Shown one piece after another: positions 1 to 64,000 of a stretch of 64,000 nucleotides of DNA. The first letter of the stretch is position 1. Each line of letters opens with the position of its first letter. The notes beneath the pieces are model-generated. The model searched no databases. It was not told the DNA's origin and saw nothing but the letters and a program-made list of their open reading frames with translations. Both the position numbers and the translations under genes were made by a program. Source of the DNA: Aquisphaera giovannonii (GTDB taxonomy: Bacteria > Planctomycetota > Planctomycetia > Isosphaerales > Isosphaeraceae); assembly GCF_008087625.1 (NCBI RefSeq), contig NZ_CP042997.1, positions 9,176,001 through 9,240,000 on the forward strand. The letters are read 5' to 3'.

Positions 1-278
1 CGAGTGAAGCGAAGCATTGGTGATCCGAGCTCTGCAGCGATCCTCCTCATCCTCCCGTCATGGTTCCCTTCGGTTCATGATGGGCATCCGGCGCCCCCCG
101 AACGGTGGGACGGCGGGTGCTGATCAGGCCCTGTCGCGTGATCATGGCGATGGTTTGCCGTCGAATCTCTTTTCTCCTTCATCCATGGACAAGTCACCGT
201 AGCTGCGGGAAGGGCGCCGCTTTCGAACGGCCGTTCCCGCGGAATTTCCGCAATTCATCATGACATTGGAGCGCATAG

Positions 279-515
279 ATGACGGTCTTGCGAACCACGG
301 AGATGTGGCCTTCGAGATGCCTGGCGGTCGCGGCGGCCTGCGGCCTGGCGCTGTGCCTCGTCGGCTGCGGCGACGGCGTGGAGCATGGCAGCGTCCAGGT
401 CGGCGGCAAGGACTCGATGGCCCCCGCCGCTTCGAAGAATGCGGGCGCCGACGCCAAGGGCGACGTCAAGAAGCCTGACGCCAAGGTCATGCTGCCCGGA
501 GGCAAGAAGATGTGA
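279..515 (+). CDS. Small lipoprotein
   Basis: This 78-residue protein has a lipoprotein signal peptide: a hydrophobic stretch (ACGLALCLVGC) ending in the lipobox LVGC, with the lipidated Cys near residue 30. The mature part is short, charged and Lys/Asp/Ala-rich with no domain I recognise. It lies about 110 bases upstream of a DUF1559 gene on the same strand, a pairing that recurs at 22.3-22.7 kb in this window and is common in planctomycetes. Function unknown; envelope-anchored by inference. Confidence 0.75.
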   Translation: MTVLRTTEMWPSRCLAVAAACGLALCLVGCGDGVEHGSVQVGGKDSMAPAASKNAGADAKGDVKKPDAKVMLPGGKKM

Positions 516-625
516 CCCGTCCGGGTCGCATCAATCTCCCCCAAGCTATTCAACGTCCAGCCGGACGGATCTCTCATTCGATCCATCGTTCTTCCCCTTC
601 GTACCCAGAACCCGCAGGAGCTCCT

Positions 626-1753
626 ATGATGAACCCGTGGAGAGCGCAGCGTCCCTCTCGCCGTCGGTCGGCCTTCACGCTGATCGAGCTGCTGGTCGTG
701 ATCGCCATCATCGCCGTCCTGATCGCCCTGCTGCTGCCGGCCGTGCAGTCGGCCCGCGAGGCAGCCCGCCGCGCCCAGTGCGTCAACAACCTCAAGCAGC
801 TCGCCCTGGCCGCGGCCACCTACGAGGGCGCCGTCGGCTGCTATCCCCCGGGCCTGTACTGGTGCCTCCTGACCGGGGACTACGCCGGCTACCTGGGCAC
901 GAACTGCGGCCCCCTGGTCCACCTGACCCCGTACATGGAGCAGAACCAGGTCTACAACGCGACCAACTTTCAGGTGAACATTTACTACAATGCCAACCTG
1001 ACGGTGCACGCCATCGGCATCAAGACCCTCTGGTGCCCCAGCGACGGGTCGATCTCCGACACCCAGACGCTCGACCCCAATTCCGCCTTCTTCGAGGTGG
1101 TCCCGGCCGGGCAGAGCGCGAGGATGGCCTACTCGAGCTATGCGGGCGTCTGCGGCCCGTGGTGGCCGAACACCTGGTCGATCCCCGGCGTCGGCGCCGG
1201 GGCCCGCGCAACCCACTCGCAGATCAAGGCCAATGAGCTCGGCCTGTTCGGCGTCTGCAGCAACGTCCGCATCGCCTCCGTGACGGACGGCACGAGCAAC
1301 ACGATGGTCTTCGGCGAGCACGGCCACGGCCTCATCGCCCCGTCGGATCAGCCGAGCTGGCAGTGGTGGGACTCGGGCAACCTCGGCGACACCCTCATCA
1401 CGACGATGTTCCCGCTCAACCCGCAGCGGACCGTCGCCAACGGCTCCGGCAGCGGGGCCGGCGGCAGCGTGTTCGTCAACTCCGCCTCCAGCCTCCACCC
1501 CGGCGGCGCCAACTTCGCCTTCGTCGATGGCTCCGTCCGGTTCATCAAGGACACCATCCAGAACTACAAGATCATGCCCATCGGGCAGGACCTCAACGGC
1601 GCCCCGATGCCGGCGTCCGTGACCGCGACCAACGCCGGCACGAACCCCTACTGGGATCAGGTCTACGCCCTCGTCCCGGGCACGCAGTTCGGCGTCTACC
1701 AGGCCCTCTCCACCCGCAACGGCGGGGAGGTCATCAGCGCCGACTCGTACTGA
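626..1753 (+). CDS. DUF1559 pseudopilin-like protein
   Basis: The 375-residue protein starts at an ATG preceded by AGGAG. Residues 16-40 form a type IV prepilin/type II pseudopilin N-terminus ([20 protein letters not shown]) followed by the invariant planctomycete block [14 protein letters not shown]. The C-terminal region carries H-x9-DG (HPGGANFAFVDG) and ends GGEVISADSY, both standard for DUF1559. A prepilin peptidase would be expected to cleave before the Phe, leaving the hydrophobic helix as membrane anchor or pseudopilus stem. The family is hugely expanded in planctomycetes, and its function is not established. In-frame sequence continues upstream to 512, but the RBS and the family N-terminus favour 626. 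Confidence 0.93.
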   Translation: MMNPWRAQRPSRRRSAFTLIELLVVIAIIAVLIALLLPAVQSAREAARRAQCVNNLKQLALAAATYEGAVGCYPPGLYWCLLTGDYAGYLGTNCGPLVHLTPYMEQNQVYNATNFQVNIYYNANLTVHAIGIKTLWCPSDGSISDTQTLDPNSAFFEVVPAGQSARMAYSSYAGVCGPWWPNTWSIPGVGAGARATHSQIKANELGLFGVCSNVRIASVTDGTSNTMVFGEHGHGLIAPSDQPSWQWWDSGNLGDTLITTMFPLNPQRTVANGSGSGAGGSVFVNSASSLHPGGANFAFVDGSVRFIKDTIQNYKIMPIGQDLNGAPMPASVTATNAGTNPYWDQVYALVPGTQFGVYQALSTRNGGEVISADSY

Positions 1754-2079
1754 GACGGATGAACGGGAAGGGGCCATCGGAGACCGGGGGGAGTCCGCTC
1801 CTCCCGGTCTTTCCGCGCGCCCGACGGGCGACGGCGGGACTCAGAGTTTGTCCCACAAGCAACGCTTCCTGCAATCCCTCTCGAGAAGGCCGGCCGATCC
1901 CGGTCCTCCCCCTTACGAAGGGGGAGCCAGAGGGGGCGTATCGGTCGAGGCCGAGGCGATCGAAATCACCCCCCTGTATCCCCCCTTCGTGAGGGGGGAA
2001 GCGGATCCGGACCTTCCCCTTGCTGGAGGCTGGTCGCGACGAGACACCGCCTGGGATACAGGACTTGTGGGACAGTCGC
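1754..2079. other. Intergenic region between convergent genes, with a MITE-like repeat
   Basis: This stretch separates the DUF1559 gene from the convergent TatD-like gene. I see no credible coding sequence. Its main content is a palindromic dispersed repeat at 1906-2000, listed separately. A further imperfect hairpin may serve as a bidirectional terminator, but no T-run is evident. Confidence 0.6.
1906..2000 (+). repeat. MITE-like palindromic repeat, family A, copy 1
   Basis: About 95 bases with imperfect terminal inverted repeats: the left end reads CCCCCTTACGAAGGGGGAG and the right end CCCCCCTTCGTGAGGGGGG. Between them is a block resembling GCCGAGGCGATCGAA and a CCCCTGTATCC box. The same unit in the same orientation occurs at 26716-26808 and 57394-57483. 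All three copies are intergenic. No transposase is linked, so it is a non-autonomous or REP-like element. Confidence 0.8.
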
Positions 2080-2916
2080 TCAGACCGCCCGGACCGCCGC
2101 CCCCGCCTTCTGGGGCGCCCGGGACCGCGAGCACTGGGAGAAGAAGGCCAGCGGGTTCTCGAGGACGACCCGGCGGATCAAGGCCTCGTCGTGCCCGCGC
2201 CGCTTCATCTCGAAGATGAACTCCGGCACGGCGAGCGGGTCGCTGTGGCCCCAGTCCCCGGCCGAGTTCACCAGGATCCGCTCCGGCCCGTACTGCTCGA
2301 CCATGTCGGCGGCCCGGGCCGGCGTGCACTTGGTGATCGGGTAGAGGGTCATCCCGACCCAGTGGCCGGCCTCCAGGGCGAACCGGATCGTGTGCTCCTC
2401 CACGTGGTCGATGCAGACCCGCCCCGCCTCGAGCCGCCCGTCCTCCCGGATCATGTCCAGGATCATCCGGGTCCCCATGTACTTGTCGGCCAGGTGGGGC
2501 GTGTGCACCAGCACGAGCTCCCCCAGGCGCGCCGCGAGGTCCAGGTGGTCGCGGAAGACGATCGCCTCGTTCCGCGTGTTCTTGTTCAGGCCGATCTCGC
2601 CGATGCCCAGCACCCCGGGATTGTCGAGGAACTCCGGGATCATGGCGATGACCTCGCGCGACAGCGAGACGTTCTCCGCCTCCTTGGCGTTGATGCAGAG
2701 CCAGGAGCGGTGCTCGATCCCGTACTCCGCCGCCCGCCTCGGCTCGAACTGCGTGAGCTGCCGGAAGTAGTCCCGGAACCCCTCCACGCCCAGGCGGTCG
2801 AAGCCCGCCCAGAACGCCGGCTCGCTCACCATCACGCAGCCGGCCAGCGCCATCCGTTTGTAATCATCCGTGGTCCGGGAGACCATGTGGATGTGGGGGT
2901 CGATGTAGCTGCTCAT
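2080..2916 (-). CDS. TatD-like metal-dependent hydrolase
   Basis: A 278-residue TIM-barrel amidohydrolase of the TatD type. Metal ligands are visible in order: DPHIH near the N-terminus, GIGEIGLN (the family Glu) mid-protein, VHTPH, the segment CIDHVEEHT, and a late Asp in NSAGDWGHSD. TatD enzymes are metal-dependent hydrolases, often nucleases, but this subgroup resembles the EboB-type and uncharacterised planctomycete versions, so the substrate is not assigned. The ATG at 2916 has GGAGG eight bases upstream. It follows a 93-residue gene by 40 bases, suggesting one transcript. The C-terminal tail after NPLAFFSQC is divergent and Ala/Arg-rich. Confidence 0.85.
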   Translation of the reverse strand: MSSYIDPHIHMVSRTTDDYKRMALAGCVMVSEPAFWAGFDRLGVEGFRDYFRQLTQFEPRRAAEYGIEHRSWLCINAKEAENVSLSREVIAMIPEFLDNPGVLGIGEIGLNKNTRNEAIVFRDHLDLAARLGELVLVHTPHLADKYMGTRMILDMIREDGRLEAGRVCIDHVEEHTIRFALEAGHWVGMTLYPITKCTPARAADMVEQYGPERILVNSAGDWGHSDPLAVPEFIFEMKRRGHDEALIRRVVLENPLAFFSQCSRSRAPQKAGAAVRAV

Positions 2917-2956
2917 CGGCGGGGCCTCCTCGTGAGCGCATGTCCATTGAAGAAAA

Positions 2957-3238
2957 TCACCGGGCCTCGCCGCCCGCCCCCCTCTTCATCCCGTCCATCC
3001 ACGCCGGGTCGTACTCCCGGGAGAAGATGAGTTGGATGGTCTCGGCGCGGTCGGGGCCGGGGATGAGGAGGGCCTCCAGGGCCTGGCGGAGCTGGCCGAG
3101 GCGGGGGTCGGGGTGCTCCGGGTGGTGGGCCGGCGCGCGGTCGATGCGGTCGAGGGCCGCGGCGACCTCGAGGACCTTGCAGCGGGTCTCCAGGAAGTCT
3201 CGGTCGAGGATCGCCAGGGCTTCGCGGGCGTTCATCAT
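2957..3238 (-). CDS. Conserved hypothetical small helical protein (93 aa)
   Basis: The protein begins MMNAREALAILDRDFLETRC and is predicted to be almost entirely helical, with many charged residues and the segment RAETIQLIFSREYDPAW near the end. I do not recognise a named family. The start is supported by GGAGG seven bases upstream. It precedes the TatD-like gene by 40 bases, so the two probably act together. Its start codon overlaps (ATGA) the stop of a 24-codon leader ORF, and the whole RBS/start region has been duplicated upstream. Confidence 0.65.
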   Translation of the reverse strand: MMNAREALAILDRDFLETRCKVLEVAAALDRIDRAPAHHPEHPDPRLGQLRQALEALLIPGPDRAETIQLIFSREYDPAWMDGMKRGAGGEAR

Positions 3239-3327
3239 CGTGGTGCCTCCCCGGGCGAGGGCCGAAGGCCCTGGAGATCGTCCAGACCGACACCGGCAAC
3301 GTTCATCATCGTGGTGCCTCCCCGGGC
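3229..3327 (-). repeat. 28-bp direct repeat of the RBS/start region
   Basis: The 28-base sequence spanning the Shine-Dalgarno and Met-Met-Asn codons of the 93-residue gene (3229-3256) occurs again, identical, at 3300-3327, with 71 bases between equivalent positions. It looks like a short tandem duplication of the translation initiation region. Confidence 0.85.
3235..3309 (-). CDS. Possible 24-codon leader peptide, translationally coupled
   Basis: The upstream copy of the duplicated initiation region has the same GGAGG and ATGATGAAC start. From it runs a 24-residue reading frame (MMNVAGVGLDDLQGLRP...) whose TGA overlaps the ATG of the 93-residue gene as ATGA. Translation would therefore deliver ribosomes directly to the downstream start. 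This could be a true coupled leader or a by-product of a duplication. No regulatory motif, such as a run of one amino acid, is seen in the peptide. Confidence 0.35.
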   Translation of the reverse strand: MMNVAGVGLDDLQGLRPSPGEAPR

Positions 3328-3626
3328 CGGGGCGACGGCGAGGCGAGGCCTCGCCGTCGCCCCGGCCCGTCCCGGCATTTTCCCACAACCGCCGGGGGGA
3401 GGCAAATCGGGACGCCGGCGACGCCCCGAAGGGGCCCGGGACGCCCTCACAATCGCCGCAATCCGCAATGCCGGCTCCGGATCGATCGCGGGGCGTCAGA
3501 AAACCTCAAGGGGGCCCCTCGGCTCCTTGGTTCGACCCGTACGATTTGATATCGTGGACCGGAGCGGATCGTCCGCATGATGCTGGCTTTGACGAAGATC
3601 CGCGGGCGTTTTGACGGAGACGAACC

Positions 3627-4985
3627 ATGCGCTCGATTGTCTCGCGGCTGCCGATGGCGGCGGCGATCGCCCTCGTCCTGGCCCGGGCCGGCACCCCGGC
3701 CCGGGGGGACGAGCTCCTCTACCTGGAAACGGCCGACTGGATCCCGACGTCCCGCGTCGTGGAGGTCCCGACGGCGTACGTCACGCCCAGCTCCTACGTC
3801 CTGCCCACCTCCTACCTGCTGCCGACGACCTACGCCACGGCGTACGTGACCGAGTCCGCGTACGTCACGCCGACCACGATCGTCACCCCGACGACGGTCG
3901 TCACCCCCACGACGGTGGTCACGCCCACGACCTACCTGGAGCCGACGTTCTACGAGACGCGGTTCCGGCGGCGTGGCCTCTTCGGCCGCCGGCTCGTGGA
4001 GACGACGCGCGCGTACTACGTGCCGACCGTCGCCTACTACCCGACGACCTATTACTACCCCTCGTCCTACGCCACGCGGGCCGTCGTGGACGCCGCCGTC
4101 GTGCCGAGCGCCTACCTCGCCTCGAGCGCCGCGACCTCCTGCTGCGAGGGCCAGCCCGCGGCCGTCGCGCCCGCGGCGCCGATCCGCCGGGCGGCCCCCG
4201 CGGAGAAGGCCCCCTCGGCCTCCCCGGCCGCCCCCAGGACCGGCCAGGCCGAGCGCCGCGAGCCGCTGAGGAGCGAGGCCGAGGAAAGCGCCGTGAGCTC
4301 GGACGTCCCCAGCCTGCCCTCCCGCGAGGACGACGCGGCCCAGCCGACCGGCGCGACCGGCCCCGCGGGCCGCTCGGACTCGCCGCCGGCCGCCCCGGCC
4401 CCGGCGCGCAACCCGGCGGCCGCCAAGCCGCCGGCCGCGGGTGCAGGAGGAGGCACGGGGACGAAGGGAGCCGGCACCGGCGGCACGCAGGGGGCCGCGG
4501 AGACGCCCCGCTCCACCGCGCCCGTCACCCGGCCGGCGCCGCCGGCCGCCCCCGCCGGCGGGACCGACGCGATGCCGCCGCTCGCCCCGGCCGACGACGA
4601 GGACCTCAAGGCCGCCCCGCCCGCCGGCGACTCCGGCACGATCCGCCGCGACTCCCAGCGCTACGTCCCCTCGACCACCACCGTGAGGACCCTCCCCCCG
4701 GAGCGGCGCAATGTCCTCTTCGGGTGGGTCAAGTCCAGGGGCACCAGCGAGCGGGAGGAGGGGGTCCGCGTGACCCTCGTCAGCAAGTCCAACGCCTACC
4801 AGGACCGCGAGGGCCTCAGCGACGCCTTCGGCCGCTTCGCCATCAAGGTCCCCGACGGCGACTGGACGGTGCAGGTCACCATGCCCAGCGGCAGGTCCTA
4901 CGCCGTCAGCGATATCACCGTCGCCAACGGGACGATCAGCGATGAGAAGGGCCGGGACATCCCCAGCCTGATCATCACCCGTTGA
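3627..4985 (+). CDS. Secreted Thr/Tyr/Pro-repeat protein with C-terminal beta-sandwich domain
   Basis: This 452-residue protein has a signal peptide (residues 1 to about 27, ending ARAGTPARG). Next comes a low-complexity region of degenerate VTPTT/YVTPS/TYYP repeats (about residues 45-160), a CC pair and a long Ala/Pro linker. The last about 95 residues resemble a carboxypeptidase-regulatory-like or Cna B-type fold (GVRVTLVSKSN...GRFAIKVPDGDWTVQV). Such architecture suggests an exported surface or matrix protein, with the repeats spanning or coating and the terminal domain folded. No enzyme motif is present. The ATG follows a GGAGACG sequence. Confidence 0.8.
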   Translation: MRSIVSRLPMAAAIALVLARAGTPARGDELLYLETADWIPTSRVVEVPTAYVTPSSYVLPTSYLLPTTYATAYVTESAYVTPTTIVTPTTVVTPTTVVTPTTYLEPTFYETRFRRRGLFGRRLVETTRAYYVPTVAYYPTTYYYPSSYATRAVVDAAVVPSAYLASSAATSCCEGQPAAVAPAAPIRRAAPAEKAPSASPAAPRTGQAERREPLRSEAEESAVSSDVPSLPSREDDAAQPTGATGPAGRSDSPPAAPAPARNPAAAKPPAAGAGGGTGTKGAGTGGTQGAAETPRSTAPVTRPAPPAAPAGGTDAMPPLAPADDEDLKAAPPAGDSGTIRRDSQRYVPSTTTVRTLPPERRNVLFGWVKSRGTSEREEGVRVTLVSKSNAYQDREGLSDAFGRFAIKVPDGDWTVQVTMPSGRSYAVSDITVANGTISDEKGRDIPSLIITR

Positions 4986-5076
4986 CGCGACGCCTCGAGC
5001 CAGAACCGGGCGGCCGCGTGCCTCTTCCTTTTCACGGCGGCTGCCCGGTTCCCGGGATGCGCAAGGAGCCAGGACG

Positions 5077-5346
5077 ATGGCTGGATACGATCCGGAGATC
5101 CCCGAGGTCCGCCTCTGCGAGGTGGGCAACGAGCAGGAGGCCGCGATGGTCGTCGGCCTCCTCAACGAGGAAGACATCCCCGCCCGCAGCGACGCCACGG
5201 GGTCCTCGCCGGCCTTCGGCGGCCTCCCCTTCGAGTCGGGCCACGCGATCTTCGTCCCCGCCTCCGAGGCCAAGAAGGCCTGCGAGATCCTCAGCCGGTA
5301 TCCGCACTTCAAGGACCTGAAGGACGTCCACGAGCCCCTGGATTGA
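5077..5346 (+). CDS. DUF2007-domain protein
   Basis: The 89-residue protein matches the DUF2007 pattern: EVRLCEVGNEQEAAMVVGLLNEEDIPA followed by a variable loop and a C-terminal IFVPASEAKKACEIL. The fold is a small alpha/beta ferredoxin-like domain, annotated in databases as a putative signal-transducing or PII-like domain without experimental function. An AAGGAG lies 11 bases upstream of the ATG. It sits 31 bases before a glycosyltransferase gene on the same strand and may share its transcript. Confidence 0.85.
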   Translation: MAGYDPEIPEVRLCEVGNEQEAAMVVGLLNEEDIPARSDATGSSPAFGGLPFESGHAIFVPASEAKKACEILSRYPHFKDLKDVHEPLD

Positions 5347-5377
5347 CGGGCTCCCGGCGCCTCGGCGGGCCCGCTCG

Positions 5378-6559
5378 ATGTCCCAGCACCCGGAAAAGCC
5401 CCTCCGCATCGCCCTGCTCGTCAGCTACTTCCACCCCTTCGCCAGCGGCGCGGAGCGGCAGGCGCTGGCGCAGGGCGTCGAGCTCGTCCGCCGCGGCCAC
5501 ACCGTCCACGTCGTCACCCGGAGCGTGCCGGGATATCCGATCGACGACGAGGAATACCGGGGCGTCTCCATCCACCGCTGGATCCGGACCTGGGACCGCG
5601 GGCCGCTCTTCGCGGTCAGCTTCGTCCGCGGGGCGATCCGCGCCCTCGCCCGGCTCCGGGCCGAGATCGACCTGGTGCACACCCACCAGGGCCTCTGGGA
5701 GGCCGTGGCGACGGGCCTCGGGCGGCGCCGGCTGCGGGGCCTCCCCGCGCTCGTCCAGCCGGCGAGCGCGGGCTATTACGGCGAGGCCGACGAGCTGGGG
5801 AGGACGCGGGGGGCGGCCGTCCTCCGCCGCCTGATCCTCCGCAACACCGCGTTCGCGGCGATCTCCGCGGAGATCGAGCGGCAGTGGCTACAGCTCGGCG
5901 TGCCGCCCGGGCGCATGGTCCGCACCGCCAGCGGCGTGGACGCGGACCATTTCCGGCCCGGCCCCAGCGCCGTCGAGGGCGAGCTCCTCCCCCGGCCCCG
6001 CGTCCTGTTCACCGGCCGGCTGCATCCCCAGAAGAACCTCCCGATGCTCCTGGAAGCCTGGGCCGTCGCGAGCCGGCGTGTCCCCGGCAGCCTGATCCTC
6101 CTGGGCCCGGGCGAGGACCGCGAGGCCCTGCGGGCCCTGTCCGAGGGGCTCGGGCTCGCCGGCCGCGTGCAGCTCGCCGGCCCGGTCGCGGACCCCGCCG
6201 ACTACCTCCGCGCGGCGGACCTCTTCGTCCTGCCGAGCGTGGCCGAGGGGATGAGCAACTCCCTCCTGGAGGCGATGGCCACCGGCCTGCCCTGCCTCGC
6301 CTCCGGCATCGGCGGCAACGTGGACCTGATCGCCGACCGGGTCACCGGCCGCCTCGTCGCCGAGCCGACCCCCTCGGCCTGGTCCGACGCGCTGGTCGAG
6401 GTGCTCTCCGACCCGGAGGCCGCGACGCGGATGGGCGCCGCCGCCCGCTCCCGGATCGAGGCGCGCTACGCCCTGCCGGCGGTCGTGGACCGCTACGTGT
6501 CCATCTACCGGGACATGATCGCCGGGCGGTGGCCCGGCGCGGATGCCCGCCTCCCGTAG
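5378..6559 (+). CDS. Glycosyltransferase family 4
   Basis: A 393-residue GT-B fold enzyme. The N-terminal half has the acceptor-domain hallmark SYFHPFASGAERQALAQG. The C-terminal half has FTGRLHPQKNLPMLLEAW and the retaining-GT4 EX7E motif in EGMSNSLLEAMATGLP. It should transfer a sugar from a nucleotide- or lipid-linked donor onto a glycan at the cytoplasmic face. Donor and acceptor cannot be read from sequence. No other polysaccharide genes adjoin it, so the pathway is unknown. Confidence 0.9.
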   Translation: MSQHPEKPLRIALLVSYFHPFASGAERQALAQGVELVRRGHTVHVVTRSVPGYPIDDEEYRGVSIHRWIRTWDRGPLFAVSFVRGAIRALARLRAEIDLVHTHQGLWEAVATGLGRRRLRGLPALVQPASAGYYGEADELGRTRGAAVLRRLILRNTAFAAISAEIERQWLQLGVPPGRMVRTASGVDADHFRPGPSAVEGELLPRPRVLFTGRLHPQKNLPMLLEAWAVASRRVPGSLILLGPGEDREALRALSEGLGLAGRVQLAGPVADPADYLRAADLFVLPSVAEGMSNSLLEAMATGLPCLASGIGGNVDLIADRVTGRLVAEPTPSAWSDALVEVLSDPEAATRMGAAARSRIEARYALPAVVDRYVSIYRDMIAGRWPGADARLP

Positions 6560-6570
6560 CCGCCTCCCGG

Positions 6571-6849
6571 CTACGGCCCGTCGGGCCGGAGCGCGCGGCC
6601 GGCGGCGAAGCCGATCTCGCGGACGATCCAGCGGCCGTCCCCGCCCTGCTCGACGACGGCCTGGAACCCGCGGCCCCGGACGGCGTCGGGGTCGAGCGAG
6701 GGATCCGCGAGCAGCAGCTCGTAGGGCACGACCACGCTGCGAGGGCGGTCCGGCCCGACGCCCTGCGCCCAGAGGACCATCTCGATGCGGTCGCTCCCCT
6801 GCGGGTCCTCCCGGAGCTCGGCCTTCATGACGATCCCGCGCAGCTGCAT
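6571..6849 (-). CDS. Conserved hypothetical protein (92 aa)
   Basis: A compact 92-residue protein (MQLRGIVMKAELREDPQGSD...) with alternating hydrophobic beta-like segments, including EMVLWAQGVG, SVVVPYELLL and GRWIVREIGF. It has no signal peptide or membrane segment and matches no family I can name. Its stop is 11 bases from the end of the convergent glycosyltransferase gene. A GGGAGC precedes the ATG. Codon use looks normal for the window, so it is probably a real planctomycete-specific gene. Confidence 0.6.
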   Translation of the reverse strand: MQLRGIVMKAELREDPQGSDRIEMVLWAQGVGPDRPRSVVVPYELLLADPSLDPDAVRGRGFQAVVEQGGDGRWIVREIGFAAGRALRPDGP

Positions 6850-7059
6850 GGTCGGTGCTCCCGCCGCGCGGGCCGTCCGCGAGGATTGTGCCGGGCCGAC
6901 GCCCGCCGGGCCGATGGGGCCCGCGGGCCGCGCCGGTTCGCCACCCCGTCCATGATATATAATCAGTACGACGTGCCGGAATCCCGGGCCGGCGGCGGCG
7001 AGGCGCCGTCCGCCCCCGGGTCGCGGTGCGTCCCCCCGCGACATGGATCCGCAACCCCA

Positions 7060-7839
7060 ATGATCCCGCAGCTCGGCGCGCCGATCGTCCTGGCCCACGG
7101 CCTCTTCGGGTTCTCCCGGATCGGGCTCGGTCCGCTCACGCTGACCTCCTACTTCCGGGGCATCCCCGACATCCTCCGCGCGGCCGGCAATCGCGTCATC
7201 GTGACCCGGGTCCACCCGATCGCGGGCGTGGAGTTCCGCGCCCAGCGCCTGGGCTACCGGATCCGGACCGCCCTGCCGGAGGGCCCGTTCCACATCATCG
7301 GCCACAGCATGGGCGGGCTGGACGCCCGGCTCCTCCTCGAGGATCCGCACTGGCGGTCCCGCGTGCTCAGCCTGACGACGATCGGCACGCCGCACCTGGG
7401 GTCGTACCTGGCGGACTTCGCGAAGCTCCGCGTGGGGCGGGTCTATCGCCTGCTGGAGGCGATGGGGCTGGACCACCGCGGCTTCCTGGACATCACCCGG
7501 CTCTCGGCCCGGCGGTTCCACCGCCGCCACCCGGCGCCGGCGGACATCCCCTGCTTCTGCGCGGCCGGCGACCCGCCCCCGGGGGAGGTCACCTGGCCGC
7601 TGCAACGATTCCACGACATCCTGATGGAGCTCGAGGGCCCGAACGACGGCCTGGTCTCGGTCGCCTCGGCGGAGGCCTTCGGCACCCCGCTGCCCCGATG
7701 GCCGGCGGACCACCTCCGCCAGATGAACTGGATGACCCCGGGGCCGGGCTGGACCTGCCCGCCGATCGCGGACCTCTATGCCGGCGTGGTGGGACGGCTC
7801 GCGGCCCTGGGGTTCGCCGCCGAGCAGCACGTCGCCTGA
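7060..7839 (+). CDS. Alpha/beta-hydrolase, lipase-like
   Basis: A 259-residue alpha/beta-hydrolase related to the bacterial triacylglycerol lipase/esterase group. The oxyanion segment is VLAHGLFGF, the nucleophile elbow is GHSMGG (Ser about 83), and the likely acid and His fall in GPNDGLVS and PADHLRQM. TIGTPHLGS after the elbow is typical of these lipases. No signal peptide is evident, so a cytoplasmic esterase or lipase is likely. The ATG at 7060 lacks a good RBS; an in-frame ATG at 6952 would add 36 residues of low-complexity sequence and is less likely. Confidence 0.82.
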   Translation: MIPQLGAPIVLAHGLFGFSRIGLGPLTLTSYFRGIPDILRAAGNRVIVTRVHPIAGVEFRAQRLGYRIRTALPEGPFHIIGHSMGGLDARLLLEDPHWRSRVLSLTTIGTPHLGSYLADFAKLRVGRVYRLLEAMGLDHRGFLDITRLSARRFHRRHPAPADIPCFCAAGDPPPGEVTWPLQRFHDILMELEGPNDGLVSVASAEAFGTPLPRWPADHLRQMNWMTPGPGWTCPPIADLYAGVVGRLAALGFAAEQHVA

Positions 7840-7880
7840 CGATCGAGGGGCGCCGGGCGGCGCCCCTCGTGCCGCCGGGC

Positions 7881-8879
7881 TCAGTACTGGTCGGCGCTGA
7901 CGACCTCGCCGCCGGCGCGGGTGGCCATCGCGCGGTAGACCGTCGGGTGGATCGAGCTCTTGATGAACCGGACGGAGCCGTCGGCGAGGAGGAAGTTCAC
8001 GCCGCCGGGGTGGAGGCTCCAGTAGTCCTCCACGTGGGCCATCTGATTGTTCGGGGTCCGGGTGCCGCCGTCGGTGCCGATCGGCCCCAGGATCATGGTC
8101 CAGCTCTCCTCCGGCTCCGGGTCGAACTGGTCCCGGCCGCCCTCGACGGCCGAGGTCTTGTAGAGCCATCCGTTGAGGCTGCGGGCGGTCCAGGTGGCGT
8201 AGCTGAGGGTGTGGCTCCGCTCGCCGACGAGGAACGTCTGGCTCGTGCCGTCGGTGATGCCGGCAATGGTGACCCGACTGTTGCGGAAGAAGCAGCCGTC
8301 GCCCCCGCCGGGCCGGTCCCCGATCTCCCCGGTGCCGAAGGTCCCGACGTAGTTGGAGCCGGACACGTAGTCCACGGGCGTCGCGCCGGAGGGGGGGAAG
8401 GGGGAGTCGTAGAACGGATAGACGCCCACCTGCGGCCGCGTGACGTCCGACGGGCACAGGTAGGCGCCGATCGTGAAGACGCTCATCGTCTGGTTCGCCG
8501 GAGAGGCCACGTCGAGGTTGAAGTTGACGGCGTGGTACGCCGGGTCCTGCTCGAGCTGGGAGAGGATCAGGGCCCCCCAGGCCCAGCCGGCCCCGAGGTC
8601 CTGGTCGCTGGTGATGGGGTCGGCCCCCTTCGGCAGGGCGCTGATGTACCCCGGCGGCAGGGCGCCGACGGCGTCGTGATAGTTGTGCAACGCCAGGCCG
8701 ATCTGCTTGAGGTTGTTGACGCACTGGGTGCGGCGGGCCGCCTCCCGCGCCGACTGCACCGCCGGGAGGAGCAGCGCGATCAGGACCGCGATGATCGCGA
8801 TCACGACGAGCAGCTCGATGAGGGTGAATCCCCCGCCACGCCGCGGCGCGGGGGGGGTCGAATTCGAATGCCAGGCCAT
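7881..8879 (-). CDS. DUF1559 pseudopilin-like protein
   Basis: The 332-residue protein begins MAWHSN..., followed by the prepilin-type segment [20 protein letters not shown] and [20 protein letters not shown]. The H-x9-DG motif is HPGGVNFLLADG and the end is [10 protein letters not shown]. It is the second of three such genes here. It is monocistronic by appearance, convergent with the lipase-like gene. An in-frame TTG at 8894 would add five residues; the ATG with GGAG ten bases upstream is preferred. Confidence 0.92.
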   Translation of the reverse strand: MAWHSNSTPPAPRRGGGFTLIELLVVIAIIAVLIALLLPAVQSAREAARRTQCVNNLKQIGLALHNYHDAVGALPPGYISALPKGADPITSDQDLGAGWAWGALILSQLEQDPAYHAVNFNLDVASPANQTMSVFTIGAYLCPSDVTRPQVGVYPFYDSPFPPSGATPVDYVSGSNYVGTFGTGEIGDRPGGGDGCFFRNSRVTIAGITDGTSQTFLVGERSHTLSYATWTARSLNGWLYKTSAVEGGRDQFDPEPEESWTMILGPIGTDGGTRTPNNQMAHVEDYWSLHPGGVNFLLADGSVRFIKSSIHPTVYRAMATRAGGEVVSADQY

Positions 8880-9077
8880 GTCTTCGCGCTCCAATCAAAC
8901 CGCCAGGGATTCATTCCGCGCCGCGAACCGCCGGGCCGGACGCGCGATCGGTCTCGCGACGGCCGCCGGCGGGACGGTTGTCATCCGGGGCATCCGGGCC
9001 GCGAGCCGAGGGGCGGACGCGGCCGATGCAAGCAGGGCACGGGGCGACGCGGAAAGCCGCGGCGAGCCGGCCCGGGT

Positions 9078-9503
9078 TCAGGCGGATGGCGGCGGCGGGG
9101 CGCGAGTGGACGGCGAGGAGGCGAGGCGAGGGGCCCGGCCGACGGCCGCCGGCCGGCATTCCTCGCGGGCGATGTGTTGAAAAAAGAGGACGCCGGAGGA
9201 CGCGAGCGGGATCGTGTCGGTGCCCAGGGCGCACGCCGAGCAGTCATCCGACAGGCTCGCCAGGTCGGGCGCGCGATGGCCGGCGAAGTGGGGCCGGCCC
9301 TCTCCGCATCCCTTTTCGGGGCAGGCCATGGCGGCGAGTTCTTCGTGCGCATGGTGATGCGCGGCCCCCGACGCCAGGGTGGAGGCCACGAAGAACAGGG
9401 TGAGCCACTTCCTGAGCCGTCGCACCGCGGAGGATGCCCCGATCGGTTCCCGAGGAGATGCCCGGACACGACGCGGTGCCCGGGGAGGCCTTGATGGATC
9501 CAC
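9078..9503 (-). CDS. Small exported His/Cys protein, DUF2946-like
   Basis: A 141-residue reading frame from a GTG start. An Arg-rich N-terminus leads into a hydrophobic segment (WLTLFFVASTLASGA), then HHHAHEE, CPEKGC and DDCSACALG, ending STRAPPPPSA. This order (exported, His cluster, DCxxC, and a final RAPP-like tail) resembles DUF2946-type small secreted proteins often found near metal-handling genes. Metal binding is inferred from the His/Cys clusters only. The start has no clear RBS, and a later start before RRLRKW is possible. Confidence 0.5.
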   Translation of the reverse strand: MDPSRPPRAPRRVRASPREPIGASSAVRRLRKWLTLFFVASTLASGAAHHHAHEELAAMACPEKGCGEGRPHFAGHRAPDLASLSDDCSACALGTDTIPLASSGVLFFQHIAREECRPAAVGRAPRLASSPSTRAPPPPSA

Positions 9504-9624
9504 TCTGAAAACGGATCATGGAGAAGTCAAGCCCGGCCCGGCGTCGGCGGAGGTCCCGCGCCGGACCGTGGCACCGATCCGGCCGGCCCGGTGAGGGCCC
9601 CGGCACCACGGAAATGGAGCGATC

Positions 9625-10101
9625 ATGAAGCGGTTCCTCCTCCTCCTCGCGGTGGCGATCCTGGCCTCGTCGACGGCGGGCACGGCCCGTGCCCAGCAGG
9701 GCTCGCGGTTCTACGACATGGGCAACGAGATCGAATCCCAGAGGAAAGAGGCGAAGGCGAAGATGCGCCATGCGGGCGGGGCGGGCCCCTCCGCGTTCAG
9801 CCTCGGGCGGAGCTCCGCGGCGGACATTTACGGCCGCATGGACATGGCGGGCCATTCGGCCCCCGGCTATCCCACCATCCGCAGCAACGTCGCCGGCCAG
9901 CTCCCCCCGTACATGGACCGGGGCACGTACGTCCCGGCCGCCCGGCGGCCCGCCGCCGCCCCCCGACGCGCGGCCGCCACCGCCGCCTCGTCCCGGGCCG
10001 CGGCATCGCAGGCCGCTGCCTCGAAGGCGGCCGCCTCCTCGCGGCGTGGTTCCAAGGCGAGGTCCGCGAAGGATGACGGCCCCCCGCCGCTCCCGTTCTG
10101 A
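9625..10101 (+). CDS. Secreted Ala-rich hypothetical protein
   Basis: A 158-residue protein with a clear Sec signal peptide (MKRFLLLLAVAILASSTAG...ARAQ). The mature part has a short charged helix (ESQRKEAKAKMRHA), a Tyr/Pro-containing middle and an Ala/Ser/Arg-rich tail of low complexity (about residues 105-150). It matches no recognised family. It is the last gene before convergent clpB and is probably periplasmic or surface-associated. Confidence 0.72.
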   Translation: MKRFLLLLAVAILASSTAGTARAQQGSRFYDMGNEIESQRKEAKAKMRHAGGAGPSAFSLGRSSAADIYGRMDMAGHSAPGYPTIRSNVAGQLPPYMDRGTYVPAARRPAAAPRRAAATAASSRAAASQAAASKAAASSRRGSKARSAKDDGPPPLPF

Positions 10102-10224
10102 ACCGGCGCGACGACTCAGCCCCTCGGTCGCCCGGCGGGCCCGGGCCCGATGTCCGGGCGGGCGGGGGATCGCGGAGGCGTCGCCGGAGGGCGGCTCATC
10201 CGCCCCCCGGATCCACGCCCGCGG

Positions 10225-12873
<2,649 letters not shown>

Positions 12874-13351
12874 GGTCGCAACCTTTCCCCGAGCATGCCG
12901 CCCCGCCGCGGAGGACGTGGGTGCGGGGCGCGATCGGCGTGGTCGGCTCGGACGAGCCACGAGGGATCGGACGGGGCGCCGCGAGGGCCGCGCCCCGTCC
13001 GTGCAGTTGGGACGGTCGGACGGTTGGGGTGCGGCGGGGGCCGCCGAACTTCTCCCGGTGACCCCGTCATGGCCCACGAGCGGGGCCGCAACAGTCCGGT
13101 CCCCTCCCCCCCTGGTGGGGGAGGGTTAGGGAGAGGGGGGCCGGAGGGCTTTCGACCATCGGGCGAGCCCCCGAATGGGGGCTGGCCTCGACGAATGAGC
13201 GTGGGTCTTCCCCTCCTATCCAGGGCGGTCGCCCCCTCTCCCCGGCCCTCCCCCGCCAGGGGGGAGGGGGTAAGAGAGCCCACGCGGCTCGGGGCCTGGG
13301 CGGAGCCAGAGGGCGCGTCCCGAGGGAGGCCCTCCGCCCACCGCGGGTGGT
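12874..13351. other. clpB-dnaK intergenic region
   Basis: There is no convincing gene here. The region would hold the clpB promoter, but I see no confident heat-shock promoter or CIRCE inverted repeat. It contains a large palindromic element at 13100-13271 (listed separately) about 230 bases upstream of clpB and 80 bases past the dnaK stop, which could end the dnaK transcript. Confidence 0.5.
13100..13271. repeat. MITE-like repeat family B, copy 1
   Basis: Two C/G-run arms of about 40 bases form an imperfect inverted repeat: the left arm (13100-13140) begins CCCCTCCCCCCCTGGTGGGG and the right arm (13232-13271) ends CCCCCGCCAGGGGGGAGGGG. About 90 bases separate them. Each arm is itself a small palindrome. 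The same architecture, with a GCTCGGCGGG core, occurs at 46035-46159. Confidence 0.65.
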
Positions 13352-15289
13352 TTACTTCTTCTCCTCGAACTCCACGTCGATGACGTCGTCCGGCTTGGCG
13401 GCCCCACCGTTGGCCCCGTCGGGGTGGCCGTGCGGGCCGCCCGGCCCGGCGGGGCCGCCGGCGCCCGGGCCCGCGCCCGGGGACGACGAGGCGTAGAGGT
13501 GCTCGGCCATCGCCTGGCTGGCCTTCTGGAGCTCGTCCACGGCCTGGTTGATGGCGGCCGCGTCCTCGCCCTTCTTGACCTCGTTGACCCGGTCCATCGC
13601 CGCCCGGAGCGCCGCCTTGTCGTAGTCGCTCAGCTTGTCCTTGTTCTCGTCGAGGAGCTTCTCGAGCTGGTAGACGCGCTGCTCGGCCGTGTTGCGGGCC
13701 TCGGCGAGCTCGCGCTTCCGCTTGTCGTCGCCGGCGTGCGACTCGGCGTCGCGCTTCATCCGCTCGATCTCGTCCTTGGACAGGCCGCCGGAGGACTCGA
13801 TCTTGATCGTCTGCTCCTTGCCGGTCCCCTTGTCGCGGGCCGTGACGTTCAGGATGCCGTTGGCGTCGATGTTGAAGGTGACCTCGATCTGCGGCACGCC
13901 CATCCGCGCCGGCGGGATGCCCTCCAGGTTGAAGTCGCCGAGGGACCGGTTGTCCGAGGCCATCGGCCGCTCGCCCTGGTAGACCTTGATCGTCACGGCG
14001 GTCTGGTTGTCCTCGGCCGTCGTGAAGGTCTCCTTCTTCTCCGTCGGGATCGTCGTGTTGCGGGGCACCAGCACCGTCATCACGCCGCCCTTGGTCTCCA
14101 GGCCCAGCGACAGCGGGGTGACGTCGAGCAGGAGGACCTCCTTGACGTCGCCGGTGAGGACGGCCCCCTGGATGGCCGCGCCGATGGCGACGACCTCGTC
14201 CGGGTTCACGCCCTTGTGCGGCTCCTTGCCGAAGATGTCCTTGACGATCTGGTTGACGCGCGGCATCCGCGTCGAGCCGCCGACCATCACGACCTCGTCG
14301 ATCTGGCTCGGCTTCAGCTTGGCGTCCTCCAGGGCCTTCATGACCGGGCCCCGGCAGCGCTCGAAGAGGTTGTCGGTCAGCTTCTCGAACTGCGCCCGGC
14401 TGATGGTCATCGTCAGGTGCTTGGGGCCCGACGCGTCGGCCGTGATGAACGGCAGGTTGATGTCGGCCTGGGCCTGGAAGGAGAGGTCCTTCTTGGCCTT
14501 CTCGGCGGCCTCCTTGAGGCGCTGGAGGGCCATCTGGTCCTTCCGCAGGTCGATCGACTGCTCCTTCTTGAACTCGTCGGCGATGTGGTTGATGAGGGCC
14601 TCGTCCCAGTCGTCGCCGCCCAGGTGGGTGTCGCCGTTGGTGGAGAGCACCTCGAACACGCCGTCGGCGACGTCGAGGATGGAGATGTCGAACGTGCCGC
14701 CGCCGAGGTCGAAGACGGCGATCTTCTCGTTCTTCTTCTTCTCGAGCCCGTAGGCCAGCGCGGCCGCCGTGGGCTCGTTGATGATCCGCGAGACCTCCAG
14801 GCCGGCGATCTGGCCGGCGTCCTTGGTGGCCTGCCGCTGGCTGTCGTTGAAGTAGGCCGGGACCGTGATCACGGCCTTGCGGACCTTGTGCCCCAGGTAG
14901 CTCTCCGCCGCCTCCTTGAGCTTGCGGAGGATCATCGCGGAGACCTCCGGCGGCGTGTAGTCCTTGCCGTTGACCTCCACCTTCACGAAGTCGCTCTGCC
15001 CCCCGACGACCTTGTAGGGGACCATCTTCTCCTCGCCGCGGACCTCCTCATGCCGGCGGCCCATGAACCGCTTGATCGAGTAGACCGTGCCCGCCGGGTT
15101 GGTGATCGCCTGGCGCTTGGCCGGGTCGCCCACCAGGATCTCCCCCTTCGACGTGAACGCGACCACCGAGGGCGTCAGCCGGCTCCCCTCCTGGTTGGGG
15201 ATCACCGTGACGTCGCCGCCTTCCATCACCGCGACCACGCTGTTGGTGGTCCCCAGGTCGATGCCAATGATCTTCTCGCCTTCCGCCAC
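13352..15289 (-). CDS. dnaK: Molecular chaperone DnaK (Hsp70)
   Basis: The 645-residue Hsp70 has the phosphate-binding N-terminus [17 protein letters not shown], the second signature [12 protein letters not shown], the third [12 protein letters not shown], the linker [12 protein letters not shown] into the substrate-binding domain, a helical lid, and a Gly/Ala/Pro-rich tail ending [12 protein letters not shown]. It binds unfolded segments under ATP control and hands aggregates to ClpB. The start is a GTG with an AAAGGAG-type RBS. No dnaJ or grpE is adjacent in the window. A TATAAT hexamer lies about 230 bases upstream on the same strand. Confidence 0.97.
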
Positions 15290-15781
15290 GACCCATCTCC
15301 TTTCACGACGTTGAGCGGTGATGAACGGACCCACGGGGCCACGTCACCCCGGCCGGATTCCCCCGCCGGCCGGATGTCTGCTTAGCGGGGTGCCATGCCC
15401 TTGCCGGGACAGGCCTCCGAAACCGTCACTCAACCGATGCACCGACGTAGAGCAAGCCCCATGCCATTGCCTGCCACAATCCGGAAACCCCGCGCAAATC
15501 ATTGCCTTGATGGGAATTATAGATGGCCTCTCCCTGGATCGCCGCTTCGACTCGCCGGAGGAATCCTGCCACATTGACAGCGGCCTTTCCGCCGCCCCAA
15601 TAGGCTGCCAAATTTGCACCCCATCAAACGGCACGTCGGGCCCTCGGACGCGGCAGGCCTTCGGTGATCATACCGCGGCGGTGTGGGGCCGTGGAATTGC
15701 CCGGCGGGAGGCCGGCGAGGCGCGGTGAAGGGCCTGGGAGGAAAGGGAGGAGGCCGGGGCGTCCGCAGGCTCCGGGATGGT
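15290..15781. other. Region upstream of dnaK
   Basis: The roughly 490 bases between divergent dnaK and a possible small membrane-protein gene contain no credible coding sequence. The stretch around 15490-15525 is less GC-rich than its surroundings and contains TATAAT on the minus strand (15516-15521), a candidate -10 for dnaK, though no good -35 matches at 16-18 bases. I looked for a CIRCE repeat (TTAGCACTC-N9-GAGTGCTAA) and did not find one. Confidence 0.4.
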
Positions 15782-15991
15782 ATGCTCGCCCATGCGGCCG
15801 GAATTCGGCCGTCGGCTCCCTTGCGCGGCCCGCCTCTCTTCTTCTGGGGCATGGCCGCGCTCGTCGACCTCGCCGCCGGCTCATGCGGCTCTCCTACGGT
15901 CGGCGCGATCCATGCCGTCCTGGGCGTCCTGTTCCTCGCGTCCTCGCTGCGGGACGTCCGCACCCTCAGGTCGCTCGACGGGCGCGCGTGA
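15782..15991 (+). CDS. Possible small membrane protein (69 aa)
   Basis: A 69-residue frame beginning MLAHAAGIRP, with two hydrophobic stretches (PLFFWGMAALVDLAAG and GAIHAVLGVLFLASSL) joined by a short loop and a charged C-terminus (RDVRTLRSLDGRA). This fits a two-helix hairpin membrane protein. The start follows a purine-rich stretch but has no strong RBS. No family is recognised. It may be a chance frame, so confidence is modest. Confidence 0.38.
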   Translation: MLAHAAGIRPSAPLRGPPLFFWGMAALVDLAAGSCGSPTVGAIHAVLGVLFLASSLRDVRTLRSLDGRA

Positions 15992-16092
15992 GCCGGACGC
16001 GGTTCGCGCCGGCGTCCCGGTAGGACCTCCGAGCGTGGCGTGAACCCGACGCCGGGCTCCCCTGTCTGCGACGGAATACCCCGGAGGCTCTC

Positions 16093-16851
16093 ATGGACAA
16101 GCAGCGGCAGTTGATCGTGGACCAGTTCACCCGCCAGGCGGCCCCGTTCTCGGAGATGCACGCGCGCGACGACGCGGGCGTCCACCGGCTCCTGATCGAG
16201 ACGGCGATGATCGGCCCCGAGGACGAGGTCCTCGACGTGGCCTGCGGGCCGGGGCTGGTCGCCTGCGAGGTCGCGAAGGTCGCCCGCCACGTCACCGGGG
16301 TGGACCTCACCCAGGCCATGATCGAGCAGGCCGAGGCGAGGCAGCAGTCGCTGGGGCTCGCCAACCTGACCTGGGCCGTCGGCGACGCCCAGCCGCTCGA
16401 CTTCCCGGGCTCGACGTTCTCGCGGGTGATCACCCGGTACACCTTCCACCACTTCACCGACCCGGCCGGGGTGTTCGCCGAGATGGTCCGCGTCTGCCGG
16501 CCCGGCGGCAGGGTGGCCGTCTGCGACGTATTCACCACCTCGCCCGAGCAGGGCGAGGCCTACGACCGGCTGGAGCGACTCCGCGACCCGTCCCACACCC
16601 GCGCCCTGCAACGGGCCGAGCTGGAGGCGCTCTTCTCCGGGCTCCGCGACGTGCGCCGGGCGTTCTACAAGTACCCGGTCGAGGTCGACGACCTGCTGTC
16701 CCGGGCCTTCCCCGAGCCCGGGGGGGCGGAGGCCTTCCGACGGACGATAGCCGCGGACGTCGGCGTGAACCGGCTGGGCATCGACGCCTCGCACGAGGGC
16801 GGCCTGCGGTTCTCATTCCCGGTGGTCATCCTCTCCGGCATGAAGGGCTGA
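16093..16851 (+). CDS. Class I SAM-dependent methyltransferase
   Basis: A 252-residue Rossmann-fold methyltransferase of the UbiE/Methyltransf_11 kind. Motif I is VLDVACGPGLVA, the acidic post-motif GVDLTQAMIEQA follows, motif II is WAVGDAQPLDF, and TRYTFHHFTDPAGVFAEMVRVCRPGGRV spans motifs III-IV. These enzymes methylate quinones, lipids or small metabolites; the substrate cannot be assigned. It stands alone upstream of pheA with a promoter between them, so it is probably not in the pheA operon. Confidence 0.9.
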   Translation: MDKQRQLIVDQFTRQAAPFSEMHARDDAGVHRLLIETAMIGPEDEVLDVACGPGLVACEVAKVARHVTGVDLTQAMIEQAEARQQSLGLANLTWAVGDAQPLDFPGSTFSRVITRYTFHHFTDPAGVFAEMVRVCRPGGRVAVCDVFTTSPEQGEAYDRLERLRDPSHTRALQRAELEALFSGLRDVRRAFYKYPVEVDDLLSRAFPEPGGAEAFRRTIAADVGVNRLGIDASHEGGLRFSFPVVILSGMKG

Positions 16852-17165
16852 GCGGGGCGAGCGAAGCCCGCGGCAAAAGATGATGCATGCAGCATCTCCT
16901 TGGGGCTGGGGGCGGCCTTCGCGACCCCGGATCGGTCGCTCCAGGCGGGCCCGGCCCCGGCGTGAGGAAGAGCCCGTCCATGCCGGAGCGGCCCGCCGAA
17001 TGAGCCGCTATCGGCCGAGGCACGGTCCGCAATCGGCGTCCTCTCGCAGGAAAACCCTCCGACAACTTGACAGGGCGTCACTTTTCTTTTAATGACTTAT
17101 GGCACCGACGCTTGCGCCTGAATCTTCCGGGACGGTCCCCGTCCCTGGTCCCGCCGAGTGGTCCG
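16852..17165 (+). other. Region upstream of pheA
   Basis: About 310 bases with no gene. The distal end contains a conspicuous AT-richer patch at 17080-17100 within a strong sigma70-like promoter (listed separately), leaving a leader of about 65 bases before the pheA start. Confidence 0.55.
17067..17095 (+). promoter_or_regulatory. Sigma70-type promoter for pheA
   Basis: A perfect -35 TTGACA (17067-17072), a 17-base spacer and a near-consensus -10 TAATGA (17090-17095). It lies about 70 bases upstream of the pheA ATG, in a T-rich patch that stands out from the GC-rich surroundings. It is the best housekeeping promoter match that I see in the window. Confidence 0.7.
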
Positions 17166-18338
17166 ATGGCCCGTAAGTCCGCTCCCGCCAGCAAGACGAC
17201 GACCGCAGGGAAAGCCGCACCCGCCGAGGCCCCCGACGCCAGGCGGGCGCCGACGCTCAGCAGCCTGCGCGCGGAGATCGACCGCCTGGACCTGGACCTC
17301 GTCACGCTCCTCAACCGACGGGCCGAGATCGCGACCCAGATCGGCCAGATCAAGCACAGCCAGGGCCTGGAGATCTGGTCGGCGGCGAGGGAGGACGAGG
17401 TCATCGCCCGGGCCGTCGCCGGGAGCTCCGGCCCGCTCCCCAACGAGACCCTGCGGCTCATCTTCCGCGAGCTGATGAGCGGGTCGCGGTCGCTCCAGAA
17501 GAACCTCCGCGTGGCCTGCCTGGGGCCCAAGTACAGCTACAGCTACCTCGCGGCCGTCGCCAAGTTCGGCGAGGCCGTCGATCACGTGCCGGTCGGGTCG
17601 ATCGCCGCGGTCTTCGAGGAGGTCAACCGGCGGCACGTGCAATTCGGGATCGTCCCGCTGGAGAACTCGACGGACGGGCGGATCGCCGACACCCTGGACA
17701 TGTTCATCAAGCTGCCCAACATCAAGATCCGGGCCGAGATCCGCCTGCGGATCCACCACTGCCTGCTGGGCCGCTGCGAATGGAGCCAGGTGCGCCGGGT
17801 GTACTCCAAGTCCCAGGCGCTGTCGCAGTGCCGGAACTGGCTCGGGAAGAACCTGCCCCAGTCGGCCAAGGTGGAGGTCGTCTCCACGGCAGCCGCGGCC
17901 GAGCTCGCCCAGCGCGAGGAGTTCGCCGCCGCGGTCGCCAGCCGGGCCGCCGCCGCGGCCTACCGGCTGAACATCCTGGCGGAGAACATCGAGGACCAGC
18001 CCCACAACGTCACCCGGTTCGCCGTCATCGCCGAGGTCGCCGAGCAGCCGACCGGCAAGGACAAGACGACCCTGATGCTCCGCCTGCACAACCAGGTCGG
18101 CTCGCTGAACCGGATCCTCGCCCCCTTCGAGAAGTACGCCGTCAACCTGACCTGGATCGAGTCCTTCCCCGTGCCGGACGCCCCCAAGGACACGAACCCC
18201 GCCTACCTCTTCTTCCTGGACATCGAGGGCCACGTCAACGACCCGCCGGTCCAGAAGGCCCTGGAGGCGGTCCGGAAGAAGTGCGACCGCCTCGACATCC
18301 TGGGCTCCTACCCGCGCAGCGAGTGCATCGAGTCCTGA
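17166..18338 (+). CDS. pheA: Bifunctional chorismate mutase/prephenate dehydratase (P-protein)
   Basis: The 390-residue enzyme converts chorismate to prephenate and then to phenylpyruvate for phenylalanine synthesis. After a Lys/Ala-rich N-terminal extension of about 30 residues comes an AroQ-type chorismate mutase helix bundle (LRAEIDRLDLDLVTLLNRRAEI). The prephenate dehydratase domain follows, with CLGPKYSYS, PLENSTDGRIADTLD and a catalytic-region DQPHNVTRFAVI, and then an ACT domain (LMLRLHNQVGSLNRILAPF...WIESFP) for Phe feedback. A strong promoter lies just upstream. aroF, which feeds the same pathway, is elsewhere in the window (48.8-49.8 kb). Confidence 0.95.
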   Translation: MARKSAPASKTTTAGKAAPAEAPDARRAPTLSSLRAEIDRLDLDLVTLLNRRAEIATQIGQIKHSQGLEIWSAAREDEVIARAVAGSSGPLPNETLRLIFRELMSGSRSLQKNLRVACLGPKYSYSYLAAVAKFGEAVDHVPVGSIAAVFEEVNRRHVQFGIVPLENSTDGRIADTLDMFIKLPNIKIRAEIRLRIHHCLLGRCEWSQVRRVYSKSQALSQCRNWLGKNLPQSAKVEVVSTAAAAELAQREEFAAAVASRAAAAAYRLNILAENIEDQPHNVTRFAVIAEVAEQPTGKDKTTLMLRLHNQVGSLNRILAPFEKYAVNLTWIESFPVPDAPKDTNPAYLFFLDIEGHVNDPPVQKALEAVRKKCDRLDILGSYPRSECIES

Positions 18339-18375
18339 GCGGTCGACCCGGCCTCTTGACGATTCATCCTTCACG

Positions 18376-18459
18376 ACCACGGATGGCACGGATACCACGG
18401 ATGGGATGCAGGTGGATTCCCCTTCCCCTGTTATCCGCGGCATCCGCGCCATCCGTGGT
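18376..18459. repeat. 27-bp inverted repeat between convergent genes
   Basis: The left arm (18376-18402, ACCACGGATGGC...) and right arm (18433-18459) are complementary except at three positions. All three are A/C mismatches in the plus-strand transcript but become G-U pairs in the minus-strand transcript, so RNA from the minus strand would form a continuous 27-pair stem with a loop of about 30 bases. It lies between the 3' ends of pheA and the TPR operon, so it may stabilise or terminate transcripts, especially that of the TPR operon. Each arm is built from three copies of an ATCCGTGG-like unit. Confidence 0.75.
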
Positions 18460-18549
18460 GGAAATCCTTACCGTCGGCGGCAAGATTCCCGGGTAGCCGG
18501 GACGTCCTTGTGTTCCGTCCAGCCACGCGTGGAATCCGGGCCCGGATCC

Positions 18550-19821
18550 TCAACGGACCATCCCGATGCCCCGGCGATCCGCGTCCGATCCGGCGGGAGC
18601 GGGGCTTGGCCGGCCTTCCGCGGCGAACCGCCGCCAGGCCTCCGCCTCATCGGCACGGCCCAGGTCCTCGCGGAGATCCGCCAGCCGCCGGCACAGCTCG
18701 GGATGGGGCGCCACACCGAGGTCCGGGACCGCGTTGGCCTCCTTGTAGAGCGGCTGAACCCGCTCCCTCGCGTCCCGGAAGGCGCGGAACCTCTCCTCCA
18801 TCGGCCCCAACTCCTCCGACCGGCGGGCGACCTTGAGCGCCTGGCAGAGCCGGTAGAGGACCTGCCCGTCGGACGGGTCGCTCGCGTTAGCCCGGCGCAA
18901 CCAGTCGACGGCGAGCGGCCAGTCGCGCCCCTTCAGGGCCGCGGAGCCGCGGTGCTTGAGGAACCGGGGGTCGCCGGCGATGGCCGGCGGGATCCGGGCG
19001 AGGCACCGGGCGAACTCCTCGGCCGAGGCGGTGTCGTCGAGCCCGGCCAGGAGCGTATCCCAGGCGTACGGGTTGTCTGGGGACCGGTCGAGCACGCGAC
19101 CGAGGAGCGGCAAACCGTCCCCGGGGCGGCTGTTCTTCAGGTAGGCGCGGGCCAGGGCGATCGCCGCCTGCGGGTCCTCGGGATGCGCCGCGACGATCGG
19201 CTCCAGGGTCTGGATGAGCGAGTCGGTGCCGATCGGCTGGGCATCCTGGCGGAGCAGCTCCATCAGGAGCTGGACGCGGTCGCGAGGGTCGGGCTCGCGG
19301 CGGAAGAGCTCCATGGCGAGCCGGTGGGCGTCCTCCCGACGCCCCTGGACCTGGTACAGGCCCAGCAGGTTCCAGCCGGCCTCCGGCACCGCCGGGTCGA
19401 TGCGGAGCGCCTCCAGCCAGAGGGCCTCGGCCAGGTCGTTGCGGCCCAGCTCGGCCCGGGCCTTCCCCTCGTACAGCCGCACGACGGCCCTGGCGTCGCG
19501 CCGGGAGGTGCGGACGCGGGGCAGGTGCCGGAGGGCGAGCTCCGGCTTGGGGTCCGGGCGGACGAGCGCGGCCTGGGCCATCAGCATGTTGGCCTCGATG
19601 TGGTCCGGGTCCGCCCGGAGGATCTCCCGCAGCCTCGCCTCGGCGTCGTCGAACCGGCCGGCGGTGAGCATCGGCACGATGCCCGAGACGGTCGCCCGGG
19701 GCCGTGCCGAGCCGGACCAGAGCAGGTACACCGCGGCGACGCCGAGGCCGACGACCAGGCACGAGAGCACGACCATGGGGACGCGGGGGCCGCCCGGCGG
19801 CCCGGGCTCGGCCCCGTTCAT
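18550..19821 (-). CDS. Membrane-anchored TPR protein
   Basis: The 423-residue protein has one N-terminal transmembrane helix (about residues 15-38, VVLSCLVVGLGVAAVYLLW) followed by tetratricopeptide-like repeats such as DDAEARLREILRADPDHIEA and DALRIDPAVPEAGWNLLGLY-type helices. TPR arrays mediate protein-protein contacts, here outside the cytoplasmic membrane. The ATG overlaps the stop of the preceding TPR gene as ATGA, indicating translational coupling. No enzymatic domain is present. Confidence 0.85.
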   Translation of the reverse strand: MNGAEPGPPGGPRVPMVVLSCLVVGLGVAAVYLLWSGSARPRATVSGIVPMLTAGRFDDAEARLREILRADPDHIEANMLMAQAALVRPDPKPELALRHLPRVRTSRRDARAVVRLYEGKARAELGRNDLAEALWLEALRIDPAVPEAGWNLLGLYQVQGRREDAHRLAMELFRREPDPRDRVQLLMELLRQDAQPIGTDSLIQTLEPIVAAHPEDPQAAIALARAYLKNSRPGDGLPLLGRVLDRSPDNPYAWDTLLAGLDDTASAEEFARCLARIPPAIAGDPRFLKHRGSAALKGRDWPLAVDWLRRANASDPSDGQVLYRLCQALKVARRSEELGPMEERFRAFRDARERVQPLYKEANAVPDLGVAPHPELCRRLADLREDLGRADEAEAWRRFAAEGRPSPAPAGSDADRRGIGMVR

Positions 19822-20993
19822 CGCATCGGATCCCGCATGCCGTCGCCCCGGCCCGCCGGGTCCTCGAGCCCGGGCGGCCTCTCTCCCATCCCGCCCTGGC
19901 GGGGATGCGCCCGGCGGAGTTCCTCGGCCCGGGCCTCGTAGCGGCGGGCCCGGTCGAGGTCCCCCTTGAAGCGGTAGGCCCGGCTCAGGTTGTAGACCGG
20001 GTCGATCGACTCCGGCGAGAGCTCGGCCGCCCGCTCGAGGTGCCCGATCGCCTCGTCGATCCGACGGCTGGCGACCTCCTGCCGGCCCAAGTCCAGGAGC
20101 GTGTCGGCGTTGTTCGGGTCGCGGGCGAGGGACTCCCGCCAGCATCGCTCGGCCTCGTCCATCCGCCCCTCCTTCTCGAAGGTCACGCCCAGCAGCTCGC
20201 GGAGGCCCGCGTCGTCCTCGCGTGCCAGCGCACGCTCGAGGTGGGCGCGGGCGTCGGAGGACCTCCCCAACGCGATCAGGTCGAGGGCCAGGTGGCCCCA
20301 GAAGACGCGTTGGGGCAGGGGCATTTCCTTCAGCTCCGGGTCGAGGCGCAGGACCTCCTCGAACGCGGCGACGGCCTCCTCGGCGTGGCGCGTGGAGTGG
20401 AAGCCGATCCCCGCTAGCGTGCGGCCGGCCACCCGGCCGCCCGGGATGGCGATCAGCCGCTCGGAGATCCGGCGGACGCGCTTCCAGTCCGCCTTGCTGA
20501 TCAGGAGGGCAGCCTGGCGTTTGAGAGCCAGGACGTCGTCCGGCCAGCGGTCGAGGAGGCGCTCGTACGCCTCGAACGCGCGGGGCAGGTCGCCGGCTCG
20601 GACGAGGCCGTAGGCGTGGTCGTTGGCGTCGTCGAGCCCCAGGCTGCCGGCGCGTCGGTAGAGCTCGTCGGCCTGCTGCCATCGGCCGAGCTTGGCGAGG
20701 CATCGCGCCGCCAGGAGCGCGGCGTCCGTGTCGTCGGGACGGCGGTCGAGGCGGGCCCGGGCGGCGATCAACGCCGAGCGATAGTCGCGGGCCCGATAGG
20801 CGGCCCGGGCCGCGCGGATCAGCGGATCGGGGCGGAGCGCGAGCCAGCCGCCGAGGCCGACGGCGGCCAGGGCCAGCAGCGAGAGGGCGACTCGGGTCTT
20901 CCGGGAACGCCAGCCGGGGCGTCCGGGCCGCCGGCCCTCGGCGGGCGAGGCCGACGCGGGAGCGGGCCGGGAGATCGAAGCGGGTGCGCTCAT
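19818..20993 (-). CDS. Membrane-anchored TPR protein
   Basis: A 391-residue protein with a short Ser/Ala/Pro-rich cytoplasmic N-terminus, a transmembrane helix (VALSLLALAAVGLGGWLAL, about residues 35-55) and repeated helical pairs of TPR type through to the C-terminus (for example AEEAVAAFEEVLRLDPEL, DEAERCWRESLARDPNNADT and DEAIGHLERAAELSPESI). It is the upstream partner of the coupled TPR pair and follows a DUF1559 gene by 100 bases, so the three may form one operon. Function unknown; a scaffold or assembly role is inferred. Confidence 0.85.
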   Translation of the reverse strand: MSAPASISRPAPASASPAEGRRPGRPGWRSRKTRVALSLLALAAVGLGGWLALRPDPLIRAARAAYRARDYRSALIAARARLDRRPDDTDAALLAARCLAKLGRWQQADELYRRAGSLGLDDANDHAYGLVRAGDLPRAFEAYERLLDRWPDDVLALKRQAALLISKADWKRVRRISERLIAIPGGRVAGRTLAGIGFHSTRHAEEAVAAFEEVLRLDPELKEMPLPQRVFWGHLALDLIALGRSSDARAHLERALAREDDAGLRELLGVTFEKEGRMDEAERCWRESLARDPNNADTLLDLGRQEVASRRIDEAIGHLERAAELSPESIDPVYNLSRAYRFKGDLDRARRYEARAEELRRAHPRQGGMGERPPGLEDPAGRGDGMRDPMR

Positions 20994-21093
20994 GGTTCCA
21001 ACGTATCCACGCCCGGCGAGCGAGGCAACGCGACGGCGGCCGGGCCCGAGGGAAGCCCGGCCGCCGGAGATTCGCGGCAAGCGCCGGCCGGCG

Positions 21094-22254
21094 TCAGAAG
21101 GCGTCGGCGCTGACCACCTCGCCGCCCGCGACGGTGGCGATGGCATACCAGGCGGCGAAGCTGACCGAGTTCTTGACGAACTTCACCGAGCCGTCCATGA
21201 ACAGCACGTTGACGCCGCCGGGATGCACCGAGCTGGCGGCGACCATCGTGTGCGTCGCGCCCTGATAGTCCTGGCCGCCGCTGGTCCCGGGGGCCTGGCT
21301 GGAGTCCATCCAGTAGCAGGACTTCCGGTTGGGCGTCTGCGTATGCGAGTAGAGGTTGTGGCCGCCGGAGAGCGCGAACTCGCCCTTCCAGTAGTAGTTG
21401 TCGCCGAGGCTCGTGTTCTGGCAGAACTGGGCCGCCTGCCAGTCGGCGGGATTGCCGGGCGTCCCCTTGCCGACGAAGCTGGCGTAGTTCGGGCCGTTGT
21501 TGTCCCCGTAAACCATCCGCAACCCCAGGCTTCCCAGCTCCTGGCCGCTGCGGCTCTGGAGGGACTCGCTCATGATCGCCGTGTTGCTGGTCCCGTCGGT
21601 GAAGCTCGCCATGCGGACGGGCCGGCCCGCGCACTGGGCGCCGTTGAGCTGGCCGTTGTCGAGCACGCCGGGGCTGTAAGAGGGGCCGTTGACCATGCCG
21701 TTGTTGAAGAACCGCGCGGTGCCGACGTTCCAGTAGTAGTCGGTCGTGCTGACGAGCCGGTTCTGGCCGTTGATGAAGAACTGGTTGTTGCCGCCGTTCT
21801 CGGCGTCGGACGGGCAGAGGAAGGCGGAGATATAGGTGATGTTCGCCGTGGCGTTGCAGCGGCCCCAGTCGCCCGCCCACACGTCCTGGTCCATCGGCGG
21901 GGCGCTCCAGGACCCGCCCGTCACCCAGATCCCGCGGACGCCGTAGTTGTAGTTGATCGAGTTGCTGGTCGCGACCTGCTCCAGGTAGGGGAGCAGGCGG
22001 CAGAGGACGCCCTGGTCCTGGTAGTTCTGGGTCGTCGAGTAGATGGCCGACGGCGGGATGGCCTCGTTCGTGCTCACGTAGTTGTGGACGGCCAGGCCGA
22101 TCTGCTTCATGTTGTTGACGCACTGGGCGCGTCGGGCGGCCTCGCGCGCCGACTGCACGGCGGGCAGCAGCAGGGCGATCAGCACCGCGATGATGGCGAT
22201 GACCACCAGCAGCTCGATCAGCGTGAAACCTCGGGTTCGGGACGGCTTCTTCAC
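21094..22254 (-). CDS. DUF1559 pseudopilin-like protein
   Basis: The 386-residue protein begins [20 protein letters not shown] with GGAGG upstream. It continues into [31 protein letters not shown], has H-x9-DG as [12 protein letters not shown] and ends [10 protein letters not shown]. The central domain is rich in Tyr/Asn/Gly, as usual for this family, with CPSDAENGG marking the conserved Cys-Pro-Ser-Asp. It lies downstream of a lipoprotein gene and upstream of two TPR genes, all on the minus strand. Confidence 0.93.
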
Positions 22255-22431
22255 GAGCTTGGCCTCCGGATCGGATGGGATGCAGGGGCGGAAGGGCGTG
22301 CCGGCGCCCGCCCGGGGGGAGTGAAGGCGGAGCTGTCGTTGCGTGCCCCGTCGCGGGCGGATGCCTTCGACCGGTCGGGCCGCGGACGCGATGCGGAGGG
22401 TGGACGGGAGCCCCTCCGCGGGAGATCGTCA

Positions 22432-22713
22432 TCAGTTCTTGGTCTCGGCCTTGGCCCCCGCCTTCGCGGCGTTCTTGGCGGCGATGGCCTGGTTGCGCTC
22501 CTCGTTCTTCTGCTCCTGCTTCGACACCTGCCGCGTCCTCGCCCTCCGGTCGGCGAACGACTCGTTCGGGTTGGCCGAGGGGATGCCCGGCGCCATCGTC
22601 TTGGCGTTCTCGGCCTCGTTGGGGTTGCCCCCGCACCCCGCGGCGGGCGCGAGGAGGCAGGCCGCGAATGCGGCGGGGATCAGGAACGCTCGCGACCTGG
22701 ACTCAGCCCTCAT
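22432..22713 (-). CDS. Small lipoprotein
   Basis: A 93-residue protein with a lipoprotein signal (FLIPAAFAACLLAPAAGC, lipobox PAAGC). The mature part is a charged, Lys/Glu/Ala-rich helix (TRQVSKQEQKNEERNQAIAAKN). A GGAGG precedes the ATG. It lies about 180 bases upstream of a DUF1559 gene, the same neighbour relation as the lipoprotein at 279-515, which suggests the two protein types act together in the envelope. The family is not named. Confidence 0.75.
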   Translation of the reverse strand: MRAESRSRAFLIPAAFAACLLAPAAGCGGNPNEAENAKTMAPGIPSANPNESFADRRARTRQVSKQEQKNEERNQAIAAKNAAKAGAKAETKN

Positions 22714-22746
22714 GCGATATCCCTCCGGATCTGCGACGGATCGACG

Positions 22747-23391
22747 TCATCGCTTCTCGGCCGCCGGCGGCCCCTGCGCCCCCACGCCGGGCGCCCTGCC
22801 CGGCGGGTACTGCGGCGGCGGCTTCTCGTCCCGCGCCCCCTCGGGCACGGCGAGGAGGACCTTGCCCGCCTTGTCGGTCACCACCAGGCGGGGATCCCCC
22901 TCCTCGGAGACCGACAGCAGGATGCTCCCCTTGTCGTGCGGGCCCATGAGCTTCAGCAGCGACGCCCCCTCGCCGTTCATGCGGAGATGGCCGCGGAGGC
23001 CGGAGTCGTCGTAGAAGGCCAGGCCCGGGGTCCCGCCCCCGTCGGCCCACACCTTGAGCCCCATCTTGTACTTCTTCTTGAGGTCCATGAGGATGAGCTC
23101 GGGGTGGCCGAACTTGTCGTCGTCGATCAGGAAGACGCGGGTGTTGTCGCGGTTGTAGAAGCCGAACTCCTTCGCCTCCACCGCCTCGGCGACGCCGCCG
23201 GTGATCGGCTCCAGCCGCAGCTTGCCCTGCGAGTACATCGTCGCCAGCCAGCCACCCGCGCCGAGCAACGCGACGGCCAGCACCGCACCCAGCGTCCGCG
23301 CCGAGGCGTTGGCCCGGTCGGCCTCCCGCTTCACCCGCTCCAGCTCCTTCTCCAGCCTCTCCAGGCGCTCATCACCGAGGCCATCCGGCAT
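22747..23391 (-). CDS. Membrane-anchored hypothetical protein
   Basis: A 214-residue protein. The N-terminus is a short coiled coil (ERLEKELERVKREADRA), followed by one transmembrane helix (LGAVLAVALLGAGGWLATM) and a beta-rich exterior domain with repeated segments (FGFYNRDNTRVFLIDDD, PGLAFYDDSGLRGHLRM, PRLVVTDKAGKVLLAV). These short RVFLxDD/LxxxDxxGKxR units resemble the repeats of other bacterial extracytoplasmic proteins of unknown role. The C-terminus is Pro-rich. The start is chosen at MPDGLGDE with a GGGGGG-type RBS. It is 33 bases upstream of the lipoprotein gene. Confidence 0.72.
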   Translation of the reverse strand: MPDGLGDERLERLEKELERVKREADRANASARTLGAVLAVALLGAGGWLATMYSQGKLRLEPITGGVAEAVEAKEFGFYNRDNTRVFLIDDDKFGHPELILMDLKKKYKMGLKVWADGGGTPGLAFYDDSGLRGHLRMNGEGASLLKLMGPHDKGSILLSVSEEGDPRLVVTDKAGKVLLAVPEGARDEKPPPQYPPGRAPGVGAQGPPAAEKR

Positions 23392-23707
23392 CGCGATCCC
23401 CCCGACCCGACCCGATCGATCGGCCGCACCGGCATCTTCATCGCCGGACTCCGCCCGCACCAACGACGCTGCGGCAGGATGATGATCTCCGGGCGAGGCA
23501 ATGTCAAACGAAGATTCGACGCATTTTCCGGAAAGGTGAAAACATCTAACCATGCTCCATTCGAGTCGGTGACCGGCGAGGCCATTTTTTCGCATGTCCA
23601 AACGATGCCGAATCGACGGCTTGACCGGCCGGTTGCGAGCCCCGAGAATCGGCCGGAGCCGGCGCCCCGGGACGGCGGAGTGCCGCGGCTTCGATGCGGA
23701 GGCGTGG

Positions 23708-25555
23708 ATGCGACGGATGAGATCCTGGATCGCCGCCGGGCTGCTCGGCGCGGCGGCCTGCGCCGGGCTGGCACTCCTCGCGGCCCGCGATCGCGGCCGG
23801 CCGGCGGGCGGCGCGGACGCCTACGGCCGCGGCGACTGGGCCGGCGCGGCGACGGGGGCCCGGGAAGCCCTGAAGCGGCGGCCGGCCGACCGCGACGCCC
23901 TGCGTCTCCTGGCGAGGGCTTCGGCCCGCCTCGGGAAGGATGACGCGGCCGAGGCGATCTACCGCCGCCTGGGGGCCTCCGCGATGCAGCCGGAGGATCT
24001 CTTCCTGCTCGGCCGCGGGCTCCTCGCGCGGGGCCAGCCCGGCCCAGGGCTGGCCGCCCTGGGCGCGGCGCTCGACGCCGACCCGGACCACGCCGAGTCC
24101 CTCCACGCCCGGGCCCTCCACAGGCTCAGGGCCCGCTCCTTGCTCCCCGCGGAGGACGACGCGCGACGGCTGTCGGGACGCCCCGGATGGGGGCCGAGGG
24201 CCCGGCTCCTCCTCGGCCGGATCCGCCGCGAGCTGCTCGACCCGGCCGGGGCCGCGACCTTTCTCGACGACGCGATCAAGGACGGGCCCGCGATCGCGGC
24301 CTCGGGCGCCGACCTCCGGGAGATCCGCCTGCTGCTGGCGACGAGCCTGATCGAGGCGGCCCGACCGGCCGAGGCCAGGGAGGTGCTCCGGGCGGCCCTC
24401 GCGGCCGGGCCCGACCCGAGGGCCTCCTGGCTCCTGAGCCGCGCCTGCCTCCTGGCCGGCGAGGCGGGCGAGGCCGGCGCCGCCCTCGACGACTCGGGCG
24501 AGGGCCGCGACGGCGCGGATCCCCTGCGGAGCCAGCCGTCGCCCTACGCCGGCGCCTCGCGTTGCGAGCCCTGCCACGCCGCGAAGTTCCGGTCCCAGCA
24601 GCAGAGCCGCCACGCCCGGACGTTCCTGTCGGGACCGGGGCTGGCCGAGGTCCCCTGGCCCTCGGGCATCGTGGAGGACGGCGACGCGGCGGGCGTGAGC
24701 CATGTCTTCCGGAAGGGCGACGGGAGGGTCTCCGTCGCGACGCGCGTCCAGGGCCGGTCGTTCGCGGCGGTCCTCGCCTACGGGCTGGGCTCGAACCACC
24801 AGGGGCGGACGTTCGTCGGCCGGGACGCGAGCGGCGGGGCCCGCGAGCTGAGGATCTCGGAGTACCCCAACGCCCCGGCCTGGGCCCGGACCTCCGAGCA
24901 CCCCGCCCGGCCGCCGGACGACGCGGGCTACCTCGGCCGGCCCCTCGGCGAGGAGTCCCTGCGACGCTGCCTCGACTGCCACGCGACGAACTTCCGGGCC
25001 GCCCTGGAGCCCGCGGGGCGGCCCGAGGCGGGCGACCACGGGATCGGCTGCGAGCGGTGCCACGGCCCCGGGGCGATCCACGTCCGATCGGCCGAGTTGC
25101 ATTTCGCGGACCTCGCCATCGCCCGGCCGAGCCTCGCACCCGCCGATCGGGTCGTGGCCCTTTGCGCCGACTGCCACAGGGCGCCGGACGCCTCATCACG
25201 CCCCGCGGAGGGCTTCATCCGCTTCCAGGCCCCGACCCTGGTCCGCAGCCGCTGCTACGCCGAGAGCGGCACGATGAGCTGCGTCACCTGCCACGACCCG
25301 CACCGCGATGCCAGCCGGAAGGCCTCGGACTACGAGGCGATCTGCCTCCGCTGCCACCCCGGATCGCAGCCCCGCGAGGCGGCCCCGGCGACGGTCGCGA
25401 CGCCACCCGGCCGCGAGCGGACATGGGCCCCCTGCCCGACCCGCGCCACGCGAGGCTGCCTGGACTGCCACATGCCCCGCATCGCCGAGGCCGTGCCGCG
25501 GACGGTCTTCACGGACCATCACATCCGGGTCCGCCGCGACGAGGGCCCCCGCTGA
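23708..25555 (+). CDS. TPR/multihaem (seven CxxCH) cytochrome c
   Basis: The 615-residue protein begins with a signal anchor (RSWIAAGLLGAAACAGLALL) and about 240 residues of TPR-like helical repeats. A C-terminal electron-transfer region carries seven CxxCH haem sites, at about residues 286, 421, 448, 486, 525, 546 and 584. The spacing CLDCH, CERCHGPG, CADCH and CLRCH resembles the cytochrome c554/nitrite-reductase-like superfamily. It is presumably periplasmic. Separate His residues that could serve as axial ligands are plentiful. The ATG with GGAGG five bases upstream is preferred over an in-frame start at 23594. No cytochrome maturation genes are nearby. Confidence 0.88.
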   Translation: MRRMRSWIAAGLLGAAACAGLALLAARDRGRPAGGADAYGRGDWAGAATGAREALKRRPADRDALRLLARASARLGKDDAAEAIYRRLGASAMQPEDLFLLGRGLLARGQPGPGLAALGAALDADPDHAESLHARALHRLRARSLLPAEDDARRLSGRPGWGPRARLLLGRIRRELLDPAGAATFLDDAIKDGPAIAASGADLREIRLLLATSLIEAARPAEAREVLRAALAAGPDPRASWLLSRACLLAGEAGEAGAALDDSGEGRDGADPLRSQPSPYAGASRCEPCHAAKFRSQQQSRHARTFLSGPGLAEVPWPSGIVEDGDAAGVSHVFRKGDGRVSVATRVQGRSFAAVLAYGLGSNHQGRTFVGRDASGGARELRISEYPNAPAWARTSEHPARPPDDAGYLGRPLGEESLRRCLDCHATNFRAALEPAGRPEAGDHGIGCERCHGPGAIHVRSAELHFADLAIARPSLAPADRVVALCADCHRAPDASSRPAEGFIRFQAPTLVRSRCYAESGTMSCVTCHDPHRDASRKASDYEAICLRCHPGSQPREAAPATVATPPGRERTWAPCPTRATRGCLDCHMPRIAEAVPRTVFTDHHIRVRRDEGPR

Positions 25556-25564
25556 TCGACCCCG

Positions 25565-26626
25565 TCAACGGCGGAGGATGATCGCCGTGTCGCCGGCCCG
25601 CTCCACCACCCGGCCGATCACGGCCGAGGCCGCGGCGCCGCGGGACTCCAGCCCCTTGATCAGGGCCCCGACGCGATCGGCCGCGATCGCGACGAGGAGG
25701 CCGCCGGAGGTCTGAGGGTCGAAGGCGAGCTCGACTCCCATGGGGGCCGCGTCCTGGGCCGTCTCCAGGCGCCCCTGGAGGAACTCCCGGTTCGTCCGGC
25801 TCGTCCTCGTGTGGAAGCGGGGGATGGCCAGGGCCTCGGCCCCCTCGATCGCGGGCAGAGAGCCGGTGTCGATCTCGATCGTGACCCCCGCGCCGTCGGC
25901 CATCTCGGAGGCGTGACCGGCCAGGCCGTAGCCGGTGACGTCCGTCAACGCGTGGGCGCCGCCGGCCTCGCGGAGGGCGTCGCGGCCGACCTCGTTCAGC
26001 TCGATCATCGACGCGAGGGCCCGCGCCAGGACTCCCTCCGGGCACTCCTCGCGCTTGGCGGCCGTGGTGACGAAGCCCGTGCCCAGCGGCTTGGTCAGGA
26101 CGAGCACGTCGCCGGGCCGTGCCCCGGCGTTGGTGAGCATCTCGGCCGGGTGGACGAGCCCCGTGACGCTGAGGCCGAACTTCACCTCCTTGTCGCGCAC
26201 GGTGTGGCCGCCGAGGGTCGTCGCGCCGGCCCTGGCGACGCGGTCGGCCGCGCCGCGGAGGATCTCCCCCAGGACCTCCAGGGGGAGCTCGTCGTCCGGA
26301 AACCCCGCGATGTTCAGCACCGTGACCGGCCGGGCGTTCATCGCGTAGACGTCCGAGAGCGCATTGGCCGCGGCGACCTGGCCGAAGGCGAACGGGTCGT
26401 CCACGACGGGCGGGAAGAAGTCCAGCGTCTGGACCATCGCCAGGTCGTCCGAAAGGCGATAGACGCCCGCGTCGTCCATGGTCTCGGTCGCGACCAGGAC
26501 GTTCGGGTCGTGTGGCCTCGGCGGTAGGCCGCGCAGGACCTGCGCGATCCCCAGGGGGGAAATCTTGCCCGCTCAGCCGGCGCAGTTGGCGTAGTCGGTG
26601 AGCCGCTTCTTCCGCCCGGGATTCAC
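25565..26626 (-). CDS. selD: Selenide, water dikinase SelD, itself a selenoprotein (in-frame UGA)
   Basis: SelD makes selenophosphate from selenide and ATP, the selenium donor for Sec-tRNA. Reading from the GTG at 26626 through a TGA at 26573-26575 gives LTDYANCAGUAGKISPLG, with Sec at residue 18 exactly where SelD has its catalytic Cys/Sec, then ...TETMDDAGVYRL and the conserved core TLDFFPPVVDDPFAFGQVAAAN, GGHTVRDKEVKFGLSVTG and FDPQTSGGLL. Total 353 residues, normal for the family. Stopping at the TGA and restarting at 26479 would delete the active-site loop. A hairpin 30-odd bases past the UGA is a SECIS candidate. The stop lies nine bases from the convergent cytochrome gene's end. Confidence 0.93.
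26530..26546 (-). promoter_or_regulatory. Putative bacterial SECIS hairpin in selD
   Basis: On the coding strand, CGCGCAG-GTC-CTGCGCG is a perfect 7-bp stem with a three-base GUC loop. The apical GCAGGUC resembles the apical part of the E. coli fdhF SECIS. The loop is about 33-35 bases after the UGA, inside the range usually quoted for bacterial SECIS elements (roughly 16-37). SelB would bind here to deliver Sec-tRNA. Confidence 0.6.
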
Positions 26627-26715
26627 GATCGCGGCCCTGCCCTTTCCATGAACGAAGCTCGACGGCCCGGCGCCCGCCCAGGAGGACGCCCAGTGGGCGG
26701 AGGATCAATCCGGCT

Positions 26716-26808
26716 CTCCCCCTTACGAAGGGGGAGTCGGAGGGGGTGAATTCCGCAAGCCGAGGCGGTCGAATTCCCCCCCTGTATCCCCCCTTCGCAA
26801 GGGGGGAA
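26716..26808 (+). repeat. MITE-like palindromic repeat, family A, copy 2
   Basis: About 93 bases, the same element as at 1906-2000 and 57394-57483. The left end is CCCCCTTACGAAGGGGGAGT, the middle GCCGAGGCGGTCGAATTCC and the right end CCTGTATCCCCCCTTCGCAA. It lies in the 260-base gap between the SelW-like gene and selD, where a transcript hairpin would form between the two selenoprotein genes. Confidence 0.82.
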
Positions 26809-26888
26809 GTGAAATCCGGCTCCCCCGTTCCACCGAGCGGGAGCCGGGGGGCGGGGATCTAACGCGCCGACCCTCGGGAACGAACTCC

Positions 26889-27128
26889 TCAGTCGCCGAG
26901 GGCCTTGCCGACGGCGGCGACCATCGCGTCCTCGTCAGGGAACTTGCCGGTCTCCAGCTTCGAGTAGAGGCGCTTGCCGCCCACGGTCAGCTCGAAGCAC
27001 CCGCCCTTCGACGGGATCAGCTCGTACCGGCGGATCTGCCGCTTGTACCGCGGCAACAGCTTGGCCGTCAAACTGACGGCCTGGGGCTCATAGCCTCAAA
27101 GAGCGCAATATTCAAGAGTTACGTCCAT
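26889..27128 (-). CDS. SelW-like Rdx family selenoprotein (CxxU, in-frame UGA)
   Basis: Reading from the ATG at 27128 gives MDVTLEYCALUGYEPQAVSL, where U is a TGA at 27096-27098, followed by TAKLLPRYKRQIRRYELIPS, GGCFELTVGG, YSKLETGKFPDEDAM and the stop: 79 residues. This is the complete thioredoxin-like Rdx (SelW/SelT/SelH) fold, with the redox motif CxxU after the first beta strand and the GGCFEV-type strand typical of SelW. Without read-through only a 60-residue stub lacking the active site remains. These are small thiol/selenol oxidoreductases of unsettled substrate. A perfect hairpin just past the UGA supports Sec insertion. It lies upstream of selD on the same strand. Confidence 0.9.
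27063..27081 (-). promoter_or_regulatory. Putative bacterial SECIS hairpin in the SelW-like gene
   Basis: The coding strand has GGCCGTCA-GTT-TGACGGCC, a perfect 8-bp stem with a GUU loop. The loop centre is about 24 bases after the UGA, within the bacterial SECIS range. The stem lies inside coding sequence (A-V-S-L-T-A), so its exact complementarity in a conserved protein segment is notable. Confidence 0.65.
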
Positions 27129-27202
27129 CGTCCGCTCGCGAAAAAGGGGCCGGAGAGGGGCCGATCGCCGGACCGGCCGTTTCTATCATCCTAGCGCGCC
27201 GG

Positions 27203-28414
27203 TCAACCGCGCGGCTCCCCGGTGGCGGCCCCGGCCTGCTCCTTCCCCTTGGCGACGGCCCGCGCGGCGACGCCCGCCGGGGCGATCGGCGGTCCGTGGA
27301 GCGTCTCGACGAGGGTCGCGGCCAGCGCGGGGTCGCCGTCGTCCGGGTCGGGCGACTGCCAGTCCACGCTCATCAGCTCGGCCCACCGGTTCAGCTCCGG
27401 GACCGACTGGAAGAAGAGCTTCAGGCTGACGGTGATGGGCATGGCCAGGACCAGGCCGATCAGGCCCCAGAGGAAGCCCCAGAAGAGGCAGGCGACCAGG
27501 ACCGTCGTGCCGTTGAGGTCCAGCGAGCGGCCCAGCACCATCGGCGTGACGACGTAGCCCTCCACGCCGACCGCCGCGAGGTACATCGCCGCCACCAGCA
27601 GGGCGTCGCCGATCGACCCGTTCTGCCCGATCGCGACGACCGTGGGCAGCGCCCCGCCGAGGAGCTGGCCGATATACGGGACGAAGTTCGTGACCCCCGC
27701 GAAGAGCCCCAGCGCCAGGGCGTAGTGGATGTTGAGCAGCCAGAGGCCGCCGGCGATGACCAGGCCGAGCCCGAGGTTGATGATCGTCCGCGCCACGAGG
27801 TAGACGCGGATCTTGCGGGTGACCTGGCCGAGCATCAGGCTGGTCCGGTCGGCCTCCCCGGTGGTCCGGGAGGCGAACCGGATGACCTTGTGGGTCAGCA
27901 TCGGCCCCTCGACCAGGAGGAAGATGACCAGGACGAGGACGATGAACCCCTCGACGGCCCAGAACGAGAGGTCCGCGAAGCTGTAGGTCATCTTCTCGAT
28001 CAGGATCGCGCTGTTGGTGTCGCCCAGGCGGTCGATCGTCCCCGGGTCGGGCAGGACGCCGCGGAGGTACGGCTGCGCCCGGACGACCTCGTTGATCCGC
28101 TTGCTGACCTGGCCGGCCAGCCGCTCCACCTCGGCGGGGATCGTCTGCGTGCCGCGGATCAGGCTCTCGGCCGTCAGGCTGGCGACATACAGGCCCCCGG
28201 CGATCAGCAGCAGCACGAGCGCCAGCGCCCCGAGCGACCCGAACGGGAACCATCGCCGGAAGAAGGACGCCACCGGGGCGAACATGCAGGCGAGCACCAG
28301 CGCCAGGGCGATCGGCACGAGGATGATCCGCATCAGGTAGAGCGCGCCGATCACGGCCAGGACGGCGAGCACCACCTGCGAGGACGTGGCATATCTCCCC
28401 TGCCGCTCCGCCAA
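27203..28414 (-). CDS. AI-2E family transporter
   Basis: A 403-residue membrane protein of the AI-2E (UPF0118/PerM/TqsA) family. It has eight predicted helices in the usual 3+2+3 grouping around a long periplasmic helical segment (about residues 65-150). The signature VTNFVPYIGQLLGGALP lies near the centre, and GFLWGLIGLVLAMPI in the last hydrophobic cluster. Members move autoinducer-2, Na+/H+ or other solutes; the substrate is not predictable. The start is TTG with a GGGGGG RBS; the C-terminus is Ala/Pro-rich. It ends 74 bases before the SelW-like gene, so it may head that transcript. Confidence 0.88.
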   Translation of the reverse strand: MAERQGRYATSSQVVLAVLAVIGALYLMRIILVPIALALVLACMFAPVASFFRRWFPFGSLGALALVLLLIAGGLYVASLTAESLIRGTQTIPAEVERLAGQVSKRINEVVRAQPYLRGVLPDPGTIDRLGDTNSAILIEKMTYSFADLSFWAVEGFIVLVLVIFLLVEGPMLTHKVIRFASRTTGEADRTSLMLGQVTRKIRVYLVARTIINLGLGLVIAGGLWLLNIHYALALGLFAGVTNFVPYIGQLLGGALPTVVAIGQNGSIGDALLVAAMYLAAVGVEGYVVTPMVLGRSLDLNGTTVLVACLFWGFLWGLIGLVLAMPITVSLKLFFQSVPELNRWAELMSVDWQSPDPDDGDPALAATLVETLHGPPIAPAGVAARAVAKGKEQAGAATGEPRG

Positions 28415-28483
28415 GGCCGGCCCCCCGATGAATGCTCGCGGCCCGCGCCGCCCGACGCCGAAGACGTGATCCGCCGCCCCTCA

Positions 28484-29485
28484 TCATCCCGCCGGCCCGC
28501 CGCCGTGGCAAGCCTCCGGGCCGCCGGACCTCGCGGCGAGGCCCGACCGCTCGGGCGTGGCGAACCGGCGGATCAAGGAGCGCAAGGTCGCCTCGGCCGC
28601 CTCGGGGATCTCGGCCGTCGGGGCGGGGCCGGCCCCCTCCCCCGCCGGGGCCAGGCCGTACCAGGTCAGCCGGATCGGCCAGCCGGCGAGCTCCGCGGAG
28701 CGGTTGAAACGCTCCTGGACGCGGAGCGCCCAGACGACGCCCCAGCCGTCGCGGAACCATCGCCAGAGCGCATCCGCCCGGCTCGACGCCGGCAGAGGCC
28801 TGGCCCCGGCCCGGCCGGCGAGCCCTGCGGCCGCCGCGAGGCACCAGGCGACGCCCAGCGACGCCTGCTTCCGGGTCTCGGCGTCCCACCCGGGCCGGGT
28901 CAGCCCCAGGTACTCGAGCCCCAAACCCACGCCCAGCGCCGCCGCGGCGGGGCCGTACCGGGTCGGCAGGTAGTTCGTCACGCCGGCCGTCGCGAGCAGG
29001 CCGTAGAAGAGCGTCCAGGGCGAGAGCAGCCGCAGGTCCGCCGCCCCCTCGCCCCGCCGGACGCGCCCGCCCCCCTCCAGCCACGGGATCAGGAAGACCA
29101 CCACGAGCAGGACCATCAGGATCGCCCACGCCCCCCCGCCCGGCTCCCTCGCCCCCAGCACCGAGATCAGGCCGGCCAGCACCGACAGCGTCATGAGATA
29201 GGCGACCCGCCCCGTCCACACCCCGCCCCCGCGCGGGCCCTCCAGGATGGCCGCCCCCTGGACGGCCATCGCCAGGCCGATCGCCACCGCCCCCCACACG
29301 AGCGCCCCCCGCAGCGCCGTCCCCGCCGACGCCCGCCAGGCTCGGAACCAGGTCGGCACCGCGGCCCCGAGGGCGAGGATCATGATGTGGGAGGCCCAGG
29401 GCGATCGTACCGCCAGCATCAGGGCCGATACGCCGAGCAGCACGGCCCGCCCCCAGGTTCTCCATCGCTCCCCGTCCCGAATCAT
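28484..29485 (-). CDS. Multi-pass membrane protein of unknown function
   Basis: A 333-residue protein with seven or so hydrophobic helices (AVLLGVSALMLAV, ALVWGAVAIGLAMAV, AWAILMVLLVVVFLIPW and others) and a soluble C-terminal region of about 100 residues (ALWRWFRDGWGVVWALRVQERFN...). I know of no named family; it resembles conserved planctomycete hypothetical membrane proteins. The ATG start is clear. It is about 70 bases upstream of the AI-2E-type gene on the same strand. Confidence 0.75.
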   Translation of the reverse strand: MIRDGERWRTWGRAVLLGVSALMLAVRSPWASHIMILALGAAVPTWFRAWRASAGTALRGALVWGAVAIGLAMAVQGAAILEGPRGGGVWTGRVAYLMTLSVLAGLISVLGAREPGGGAWAILMVLLVVVFLIPWLEGGGRVRRGEGAADLRLLSPWTLFYGLLATAGVTNYLPTRYGPAAAALGVGLGLEYLGLTRPGWDAETRKQASLGVAWCLAAAAGLAGRAGARPLPASSRADALWRWFRDGWGVVWALRVQERFNRSAELAGWPIRLTWYGLAPAGEGAGPAPTAEIPEAAEATLRSLIRRFATPERSGLAARSGGPEACHGGGPAG

Positions 29486-29543
29486 CGCCCGTCCTCAGGC
29501 CCGCGCATTCCATGGCCGCGGCAGGGACCGTCGGCCTACCGAT

Positions 29544-29942
29544 TCAGGCGAGGATCTCCACGACCACGTCCGGGAACCTCTTCAACTGGGCGTCGTTGCT
29601 CAAGAACAGCGAGCATCCGTGCTCGACCGCGGCGGCCAGGTGGAGGGAGTCGAGGGGACGAATTCCGTGCCGGGCCCGAATCTCCGCCGCACGGTCGCAG
29701 ACCGCGGGCGAAATCGGCAAGACCCTGACGTCGGGCGACTCGAAGAAGAGGCGATAACCGGCGAGCAGGACGGCATCGTCCCGCTTCAGCGGGCCGACCA
29801 GGCATTCCATCCGCACCAGGTCGCTCACCGCAAGGACCTCCCCGCGGCCCAGCAGTCCCGCCACACGCCCCTTCGCGACCGGTCCGAGAATGGCCGGCTG
29901 CTCGATCAGATAGATGACGGGGCACGTACCAAGGAAGACCAC
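29544..29942 (-). CDS. PIN-domain (VapC-like) protein lacking the first catalytic Asp
   Basis: A 132-residue PIN fold starting at a GTG with GGAGGA just upstream: VVFLGTCPVIYLIEQP. PIN ribonucleases of toxin-antitoxin systems normally read VFLDTxxxIY here, and the first metal-binding Asp is replaced by Gly (residue 5, GGT). The other acidic positions remain: Glu46 (VRMECLVG), Asp98 (PLDSLHLAAA) and Asp117 (FLSNDAQL). It therefore may be inactive or weakened. It follows an antitoxin-like gene by 20 bases. Confidence 0.82.
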   Translation of the reverse strand: MVFLGTCPVIYLIEQPAILGPVAKGRVAGLLGRGEVLAVSDLVRMECLVGPLKRDDAVLLAGYRLFFESPDVRVLPISPAVCDRAAEIRARHGIRPLDSLHLAAAVEHGCSLFLSNDAQLKRFPDVVVEILA

Positions 29943-29962
29943 GGCTCCTCCGTTGCCACGGC

Positions 29963-30277
29963 TCACCGGGGCCGTTCGCGACCCCCGCGACACTCATCCT
30001 GGAGGCGTTCCGCCTCCGCGGCCTCCCCCTCGGATTCGTCGCGCGAGGCCGCGATCTCCGCATCGATCTCCTCCCGCGAGCGAGGGGCCACGCCGGCACC
30101 GGCCTGGCTGGCCCAGATCGTTTCCAACATCGCCCAGAAACGATCCGGCTGGACCGCCGCCGCCACGGGCTGGATGGTCACGTGGACCGGCCCCGAGGGC
30201 AAGTTCACCCTCCCGACCAGGTCGAGGGTCCCGTCCTCCTGCACCATGCCCTCCACGATCACGGCCATGGGCTTCAT
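29963..30277 (-). CDS. Putative antitoxin of PIN-domain pair
   Basis: A 104-residue protein. The N-terminal half is a small beta-rich module (AVIVEGMVQEDGTLDLVGRVNLPSGPVHVTI), common in planctomycete and cyanobacterial proteins encoded next to PIN toxins. The C-terminal half is an acidic helix (SREEIDAEIAASRDESEGEAAEAERL), as expected for toxin wrapping. The order antitoxin-toxin with a 20-base gap fits a type II module. No classical RHH, AbrB or HTH motif is evident. Confidence 0.65.
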   Translation of the reverse strand: MKPMAVIVEGMVQEDGTLDLVGRVNLPSGPVHVTIQPVAAAVQPDRFWAMLETIWASQAGAGVAPRSREEIDAEIAASRDESEGEAAEAERLQDECRGGRERPR

Positions 30278-30514
30278 GACGTCGGCCCCCCGCTTCGACG
30301 CACCTGATCTCCGCTCACCCTCTGTATCTTATCAGCCATCACGAAGGCACCACAATCTCGCACGAGCCTCTACAGGTCGGCCCAACCGTTTCTCAGAACG
30401 GTGGCAAGGCAGATACTTTAGACAAAATGCGCAGAATATCATCCCGTATGCGGTATATTGGAAACAGGCCGTTCGATCTGTCATGTCGGCCTCGACCCCT
30501 GTAGGACTTCAGCG

Positions 30515-31378
30515 ATGATCACGGCGATGGCGGGTGCGGTCCTCCTGCTCGTTTCCACCGGCGGTTCCATCCACTGCGGCCACGACAAGGTCCGCCAGGA
30601 GTGTTCGGCGTGCGGGATGGAGGATCCGGAGGTGCAGCGGCAGATCGACCGGCTGCACTCGTCGGGGTGGATGGGCCGGCGGAGGGCGGCCCGGGCGTTG
30701 CGGAAGTATGACTGGAAGAGCCACCCGGAGGCGGCCGACGCCCTCGCGGCGGCGGTGCTGCACGACGACTGCCTGCTGGTCCGCCAGGAGGCGGCGGAGT
30801 CGCTGGCGAAGATGAAGCCGTGCCTGCCGAGCGTCCACGAGGCCGTCGCCCGGGCCGCGAAGTGCGACAAGAGCCTGCTCACCCGGCACTGGGCGAAGAA
30901 GGCGCTCAAGTCGCTCGGCAAGGCCTGCGTGGAGACCTGCTCGGTCTGCGGCGAGGTGCCGGGCGAGGTCATCGCACCGGGCGAGGTCATCGCACCGGGC
31001 GAGGTCATCGTCCCGGGCGGGCCGGTCATGGAATCGCCGCCGGTCGACTCCGGCGTCGAGGCCCTGCCGCCGGCCATCGACGAGGCGCCGGCCCGGGACC
31101 CGTCCGCGGTGCCGCCGCCCCCTTCGCCGTTCCGCCGCGAGAGCGGACGGCCGGCGTACCCGGCCCCGGCCCCGGCCCCGATGCTGGAAGGGCCCGCGAT
31201 CGAGGGCCCCGGCGCGATGCTCCTCCCCGCGCCGCGGCGGCTCCCCCCCGGCCGGCCGGCCGGGCCGGACGCCTACGTGCCCGGCCTGCCTTCCCGGCCC
31301 TACGCGGCCCCGCTGCTGATGGGCCGGCCCAACCTCGCCGGCGCTTTGCTGGGGGTCGGGGCCCCCGGCGAGGAGTGA
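30515..31378 (+). CDS. Exported HEAT-repeat-like protein
   Basis: A 287-residue protein. An N-terminal hydrophobic segment (AMAGAVLLLVSTGGS) may be a signal peptide. It is followed by CGHDKVRQECSACG, and then helical HEAT-like repeats (RRRAARALRKYDWKSHPEAADALAA, VRQEAAESLAKMK, TRHWAKKALKSLGKAC). After a second CSVCG pair comes a three-fold GEVIAP repeat, and the last 110 residues are Pro-rich. The paired Cys motifs suggest metal or disulphide. The start is ATG 30515; the upstream sequence (30280-30510) is less GC-rich and probably holds its promoter. Confidence 0.7.
   Translation: MITAMAGAVLLLVSTGGSIHCGHDKVRQECSACGMEDPEVQRQIDRLHSSGWMGRRRAARALRKYDWKSHPEAADALAAAVLHDDCLLVRQEAAESLAKMKPCLPSVHEAVARAAKCDKSLLTRHWAKKALKSLGKACVETCSVCGEVPGEVIAPGEVIAPGEVIVPGGPVMESPPVDSGVEALPPAIDEAPARDPSAVPPPPSPFRRESGRPAYPAPAPAPMLEGPAIEGPGAMLLPAPRRLPPGRPAGPDAYVPGLPSRPYAAPLLMGRPNLAGALLGVGAPGEE
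30958..31014 (+). repeat. 18-bp tandem repeat within the HEAT-like gene
   Basis: Three in-frame 18-base units (CCGGGCGAGGTCATCGCA, the last with two changes) encode P-G-E-V-I-A. The near identity at DNA level indicates recent slippage or duplication and probably variable copy number. Confidence 0.75.
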
Positions 31379-31411
31379 GCCCGCCGGGCGCCGTCGCGGC
31401 CCCGCCGCGGG

Positions 31412-32059
31412 TCACTTCGCCAGCGGGGTGAGCACGATGTTGCGGAACTCGATCGGCGAGCCTTCCGACTGGAGGCAGATCGCGCCCCGGCTCACGCTGC
31501 AATTCGTCGCCTCGTTCACCAGGGTGCCGTTGACCTTCACCCGGATGGTGTCGCCCTTGCAGGCGATCTCCATCCGGTTCCACTCGCCGACCGGCTTCTC
31601 CGAGCCGTAGACGAGGTTCCGGTGCCGCCGGTCCTGCTTGCGGGTCGCCTCGTCGGCCACGTCCAGGTCGGTGCCGATGACCCAGAACTCCCCCGCGTTC
31701 CCCTTGAAGAGCTGCACCTCGATCGACTTCGGCCAGATGCCGAGCGCCCGGGGCGTGGTGGAATGGACCAGGACCCCGTTGTTGCCGCCCTCGGTCCCCG
31801 CCGGCCACCGCCACTCCACCGTCAGGACGTAGTCGGAATACTCGCGATCGGTCTTCAGGTACCCGACCGGCTTGCCGGTGCATTTCAGCACGCCGTCGGC
31901 GACGCTCCAGGTCCGCGACGGGTCGGCCCCCTGCGCCTCGAACACCGCCGTCCAGCCGGAGAGGTCCTTGCCGTTGAACAGCGGGGTCGGCCTCTCCTGG
32001 GCCGGGGCACGGAGGCAGAGCGAAGTAAACACGCAAGCGAATGCCAGAACGTACCTCAT
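31412..32059 (-). CDS. DUF1080 (3-keto-disaccharide hydrolase-like) secreted protein
   Basis: A 215-residue protein with a signal peptide (MRYVLAFACVFTSLCLRAPAQE), then the family opening LFNGKDLSGW and a concanavalin-like beta-sandwich. The block NNGVLVHSTTPRALGIWPKSIEVQL carries the conserved region, and RNIVLTPL closes it. DUF1080 proteins are abundant in planctomycetes and some members cleave 3-keto-glycosides. Periplasmic sugar processing is plausible, but the catalytic residues are not certain from sequence. Confidence 0.88.
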   Translation of the reverse strand: MRYVLAFACVFTSLCLRAPAQERPTPLFNGKDLSGWTAVFEAQGADPSRTWSVADGVLKCTGKPVGYLKTDREYSDYVLTVEWRWPAGTEGGNNGVLVHSTTPRALGIWPKSIEVQLFKGNAGEFWVIGTDLDVADEATRKQDRRHRNLVYGSEKPVGEWNRMEIACKGDTIRVKVNGTLVNEATNCSVSRGAICLQSEGSPIEFRNIVLTPLAK

Positions 32060-32279
32060 GGCGGTTCCCTGGAAAGTGCCCGGATCGAGGAGGAGCGGGA
32101 GCCGCTGCGACCGGACGCGCGGCCCCCGGGATCGGCGCGGATTATAGCAGCCGGCCGGGCCAGATGCGCCCGCCCGGCGGCCCCGCGCAATCCCGGCAGG
32201 GCACTGGCACGCGTGCCCCGGACACGATCATGATAAGGATGTGGGTCGCAGACGGACCTCGGCTGGGAGTTCGCCCGCC

Positions 32280-33275
32280 ATGAACGCGCCGCGATGGGTG
32301 GTCGCCCTGGGCCGCGCCGTCCACCCCGGGGACCGGGCCATCCTCGGGCTCCTGGCCCTCGCGGAGGGGGTCGCCCTGGTCCGCTGGCCCGTCGTGGGGA
32401 CCGAGCTGACGCCGCTGGTCCTGGTCCAGTCGGCCCTGCTCGTCGGATTCCTTGGGGCGTCGGCGGTCCTGACGCGTCGGGAAGGCTGCCGATGGGTGCC
32501 CTATGCTCGCGCGGTCGTCGCGGTCGCGGTCGTCTTCACGCTCTACACCAGCCTCGGCAAGCTGGGGGTGGCCGCCATGCCGTATCTCGCCGATGCCTGG
32601 CTCTCCCACGCGGACAGCGCCCTCCTCGGCTTCGACCCGAGCCTCGCGCTTCAGCCGTATCAGACGCCGGGCCGGGTCGAGTTCTTCAGCTTCATCTACG
32701 CCAGCTTCATCCCGTACATCTACCTATCCCTCTTCCTGGGCTGCCTGGGGCGACGCCCGCTGGAGCGGGAGCAGTTCCTGACGGGTTGGATCTTCGCCTA
32801 CGTCATCAGTTATCTGGGTTACATCTTCGTGCCCGCGCACGGGCCGGTGGTGTATCAGGCCGGCCAGTATTCGGCGCCGCTGGCGGGGGGCTTCTTCCAT
32901 GACACGGTGGTCCGGGCGAACGAGGCGACAGGCGGCCTCCAGGGCGTCTTCCCCAGCCTCCACGTGGGGTGCTCGGCGTACCTCTGCCTCTTCGACCTGA
33001 GGACCAACCGGCTGCGAGGGCTGACCTACCTGCCGATCGTCCTCCTGATCTACGGCGCGACCCTGTTCCTCCGGTACCACTACGTGGTCGACCTGATCGC
33101 GGGGACCGCGATCGCCTGGGGCTGCAATGGCCTGGGCCGGCATGCGGTCCTGGCCTGGGCGCGAGCCCGCCAGCGTGTCGGCCGTCCGGCGCTCCCGGGA
33201 GGTGAAGGCGATGATCTATCGTTTCTTCCGCGCCGTGGCGAGGCTGGCGCTGCACCTCTTCTTCCGTCGCATTGA
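32280..33275 (+). CDS. PAP2-superfamily membrane phosphatase/phosphotransferase
   Basis: A 331-residue protein with about six transmembrane helices. The PAP2 motifs appear as GVFPSLHVGCSAYLCLF (SLH/catalytic His) and RYHYVVDLIAGTAIAWG (His-x3-Asp). This arrangement is closest to the PAP2_3/Aur1-like group, which includes phosphatidic acid phosphatases and inositol-phosphotransferases acting on lipid headgroups. Its last 65 bases overlap the next gene, an acyltransferase fusion, so the two are translationally linked and probably share lipid substrates. The ATG at 32280 is chosen. Confidence 0.85.
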   Translation: MNAPRWVVALGRAVHPGDRAILGLLALAEGVALVRWPVVGTELTPLVLVQSALLVGFLGASAVLTRREGCRWVPYARAVVAVAVVFTLYTSLGKLGVAAMPYLADAWLSHADSALLGFDPSLALQPYQTPGRVEFFSFIYASFIPYIYLSLFLGCLGRRPLEREQFLTGWIFAYVISYLGYIFVPAHGPVVYQAGQYSAPLAGGFFHDTVVRANEATGGLQGVFPSLHVGCSAYLCLFDLRTNRLRGLTYLPIVLLIYGATLFLRYHYVVDLIAGTAIAWGCNGLGRHAVLAWARARQRVGRPALPGGEGDDLSFLPRRGEAGAAPLLPSH

Positions 33276-36093
33276 AGTGGAGGCCCGGCACAACGCGCCG
33301 CCGGTCGGGCCGGTCCTGTTCGTGCCGAACCACACCAACGCGCTCGTCGATCCCCTGGTGCTGATGACGAGCCTCCGCCGCGAGGTCACGATCACGGCGA
33401 AGGACCTGCTGGGCCGGAATCCCCTCCTGCGATGGCTGATGGCCGCCCTGGGCGTGGTGACGTTCCATCGCCGTTCCGACGTGGGGAAGGGCGCGGACCT
33501 CCGGGCGAACGTCCGGAGCCTCCAGCTCTGCCGCGAGATCCTCGCCGGCGGCGGCGCGATCTGCATCTTCCCGGAGGGGGTCAGCCATTCCGACCCCGGC
33601 CTCCGCGGCTTCCACGCCGGCCCGGCCCGGATCGCCCTGGACTACCTGAAGAAGGACGGCAACCCCGGCCGGCTGCGGATCGTGCCGGTGGGCCTCCTCT
33701 ACACCGAGAAGGACCGCTTCCGTTCCGGGGTCTGGCTGCGGTTCGGGCATCCGATCGACGTCGCCCGATGGGCCCAGGCCCACCCCCTCGCCGGGCCCGC
33801 GGAGCTGACCGCCGAGCTCGAGCGTCAGGTCCGCGCCCTGACGCTCAACTACGAGTCCCGCCGCGAGTCGGCGATCCTGAGCTGGACCGCGGAGATCGCG
33901 GCCACGAGGGCCGAGGCCCCTGCCGCCCTCGGCGGCGAGGACCGCCCCGTCGCCGACTGGTTCCGCCTCCTGGGGCGGCTCCAGGCCGGCTACCGGGAGC
34001 TCCTGCGGAGCGACCCCCGGGCGGCTCGCGAGCTGGCCCGGAGGATCCGCCGCCATCGCTCCGAGCTGCGGAGGGCCGGCATCGCGCCGCACGAGGTCTA
34101 CCTGCCGATGCACCCGGGCCGGGCGGCGTTCTTCCTCGTCCGCGAGCTGGAGCTGGCGGTCGTCGGCACGCCCCTGGCCCTCTTCGGGGCGGTGAACCAC
34201 ATCGTCCCTTATCAGATCGTCGAGTGGCTCGCCCGCAGGCTCTCGACCGACAGGGACCACTGGGCGTCCAACGTGATCTATCCCGGGATCGTCATCTTCC
34301 CGGCCTCCTACGCGGTCCTGCTCGCCGCCGCCTGGTGGATCCTGCCCCCGGCGTGGGCGGCCCTGTACACGGTGCTATTGCCCTTCACCGGCTACTACGC
34401 CCTGCTCTTCCGCGACCGGGCCGGCCACGCGTGGCGTCGCACGGTCACGTTCCTGCGGTTCCTGCGACGGCCCGGGGACCAGGCACGCCTGGCCGCGGAG
34501 GGCCGGGCGATCGTCGATCGGCTGCGAGAGCTCGGGGGCCGGCTCGAGCGGGAGCAGGCCCCGCCGCCGGAGCCGGGCGCGGGGCCCCTCCCGCGGTCCG
34601 GGGCCGGGCCCCTGTTCGCCCTCTCGGCCTCGGCCCTCGAGGAGCAGTTCCGCGACGACATCGCGACCCTGCGCGACGTGCTGGCCGGGCTCGATCGGCT
34701 CCAGGCCGAGTGGGCCGAGGCCCGCGGGACGATCCGGGCCCGCGACCGGGGCTACTTCACGCCGGCCGAGGACGACCGCGTGCGCCGGCTCCTGCTGGCC
34801 TATCGCAGCTACCGCATGGTGCTCTACGAGATCGTCGAGCGCTACCTCGACCACGACCAGCTCGAGGTGCCGGCCGACCAGGTCCGCGGCTTCCTGATCG
34901 CCTACGCGGCCGGCCTGACGCTGTACGCCAGCGCGATGAAGTTCATCCAGGCCTACGAGCGCGAGCCCCTGATCCGGAAGAAGCTCAACGAGCCCGACCC
35001 TCGCTCCGGGCTCGGCCCCGGGTTCTTCGAGGAGGTCTTCCGGACCTACACCTCCCTGATCAATTACCGGACGCTCGCGGGCTGCGGGCGATACTGGCTG
35101 GCGCACCGCCGCGAGGCCCGGGCGCCGGGGCTCCGCGACGATCCCGACTGGCCCTGGCTGGTCGGGGTGATCCGCGGCCAGCGTGCGAGGTTCCGCACGA
35201 CCTTCTGGTCCATCCTGCGGCTCCGCGCCCGCCACGACGGGCGGTTCCTCCTCCGCTCGCTCCGCGGCCCGATCCACCGCGCCCGCTACGGCCTGCGGGC
35301 GTTCGTGGGCGCCACGCTCGGGCCGCGGCACACCGTGCTCCGGTACGAGCCCGCGCTCGACGCGGAGGTCCTGTCCCGGCTCGCCGCGGGGCTGGAGCCG
35401 GGGGACGTCCTGCTGGCCCGCTCCGAGCACAAGTTCACGACCGCGATCCTCCCCGGGTTCTGGTGCCACGCCGCGCTCTACCTGGGCCGCCGGGGCGACC
35501 TCGAGCGGCTGGGGCTGGCGTCCGACCCCGCGGTCCGCCCCCACCTGGATCGGCTCTCGAAGGAAGGGGGGCCGTTCGGCGCCACGATCGAGGCCGTCGC
35601 GCCGCGGGTGGCGATCCGGCCGCTGGAGGAGTGCCTCCGGGCGGATCACGTCCTGGCCCTGCGGCCCGACCTGCCCGAGGCGGACCGACGCGCGGCCGTG
35701 ATCGAGGCGTTCCGCCACCTGGGCGAGCCGTACGACTTCGAGTTCGACTTCAACGTGCCGGGGCGGATGGTCTGCACGGAGCTCGTCTACCGCAGCTACC
35801 ACGACCGCGGGCCCATCGCGTTCCCGCTCACCAGGCGGCTGGGGCGGTACACCCTGAGCTGCGACGACATCGTCCGCTGGCTCCTCGACCGGGTCGACGC
35901 CGCCGCGGCCCCCGAGCAGGCCCCGTTCCACCCGGTCTGCCTGGTCCTCCAGGACTCCGATCGCGGGGCGAAGTTCGTCCCGCGCGACCGCGAGATCGAG
36001 GCCCTCCGGCTCCTGCGGGACGGCGTGGCCCCCTCCGCGGTGCTCCGCTCCGCGGCCTGCTCGATCAGCCCGCCGCCCCAACGCGTGCCGTGA
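33211..36093 (+). CDS. PlsC-type acyltransferase fused to a YiiX-like papain-fold hydrolase
   Basis: The 960-residue protein has an N-terminal LPLAT domain: PNHTNALVDP holds the catalytic His (residue 41, with one extra residue in the usual H-x4-D) and FPEG lies at 120-123. Hydrophobic helices follow (about residues 345-395: FPASYAVLLAAAWWILPPAW, ALYTVLLPFTGYYALLF), then a long helical middle. The last about 230 residues look like the permuted NlpC/P60 papain fold of YiiX/YebB: GDVLLAR, WCHAALYLG (His753) and MVCTELVYRSY (Cys855). The ATG has GGAGG eight bases upstream. Reactions inferred: acyl transfer to a lysolipid or glycerolipid plus thiol hydrolysis of an acyl or amide bond, both at the membrane. 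It overlaps the PAP2 gene and is 61 bases before the next gene. Confidence 0.85.
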   Translation: MIYRFFRAVARLALHLFFRRIEVEARHNAPPVGPVLFVPNHTNALVDPLVLMTSLRREVTITAKDLLGRNPLLRWLMAALGVVTFHRRSDVGKGADLRANVRSLQLCREILAGGGAICIFPEGVSHSDPGLRGFHAGPARIALDYLKKDGNPGRLRIVPVGLLYTEKDRFRSGVWLRFGHPIDVARWAQAHPLAGPAELTAELERQVRALTLNYESRRESAILSWTAEIAATRAEAPAALGGEDRPVADWFRLLGRLQAGYRELLRSDPRAARELARRIRRHRSELRRAGIAPHEVYLPMHPGRAAFFLVRELELAVVGTPLALFGAVNHIVPYQIVEWLARRLSTDRDHWASNVIYPGIVIFPASYAVLLAAAWWILPPAWAALYTVLLPFTGYYALLFRDRAGHAWRRTVTFLRFLRRPGDQARLAAEGRAIVDRLRELGGRLEREQAPPPEPGAGPLPRSGAGPLFALSASALEEQFRDDIATLRDVLAGLDRLQAEWAEARGTIRARDRGYFTPAEDDRVRRLLLAYRSYRMVLYEIVERYLDHDQLEVPADQVRGFLIAYAAGLTLYASAMKFIQAYEREPLIRKKLNEPDPRSGLGPGFFEEVFRTYTSLINYRTLAGCGRYWLAHRREARAPGLRDDPDWPWLVGVIRGQRARFRTTFWSILRLRARHDGRFLLRSLRGPIHRARYGLRAFVGATLGPRHTVLRYEPALDAEVLSRLAAGLEPGDVLLARSEHKFTTAILPGFWCHAALYLGRRGDLERLGLASDPAVRPHLDRLSKEGGPFGATIEAVAPRVAIRPLEECLRADHVLALRPDLPEADRRAAVIEAFRHLGEPYDFEFDFNVPGRMVCTELVYRSYHDRGPIAFPLTRRLGRYTLSCDDIVRWLLDRVDAAAAPEQAPFHPVCLVLQDSDRGAKFVPRDREIEALRLLRDGVAPSAVLRSAACSISPPPQRVP

Positions 36094-36154
36094 CCGGCGC
36101 TCGCCTCCCGTCCCCGGCGATCGTCAACCGACCCGCCTCGAGAAGGAGCCAATC

Positions 36155-38689
36155 ATGGACCTCGTCATCGGCCTCGATCGCCCCGGAGGGGCCATCCCCT
36201 CGCTGGTGGGCGGCAAGGGCACCAATCTCGCCACGCTGACGCTCGCGGGCTTCCCGGTGCCGCCCGGATTCGTCGTGACCTCGGAGGCCTACCGCCGCTA
36301 CCTGGACGCCATCGACTGGCTCGACGAGGCGCTCGGGGCGCTCGATTTCGGCTCCCCTTCGCGGCTCAGGGACCAGTGCGAGGAGTTGCGCGGGCGGCTC
36401 CGGGAGCACCCCCTGCCCCCGGACGTGGCCGCGGCCATCGTCGAGGCGCTTGAGGGGCTGGGGGCCTCCGAGGAATGCCGCTTCGCCGTCCGGTCCTCGT
36501 CGACCCTGGAGGACATGGCCCAGGCCGCGTTCGCCGGCCAGCACGACACGTACCTCGGCGTCTCGGGCCGGGATGCGATCGCGGACCGGGTCCGCGACGT
36601 CTTCGTCTCCCTCTGGGGGGACCGGGCGGTGCTCTATCGGCATCACCAGGGCTTCGACCAGCGGCAGGCCCGGATGGCGGTGGTGGTCCAGCGGCAGGTC
36701 GCCTGCGACCGGGCGGGCGTGGGCTTCTCGATCGACCCCGTCGGCGGACGCCTCGATCGGCTCGTGATCGACGCCAACTACGGCCTCGGCGAGTCGGTCG
36801 TCTCCGGCGAGGGCGAGGTGGACCATTTCGAGCTCGACAAGGGGTCGCTGGAGATCACCTGCCGGAGCATCGGGCACAAGGACCGTCGGGTCGTGACATC
36901 CGGCGGCGGCGTGGGCGAGGAGGCCGTGCCCGCCGACCTCGCCGACGCCCCCTGCCTCGCCGACGCGGAGCTGGCCGAGGTGGCCGGGCTCCTGAAGCGG
37001 GTCGAGGCCCACTACGGCTGGCCGCAGGACATCGAGTGGGGCTACCTCGGCGCGGGCCTCTTCCTGTTCCAGTCCCGGGCCGTGACCACGATCCAGCCGC
37101 GATACACCCGCGACGAGTCGGCCGAGCGATTCCCCAACCCGATGACCCCGCTGACCTGGGACTTCCTGGGGGCGGTCTTCCGCCGCTCGCTCACGCATTC
37201 CCTGGCGCTGATGGGGCTGCCGCCGCTGAAGGACGACTGGTTCAGCCTCCATGACTTCTACGTGTACGGCAATCAGAACGCCGTGGACCTCCTGGCGGCG
37301 TACCGGCCGCTCCGCGCCCGCAGCCTGCCGGAGCTGATCGCCGAGATCCCCGACCTCCGCCGGCGGTATGCCTGGGTGCTGGAGCTGCCCGTCCGCTGGG
37401 CCCGCGACCTGGACCGCTACCTGATCCGCCTGGGGCGGCTCTCCGCCCGGCCGCTCTCCGGCCTCGGCGTCCCGGAGCTCTGGGAGCATGCCCTGGCGAT
37501 CCAGGAGGTCGCCGGCGACTACTTCGAGCCCAACATCGCCATTTCGATCACCCAGTCGTTCCTCCACCGGCTCCTCCTGGGCCTCGTCGAGCTGGCCGTC
37601 GGGCCGGGGCGGGCCATGGAGGTCTTCGACGGCCTGATGGCCGGCTGCGAGACCAAGACGGCCGTCGTGAACCGGGAGCTGCACGGGCTCGCCCTGCTGG
37701 CCGCGCGGGACGAGGCGCTGCGGCGCGAGCTGATCGAGCGCGGCGGGCGGGCGGCCTGGGACGGCGGCGAGCTCGCCGGCCATCGCGAGTTCGCCGGCCG
37801 GCTGGCCCGATTCCTCGACGACCACGGGCACCGAGAGATCGACATGGACTACTCCGTCCCGACCTGGTCGGGCCAGCCCTGGGTCGTCCTCGACACCATC
37901 GCCCTGATCCTCCGCCAGCCCTCGCCCGCGGACCCGGAGGGGACCGCCCGGGAGCAGCGCCTCCGGTTCGCCGAGGTTGAGGTCGCGTTCCTGGCCGGCC
38001 TGCCGGAGGGCGTCCGCTTCTTCTTCCGGGAGCTGATCCGCCTGGCGAGGACCTACACGACGCTCGACGACGTCGAGCACTACCAGACGACGCGGATCAA
38101 CCCCGTGGCGAGGGACGTCGCGATCGAGATGGGGCGGAGGCTCGTGGAGGCGGGCATCCTCGACGTGCCGGAGGACGTGTTCTTCTTCCGCCGCGCCGAC
38201 CTCGAGTCCCTGGTGGCCGAGTTCCCGCCCCGGGATCCCGCGACCTACCGCGCCCGGGCCCTCGCCGCCCGGCGCGGCTATGAGCGGGCCCGCGGATCGT
38301 CGCCGCCATGGGCCCTGGGCGGGGACGGCGAGGGGCGCCCCGCGGCGGGCGACGAGGCGGCCGGCCGCGTCCTCAAGGGCATACCCGGCAGCCCGGGCTC
38401 GGCCCAGGCGCCCTGCTTCCTGGTCCACGGCCCGGACGACTTCGCCCGGTTCCCGGCCGGCTCGATCCTCGTCGCCCGGACGACGAATCCGGCCTGGACC
38501 TCGCTCTTCTACAGCGCGGCCGGCCTGATCGCCGAGAGCGGCGGCCCCCTCAGCCACGGCGCCGTCACGGCTCGCGAGATGGGACTCCCGGCCGTCATGT
38601 CCGTCCGCGGCGTCATGGGCCGGCTGCACGACGGGGACGTGGTGAGCATCGACGGCGCCCGGGGGACCGTGAGCCTGGAAGGGCGGTAG
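36155..38689 (+). CDS. PEP-utilising enzyme, rifampin phosphotransferase/PEP synthase-like
   Basis: An 844-residue protein with an N-terminal ATP-grasp (PPDK-type) domain: GGKGTNLATLTLAGFPVPPGFV, RSSSTLEDMAQAAFAGQHDTYL, and VDPVGGR/GLGESVVSGE-like segments. A helical central region follows (about residues 330-740), then a C-terminal swivelling phosphohistidine domain with GGPLSHGAVTAREMGLPAVM (catalytic His). The order and length are those of rifampin phosphotransferase and related dikinases, which transfer the ATP beta-phosphate through the His to a bound substrate. The substrate of this one is unknown; its place behind the lipid genes suggests an alcohol or polyol. The start has AAGGAG upstream. 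Confidence 0.88.
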   Translation: MDLVIGLDRPGGAIPSLVGGKGTNLATLTLAGFPVPPGFVVTSEAYRRYLDAIDWLDEALGALDFGSPSRLRDQCEELRGRLREHPLPPDVAAAIVEALEGLGASEECRFAVRSSSTLEDMAQAAFAGQHDTYLGVSGRDAIADRVRDVFVSLWGDRAVLYRHHQGFDQRQARMAVVVQRQVACDRAGVGFSIDPVGGRLDRLVIDANYGLGESVVSGEGEVDHFELDKGSLEITCRSIGHKDRRVVTSGGGVGEEAVPADLADAPCLADAELAEVAGLLKRVEAHYGWPQDIEWGYLGAGLFLFQSRAVTTIQPRYTRDESAERFPNPMTPLTWDFLGAVFRRSLTHSLALMGLPPLKDDWFSLHDFYVYGNQNAVDLLAAYRPLRARSLPELIAEIPDLRRRYAWVLELPVRWARDLDRYLIRLGRLSARPLSGLGVPELWEHALAIQEVAGDYFEPNIAISITQSFLHRLLLGLVELAVGPGRAMEVFDGLMAGCETKTAVVNRELHGLALLAARDEALRRELIERGGRAAWDGGELAGHREFAGRLARFLDDHGHREIDMDYSVPTWSGQPWVVLDTIALILRQPSPADPEGTAREQRLRFAEVEVAFLAGLPEGVRFFFRELIRLARTYTTLDDVEHYQTTRINPVARDVAIEMGRRLVEAGILDVPEDVFFFRRADLESLVAEFPPRDPATYRARALAARRGYERARGSSPPWALGGDGEGRPAAGDEAAGRVLKGIPGSPGSAQAPCFLVHGPDDFARFPAGSILVARTTNPAWTSLFYSAAGLIAESGGPLSHGAVTAREMGLPAVMSVRGVMGRLHDGDVVSIDGARGTVSLEGR

Positions 38690-38736
38690 TCCCGCGGCCG
38701 GCCCCAATCGCCGGCCCGGCCGATGTGCCCCCCGGC

Positions 38737-41007
38737 TCAGATCTCGGTGACGATCGCCTCCACGTCCTTGGCGTCCTCGACGACCGGGCGCTTGCCCGCC
38801 ATCGCGACGATCAGAAGGGTCGCGGCGATGGCGGCGAAGGCCCCGATGGCCGGCAGGAGGTACTGCACCTCCTCGCCGACCTTCCTCGACATGTCGAGCG
38901 CCTGGCCCGCCTTCTCGAAGACCACCAGCAGGGCGATGATGATGCCGGCCAGCGAGCCGCCCGCGATCAGGCCCGTGGACATCATGGTCCCGGGGCTCAT
39001 GTCCGACTCCTCCGCGTTGAACCGGCGGGCCCGGTCCACCACCAGCCGGATCAGGCCGCCGACGAAGATGGGCAGCGTCGTGGAGAGCGGCAGGTAGACG
39101 CCCACGGCGAACGCCAGGGCGGAGACGCCCGCGAGCTGCATCACGATGGCGAGCACCGCCCCGAGGATCACCAGGCCCCAGGGGAGGTCCCCCTTCATGA
39201 TGCCGTCGATGATCGTGGCGAAGAGCCTCGGCTGCGGCGGGTTGAACTTCTTCAGGTCGGCGCCGGTGGTCGAGTAATTCAGGCGGCCGCCGATGCCCGG
39301 GTCGATCAGGTACCTCGCCTGCCCGGCCTCGTCCACCAGGTACTTGCCGGGCAGGACGCCGGGCTCGGGATTGACCACCCACCACACCTTGTAGGCCTTG
39401 CCGTCGGGTCCGGCCTCGGTGTCCTTCAACGCGGCCGCGTCCGCCTTGACGGCGGGCAGGTCCCCCGCGCGGTCGGTCACGGTCGAGTAGGCGTCGTTCA
39501 GCCAGAGGAGGATGCCCCCCATCACGACGGCCGAGACGAGGGCGCCGGCGAGGATCGCCACCTGCTGCTTCCAGGGCGTCGCCCCGACGAGGTAGCCCGT
39601 CTTGAGGTCCTGCGAGGTCGTCCCGCCGTTCGAGGAGGCGATGCAGACCACCCCCGCGATCGAGAGGGCCGCCAGCCGGTACTCCGGACCCACCCAGCCC
39701 AGCAGGACGAAGATGAGGCAGGTCAGCAGCAGGGTCGCGATCGTCATCCCCGAGATCGGGTTCGACGACGAGCCGATCACGCCCGTGATCCGCGAGCTGA
39801 CCGTCACGAAGAGGAACCCGAAGACGACGACCATCGCCCCGCCGATGACCCGGCCGACGGGGTTCGTCGGGATCAGGTTCGACGCGGCGATCACCGCGAC
39901 CAGGGCGATGCAGCCGAGGAAGACGAGCGGCATCGGGATGTCGCGGTCCGTCCGCGGGGCCTCGACGGTGCCGTCGCCCTCGCCACCGTCCTCCGCGGCC
40001 TTCCTGCCGGTCCCCAGCGCCCCGAAGCTGCCGAGCACCGACGAGACGATCAGCGGCAGGGCGTTGAGCATGCTGAGGATGCCGCCGGCGGCCACCGCCC
40101 CGGCGCCGATGTAGCGGACGTACTGGCCGGAGATTTCCCCGGCGCTCATGTCGTGGATCGGCTTCTGGCCGGGGAGCAGCACGCCGGGCAGGCCCTCGCC
40201 GAAGTAGGCGATCATGGGCGTGAGCATCAGGGCCGTGAGCAGCCCGCCGCCGACCATGACCGCCGCGATCCGCGGGCCGATGATGTAGCCGACGCCCAGC
40301 AGGACCGGGTCGGGCTCCATCGCCACGACCGCCTTGGTGTAGCCCTTGATCCCGGTGATGGCCCGGTCCCACTCGCTCGACCAGAGCTTCAGCCCCTTCA
40401 TCAGGATCTGGTAGACGAATCCCACGCCGAAGCCGAGGAAGACGGTCTGGGCGTGCGACCCGCCGTGCTCGCCGACGATCAGCACCTTGGCGCAGGCCGT
40501 CCCCTCGGGGTACGGCAGGGCCTTGTGCTGCTTGACGATGAACGCCTTGCGGAGCGGGATCATCATGAGGATGCCGAGCAGCCCGCCGAGCACCGAGACG
40601 AGCATGACCCGCGTCCACTCGAGCTCGTAGCCCAGGAGCATCAGCGCGGGCATCGTCGCGCCGACGCCGAAGGCGATGGACTCGCCCGCGGAGCCGGCCG
40701 TCTGGACGACGTTGTTCTCGAGGATCGTCGTCGGCCGCGTCCCGAACGCCCGCGAGAGCCCCCGGAAGATGGTGATCGCCAGCACCGCCACCGGGATCGA
40801 CGCCGAGACCGTCATCCCGACCTTCAGGAACAGGTAGAGCGACGACGCCCCGAAGACGACCCCCAGGAGCGAGCCGAGCACGACGGCCTTCGGCGAGAGC
40901 TCGGCCAGCTCCGCGCCGGCCGGGACATACGGTCGGAACGCGGCGTCCTTGGGCTCGCCGGCGACGGTCGGGGGGGGCGAGGCGGCCATGTTGCTGGGGC
41001 TCTCCAT
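38737..41007 (-). CDS. OPT family oligopeptide/metal-chelate transporter
   Basis: A 756-residue polytopic protein of the oligopeptide transporter family. It has many hydrophobic helices, the early block KVGMTVSASIPVAVLAITIFRG, ENNVVQTAGSAGESIAFG (a family signature), PYPEGTACAKVL, and the late GASVSALAFAVGVYLPLSTTLPIFVGG-type region. OPT members import peptides or metal chelates by proton symport. One hydrophilic insert (around residues 510-590) includes YKVWWVVNPEPGVLPGKYLV, seen in bacterial homologues. It is transcribed alone, convergent with the PEP-utilising gene. Confidence 0.93.
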   Translation of the reverse strand: MESPSNMAASPPPTVAGEPKDAAFRPYVPAGAELAELSPKAVVLGSLLGVVFGASSLYLFLKVGMTVSASIPVAVLAITIFRGLSRAFGTRPTTILENNVVQTAGSAGESIAFGVGATMPALMLLGYELEWTRVMLVSVLGGLLGILMMIPLRKAFIVKQHKALPYPEGTACAKVLIVGEHGGSHAQTVFLGFGVGFVYQILMKGLKLWSSEWDRAITGIKGYTKAVVAMEPDPVLLGVGYIIGPRIAAVMVGGGLLTALMLTPMIAYFGEGLPGVLLPGQKPIHDMSAGEISGQYVRYIGAGAVAAGGILSMLNALPLIVSSVLGSFGALGTGRKAAEDGGEGDGTVEAPRTDRDIPMPLVFLGCIALVAVIAASNLIPTNPVGRVIGGAMVVVFGFLFVTVSSRITGVIGSSSNPISGMTIATLLLTCLIFVLLGWVGPEYRLAALSIAGVVCIASSNGGTTSQDLKTGYLVGATPWKQQVAILAGALVSAVVMGGILLWLNDAYSTVTDRAGDLPAVKADAAALKDTEAGPDGKAYKVWWVVNPEPGVLPGKYLVDEAGQARYLIDPGIGGRLNYSTTGADLKKFNPPQPRLFATIIDGIMKGDLPWGLVILGAVLAIVMQLAGVSALAFAVGVYLPLSTTLPIFVGGLIRLVVDRARRFNAEESDMSPGTMMSTGLIAGGSLAGIIIALLVVFEKAGQALDMSRKVGEEVQYLLPAIGAFAAIAATLLIVAMAGKRPVVEDAKDVEAIVTEI

Positions 41008-41159
41008 CGAGTGGCGGGGATCCGGGGCGCGCGATCGCGGGCCGGGCGATCGGGGACGAGGCGGAGAGGGCCGTCCCCGGGCGGCCGCGACACAGTCCAG
41101 AGTACCTTAATCCCCGCGCGTCACCGCGCAAAGCCCCCGCCGCCGGGGCGCCCGGCCCG

Positions 41160-41831
41160 TCAGATCCGCGACACCTCCAGCCGGTGGACCGCCAGGGAGC
41201 GGGTCTTCACCTCGGCGAGGCGATTGACGATGTCCCTCAGCACGTCGATCATGCACTGGCCGGCGTCGACGTCGTAGACGATCTCCGGAGGGTAGAAGCT
41301 GAGCGTCTTGTAGGTGTCCTCGTAGTAGGTGTTGAGGCGACGGCGGATGACCTCCTCGTTCATGTCGTCGAGGCGGTTCTCCCGGAGCGCCCGCGCCTTC
41401 ATCCGCTCCATCGCGACCTTCGTGTCCTTGATCCCCAGGTGGAAGATCTGGACGACCTCGATCACGCTGCTGAGCATCTCCGCCTGGGCGTAGCAACGCG
41501 GCAGGCCGTCGAGGATCAGCGTGTGCTGGTCCGCGATCAGCAATTCCTGGAGCTCCAGGATGTGCAGGTGCTGCCGGAAGATCCGGACCGTCAGCTCGTC
41601 CGGGACCATCCGCCCTTGCGAGGTATACTGTTCGATCTCCCGGCCGATCCGCCCGTACTTCGGGATCTTCCGGAAGATGTCCCCCATGGAGATGTGCCGC
41701 AGCGAGGGGAGCTGGCCGAGCACCGCCCCCTGCGTCCCCTTCCCGCTCCCCGGCATGCCGAACAGGAGATAGGCGTGATACCGGGTCGCGGGCTCGTCGA
41801 GGCCCGCGAGGCTGTCGGGCAGAGTGTTCAT
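41160..41831 (-). CDS. Adenylate kinase-like nucleoside monophosphate kinase
   Basis: A 223-residue P-loop kinase. The phosphate loop is GMPGSGKGTQ; the NMP-binding part has HISMGDIFRKIPKYG, the strand LILDGLPRCYAQAEML matches the DGFPR motif of adenylate kinases, and the lid is short (ARALRENRLDDMNEEVIRRRLNTYYE). This is a divergent Adk paralogue rather than the typical form, because the lid is not the usual long or zinc-bearing type. It is expected to phosphorylate AMP or another NMP. Whether it is the main Adk cannot be told from one window. Confidence 0.85.
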   Translation of the reverse strand: MNTLPDSLAGLDEPATRYHAYLLFGMPGSGKGTQGAVLGQLPSLRHISMGDIFRKIPKYGRIGREIEQYTSQGRMVPDELTVRIFRQHLHILELQELLIADQHTLILDGLPRCYAQAEMLSSVIEVVQIFHLGIKDTKVAMERMKARALRENRLDDMNEEVIRRRLNTYYEDTYKTLSFYPPEIVYDVDAGQCMIDVLRDIVNRLAEVKTRSLAVHRLEVSRI

Positions 41832-41912
41832 GAGATCACCTGCAACAGGGGAGAAGTGGGCGTCATCGGCACGCCTTCATTGTCCCCCGCCCCCCCCGCA
41901 CGGAGCAAGGCT

Positions 41913-42542
41913 TTGCAAAAAACGCGACTGCTGCTGATCCGCCACGCCGAGACGTCCGCCCCCCAGGTCTTCCACGGCGCCGAGTCCGACATCGGCCTGA
42001 GCGACCGCGGCCGCGACCAGGCCCGGCGTCTCGCCGACCACCTGAGGGGCGAGGGCCTGAGGGCGGTCTACTGCTCGGCGATGCGCCGCGCCAGGGACAC
42101 CGCGGGGCCGGTCGCCGACGCCTGCGGGCTGGAGCCCGTCGTCATCCCGGGCCTCCACGAGCGGAAGATCGGCCCCCTCTCCGGCCTGGGCCGCGAGGAA
42201 GGCTGGGAGGTCTACGCGGCGACGAAGGCCCGCTGGATCGCCGGCGACCTCGACGCGACCCACGAGGGGGGCGAATCCTTCGCGGCCATCGCCGCGCGGG
42301 TCCTCCCGATCATCGAGCGGATCGCGGCCGACCACCCCGGCGAGGCCGTCGCGGTCATCGCGCACGGCATCGTGATCCGGGTCGTCCTCCTCAGCCTCCT
42401 CCCCGACCGCACCCCGGCCGACTTCGACTCGATCGCGATCGACTTCGCCTCGATCAACGACCTCCGCCGGGACGGGCGGACGTGGGCCGCCCGCCGCCTC
42501 AACGAGGTCGTCGCGCCGTCCCCCGACCGGCCGGTGGCGTGA
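41913..42542 (+). CDS. Histidine phosphatase family protein
   Basis: A 209-residue phosphoglycerate mutase-like phosphatase. The catalytic RHAET motif lies at the N-terminus (LLLIRHAETSAP), followed by DRGRDQARRLADHL, CSAMRRARDTA and the second catalytic His in AVIAHGIVIRVVL. It starts at TTG with GGAGCAAGG upstream. Members dephosphorylate sugar phosphates, nucleotides or proteins through a phospho-His intermediate. It stands divergent from the adenylate kinase-like gene, about 80 bases apart. Confidence 0.9.
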   Translation: MQKTRLLLIRHAETSAPQVFHGAESDIGLSDRGRDQARRLADHLRGEGLRAVYCSAMRRARDTAGPVADACGLEPVVIPGLHERKIGPLSGLGREEGWEVYAATKARWIAGDLDATHEGGESFAAIAARVLPIIERIAADHPGEAVAVIAHGIVIRVVLLSLLPDRTPADFDSIAIDFASINDLRRDGRTWAARRLNEVVAPSPDRPVA

Positions 42543-42579
42543 CGCCCCAAAAGAGGGCGATTCTTTCCCGGTGCTTGTC

Positions 42580-44892
42580 TCACGCCGCGATCTCCGGCGG
42601 GACGCCGTCGTCGTCGTCCCCGCCGGGGCCGGTGCCGCCGCTCTTGAGGGCCTCCCAGTCCTCCAGCGTATAGAGGACCTCGCGGGCGGAGCCGCTCTTG
42701 TACTCGCCGACGATGCCGTCCTCGGCCATGTAGTCGATGAGCCGGGCGGCGCGGCCGTAGCCGATGCCGAGCGCCCGCTGGAGCAGGGACGTCGAGCCGC
42801 GGCCCTCGCGGATGACGATCTCGATGGCCGTCTCGTAGAGGTCGTCCCGCTCCTTGAGGCCGCCCCCCTTGTCCTTGCCGCCGATCCCGCCGCCGACCTG
42901 GAGCTGGATCAGCTCGCGGCTGAACTGCTGCGGGTACTGCTCCAGGTACTGGCAGACCCGCACGACCTCCGCGTCCGACACGTACGTCCCCTGCGAGCGG
43001 ACGATGTGCGAGGTCCCCGGCACGAGGAAGAGCATGTCGCCGTTGCCGAGCAGCCGCTCCGCGCCGATCTCGTCGAGCACGACCCGGGAGTCGTTCCGGC
43101 TGGTCACCTGGAAGCCGATCCGGGCCGGCATGTTCGCCTTGATCAGGCCCGTGATCACGTCCACCGTCGGCCTTTGCGTCGCCAGGATCAGGTGGATGCC
43201 CGCCGCCCGGGCCTTCTGCGCCAGGCGGACGATGTGCTGCTCCACCTCCTTGGCCGCGGTCATCATCAGGTCCGCCATCTCGTCGGCCACGATCACGACG
43301 TAGGGCATGTGCGTCGGGATCCGCTTCTCCTCCGCCTCGTCCTCGGGACGCAGCCTCGCGAAGATCTCCTCGGCCCCCAGCCGGTTGTACGCCTGGACGT
43401 TCCGCACCCCCGCGCGGGCGAGGTACGTGTACCGCTCGTCCATCTTCTCGCAGGCCCAGGCGAGGATCGACTCGGCCTTCTTCATGTCCGTGACCACGGG
43501 GTGCATCAGGTGCGGGATCTTCTTGAACTGCGAGAGCTCCACCATCTTGGGGTCGATGAGGATCATCTTCACCTCATCGGGCGAGCGGGTCATGAGGATG
43601 GAGATGATCATCGCGTTGAGGCAGACGGACTTGCCCGTGCCGGTCCGGCCGGCGATCAGCAGGTGCGGCATGTCCGCCATGTCGAAGGCCATCGGCGCGC
43701 CCTTGACGTCCTTGCCCAGGAACAGCGGGATCCGCCCCTGGCGGGCCTTGTCCTCGACGCCCAGGATCACCTCGCTGAGCCGGACCATGCCCCGCCGCTC
43801 GTTGGGGACCTCGATGCCGACCGTGGACTTGCCCGGGATCGGCGCCACGATCCGGACGCTGGGCACCGCCAGGGCGATCGCCAGGTCGTCGGCCAGGCTC
43901 ATGACCCGGGAGACCCGCAGGCCCTTCTCCATCTCGATCTCGAACTGGGTGATCACCGGGCCGGTGTCGATCTGCACCACGCGGACCTGGTAGCCGAAGT
44001 CCAGCAGCGTCCGCTCCAGGAGCATCGCCCGGGCCTGGATCTGCGTCTCGTGGTCGTGGACCTGCACCGGGGAGGCGGGGTCCAGCAGCTCCAGGGGCGG
44101 CAGCACGAAGCCCGCGGAGGGGTCCGCCAGGGGGACCGGGACCGACGCGGCCCTCGCGGGGGCCTGGGTCGGCTGCACGGCCGCCGCGGCCCTGGCCGCG
44201 ACCACCGCCGCCGGCCGGGGCGCCTCCAGCCCCGGCGCGGCCGCCAGGGCGGGCCTCGGCGCCGAGGGCAGCGAGTGCAGCAGCCGCTCCCCGCCCGCCG
44301 CCGGCACCGCGTAGTCCGCCGGCGCGGGGCGCCTCCTCCCGAGCCGCCCCCGGGCCCACGCCGAGAGCTCCCGCAGGGGCCACGTGAACAGCACGTCGTG
44401 GCAGAGCACGGCCCCCGTGGCCCCCGCCGCGGCCATCAGCAGGAGCATCCCGTACGGGCCGAAATGCGCGAACAGGAAGGTGGCCACCAGCGCCCCCGCG
44501 TACCCGCCGCTGCCGACCGGCGGGCTCGGCCGCAGGCCCGGCGCGAACTTGTGCAGCAGGCCCGAGGCCACCAGCAGGACCATCGCGAACCCCAGCGCGG
44601 GGCTCGCCCTGTCCGCCACCTGCCTCCGCGTGATCACCAGCACGTTCACCGCGACCAGCCCCAGCAGCAGCAGCCAGGACGACCACCCGAGCACGCTGAA
44701 CAACGCGTGCGCGAGCGACGCCCCGACCGGGCCGCACGGGTTGGAGAGGCGGGGCGAGACGTTGGGCGGCTCGGCCCCCGCGCCCGGCGCGTCGGCCGGG
44801 TCGTAGCCCCCCAGGCAGAGGGCCAGGAACAGGTTCAGGAGCAGGAAGGCCAGGTCCGGCGCCGAGCGGAGCAGTCGCTGTCGAACGGGCAT
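42580..44892 (-). CDS. ftsK: DNA translocase FtsK/SpoIIIE
   Basis: FtsK anchors at the septum and pumps chromosomal DNA, coordinating dimer resolution with division. The 770-residue protein has four N-terminal membrane helices (LLLNLFLALCLGG, WSSWLLLLGLVAVNVLVI and two more) and an Ala/Pro linker. The motor carries PNERRGMVRLSEV, Walker A LLIAGRTGTGKSVCLN, Walker B KMILIDPKMVELS and AGIHLILATQRPTVDVITG. The C-terminal gamma winged helix is EGRGSTSLLQRALGIGYGRA...DGIVGEYK. GGGAGG precedes the ATG. It follows rpoZ by 159 bases. Confidence 0.97.
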   Translation of the reverse strand: MPVRQRLLRSAPDLAFLLLNLFLALCLGGYDPADAPGAGAEPPNVSPRLSNPCGPVGASLAHALFSVLGWSSWLLLLGLVAVNVLVITRRQVADRASPALGFAMVLLVASGLLHKFAPGLRPSPPVGSGGYAGALVATFLFAHFGPYGMLLLMAAAGATGAVLCHDVLFTWPLRELSAWARGRLGRRRPAPADYAVPAAGGERLLHSLPSAPRPALAAAPGLEAPRPAAVVAARAAAAVQPTQAPARAASVPVPLADPSAGFVLPPLELLDPASPVQVHDHETQIQARAMLLERTLLDFGYQVRVVQIDTGPVITQFEIEMEKGLRVSRVMSLADDLAIALAVPSVRIVAPIPGKSTVGIEVPNERRGMVRLSEVILGVEDKARQGRIPLFLGKDVKGAPMAFDMADMPHLLIAGRTGTGKSVCLNAMIISILMTRSPDEVKMILIDPKMVELSQFKKIPHLMHPVVTDMKKAESILAWACEKMDERYTYLARAGVRNVQAYNRLGAEEIFARLRPEDEAEEKRIPTHMPYVVIVADEMADLMMTAAKEVEQHIVRLAQKARAAGIHLILATQRPTVDVITGLIKANMPARIGFQVTSRNDSRVVLDEIGAERLLGNGDMLFLVPGTSHIVRSQGTYVSDAEVVRVCQYLEQYPQQFSRELIQLQVGGGIGGKDKGGGLKERDDLYETAIEIVIREGRGSTSLLQRALGIGYGRAARLIDYMAEDGIVGEYKSGSAREVLYTLEDWEALKSGGTGPGGDDDDGVPPEIAA

Positions 44893-45051
44893 GTCGCCTC
44901 CCGGGGCGCGGTCAATCGACGCCCGAAGGCGCGCCGGCCCCTCATCCCCGGAGGGCCCGGCCGCATCGGCCGCCGCTCTTTGATCGGCCGCCGCCCGCCG
45001 CCGCCTTGCGGCGGGCCGCCGCCCTTCACGCCGCCGCCCGGGCGGGCCTGC

Positions 45052-45324
45052 TCATTCTGCCGCCTGGGTAAGATCGACCGTCCCGCCGTCCACGTCCATG
45101 TCCTCGATCGACTCGTTCGTCTGCAGCCGGCCGGACATGTCCAGGTAGATCTTGTCCTGCATGATCTCCTGGATCACCATGCTCATCTTGTCCATGCCCC
45201 GGCCGTCCACCAGCGCCCGCGCCCCCTGGTTCAGCGCGATCATCCGCTTCTGGATCAGGGTCGAGAGCTTGAACCGCCCGCCGACCTTGTTCACGATCTC
45301 CTCTTCCTTCAGCTCGTCGATCAT
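45052..45324 (-). CDS. rpoZ: RNA polymerase omega subunit-like protein
   Basis: A 90-residue protein beginning [20 protein letters not shown], with [21 protein letters not shown] matching the omega fold (helix that wraps the beta-prime C-terminus). Planctomycete omega is divergent, so the call rests on this segment plus position: the gene overlaps gmk by an ATGA and yicC lies upstream, the classic yicC-gmk-rpoZ order. Omega assists polymerase assembly and ppGpp response. The C-terminus is acidic and variable. Confidence 0.82.
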
Positions 45325-45917
45325 GCCTCTCCCCCTCCGCAACGGGCCCGGGCCAGGACGCCCGCGAGTTCCTCAACACAACGTTCCAAATCATCGTTGA
45401 CAATGTGAACATCATACGACCTGGACAGCTCCTGCTCGCGGCGGGCGTTCGCCAGCCGCCGCAGGATCGTCGGCTCGTCGTCGGTCCCCCGGTCCCGCAG
45501 CCGGCGTTCCAGCTCGCCGGGGTCGGGGACCTGCACGAAGACGAGCAGGGCGCCCGGGACCTTCTCCCGGACCTGCATGCCCCCCTGGACGTCGATGACC
45601 AGGATGACGCAGGACCCCTCCGCCAGGCGGCGGCGGACGGGCTCCGCCGGCGTCCCGTAGGAGAAGCCGTGCACCTCGGCGGACTCCAGCAGGTCCCCGC
45701 GGGCGGCCTCGAACTGCTCGGGCGACAGGAAATAGTAGTCGCGGCCGTCGACCTCGCCGACGCGGGGCGGCCGGGTCGTCGCCGAGACCGAGGCGGCCAG
45801 CCGCAACTCCGCCCGCCCCAGCAGGCGGCGGACCAGCGTGCTCTTCCCGGAGCCGGACGCCCCGGAGAGGACCACCAGCCGGCCCGGCAGCGTCGACCAG
45901 TCTAAGACCTCAGCCAC
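45321..45917 (-). CDS. gmk: Guanylate kinase
   Basis: A 198-residue enzyme converting GMP to GDP. The P-loop is [19 protein letters not shown], the GMP-binding region contains [20 protein letters not shown], and [16 protein letters not shown] is the conserved strand after it. GTG start with GGGGGAG five bases upstream. Its TGA overlaps the rpoZ ATG as ATGA. It lies downstream of yicC, but a MITE-like element intervenes. Confidence 0.96.
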
Positions 45918-46313
45918 GGATACTCCCCCACCCAACCGTCTCGTCCGGAAGACCGACCTCGTAACCTCAGCCCGCCCTTGAACGCCCCCTCAGTCAACTC
46001 CGCTTCACCGACATGCGCGACTGCGAATCTCTGTCCCCTCTCCCGCTCGGCGGGAGAGGGCTAGGGTGAGGGTCCCCCAGCCCAGGCCCCTCCGGCCGTT
46101 CGTCATCCGAGGCTCATTCCGCCCTCACCCCGCCCCTCTCCCGCCGAGCGGGAGAGGGAGATGTTACTTTGCTCCTCGCCAAGATGATGCAGCTTCGAAG
46201 GGTCGTGATCGTGATTCACTCGCGGCCGGGGGAGTCGAGCCAGGTCGTGAGCCGAATCTGGCTGTCCCCTGAACAGGGGCGATCCAGGCGCTCCCGGGAC
46301 CGACACGGAACCG
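45918..46313. other. yicC-gmk intergenic region
   Basis: About 400 bases with no gene, occupied largely by a repeat with long inverted ends (46035-46159, listed separately). The element separates genes that are usually adjacent, so it was probably inserted between yicC and gmk. An RNA made across it would fold strongly. Confidence 0.55.
46035..46159. repeat. MITE-like repeat family B, copy 2
   Basis: The terminal arms 46035-46072 and 46122-46159 are inverted repeats matching at 34 of 38 positions, with about 50 bases between. Each arm carries a nested palindrome (CCCTCTCCCGC and GCGGGAGAGGG). A similar arrangement occurs at 13100-13271. No coding capacity. Confidence 0.78.
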
Positions 46314-47207
46314 TCACTCCACGTTCTGGATGAGCTCCCGGATCCGCTCCAGCAGCCCCTTGATCTCGAAGACGTGGCGGCTGATCTCCACGTCGTTGGC
46401 CTTGGAGCCGATCGTGTTCGCCTCGCGGCCCATCTCCTGGACCACGAACTCCAGCTTCCGCCCCGCGCTCTCGGAGTCGCGGAGGATCTCCTGGAACTGC
46501 GACAGGTGGGCGCGGAGCCGGATGATCTCCTCGGAGATGTCGCTGCGGTCGGCCAGGATGGCGACCTCGCGGATCAGGTCCTTGGCGTCGATGCTCACGC
46601 CGTGGTCGCGGACGAGCGCCCCGATCCGCTCCGTCAGCCTCCCCTGGTACGACTGCACGACCAGCGGGCCGCGGTCGGCGACCCGGCCCAGCAGGGCCTC
46701 GGCGGCGCGGCCCATCGCCTGGAGCTCGTCCGCCATGGCCCGGCCTTCCTTCGCGCGGGCGGCCTCCAACTTGTCCAGCGCCTCGCCGACCACCCGCGAG
46801 ATCGCCGGCCAGTCCTGCTGAGGGTCGCAGGCGCCCCCCTTCGCCTCCTCGACGACGCCCGGCAGCGCCAGCAGGTCCCGCAGGGCCACGCCCGGGCCGT
46901 CGCCCGGCGCCCCCCCGGCCCCCTGCCCCTCGCGCCCGAACGCCCGGAGCTGGTCGCGGTAGCTGGCCAGGGCGACGAGGTTCAGGCGGTAGTCCTCCGC
47001 CCGCCGCGGCCGGTCGACGCGGAGCGAGAGCTGCACCGCACCCCGCCGGATCCGCTGGCGGACCAGGTGCTCCAGGTCGGCCTCGAGCGCCGCGTAGGGG
47101 TCGCTGATCCGGGTCGAGAGCTTGAGGTGCCGGTTGTTGACGGTGCGCACCTCGACCTCGATGGACCACGCCGGGTCCTGGTGCCTCGCGTCGCCGAAGC
47201 CCGTCAT
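46314..47207 (-). CDS. YicC family endoribonuclease-like protein
   Basis: A 297-residue YicC/YloC-type protein starting MTGFGDARHQ, the canonical N-terminus. It carries VEVRTVNNRHLKLSTRI, DYRLNLVALASYRDQL and the conserved C-terminal stretch GRKLEFVVQEMGREANTIGSKANDVEISRHVFEIKG. E. coli YicC has been reported to cleave small RNAs, so this may act in RNA turnover. In-frame sequence extends upstream to a GTG at 47288, but the family start favours 47207, although no clear RBS is present there. It sits between secG and gmk. Confidence 0.9.
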   Translation of the reverse strand: MTGFGDARHQDPAWSIEVEVRTVNNRHLKLSTRISDPYAALEADLEHLVRQRIRRGAVQLSLRVDRPRRAEDYRLNLVALASYRDQLRAFGREGQGAGGAPGDGPGVALRDLLALPGVVEEAKGGACDPQQDWPAISRVVGEALDKLEAARAKEGRAMADELQAMGRAAEALLGRVADRGPLVVQSYQGRLTERIGALVRDHGVSIDAKDLIREVAILADRSDISEEIIRLRAHLSQFQEILRDSESAGRKLEFVVQEMGREANTIGSKANDVEISRHVFEIKGLLERIRELIQNVE

Positions 47208-47324
47208 GCTGAGCAACAAGGGTGTCCTCGCCGGGGAACCACGCGGCGACGCGCCGGGCCGCATGGGCCGGGACGCATCGCCGCTCACCGATTCGTCACG
47301 TTCCGCCTCGATCGGCCGCCCGGC

Positions 47325-47792
47325 TCACTTGGGCGCGGCCTTCTCCGGCGATGCCCCGGAGTCCCCGGGCGTCGCCGGGAACTTCGCGTCGTCCGGGATC
47401 GCCGGCGCGGGGCCGTCCGCGGGCGCCTCCGCCGGGGTCGTTGCGGGCGAGGCCGCCCCCGGGGCGGCGGCCGGCGCGGTGTCGGCGGCCTTGGACGACT
47501 TCGAGCCGGCGTCCCGGGACGCCGCGGCGGCGGCCGGCTCGAAGGTCACCGAGGTCCTGCGGTTGGTGAGGACCACCAGGATCATGGCCATGAGGATCCA
47601 GGCGGCCGCGGTGACGACCGTGATCCGGGTGAACGTGTCGCCGGCCTTCGTGCCGAAGGCGCTGGAGCCCCCCACGCCGCCGAAGGCCCCGGCGAGCCCG
47701 CCGCCCTTGCCCCGCTGGATGAGGATGAGGCAGACCAGGAAGACGGAGGCGACGATGATCAGGGTGTTGAAGATGGCCGTCAGAACGCCCAC
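47325..47792 (-). CDS. secG: Preprotein translocase subunit SecG
   Basis: SecG is the small accessory subunit of the SecYEG channel. The 155-residue protein has two membrane helices (about residues 5-25, [20 protein letters not shown], and 58-78, [18 protein letters not shown]) bracketing the conserved loop [30 protein letters not shown]. It has a long Ala/Pro/Asp-rich C-terminal tail of some 70 residues, unlike short SecG proteins. GTG start. The gene follows tpiA, as in many genomes. Confidence 0.94.
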
Positions 47793-47987
47793 GGGAAGGG
47801 TCCTCTCGCTTGCACGGGATTCGGTGTCGTGTCGGTCCGCGGCATCCGGCCCGCCCGGTGTCCGCTCCGGTTCGCCCGCCGGGGTGGGCCCGGTCGCGGC
47901 ACGGCTGTGGGAATCAGGACGCCCCGGGCGCCCGGCCTGGCGGGCCCCCGGGGTGTCGACGTCATGCGGGAAGCCCGGGCGGCCCGC

Positions 47988-48770
47988 TCACGCCTTGCCG
48001 CGGGCGGTGACCTCCTGCCCCGCCTTGATGATCGCCAGGAAGTCGCTGGCCTTCAGGCTCGCCCCGCCGACGAGCGCGCCGTCGATGTCCGGGCAGCCGA
48101 GCAGCTGCACGGCGTTGTCCGGCTTCACGCTCCCCCCATACTGGACAACCACCCGGGCCGCCGTCGCCTCGCCGAAGACCTTGGCCAGCCAGCCGCGGAT
48201 GAACGCGTGGGCCGCCTGGGCCTGCTCCGGCGTGGCCGTCAGGCCCGTGCCGATCGCCCAGACCGGCTCGTACGCCAGGACGACGCCCGCCGCCTGCTCC
48301 GGGCTGAGCCCGGCCAGCGAGCCGGAGAGCTGCTCCAGGAGCACGGCCTCGGTCTGCTCGCCCAGCCGCTCCTCCTTCGTCTCGCCGATGCAGACGATCG
48401 GGATCAGCTTGGCCTCGAGCGCCGCCTTCAGCTTCTTGTTGACGACCTCCGAGGTCTCCCCCATGCCGTGCCGGCGCTCGCTGTGCCCCAGGATCACGTG
48501 GGTGCAGCCCACGTCCACGAGCATGCAGCCGGAGACCTCGCCGGTGAACGCGCCGGAGTTCTCCCAGTACATGTCCTGCGCGGACAGCCCGATCGGCGAG
48601 CCCTCGAGCACCCCATCCACCTGGCCCAGGAAGACGAACGGCGGGGCGACCGCCACGTGGACGTCGGTCGCGGTGCCGAGGCCCGTCTTGACCCCCTCGG
48701 CCAGGGCCACGGCGGCCTCGGTCGTGGTCGGGTTGAGCTTCCAGTTGCCCGCGATCAGCAGCGTGCGCAT
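47988..48770 (-). CDS. tpiA: Triosephosphate isomerase
   Basis: TpiA interconverts dihydroxyacetone phosphate and glyceraldehyde 3-phosphate. The 260-residue TIM barrel has the catalytic Lys in [11 protein letters not shown], the His in VILGHSERR, the catalytic Glu in [13 protein letters not shown] and the phosphate loop [12 protein letters not shown]. Standard length. Its first 16 bases overlap the 3' end of aroF, implying co-translation, and secG follows. Confidence 0.98.
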
Positions 48771-49807
48771 GAAACCGATTCTCCTTCGCAGACGTCGATG
48801 GACTTGCCCATCAACTCGGCGAGCTGGCGAAGGTCCTCCATCAGGCGGGCATACTGCTCAGGCAACAGCGCCTGGGGGCCGTCCGACAGGGCCTTCTCGG
48901 GGCAGGAATGGACCTCGACGTGGACGCCGTCGCCGCCGGCGGCCACCGCCGCCCGGGCCATCGCCGGGATCAGGTCCGGCTTGCCCGTGGCGTGGCTCGG
49001 GTCCGCGATGATCGGCAGGTGCGACCACCCCTTGGCGACCGGGATGGACGAGAGGTCCATGGTGTTCCGGGTCGAGTCCTCGAACGTCCGGATCCCGCGC
49101 TCGCAGAGGATCACCTCGCGGTTCCCCTGGGACAGGACGTACTCGGCCGACATCAGCAGGTCCTTCACCGTCGCGCTCATCCCGCGCTTCAGCAGCACCG
49201 GGGTCCGCGTCTTGCCGAGCTCCTTCAGCAGGTCGAAGTTCTGCATGTTCCGCGCGCCGACCTGGAAGATGTCGGTGTAACGCTCGACCAGGTCCACCTG
49301 GCGCGGATCCATGACCTCCGTGATCACCGGCATGCCGTAGGTGTCGCCGGCGGCGCGGAGGATCCGCAGCCCCTCCTCGCCGAGCCCCTGGAAGCTGTAC
49401 GGGCTGGTCCGCGGCTTGAACGCCCCGCCGCGGAGGATGTTGGCGCCGGCCTCCTTGACCTTGCCGGCGATCTCCATCAGGAGCGACTCGCCCTCGATCG
49501 CGCAGGGGCCGGCGATCATGGCCAGGTGCCCGCCGCCGATCTTGACCCCCTTCACCGTGATGACCGTGTCCTCGCGGTGGAACTCGCGGCTGGCGAGCTT
49601 GTACGGCTTGAGGATCGGCACGACCTGCTCGACGCCCGGGATCGCCTGGAGCGGCTCGACCTGGAGCTTCTCCTCGTCGCCGATCACGCCGACGATCGTT
49701 CGCGAGACCCCCTGGCTCAGGTGCGGGGTCAGGCCCAGGGCCTCGATGCGTTCCAGGACGTGCTGCACCACGTCGGGCGTCGGATGCGGCTTGAGCACAA
49801 TGATCAT
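48755..49807 (-). CDS. aroF: 3-deoxy-7-phosphoheptulonate (DAHP) synthase, AroF type
   Basis: DAHP synthase condenses PEP and erythrose 4-phosphate, the first shikimate step. The 350-residue protein is the AroA-I-beta form: an N-terminal regulatory ferredoxin-like domain (about residues 1-75, [19 protein letters not shown]...), then a TIM barrel with [63 protein letters not shown] and ADPSHATGK. The N-terminal domain may bind aromatic amino acids. The start is ATG 49807. Its stop overlaps tpiA by 16 bases. Confidence 0.96.
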
Positions 49808-50478
49808 CGCGGTTCTCGTCGTCCCCCTCGCTCGCCGCCGGGCACCACGTTGTGTTCGGCCTCGGAGCGGGGAGCTACGGCTCGGGTCGGCTGGTGGGTG
49901 AGAACTTCCCAATGTACCCGATCGCGGCCCCCTCGTGAAGCATCCTTGGCACTAAAAACCGGTCGATCCGGCAGGGCCCGCCATCATCCCCGACCGGGCG
50001 GCCGTCCGACCTTCGGGGGCCAAATTGGCTCTGATCGCGCGCCCTAGAATTCGCTTTCACCGCACATAACCCCTATTTCAAGAAGATCTTAAATCCGAGA
50101 GAACGACCGGCTAGGATGGTCGGTCTTCCGCACATTCGCCTCTCCGCCGAGTCCCGTTGAGGTCCACTTCGAGGCGACGCCGCCGCGCCATGCATGCACA
50201 ACGCAGTCCCCTGCTCGCTGGGTCATCGCGCAGTCTCCCTTAAGTTCTGAAGGACAGGGTCCTGCCGACTTCCTCGCCGGTTTCACCCGCCGGAGATTTT
50301 TCCCGATCGCCCGGGCGAAGTCCGTCCCCGGGTATCGGTGGCGCCGCGGTCAGCCCGCGGTCTCGCGGCTACCGATGTCCGATTCGCCAGACTGCGTCGG
50401 TCGGGGGCTCGTTTGGGGTAGAATGCCAGGGACGCCAACGGGGCCGAGGACGATTCGGAGCAAGCCGGAGGATTCGCC
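49808..50478. other. Intergenic region upstream of aroF and DUF4058 gene
   Basis: About 670 bases separating divergent aroF and a DUF4058 gene. I see no credible protein. The middle (50050-50130) is locally less GC-rich (TTTCAAGAAGATCTTAAATC and surroundings) and could hold promoters for either direction, but no confident -35/-10 pair. The segment 50285-50478 is ordinary GC-rich sequence; a GGAGG just before 50479 is the DUF4058 RBS. Confidence 0.45.
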
Positions 50479-51213
50479 ATGCCACTCCGCGACCACTTTC
50501 GACCCCCGCTCGACGAGGAGCGATCCTGGGACGAACTGCACGGAGCCTGGCCCACCGTGATCGTCATGGATCTCAATCGGAGGCTCCCGCAGCGCTACAT
50601 AGCGGCACCGAGCGTCCATATCGGGGGCGGCTACGAAGTCGATGTGGCATCGCAGGAGAAGATCGCCGGGGCAAACGTTGGGCGGATCGACTCGGAAGGA
50701 GGCGGCCTGGCGACGGCCATCTGGGCACCGCCCAGGGCGACTCGCGAGGTCGATGCCGAGCTGCCGGATCCGGACGAATACGAGGTGCGCGTCTACGACA
50801 TGAGGCATGGCCGTCGCCTGGTGGCCGCCGTCGAGATCATCAGCCCGTCGAACAAGGATCGTCCGGAAAGCCGTCGGCAGTTCGTCGCGAAATGCGCCGC
50901 GCTGCTCCGGGAACAGGTCTCCGTGACCTTCGTGGACGTCGTCACGACTCGGCAATTCAACCTGTACGCGGAGCTCCTGGACTGGACCGGACATGCCGAT
51001 CCCTCCCAGGCGAGCGAGGCTTCCGCGATCTACGCCGCGACCTGCCGCCGGACGCGCGTCGGGCGGGTGTCCCGCCTGGAGGCCTGGGCCCATCCCCTGA
51101 GCCTGGGCAAGCCGCTCCCGACGCTCCCCCTCTGGCTGGCGGACGACCTGGCGGTCCCGCTCGACCTCGAGGCGACCTACGAGCAGACCTGCCGCATCCT
51201 CCGCTTCCCCTGA
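50479..51213 (+). CDS. DUF4058 family protein
   Basis: A 244-residue protein with the family opening MPLRDHFRPP and WDELHGAWPTVIVMDLNRRLP, a central VAAVEIISPSNKDRPESRRQFVAKCAALL and a late LPLWLADDLAVPLDLEATYEQTCRIL. The IxSPSNK region recalls the PD-(D/E)xK-like ExK in related families, but the role is unknown. DUF4058 is abundant in cyanobacteria and planctomycetes, often near transposon-rich or accessory regions. GGAGG precedes the ATG. Confidence 0.9.
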   Translation: MPLRDHFRPPLDEERSWDELHGAWPTVIVMDLNRRLPQRYIAAPSVHIGGGYEVDVASQEKIAGANVGRIDSEGGGLATAIWAPPRATREVDAELPDPDEYEVRVYDMRHGRRLVAAVEIISPSNKDRPESRRQFVAKCAALLREQVSVTFVDVVTTRQFNLYAELLDWTGHADPSQASEASAIYAATCRRTRVGRVSRLEAWAHPLSLGKPLPTLPLWLADDLAVPLDLEATYEQTCRILRFP

Positions 51214-51507
51214 CGCGGCCCGTCGACCCCGTGGGCCGGAACGCTCAGAACGGTCCGGACCGACGGGGTGCCCGGCCTTCGGGGCCGGGAAATCAACGCA
51301 GGGCTATTGGGCTCTCCGCCCGACCCAGGTATGGACCTCCACGAAGCAGACTTGAGCGACCCCATTCATCCCCTCCCCGAAATCGCGGGAAGCCCTCGTC
51401 GATGGTAAATTGCTGATGGAAGGGAGAGGCAAGGCCAGGGCCTTCCTTCGGCACCGCACGGGTTGTTGAGGGAGCCGAGACTTGAAGGCCTCCCGGAGAG
51501 CCGGACC

Positions 51508-52119
51508 ATGAGCACGGCCGTCGCGACCGCCGTGACGTACACGCCAGACGATCTCCTCTCCATGCCGGACAGCAAGGGCTTCGAGTTGGTTCGAGGTCGG
51601 TTGCTGGCGCACGACACCGGGGCCGAATCCTCGTGGGTCGGAGGAAAGTTGTTCGGGCGACTCGGCCGCTTCACCGAGGGGCGCGGGTCCGGCTGGTCCT
51701 TCGCGGCCGGGACCGGATACCAGTGCTTCCCCCACGACGCCGGGATGGTTCGCAAGCCCGATCTCTCGTTCGTCAAGGAGGGGCGCCTCCCCGGCGACAT
51801 GGCGCCCCGAGGTTGGATCACCGTCCCCCCCGACCTGGCCGTCGAGGTGGTCTCCCCCAAAGATCGGGCGTCCGAGTTGGAGGAGAAGCTCGCGGACTAC
51901 CGGATCGCGGGCATCCCGCTGATCTGGGTGATCTACCCCGAGACGCGCTCCGTCATGATCTTCCGCCGCGACGGCTCGATGGCCCGATTGCTCGAGTCCG
52001 ACAGCCTCTCCGGCGAGGACATCCTCCCCGGCTTCCTGTGCCCGATCCGGGAGATCCTCCCGCCCTCAAAGTCGGCCGAAGCGCCGCCAGGCCCGGACAT
52101 CTCGAACGAACCCCGGTGA
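51508..52119 (+). CDS. Uma2 family endonuclease (DUF820)
   Basis: A 203-residue PD-(D/E)xK-fold protein of the Uma2 family. Family segments are GFELVRGRLLAHD, the metal-site strand MVRKPDLSFVKEGRLP, and PPDLAVEVVSPKDRASELEEKLADYRIAGIPLIWVIYP, where Asp and the ExVSPKD segment supply the nuclease motif. Members are widespread and multicopy in planctomycetes and cyanobacteria; their biological DNA target is unknown. Its neighbours DUF4058 and the GyrB-like gene make this an accessory stretch. Confidence 0.9.
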   Translation: MSTAVATAVTYTPDDLLSMPDSKGFELVRGRLLAHDTGAESSWVGGKLFGRLGRFTEGRGSGWSFAAGTGYQCFPHDAGMVRKPDLSFVKEGRLPGDMAPRGWITVPPDLAVEVVSPKDRASELEEKLADYRIAGIPLIWVIYPETRSVMIFRRDGSMARLLESDSLSGEDILPGFLCPIREILPPSKSAEAPPGPDISNEPR

Positions 52120-52270
52120 ACGAGGAGGTACGGCTGTTTCCGAGCCCATGAGCGAATCCGCTCCCGCTCCTGGCTCTCCCGCGAAACGAGGCGGAACCAG
52201 GGACAAGCCATGCCCTCGCGGCTCCTGCACCATCGGAAGTAAGCGGCCCACGCCGCCCCCGTTGTGCGGA

Positions 52271-53287
52271 TCATATGAAGTTGGACTCAGGGTGCGCCTG
52301 CATCCAGGTTCTCGAGAGCTCACGCGCAACATCGGGGCGAGCGGCGACTTGTTCCAGGACGGCGCTCACGACCAGCCGCGACACCATGTCCCGCAATTCG
52401 GGGTTTCCTATACATTCATGTCGACTTCCCGCTTTGACGGCCTCGGGATAGTCGACGGACATCACGGCCACTACGCCGTTGTAGCCTTCGTACCTGTCGG
52501 GCTTCATCCCCAGCAGTGGAGGGAGTTTCTCGAACGCGTCGGCCAACCCCTTCTCGTGCGTGCCCCCTCTCACAGTCCGGAACTTATTGATGAAGCACCA
52601 CAGGCTGTTCTGAGTCCAGCTGTGATAAGCAAAGATCAGCTCCAGACGCAGGCTGCCCTCAGTCGCCCGGACGGATAGGGGCGTGGTGACGAGCTGGACG
52701 GGAGCCGACATCGCCGCAAAGAGCTCGGTGATGCCCCCGGGCGCATGGTACTCGTTCGCTCCATCCGCTCCCGAGAAGCGAAATCGGACCGCGGGATGCT
52801 GGTAACTGAGACGCCGCAAGAAGCTCCCGATCATGGCGGCGGGCAGACGCGTCGACTCGAAGATCGAAGGGTCGGGCGAGAACGCGAGCCGGGTACGAGT
52901 CCGTGCGCCGCCTCCCTCCTCGACGAACTTCCTCACCCCGCGCTCGAAGCGCAGCTTGCGGGACACGCCGGCTGATGAGGCTTCGACGTCGAGGTATTCG
53001 GAGAAGGCGTTCAGGACGACCGCATCGCCGCATTTCCCCCGGGGTTCAAAGGCCTCAAAAATGTCAATCGTATCGCCATCGGCTTCGCCGATTCGCATCT
53101 CCCCATCCGATTCGATCACGTATCCCGCGTCCGTCTCCGAGACATTCAACCATGTCGCCCCGGTCGGCTCGCGCAATATCAACATGATCGGCGTGGCCAG
53201 GTACCAGAGCAGCCCGGAGTGATCGGTCGTGCCGACGAACATCCCCGGACGCAGCCGGACCAATCCGATTCCTGAAATCGGATGCAT
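52271..53287 (-). CDS. GyrB N-terminal-like protein, degenerate ATPase
   Basis: The 338-residue protein aligns by eye with the GyrB ATPase and transducer domains: RLRPGMFVGTTDHSGLLWYL matches the RKRPGMYIG start, TRLAFSPDPSIFE matches TxxxFxPDxxIF, LRRLSYQHPAVRFRF matches the following strand, INKFRTVRGGTHEKGLADAF matches the NxxxTxEGGTH segment, and GNPELRDMVSRLV matches GNxEVRxxV. The catalytic features are missing: no VVDNxxDE N-box, ESDGEMRI instead of DxGxGI, and SRHEC in place of the QTK loop. There is no TOPRIM domain. It may be a non-catalytic regulator or decoy. The ATG has GAGGAAAA upstream. Confidence 0.75.
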   Translation of the reverse strand: MHPISGIGLVRLRPGMFVGTTDHSGLLWYLATPIMLILREPTGATWLNVSETDAGYVIESDGEMRIGEADGDTIDIFEAFEPRGKCGDAVVLNAFSEYLDVEASSAGVSRKLRFERGVRKFVEEGGGARTRTRLAFSPDPSIFESTRLPAAMIGSFLRRLSYQHPAVRFRFSGADGANEYHAPGGITELFAAMSAPVQLVTTPLSVRATEGSLRLELIFAYHSWTQNSLWCFINKFRTVRGGTHEKGLADAFEKLPPLLGMKPDRYEGYNGVVAVMSVDYPEAVKAGSRHECIGNPELRDMVSRLVVSAVLEQVAARPDVARELSRTWMQAHPESNFI

Positions 53288-53493
53288 GACGATTCGTTTT
53301 CCTCAAGATTCGAGGATGGTTGCGAGTCAAATCGACGATTGCTATCCCAGTCTATCCTTCCCGCGCTGGTCGGGCGAAGGCCGGTCGTCGGGGGCGATAG
53401 GGGCCAGCCACAATCTGCCCGGGGCCGGCCCGGTTCGATAGTCGATAGCGGCCGTCCGAGATGATCGGGGCCGTCTATCGGCTTGGAAAAGGG

Positions 53494-53943
53494 CTAGCCC
53501 CGATCCGGTGCGGCTCGATCCTTCGGCGGGTGCCATCCCACGGAGACCCAGGCACGCCGGGCCACGACCAGGGTGGGCCGGTTGAGGCTCAGCGCGAGGA
53601 CCGTCGCTCGACCTGTCGGGGTCGATCCGATGACGAGGCATCCGTCGTCCGACCAGCGGAAGTGTTCGTGCCAGTCTTGGTGCCGCGGATTGAAGAGGCG
53701 CTCGATCTCGCCGGTCAGGATGTCTTCCGAGGCGATCCGGGATCCCTTGGCGTCGTTGCACAGGGAGCAGGCCAGCCACAGGTTCTCTTCCTCGGTGACG
53801 CCCCCGAGCGACTCCGGGATGAGATGGTCGATCTCCATGGGTGTGCCGACGATCGACTCGGACGTCAGGCAATACCCGCAGCGGTGGCGGGCCTGGGCGG
53901 AGACCCTCGCCCGGAGGGCCTTCGGGATGCGCGAGCGGCTCAT
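53494..53943 (-). CDS. HNH endonuclease
   Basis: A 149-residue HNH protein. CGYCLTSES provides the first zinc Cys pair, MEIDHLIPESLGG the His core, EEENLWLACSLCNDAKG the Asn and second Cys pair: a complete HNH/beta-beta-alpha-metal fold. The C-terminal third is a variable tail with RWSDDGCLVIGSTPTGRATV. Its ATG overlaps the stop of a ribbon-helix-helix-like gene (ATGA), a pairing common in cyanobacteria, chloroflexi and planctomycetes. Substrate unknown; defence or mobile-element roles are typical. Confidence 0.88.
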   Translation of the reverse strand: MSRSRIPKALRARVSAQARHRCGYCLTSESIVGTPMEIDHLIPESLGGVTEEENLWLACSLCNDAKGSRIASEDILTGEIERLFNPRHQDWHEHFRWSDDGCLVIGSTPTGRATVLALSLNRPTLVVARRAWVSVGWHPPKDRAAPDRG

Positions 53944-54353
53944 GGCCCTGTCGCCAGCCCCGAGACATCGTGGCCTCGCTCCTTCAGGAGGGCCGCGGCC
54001 CGGGCCCGGAGGACCATGGATCGCTCGTATTGTCCCACCAGGTCCGCCAGCGTCCTCGCCTCGGATTCCGTCAGTCCATCCCGCTGACGCTTCAGATGCA
54101 GCGCCTCGAGCTGGGCCGACGCCTCTTCGCTCGGCCGGCTTCGGGCCGCTCTCCGGAGCTCGGCGTTGTCCATCGCGGCGAGCTGGGCCAGGTCGGTCGA
54201 CAGGGAGCCGGGGAGGTCCTGCTCGCCGGGGACCGCCGCGCTCAGGACGTCCAGGAGCTCCGCCTCCAGCGTCCTCCGCGACGCGTGGGCTCGCTGCTGG
54301 AGCCGGGTGTAAAGTCCGTCGGGCAGATGGAGCGTGAGCGACTGAGTGGACAT
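53940..54353 (-). CDS. Ribbon-helix-helix (FitA-like) protein partnered with HNH
   Basis: A 137-residue protein with an N-terminal MetJ/Arc-type module (STQSLTLHLPDGLYTRL followed by RTLEAELLDVL) of the FitA antitoxin style. The second half is helical (EASAQLEALHLKRQRDGL, ARTLADLVGQYERSMVLRAR). It is expected to bind DNA as a dimer and could repress its own promoter. GGAGG lies eight bases before the ATG. Its stop overlaps the HNH start, so the pair is translated together. No VapC-like partner is adjacent. Confidence 0.7.
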   Translation of the reverse strand: MSTQSLTLHLPDGLYTRLQQRAHASRRTLEAELLDVLSAAVPGEQDLPGSLSTDLAQLAAMDNAELRRAARSRPSEEASAQLEALHLKRQRDGLTESEARTLADLVGQYERSMVLRARAAALLKERGHDVSGLATGP

Positions 54354-54684
54354 CGACCATGCCTCCGATTCCGTCGTCATCTTACCGTCGGCCGATCCGG
54401 ATGGGACAGGGCGATATGGGTGCCATCCGAGTCTCGTCGGCGTTACCCGAGGCCCCGTGGAGTGCGCCGCGTACCAGCCGCGAGCGCGACGCATCGCCAT
54501 CACGGAGAACGCTCCTCCCGCATCGCCGGGTGAACGACCAAGGGAAAGGTCCGGGAGAGCACCCGGCCCGCGATCGGGCTCGTTCGGGGTCCGCTCGCCC
54601 CTGGACCTGACCGGCGATCGGGCTAGACTGGACGGAACCTCCACATGACCCGTTTCCCGCCCTCGATCCATCGAGAGTCTCGCC

Positions 54685-56214
54685 ATGAAACCAATCACGC
54701 GCAGGAACTTCCTCGGCACCTCGGCGGCGACGGGTCTGGCGATGGGGATGCCGGCGATCCTCGGCGGGCGGTCGGCGCGGGCGGCGAGCCCGAACGAGGC
54801 GATCCGCGTGGCGGTGATCGGGATGGGGTCGACGACGGCGGTCGGCGGCGTGGGGGGGCGGGGGCATCAGCTCCTCGGCCGGCTCCGCGAGATCCCCGAT
54901 TCGAACGTGAAGATCGTCGCGCTCTGCGACGTGGACCAGGACCACCTGGATCGCGAGGTGAAGATCGCCTCGGACCGCGGGGAGAAGGTCGCCGCGCATC
55001 GGGACATGCGGCTGATTTTCGACGACAAGGACGTCGACGCCGTGGTCGTCGCCCTGCCCAACCACTGGCACGCCCTGGCGACGATCTGGGCCTGCCAGTC
55101 GGGCAAGGACGTCTACTGCGAGAAGCCGTTCTCGCACACGATCTGGGAGGGGCGGCAGATGGTGGCCGCCGCCCGCAAGTACAACCGGATGGTCCAGGCC
55201 GGCACCCAGCGCCGCTCCAGCCCGGTCCTCCAGAAGGCGATCAAGGACATCCGCGGCGGCAAGCTCGGCGCCATCAAGTCCGCGCACGCCCTCGTCTACC
55301 GCGCCCGCGAGGGGATCGGCAAGGTGGACGGCACGACGCCCGTCCCCGCCTCCGTCGATTACGACCTCTGGTGCGGGCCCTCCCCGAAGAAGCCGCTCGG
55401 GCGCAAGCAGCTCCACTACGAGTGGCACTGGTTCTGGGAGACGGGCAACGGCGAGATCGGCAACAACGGGCCGCACTACATCGACGTCTGCCGCTGGGCG
55501 CTCGGCCAGGACGACCTGCCCCCGCGCGTGCTGAGCATCGGCGGCCGGTTCGCCTACAACGACTGCGGCGAGACGCCCAACACCCAGCTCGCCTGGCTCG
55601 ACTACCGCCCCGCCCCCATCATCTGCGAGGTCCGGAACGTGAGCGTGAAGCAGGGGGCGATCGGCAGCTACCGGCACCGGACCGGCGGCGTCCTGATCGA
55701 CTGCGAGCACGGCTACTTCGCCGGCGACATGAGCGGCGGCGCCTTCTTCGAGCGCTCCGGCAAGAAGTGGCTCAAGGAGACCCCCGACAAGAAGGTCAAG
55801 GACTTCCCCGACGACGGCAGCTCGAAGGCCATCGAGGCGACGCACCTCGCCAACTTCTTCGCCGCCGTCCGCAGCCGCAATCGCGCCGAGCTGACCGCCG
55901 AGGCCCTGGACGGCCACATCTCCGCCGCCTGCTGCCACCTCCCGAACATCTCCCACCGCCTGGGCAAGCGGCTCCCCGCCGAAGCCATCCGCGCCGTCGT
56001 CCAGTCCGACGGCGACCTGGCCGACGCCTTCGACCGACTCCGCGCCCACCTGGAGGAGAACGGAATCGACCTCGACAGGTCCCGCGCCACCCTGGGCGCG
56101 GGCCTCACCCTCGCCCACGGCAAGTCCCTCTTCACCGGCCCCCACGCCGAGGCCGCCGCCCCCCTGGCCACCCGGATCTACCGCGACCCGTTCGTCGTGC
56201 CGGAGAGCGTGTGA
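54685..56214 (+). CDS. Gfo/Idh/MocA family oxidoreductase, Tat-exported
   Basis: A 509-residue protein with a twin-arginine signal (TRRNFLGTSAATGLAMGMPA, cleavage near AARA) and a Rossmann NAD(P)-binding domain beginning IRVAVIGMGS. The NAD-binding core follows with VKIVALCDVDQDHLD and the catalytic-site EKPFSHT. The C-terminal domain starts near LVYRAREGIGK. Large planctomycete families of such exported oxidoreductases act on sugars or inositols, presumably in the periplasm. The substrate is not readable. Monocistronic by appearance. Confidence 0.92.
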   Translation: MKPITRRNFLGTSAATGLAMGMPAILGGRSARAASPNEAIRVAVIGMGSTTAVGGVGGRGHQLLGRLREIPDSNVKIVALCDVDQDHLDREVKIASDRGEKVAAHRDMRLIFDDKDVDAVVVALPNHWHALATIWACQSGKDVYCEKPFSHTIWEGRQMVAAARKYNRMVQAGTQRRSSPVLQKAIKDIRGGKLGAIKSAHALVYRAREGIGKVDGTTPVPASVDYDLWCGPSPKKPLGRKQLHYEWHWFWETGNGEIGNNGPHYIDVCRWALGQDDLPPRVLSIGGRFAYNDCGETPNTQLAWLDYRPAPIICEVRNVSVKQGAIGSYRHRTGGVLIDCEHGYFAGDMSGGAFFERSGKKWLKETPDKKVKDFPDDGSSKAIEATHLANFFAAVRSRNRAELTAEALDGHISAACCHLPNISHRLGKRLPAEAIRAVVQSDGDLADAFDRLRAHLEENGIDLDRSRATLGAGLTLAHGKSLFTGPHAEAAAPLATRIYRDPFVVPESV

Positions 56215-56282
56215 GGGCGGGACGACGGTCGCCCATGAGGGCTTCGAGCGATGGGTTGACGCCAGCCGGCCCGCGCCCTGCT

Positions 56283-56849
56283 TCAATCCGGCCAAGCCTG
56301 GAGCAGGGCGCGGCAGCGTTCGAAAACCTCGACCGGGTCGAGGCTGTCCATCCCCGGCGGCTTGCTCCAGTAGCGGCCGTGCCCCACCCAATGTCGCGCC
56401 CGCAAGCACTCGCGAAATCGCCCGACCAGGTTCTTCAGCGGCCGGTCCGCGTTCTCCTTCACGAGATCCAGGATCCCCTCCTCATCGAAGTCGGGGCGCC
56501 TCTTCTTGCCGGAGGAGAGGGTCTTGTGCCACTTCCGGTAGTCCTTCGCCAGGGGATCCTTCCGCTTGCCCTCGACTCGACGAGAGAAATCGGCCCGGAT
56601 CGACGCCTCGACGCTCGCGACGAGATTCAGCACGGTGAGCCGGTCGAGCTCCCTGCGCTGGAGGTCGAAGTAGGCCTCGAGCTCGTCCAGCGTCATCCCG
56701 ACGAACCGGGCTGACACGGCCGAGCCCATCGTGGCCGCGAGCCGCACGGCGGCACGCTGGGCGACGAGGGCATCGACCACGCCTTCATGCCAATCGAGGA
56801 TCTCGTCGAGCGTCTGGGGTTCCGGCCCACCTGCGGTCGAGGCGGACAC
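56283..56849 (-). CDS. HEPN-domain protein (putative ribonuclease)
   Basis: A 188-residue helical protein. The segment CLRARHWVGHGRYW near residues 148-161 contains R-x4-H (Arg152, His157), the catalytic pattern of HEPN RNases, in a RHWxxHGRYW context known from RiboL-PSP/MAE-type HEPN proteins. The earlier part has helices DELEAYFDLQRRELDRLTVLN and VEASIRADFSRRVEG. GTG start, only five bases after the stop of an upstream 150-residue gene, so the two form a tight operon. RNase activity and a toxin or defence role are inferred. Confidence 0.65.
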   Translation of the reverse strand: MSASTAGGPEPQTLDEILDWHEGVVDALVAQRAAVRLAATMGSAVSARFVGMTLDELEAYFDLQRRELDRLTVLNLVASVEASIRADFSRRVEGKRKDPLAKDYRKWHKTLSSGKKRRPDFDEEGILDLVKENADRPLKNLVGRFRECLRARHWVGHGRYWSKPPGMDSLDPVEVFERCRALLQAWPD

Positions 56850-56854
56850 GGCCG

Positions 56855-57307
56855 TCAGTCTCTCATGACGGAATTGAACATATCCGCTATCACACCTTCA
56901 TCCAGCGGGGCGGTCCGGAGCGTCGGCTGCCGGGACTGTATGACCCGCCAGGTCGCGCCATCGAAGATCAGGTGGGCCACGCCCCGCTCCCCGATGACAT
57001 CGACGCGGCCCTCGGCCCCGAGGATGTTGCGCCCGCGAGGAGAGAAACGGACCTGCTCGTCGCCGAACCACAGGATGAGGTCATCGACGGCATAGGTCCC
57101 GATGAAATCCTCCGTCAGGTCCTTGGACGACCGACGACGATGCACCGTATGGTCCTCGATCGGCTCGGCCAGCACCTCCTCGATCCGTGAATACAGGTCA
57201 TGGACGGCCTTCAGATAGGTGTCACGACGCTCGTCCCAGTCGATCTTCGGGCCGCCCTCGGACTGCTTCTGCTTCCTGCGAACGAGGTCCTTCAGCTTCT
57301 GATCCAT
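56855..57307 (-). CDS. Hypothetical partner of HEPN protein (150 aa)
   Basis: The protein starts MDQKLKDLVRRKQKQSEGGP and carries the helix DERRDTYLKAVHDLYSRIEEVL, an Arg/Ser patch (VHRRRSSKDLTED) and a beta-rich remainder (YAVDDLILWFGDEQVRFSPRG, GVAHLIFDGATWRVIQSR). No domain I recognise; it is not a minimal nucleotidyltransferase, the usual HEPN antitoxin. The stop lies five bases before the HEPN start. It would be the natural candidate for an antitoxin or regulatory subunit. In-frame sequence upstream of the ATG is not convincing coding. Confidence 0.6.
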   Translation of the reverse strand: MDQKLKDLVRRKQKQSEGGPKIDWDERRDTYLKAVHDLYSRIEEVLAEPIEDHTVHRRRSSKDLTEDFIGTYAVDDLILWFGDEQVRFSPRGRNILGAEGRVDVIGERGVAHLIFDGATWRVIQSRQPTLRTAPLDEGVIADMFNSVMRD

Positions 57308-57725
57308 CGCGCGGCCCCGTCGATGACGAAGAAGATCCCCCACGAGATATCTTATCCAATCCGCGAACGTGGAGACAGCCGGGGCGATCGACGGCCTTAC
57401 GAAGGGGGAGTGGGAGGGGGTGGATTCCTCAGGCCGAGGCGGTCGAATCCCCCCCCCTGTATCCCCCCTTCGTAAGGGGGGAATCGAATCCGGCCTTCCC
57501 CTCACCGAGGGGTATGAGAGCCTCAGGACCCGGACAACGTGATCCTCTACCTCGCCGGGGTAATAGCAGGCCGGAGAAGCCGCCCGACGTGGACGCACAC
57601 CTCATCGCCGTTCCGGGCCGCGAACCTCCGCAACGATGGGGGACCATTCGCGATGCCGATGAGGCTCCCCGGGCCATACTAACGCCCGGGGTCGCATGGG
57701 GTGGACGAACGCATTCGACCGCGGC
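57308..57725. other. Intergenic region with MITE-like repeat
   Basis: About 420 bases without a gene, upstream of the HEPN-partner gene and downstream of the Gly/Met-repeat gene (both minus strand). It contains the family A repeat at 57394-57483; the rest (57490-57725) is GC-rich without features I can name. Confidence 0.5.
57394..57483 (+). repeat. MITE-like palindromic repeat, family A, copy 3
   Basis: The left end CCTTACGAAGGGGGAG, middle GGCCGAGGCGGTCGAAT and right end CCCCCCTTCGTAAGGGGGG repeat those at 1906 and 26716. This copy has an almost perfect terminal inverted repeat (CTTACGAAGGGGG against CCCCCTTCGTAAG). Confidence 0.85.
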
Positions 57726-59330
57726 TCAGAGTCCGCTGAGGTCGGCGGCGGTGAGGCGGATGCCCTTCTTCAGGCCGAGCGTCTTGACGGCCTCGGCCGT
57801 GGCCGAGACGTCCATGCTCCGCCGCGGCGAGAGGCAGATGCCGGAGAGCTCGCGCGGCTTCGCCGAACTCTCCGCATCCACCCCCGTCATCGCCAGGCCG
57901 TGGAGCACCAGCGGCGAGGCGTTGTCGATGCGCAGCCGGTAGGTGAGCCTGCCATTGACCGTCGGCCCGCGCCTCAGCTGGGCCCGCACGAGGCGGCCGA
58001 GCACGCCCTCGGCCACCGCCTCGCCCAGCTTCACGGGGTCGTCGCCACGCGGCACGGAGAACTTGCCGAACGGGACCCACCGGTCGGCCTCGCCGTTGCT
58101 GCAGTTCACCTGCGCCGAGACGCGCCGAGGGCCCACGCAAACCTCGCACGCCACCGCGGGCCGATCCGGATGGCTGGGGACGCCCCGCCTCGTGCTCAGG
58201 CCCAGGAACGAGCGCCCCTCCAGCTCCTTCGCCAGCGCATCGGCCTGCTCCCTCAACGCATAATCGGAAACATCCACGTCGATGAAGATGACGCCCGCCT
58301 CCGCGCCCGACGACGCATCCGGCCGGTCCGCGAAGTCCCGGGCCAGGGACAGCTCGTGCGGGCTGGACCACCGCGACGACAGTCGCGCGATCTCGGGCCA
58401 TTCCAGCCCCGCCGCCAGCCGCCACATGACGAGCTGGCCGATCGTGGCGGGTGCCTTCTCGACCTGGAGGCACCTCAGCGCCTTCTGGAGCCGCGGGTCC
58501 GCGCCGGTCTGCGCGATGTCGCCGAGCAGCAGCTTCTCGCCCTTCGCGGGGAAGTTGACCCCCGACTCGGAGTTCAGGTCGGGCTGCGACACGCTCACCA
58601 ACCGCGTCGGCAACTCGCGCCTCTGCCCCGGCTTCAGGCTCGTGAAGGGCAGGCTCGTCGGGGGCACGGACCGCATGCCTCCCATGCCGCCCATACCTCC
58701 CATGCCGCCCATGCCTCCCATACCCATGCCTCCCATGCCGCGCATGCCCATCATGCCGATCATCAGGGACCGCTGATCCCAGCTGTCATAGTCGCCGCAC
58801 AGGTACATGATCTCACGCGATAGCATCATCATCCCCATGGAAGCCGGCATCGTGCCGCCCCCCATGCCGCCCCGCATGCCGCCGCCGCCCCGCATGCCTC
58901 CCATGCCACCCATGCCGCCGCCCATACCGCCCATCCCGCCGCCCATGCCTCCCATGCCGCCTCCCATGCCGCCTCCCATACCGCCCATCCCGCCGCCCAT
59001 GCCTCCCATGCCGCCGAACTGTCCGCTCGCCCCCTGGGCGAGCAGACCCGGCGGAAGGACCACGCGGAGGCGGCGGGAGGTCTGATTCGTGACCGCGACG
59101 GTCATCCGGCCGTCGCCGCGCCCCTCGGCATCGACCGAGACGAGCGCCTTGTTCATGGCGTCGAGGAGGCTCAGGGTGGGGATGTCGTCGGTTGCGGCCC
59201 GGGGCTCCTCGGCCCGGGGCGGGGATCCGGTCTCCGGGGAATCGGCCCGGAGGGGACCGGGCAGCAGGGCCAGGATCAATCCCCCTGCAATCGACAGCAG
59301 AACGGCCGGGTCGGATCGAAAGGAATTCAC
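57726..59330 (-). CDS. Secreted Gly/Met-repeat protein of unknown function
   Basis: A 534-residue protein from a GTG start with GAGGAG nine bases upstream. Signal peptide, residues 1-29 (LLSIAGGLILALLPGPLRA). Residues 105-160 and about 191-220 are runs of GGM/GGGM units, the most Met/Gly-rich segments in the window. Between and after them are ordinary folded-looking stretches (REIMYLCGDYDSWDQRS; LSSRWSSPHELSLARDFADRP; CEVCVGPRRVSAQVNC) with a few Cys. Gly/Met repeats can bind copper or form flexible linkers; either is an inference. The repeats span DNA 58675-59015. No named family. Confidence 0.78.
   Translation of the reverse strand: MNSFRSDPAVLLSIAGGLILALLPGPLRADSPETGSPPRAEEPRAATDDIPTLSLLDAMNKALVSVDAEGRGDGRMTVAVTNQTSRRLRVVLPPGLLAQGASGQFGGMGGMGGGMGGMGGGMGGGMGGMGGGMGGMGGGMGGMGGMRGGGGMRGGMGGGTMPASMGMMMLSREIMYLCGDYDSWDQRSLMIGMMGMRGMGGMGMGGMGGMGGMGGMGGMRSVPPTSLPFTSLKPGQRRELPTRLVSVSQPDLNSESGVNFPAKGEKLLLGDIAQTGADPRLQKALRCLQVEKAPATIGQLVMWRLAAGLEWPEIARLSSRWSSPHELSLARDFADRPDASSGAEAGVIFIDVDVSDYALREQADALAKELEGRSFLGLSTRRGVPSHPDRPAVACEVCVGPRRVSAQVNCSNGEADRWVPFGKFSVPRGDDPVKLGEAVAEGVLGRLVRAQLRRGPTVNGRLTYRLRIDNASPLVLHGLAMTGVDAESSAKPRELSGICLSPRRSMDVSATAEAVKTLGLKKGIRLTAADLSGL
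58675..59015 (-). repeat. Tandem Gly/Met-coding repeat
   Basis: Two blocks (about 58675-58765 and 58852-59013) of degenerate 9- to 12-base units such as CATGCCTCC and CATGCCGCC on the plus strand, encoding GGM and GGGM on the minus strand. Codon-third-base variation between units shows selection on the amino acids or old divergence. Confidence 0.8.
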
Positions 59331-60904
59331 GTTCTTGGACTCCTCGGCTTGAAGGGTGCTCGACGTGTCTCGCCGCGTGTGTCGCCTGAAGACGTGGCCG
59401 CGCCGGGGAGCGGGGCGCCCGCCCGGGGATGCCGTGGCGGCAGTCGGCCAACGGGGACAGCAGTGAGGGGCAGGCCCCGGTCGTCGTGACCGCGTGCAGG
59501 CCCGCGCATGCCCGTCGAGGCGCGGCGGGCCCTTGCGGCGACGATCGGGAGACGCTCGTTACGGCAAGGGTCTTGTCTCGATGGCACGCGGCCTCGGCCC
59601 GGGCCCGGGATGCATCGCGAACCCCGGCCAAGGGCGCGGCGTGCGGGCACTCGCGAGCCGGCGCTGGGCCCGCGGCACCCGATCGCGCCTGAACGGCCGG
59701 GGACCTCTGCGAGGGTCGGATGCGAGATCCGGGACGTCCCCGAAGAGGGACCGATCGCGGACGATCGACGGCCCGGGGGCCGCCGGCCTCGCATGCGGAG
59801 GGCTCGGACGGGTCCGCGGCGTCAGTCGCCCCGCGTCGCGGATCCGGCGTGCCGGGCGCGCCACGCGAGGAGAGGGCCGGGGCCGGGGCGCCGGTGCCTT
59901 CGAGGGGTCGAGCGGCTCAACAGCGGAGGTGGGGGAGGAGCAGGGACGGATTGGGCCGATCGCCGGTCGTCCGGAGGTGCTGGACGCGTCCGGCGGTCAG
60001 CGTGGAGGGGGCCTGTTCCGAGGCCGTCGCGGCATCCCTGCCGGTGGCCTTCGGCAGGACGGCCCGGAGGCGCAGCACGCGCTGGGCGGCGTGCGTCAGC
60101 AGGGTACGGCTGCGGGGGCGGAACGGGATGAAGGACTCGAGCGAGGCGCCGCGAGCGCCCGGCTCCTGGAGGAGCCCGCGATACTCGATCCGACCGAGCC
60201 GATCCGGGACCGCGGGGATCAGCATCAGGAGGCAGAGGACGGCCCGGACCGCGACCGAGGCCGCGTGCCAGACTCCGCGGCGGGGCCTTCCCCCCGGATC
60301 GGAGCAGACCGCCGAGGCCGGATGAGCTCGACGCCGCTGGACGCCTTTCCAACTACCGGCGCGGACCGGGGCGCACAAGTGCACGTCCCTTCGGTCGCCG
60401 CCCGGACTGGATCGCGTCTCGAAGTTCACGACCTGCCTCTCACTGGACGAAAAGGCCGGGCGGTCGGATCGCATCGGGCCATCGAGCGTGCCGCGAGCCC
60501 GCCCGGGCCCTCAGGAAGGGCCGAAAGGCAGTATAACCCACGAAACGCCCCGCGCGGGGCGAGGATGGCCGGTCGATCATGCAATACGCATGCCTGGAAA
60601 TCAACCACGCGAGGTCCTTATGCCTGGGATCGTAACGCGACGTCTCGCGCAACGCAACCCCGTCGCTCGCCGGCGAGTCAAGGCGTCCCGGCTCCGCGAA
60701 CGCCTCGGGAGGGCTCGACGGGTATGGCTCCCGCCTCCTCCGCTCGCGCCGCTCGAAGGCAGCGGCCGCGGCGAGGCCGATCGGCGGAATCCCTCATCCC
60801 GGCGAGGCCACCGGCCGATGCACTCGGCATCGCGGCAGCAGAACCTCCGGAGGGCCCAGACCTCCCATGCCGCCCAGACAAGCATTCCCAGCCGTGAGGG
60901 ATTC
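59331..60904. other. Gene-poor 1.57-kb region
   Basis: The largest gap in the window, between the divergent Gly/Met-repeat and LEPR-xLL-like genes. All long frames here look like by-products of GC-rich sequence. The one frame with some character is minus strand 59917-60474: it has a hydrophobic segment AVRAVLCLLMLIPAV followed by DRLGRIEYRGLL and Arg-rich sequence, but no RBS, Cys pattern or family. I therefore call no gene. A regulatory RNA or a degraded gene is possible. Confidence 0.45.
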
Positions 60905-61633
60905 ATGCGACACCGAAGGATGCGTCCCCGGACGAATCGACGGCCTCGTGTCCGGGCCGACCTCGAGCTCCTGGAGGGGCGGGCGCTGCTGAGTTACCTC
61001 GTCGTCGAGAAGGGCGGCCGCGTGGTGCCGGTGCACGTTTCGGACGCGCGCAGGGGCCAGCCGCTCTACAGCAACGGCCTGGCGGTGAAGAAGGCGCCCC
61101 AGTTCTATTCCGCGTATACCGGCCCGCGGCTCCCGAGCCTGAACGGCGTCAGGGCGACCGGGTACGTGCAGGGGACGAGCCTGATCCTCTCCGGGACCGT
61201 GGCGGGGTCGATCGCGGCCCATCCGACGCAGGCGTCCGAGCAGGCGACCTACACCTTCGGGATCGACCGCGGCGGGTCGTCGAAGACCGGGCCGTTCCCC
61301 GGGCGCCCGCACATCCGGTTCGACTCCGTGGTCGTCGCGCAGGTCACCACCAAGGGCATCGCCGCCTACGTGCAGATCAACGACCCCAGGACCAACCAGC
61401 CGGGGACCACGCCGAAGGCGCTGCCCTCCTCGGCGGTCACCGTCTCCGGGGACGAAATCGCGGTCAAGGTCCCGCTCAGCATGCTGCCGTCCTCCGGGCA
61501 CGCCATGAACCAGTGGAACGTCAACTTCTTCACGCGCAACCCGAACCAGAAGGCCACGTTCCGCGGCATCGCCAGCTTCACGCCGGAGTTCACCAGCTTC
61601 CAGATTTACGTCAAGCCCCCCTTCCCCGCCTGA
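60905..61633 (+). CDS. Exported protein with LEPR-xLL-like motif
   Basis: A 242-residue protein. The Arg-rich start (MRHRRMRPRTNRRPRVRADL) leads to ELLEGRALLS at residues 23-32, a close variant of the LEPR-xLL motif of planctomycete surface and exported proteins. The remainder is a beta-rich domain of about 200 residues (GVRATGYVQGTSLILSGTV, TYTFGIDRGGSS, QVTTKGIAAYVQIND, FTPEFTSFQIYVKP). Function unknown. The ATG 60905 is preferred; upstream in-frame sequence is low complexity. Confidence 0.75.
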   Translation: MRHRRMRPRTNRRPRVRADLELLEGRALLSYLVVEKGGRVVPVHVSDARRGQPLYSNGLAVKKAPQFYSAYTGPRLPSLNGVRATGYVQGTSLILSGTVAGSIAAHPTQASEQATYTFGIDRGGSSKTGPFPGRPHIRFDSVVVAQVTTKGIAAYVQINDPRTNQPGTTPKALPSSAVTVSGDEIAVKVPLSMLPSSGHAMNQWNVNFFTRNPNQKATFRGIASFTPEFTSFQIYVKPPFPA

Positions 61634-61783
61634 GCCCTCGACCCGCCCGGGGAACCTCGCATCCCGTCACGCCGCGCCCGCTCGCGAAAATCCGTTGAAG
61701 GCGGAGGATCCTCCCAACCGATAAGACCGCCATCACGTCGATCAGGCGGCCGTCGGTCCGTGCGCGTAGGAAGCTCCGCCTCC

Positions 61784-63610
61784 ATGCAATTTCCTGAAGA
61801 TCCATCGGTCCTGCGTCGACGCGGGCCTGCATGCGTTGTCGCCCTCCTCCTCATCCTGCCGTCGGCGAGGGCGCAGGAGCCCAGCCCGCCGCTCCCGGCC
61901 CCGAGCCTCCCGGCCGGCGAGGCCGCGGGGGCCGACGCGTCGGTCGAGTCCAGGCTCCAGCGGCTGGAGGCGGCGAACCAGCAGCTCCTGGAGCAGAATC
62001 AGGACCTCTCCCGGCAGTTGCGGGACGTGACGGAGATGCTCCGGGGCCGCCCCGCCGCGGGCGCGGCCGGTGCGGCGGCCTCGAACGGGGGCGGCGGCGG
62101 TGCCGGCGGCGGCTCGCCCTCGATCGGCTCGGCGGCGGGCGGGGGCGACCTCATGGCCCCGGCGCTGGGGGGCCCGGCGGATCGGAGCGCCGGGGCGGGC
62201 GCCAACAGCCTCGCGGGCACGCCCTCGCGGGGCGCCTCGTTCGGCGGCGGCGACCTGATCTCGTTCGACCCCAGCGACCCGGACGACGCCAGCGGCATCA
62301 CCATGAGGGGCCGGTTCGGCCGGCGGTTCGTGAACAACGGGCTCTGGTTCGAGTCCCCCGACAAGGTCTTCCAGTTCCACGTCGGCGGCCGGTCCCAGAT
62401 GGACGCGTCGATGTTCGCCGCCGGCAACGAGGTCCAGTTCGGCGAGAACGGCATCGGCAAGCTCCGCGACGGCGTGGACCCGCGGCGGATGCGCGTCCGG
62501 CTGGAAGGCGCGATGTGGGAGAACATGCTCTTCTGCTCGGAATTCGACTTCATCAACAGCTCGATCCCGCAGGGGGCCGCCGGCGCCGGGCCGCTGACGA
62601 GCGTCTCCAACACGCCGGCGGCGGGCATCCCGGTGCCGCTGGACCTCTGGGTCACCTTCCGGAAGATCCCCTACATCGGCCACATCCGGGTCGGCAACCA
62701 GAAGGAGCCGATGGGCTTCGAGCGGCTGACGAGCAGCCGGTTCCTCAACTTCATGGAGCGGTCGTTCAACCAGGAGGCCTTCTACGCCCCCTGGGACAAC
62801 GGCTTCGACCCCGGCATCTCGACCTTCAGCACCTACGCCAACCGCCGCGGGACCTACGCGCTGGGGGTGTACCGGGTCACGTCCAATCCGTGGGCCTACT
62901 CGGTCGGCGGCGGGGCCGTGAAGGTCACGGGCCGGGCGACGTACCTCATGATGTACAGGGACGAGGGCCGGAAGCTGATGCACCTGGGCCTGTCGTTCCG
63001 CCAGAGCGGCTACGAGAACGGCCAGGAGCGGTTCCGCGTCCGGGGCCCGGAGCGCGCCGGCCTGAGCACCGTCTGGCCGCTCTACGCCAACACGGGCGTG
63101 ATCAACGGCAGCGGCGGGCAGCAGTACCTCAACCTGGAATCGGCGAACGTCTTCGGCCGGTGGACGATCGACGCCGAGTACCTGTTCGCCTGGTCGCAGA
63201 ACGCCTTCGTCGCGGGCCGGCCGGGCGTGGGCACGCTCTTCTACTCCGGCGGCTACGTCGAGGTGCTGTGCATGCTCACCGGCGAGCACCGGGCCTACAT
63301 CCGCGAGTCGGGCCTCTACGACCGCGTCGTGCCGCGGAAGAACGCCTACTGGGTCGAGGGGGCGAAGGGGGCCCCCAACGAGTTCGGCGGCGGCGCCTGG
63401 CAGGTCGGCCTCCGCTACAACTACCTCAACCTCGACGACAAGAACATCAACGGCGGGGTGCTCAAGGACATCACCCTGGGCCTGAACTGGTTCATCAACC
63501 CGAACATGAAGTTCCAGTGGAACTACAGCGTCACCGACCGGCATTCGCCAGGGGGGCAGAGCGATGGGATCATCCAGGGCTTCGGCAGCCGGTTCGCGAT
63601 GGACTTCTGA
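61784..63610 (+). CDS. OprP-type phosphate-selective porin
   Basis: A 608-residue outer-membrane protein. Signal peptide (ACVVALLLILPSARAQE), a coiled coil (VESRLQRLEAANQQLLEQNQ and on), a Gly/Ala/Ser-rich linker (about residues 90-155), then a beta barrel of the Porin_O_P family. Barrel features include FQFHVGGRSQMDASMF, RRMRVRLEGAMWENMLFCSEFDF, TFRKIPYIGHIRVGNQKEPMGFERL and the C-terminal GLNWFINPNMKFQWNYSVTDRH. It lets phosphate or other anions cross the outer membrane in homologues. ATG 61784 is preferred over GTG 61760. Confidence 0.9.
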   Translation: MQFPEDPSVLRRRGPACVVALLLILPSARAQEPSPPLPAPSLPAGEAAGADASVESRLQRLEAANQQLLEQNQDLSRQLRDVTEMLRGRPAAGAAGAAASNGGGGGAGGGSPSIGSAAGGGDLMAPALGGPADRSAGAGANSLAGTPSRGASFGGGDLISFDPSDPDDASGITMRGRFGRRFVNNGLWFESPDKVFQFHVGGRSQMDASMFAAGNEVQFGENGIGKLRDGVDPRRMRVRLEGAMWENMLFCSEFDFINSSIPQGAAGAGPLTSVSNTPAAGIPVPLDLWVTFRKIPYIGHIRVGNQKEPMGFERLTSSRFLNFMERSFNQEAFYAPWDNGFDPGISTFSTYANRRGTYALGVYRVTSNPWAYSVGGGAVKVTGRATYLMMYRDEGRKLMHLGLSFRQSGYENGQERFRVRGPERAGLSTVWPLYANTGVINGSGGQQYLNLESANVFGRWTIDAEYLFAWSQNAFVAGRPGVGTLFYSGGYVEVLCMLTGEHRAYIRESGLYDRVVPRKNAYWVEGAKGAPNEFGGGAWQVGLRYNYLNLDDKNINGGVLKDITLGLNWFINPNMKFQWNYSVTDRHSPGGQSDGIIQGFGSRFAMDF

Positions 63611-63800
63611 GGCCCGCCCCGCCCGGCGGAGGATCGCCGCCCCCGTCCGCCCGGCGTGCCTCGCCGCGGCCCTGCTCGCCCCCCTCTGGTGCGTCGGCTG
63701 CGCGTCGATCCCCGCCCCGCCGGAATCCCCCGGCATGCAGCGGACCCTCGACCAGGAGCGCTCCGACCTGGAGAAGGAGCTGAGCCTGTACTCGGACTGA
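63564..63800 (+). CDS. Small lipoprotein
   Basis: A 78-residue protein, overlapping the porin gene by 47 bases. The N-terminus is long and Arg-rich, then a hydrophobic segment (LAAALLAPLWCVGC) ends in a lipobox with Cys near residue 45 (CVGCAS). The mature part is a short acidic helix (QRTLDQERSDLEKELSLYSD). The overlap suggests the porin and lipoprotein are made together. The exact start is uncertain because the N-region is unusually long. Confidence 0.6.
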   Translation: MGSSRASAAGSRWTSEARPARRRIAAPVRPACLAAALLAPLWCVGCASIPAPPESPGMQRTLDQERSDLEKELSLYSD

Positions 63801-63924
63801 CGGCCGGCATCCCGGACCGGCCGCGATGCCCGGCCCCGATCCCGGACGCGACAATATTCGGGCGATCGGCCAGAATACCCCCGTGAGGCGTTGGCGGCCC
63901 CCTTCCCCTGGCGGAGGATGCACG

Positions 63925-64000
63925 ATGGAGTCGAGCGGTTTCACCCAGTTCCTGATCGGGATCCCCTGGTTCGCCTGGATCGCGATCGTGGCGATCATCT
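63925..64000 (+). CDS. Start of a membrane protein, cut by window edge
   Basis: An ATG with GGAGG upstream begins MESSGFTQFLIGIPWFAWIAIVAI..., a hydrophobic N-terminus typical of an inner-membrane or signal-anchored protein. Only 25 codons are in the window, so the identity is unknown. Confidence 0.6.
   Translation, partial: MESSGFTQFLIGIPWFAWIAIVAII

Follow-up and report, generated by a model that had tools for sequence, protein, structure and literature searches.

SelW-like selenoproteins with a CxxU redox motif have been known since 2005, when they ranked first in abundance among the families of the Sargasso Sea set (PMC1088965), and the same family topped the GOS set (PMC2398784). Very few or no Cys homologues of SelW-like proteins are described in organisms that contain selenocysteine (Sec) (PMC1794560). 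A 2026 review treats SELENOW-like as a standard family with CxxU and one Sec; as far as its available text goes, it lists Prx-SELENOW clusters, not SELENOW-SelD, and gives UxxU for other prokaryotic families, SELENOW-like not among them (PMC13188914). No selW-selD operon is named in that part of the review, and we limit this statement to that source. Sec use in Planctomycetes, such as we describe here, is already in print: full Sec-insertion gene sets are given for Isosphaera pallida and Gemmata obscuriglobus, and selenoproteins for two Porphyra-associated planctomycete strains, with the term SelW (in that spelling) absent from the main text as available to us (PMC4807772). Our literature searches found no paper joining Aquisphaera and selenocysteine, and nothing on topic by title for selenoprotein, selenocysteine, and Planctomycetota together.

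Here we analyze a gene in a 64-kb stretch of DNA (the window) from a planctomycete near Aquisphaera. As in the bacterial SelW-like family described so far (PF10262/TIGR02174), it encodes an Rdx protein with CxxU and a hairpin after the UGA, in a host that decodes Sec (PMC1088965, PMC1794560, PMC2398784, and PMC13188914, each as far as its available text goes); it differs from the described members in its planctomycete source and in adjoining selD. The gene itself is ordinary. Less expected are its place upstream of a selD that itself appears to carry Sec and, in two related metagenome-assembled genomes (MAGs), a UxxU form.

Results

The selW frame and its Sec codon

When TGA is read as Sec (U), a frame on the reverse strand runs MDVTLEYCALUGYEPQAVSLTAKLL...KALGD-stop (27128-26889), with U as the second position of a C8-x-x-U11 redox motif (Table 1). 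An ORF listing under translation table 11 holds just 26889..27071 at this place, 60 aa with a TTG start. The first-pass annotation had reported the same coordinates and frame, the Sec codon TGA at 27098-27096 in the CxxU site, and the C-terminal 60-residue stub that is left without read-through, and our analysis agrees with it on each of these. Its further statement that ordinary gene calling misses the gene is true of plain ORF calling; in NCBIfam, the family already has a model named "(seleno)protein." The reading of this one gene is corrected accordingly, from a 60-aa stub to a selenoprotein.

Table 1. Features of the selW-selD region (window coordinates)
Feature	Position	Strand	Remark
selW/rdx gene, 79 aa, CxxU motif	26889..27128	-	stop TGA at 26891-26889
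Sec codon UGA, residue 11 of SelW	27096..27098	-	TGA at same column in 65/65 related loci
Candidate bacterial SECIS hairpin	27063..27081	-	8 bp, loop GUU, UGA-to-loop 22 nt
Dispersed inverted-repeat element in the selW-selD gap	26708..26815	.	17-nt arms 26718-26734 / 26789-26805
selD (selenide, water dikinase), itself with Sec codon	25565..26626	-	TIGR00476; GTG start at 26626 read from frame
selD Sec codon UGA, motif ANCAGU-AGK	26573..26575	-	frame with TGA=U

With the TGA read as Sec, the protein matches Pfam Rdx (PF10262) at 61.3 bits against a cut-off of 22.6 (E 1.1e-16) and TIGR02174 (CXXU_selWTH) at 60.2 bits against 34.2. It scores 69 bits with the equivalog NF041051 (SelTWH_Campy), below the cut-off of 88, and is not filed there. 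It is the one Rdx protein that we found in the source genome. To collect relatives, we scanned genome contigs once with conserved flanking-peptide patterns, which flank the U codon without covering it and favor close kin. This gave 65 related loci, the nearest named genome being Aquisphaera insulae (L012; 95% identical). When these are read with TGA=U, all 65 have TGA at the Sec codon; together with the window sequence, 64 of the 66 have CxxU and 2 have UxxU. Given the Pfam E-value and the TGA kept at every locus, the frame is, by these sequence comparisons, clearly more than chance. The worry that the TGA is an error that resequencing would remove is very unlikely to be justified, with the same TGA on 65 separate contigs. 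At 16 of the 66 loci (between L024 and L076), a divergent gene lies on the opposite strand 31 to 108 nt upstream of selW; it may encode a Tsr3/DUF367-type protein.

We built an AlphaFold model of the protein from a 40-row alignment (window SelW and relatives, 40 of the 66 sequences). The model, with a mean pLDDT of 88.1, predicts a thioredoxin-like SelW fold and matches the bacterial SelW-related structures 2fa8, 2obk, 2p0g, 3dex, 2oka, and 2ojl with a TM of about 0.8 to 0.9. A sequence search of the PDB returned eight distinct sequences at E <= 0.1, the best at 1.5e-7. Two eukaryotic proteins, mouse SelW (2npb; E 2.3e-4) and MIEN1/C17orf37 (2ljk; E 1.5e-7), are akin to the window protein both by sequence and by fold, but the bacterial structures fit better, with TM by query length of 0.82 to 0.90 versus 0.70 for 2npb and 0.61 for 2ljk. 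The U column is Cys in solved SelW-type proteins (three alignments examined). The comparison with homologues that had been suggested on first reading gave U at the same column in relatives and Cys there in solved bacterial and human Rdx proteins.

Sec machinery and the spread of TGA-coded SelW

The source genome (10.5 Mb in 3 contigs) carries a tRNA-Sec whose anticodon is TCA (UCA), at 77.1 bits, selA at 475 bits, and selB at 331 bits (370 with neighbors); its selD lies inside the window, at 25565..26626. A tRNA scan of the 64-kb window found none. The first-pass annotation had tied its reading to selA, selB, and tRNA-Sec(UCA), and all three are in the same genome as the gene.

We then searched 294 genomes drawn from Planctomycetota for the Rdx family independently of the peptide patterns. 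Rdx is present in 109 of them, and in 106 of these one or more copies contain an internal TGA, so among the Rdx-carrying Planctomycetota sampled SelW is usually TGA-coded. Only TGA-free copies occur in three genomes (G003, G168, and G254, the match in G254 being marginal). A strong selA, defined by a best E of 5.5e-87 or better (168 genomes; 171 are over the curated cut-off), is found in 101 of the 106 TGA-Rdx genomes versus 67 of the remaining 188 (Fisher p 2.5e-26, which is not literal, as the genomes are related). The search gave no selA match in any of the three genomes with TGA-free Rdx alone. Five TGA-Rdx genomes lack a strong selA (G008, G038, G061, G143, and G268); completeness is 90 to 92% in all five.

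The candidate SECIS hairpin

Downstream of the UGA lies a 19-nt palindrome, GGCCGUCA-GUU-UGACGGCC at 27081-27063. The 8-bp perfect hairpin of the first-pass annotation is exact, and we measure 22 nt from the UGA to the loop. Published limits for a bacterial SECIS (bSECIS), taken from the available text of the review, are a loop of 3 to 9 nt, a stem of 4 to 16 bp, a G in the first two loop bases, a spacing of 16 to 37 nt, and MFE <= -7.5 (PMC13188914). The window hairpin lies within them (3-nt loop GUU, 8 bp, spacing 22, -13.2 kcal/mol when folded alone), as had been claimed, though the model is permissive: it is passed by 228 of the 1262 TGAs in the window and by 4376 of 20,000 synonymous recodings of selW. 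An equally stable hairpin that conforms to the model accompanies 39 of the 1262 TGAs (that of selW included) and appears in 697 of the 20,000 recodings; among 200 dinucleotide shuffles, 3 reach the folding stability of the native sequence. Taken alone, the window hairpin is only moderately more than chance, and after the synonymous-recoding and all-TGA controls we dropped a strong claim from it. Among the 66 sequences, 31 pass all bSECIS limits with an uninterrupted stem; the closest relative, L012, breaks one pair and fails. Five relatives folded singly (L053, L059, L012, L043, and L064) gave z-scores of -0.15 to -1.65.

The conservation of the hairpin among relatives is stronger evidence than these single-sequence results. 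Among 53 distinct sequences encoding the same peptide, two pairs that join wobble positions on both sides go from C-G to T-A together (p 0.0002 and 0.03): the first is C-G in 42, T-A in 5, T-G in 2, and unpaired in 4, and the other is C-G in 46, T-A in 2, and unpaired in 5. The third such pair, located at the base of the stem, gave no signal (paired 42% versus 45% in shuffles). A 51-row alignment has seven cells with two-sided changes, a count reached by none of 500 shuffles, and three pairs with a two-sided change, reached by 9 of 500. Its share of paired cells is 80.6% versus 79.7% in shuffles (matched or passed by 26 of 500), and additional pair types show no excess (229 of 500). The outer three pairs of the hairpin are unpaired in 19, 22, and 29 of the 51 sequences. 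As a control, we slid the register by +3, keeping codon register. This also gave seven two-sided cells, but only 35% of cells pair; the covariation score is 0.097 for the slide versus 0.062 for the hairpin register. The Ser codon in the loop is AGT in 53 of 57 genes and AGC in the other 4, never TCN, whereas elsewhere in the same 57 genes 186 of 250 Ser codons are TCN. Four loci (L043, L055, L063, and L064) use the codons GTG-AGC-CTG-ACC for the same peptide, and when folded, L043 and L064 form a shifted hairpin, TCAGGC-CGUGA-GCCTGA. An Rfam search of 26400-27300 found no match on the hairpin; its ten matches (E up to 1, each far under its gathering score) all overlap or adjoin the inverted repeat. 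On this comparison of relatives, we assign the SECIS to the core hairpin, its exact boundaries being approximate.

Probable Sec insertion and alternative readings

Together, the conserved frame, the machinery, the hairpin, and the predicted fold indicate that the window gene is very probably a bacterial SelW-like (Rdx family) selenoprotein in which Sec is inserted at the UGA by way of the hairpin. SelB with Sec-tRNA(UCA) would bind the hairpin during translation, its loop 22 nt past the UGA. Sec would then go in at residue 11 and complete the C8-x-x-U11 redox site, which sits where the first strand of the predicted thioredoxin-like Rdx fold ends. The product would most likely be a small thiol/selenol oxidoreductase that works through a Cys-Sec selenenylsulfide.

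If the TGA were a true stop, the locus would be a pseudogene or the product of a sequencing error and would encode a C-terminal stub at most, and translation table 11 indeed yields the 60-aa ORF and no more. We consider this extremely improbable: the genome has Sec machinery, and all 65 related loci, each on its own contig, share the TGA, with a frame conserved on both sides of it. On this conservation we rejected a pseudogene or sequencing error. Frame conservation alone does not name the residue, and a near-cognate or Cys-charged UGA-decoding tRNA could in principle read the codon to give a non-selenium Rdx protein. The genomes speak against such decoding, which we hold to be very improbable: TGA-coded Rdx tracks selA (101 of 106), the three genomes with TGA-free Rdx alone have no selA match, the source genome has tRNA-Sec(TCA), and the core of the hairpin is conserved, its loop being of the GU type.

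A different question is whether the SECIS is an overlapping or longer structure, with the palindrome at 27063-27081 partly a by-product of encoding the peptide QAVSLTA. Such a structure would be compatible with Sec insertion at the UGA, and several results point to it: the rarity of the hairpin in a single sequence is just about 3%, the four loci with other codons encode the same peptide and two of them (L043 and L064) shift the hairpin, one pair is broken in L012, and the +3 slide shows comparable changes. The peptide, however, explains neither the two-sided wobble changes in the hairpin register nor the fixed AGY serine codon of the loop, and we regard this alternative as unlikely. The reading that we prefer remains Sec insertion through the core hairpin.

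The selD neighbor

The product of the gene downstream of selW, on the same strand, matches TIGR00476 at 356.4 bits against a cut-off of 125. To see how common this order is, we used the 62 relatives whose sequence extends 600 nt or more beyond selW; the remaining 3 of the 65, being shorter, were dropped. Besides the window, 20 of these have selW followed directly downstream by selD in the same orientation (L012, L013, L014, L017, L020, L021, L022, L036, L038, L039, L040, L042, L049, L053, L054, L057, L059, L066, L069, and L076), although L040, L049, L054, L057, and L076 form one tight group, which leaves fewer independent cases than 20. The gap in these loci is 12 to 254 nt, counted between match ends and not gene ends. 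In L024 and L068, selD or a selD-like gene follows selW on the opposite strand; this search found no selD after selW in the other 40 of the 62. Of the 20 adjacent selD relatives, 17 have U and 2 have Cys (L012 and L036); L066 is unreadable. SelD of Aquisphaera insulae (L012, about 5299-6333) has Cys where the window SelD has Sec, and SelW has Sec in both. Judged from this pair of genomes, the Sec/Cys change in SelD is a recent one. We do not claim a SECIS for selD because folding of the 50 nt that follow its UGA does not stand out from shuffled sequences (z -1.03), of which 34 in 200 do as well.

The gene selW is probably co-transcribed with selD, which in the window is not certain because a dispersed inverted repeat separates them. 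The element is about 105 nt long and has at least 57 matches in the genome (40 of 181 candidates were scored); about 40 copies are near full length, at 85 to 93% identity, and another lies in the window near 57395. An exact-match search of the repeat motif in the window gave one copy, and a looser search of the genome gave many. The element at 26708-26815 looks like a dispersed repeat of the REP/MITE type.

UxxU relatives and a possible link to selenophosphate synthesis

The two UxxU loci, L053 (5001-5219) and L059 (5001-5222), come from two Centralia MAGs and encode SelW with two in-frame TGAs, Y-U-x-x-U (also read in L112 and L113). Their selW genes differ at 29 of 219 bases. Since 19 of these differences fall at third positions, both TGAs look maintained, and the protein is possibly an Rdx with two Sec residues. 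Both genomes have tRNA-Sec(TCA). The closest relatives, L114 and L115, are CxxU. A wider search in the family to which L053 belongs gave a match in 75 of 95 genomes; of 30 loci fetched, 29 were read, 26 as CxxU and 3 as UxxU, the third being L141. The selW-selD order occurs in 10 of the 30, with flanks of about 1.5 kb or less and organisms that partly overlap the first set. A strict UxxU pattern had 0 matches in 392 planctomycetotal genomes.

According to the available text of the 2026 review, the in vivo selenium form used by SelD and the donor system are incompletely elucidated (PMC13188914). One reading of our data is that, in planctomycetes of the Isosphaeraceae/Gemmataceae type, SelW and SelD work as partners. 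The genes selW and selD, often both with Sec, would form an operon serving selenophosphate synthesis because SelW would carry or reduce selenium for it, or keep the selenocysteine of SelD reduced; in a side lineage, the UxxU form would be a two-Sec Rdx, one hairpin perhaps serving two UGAs that start nine bases apart. We put this forward as a speculative proposal that is unlikely to hold. If true, it would assign bacterial SelW a definite role and provide SelD with a candidate donor. The selW-selD order and the UxxU relatives offer two cheap entries to bacterial SelW function.

The third UxxU locus, L141 (around 1518, reverse strand), is identical to the CxxU locus L129 at 207 of 213 bases. 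We considered it as a second origin of UxxU and rejected this, all six differences from L129 being in the first 27 bases; that distribution looks more like the trace of recombination or of a seam in the assembly.

A further tRNA, similar to tRNA-Sec and long in its variable arm, occurs in each of the two UxxU genomes (L111:1501-1596 in G461:C328 and L142:1427-1524 in G462:C12). The anticodon loop of each contains TGCAAA, from which ARAGORN assigns the tRNA of L111 to Cys (GCA) and that of L142 to Phe (AAA); the arms were read by eye. They resemble the selC-type tRNA-Cys described, in the available text of that report, from other phyla (PMC7609411).
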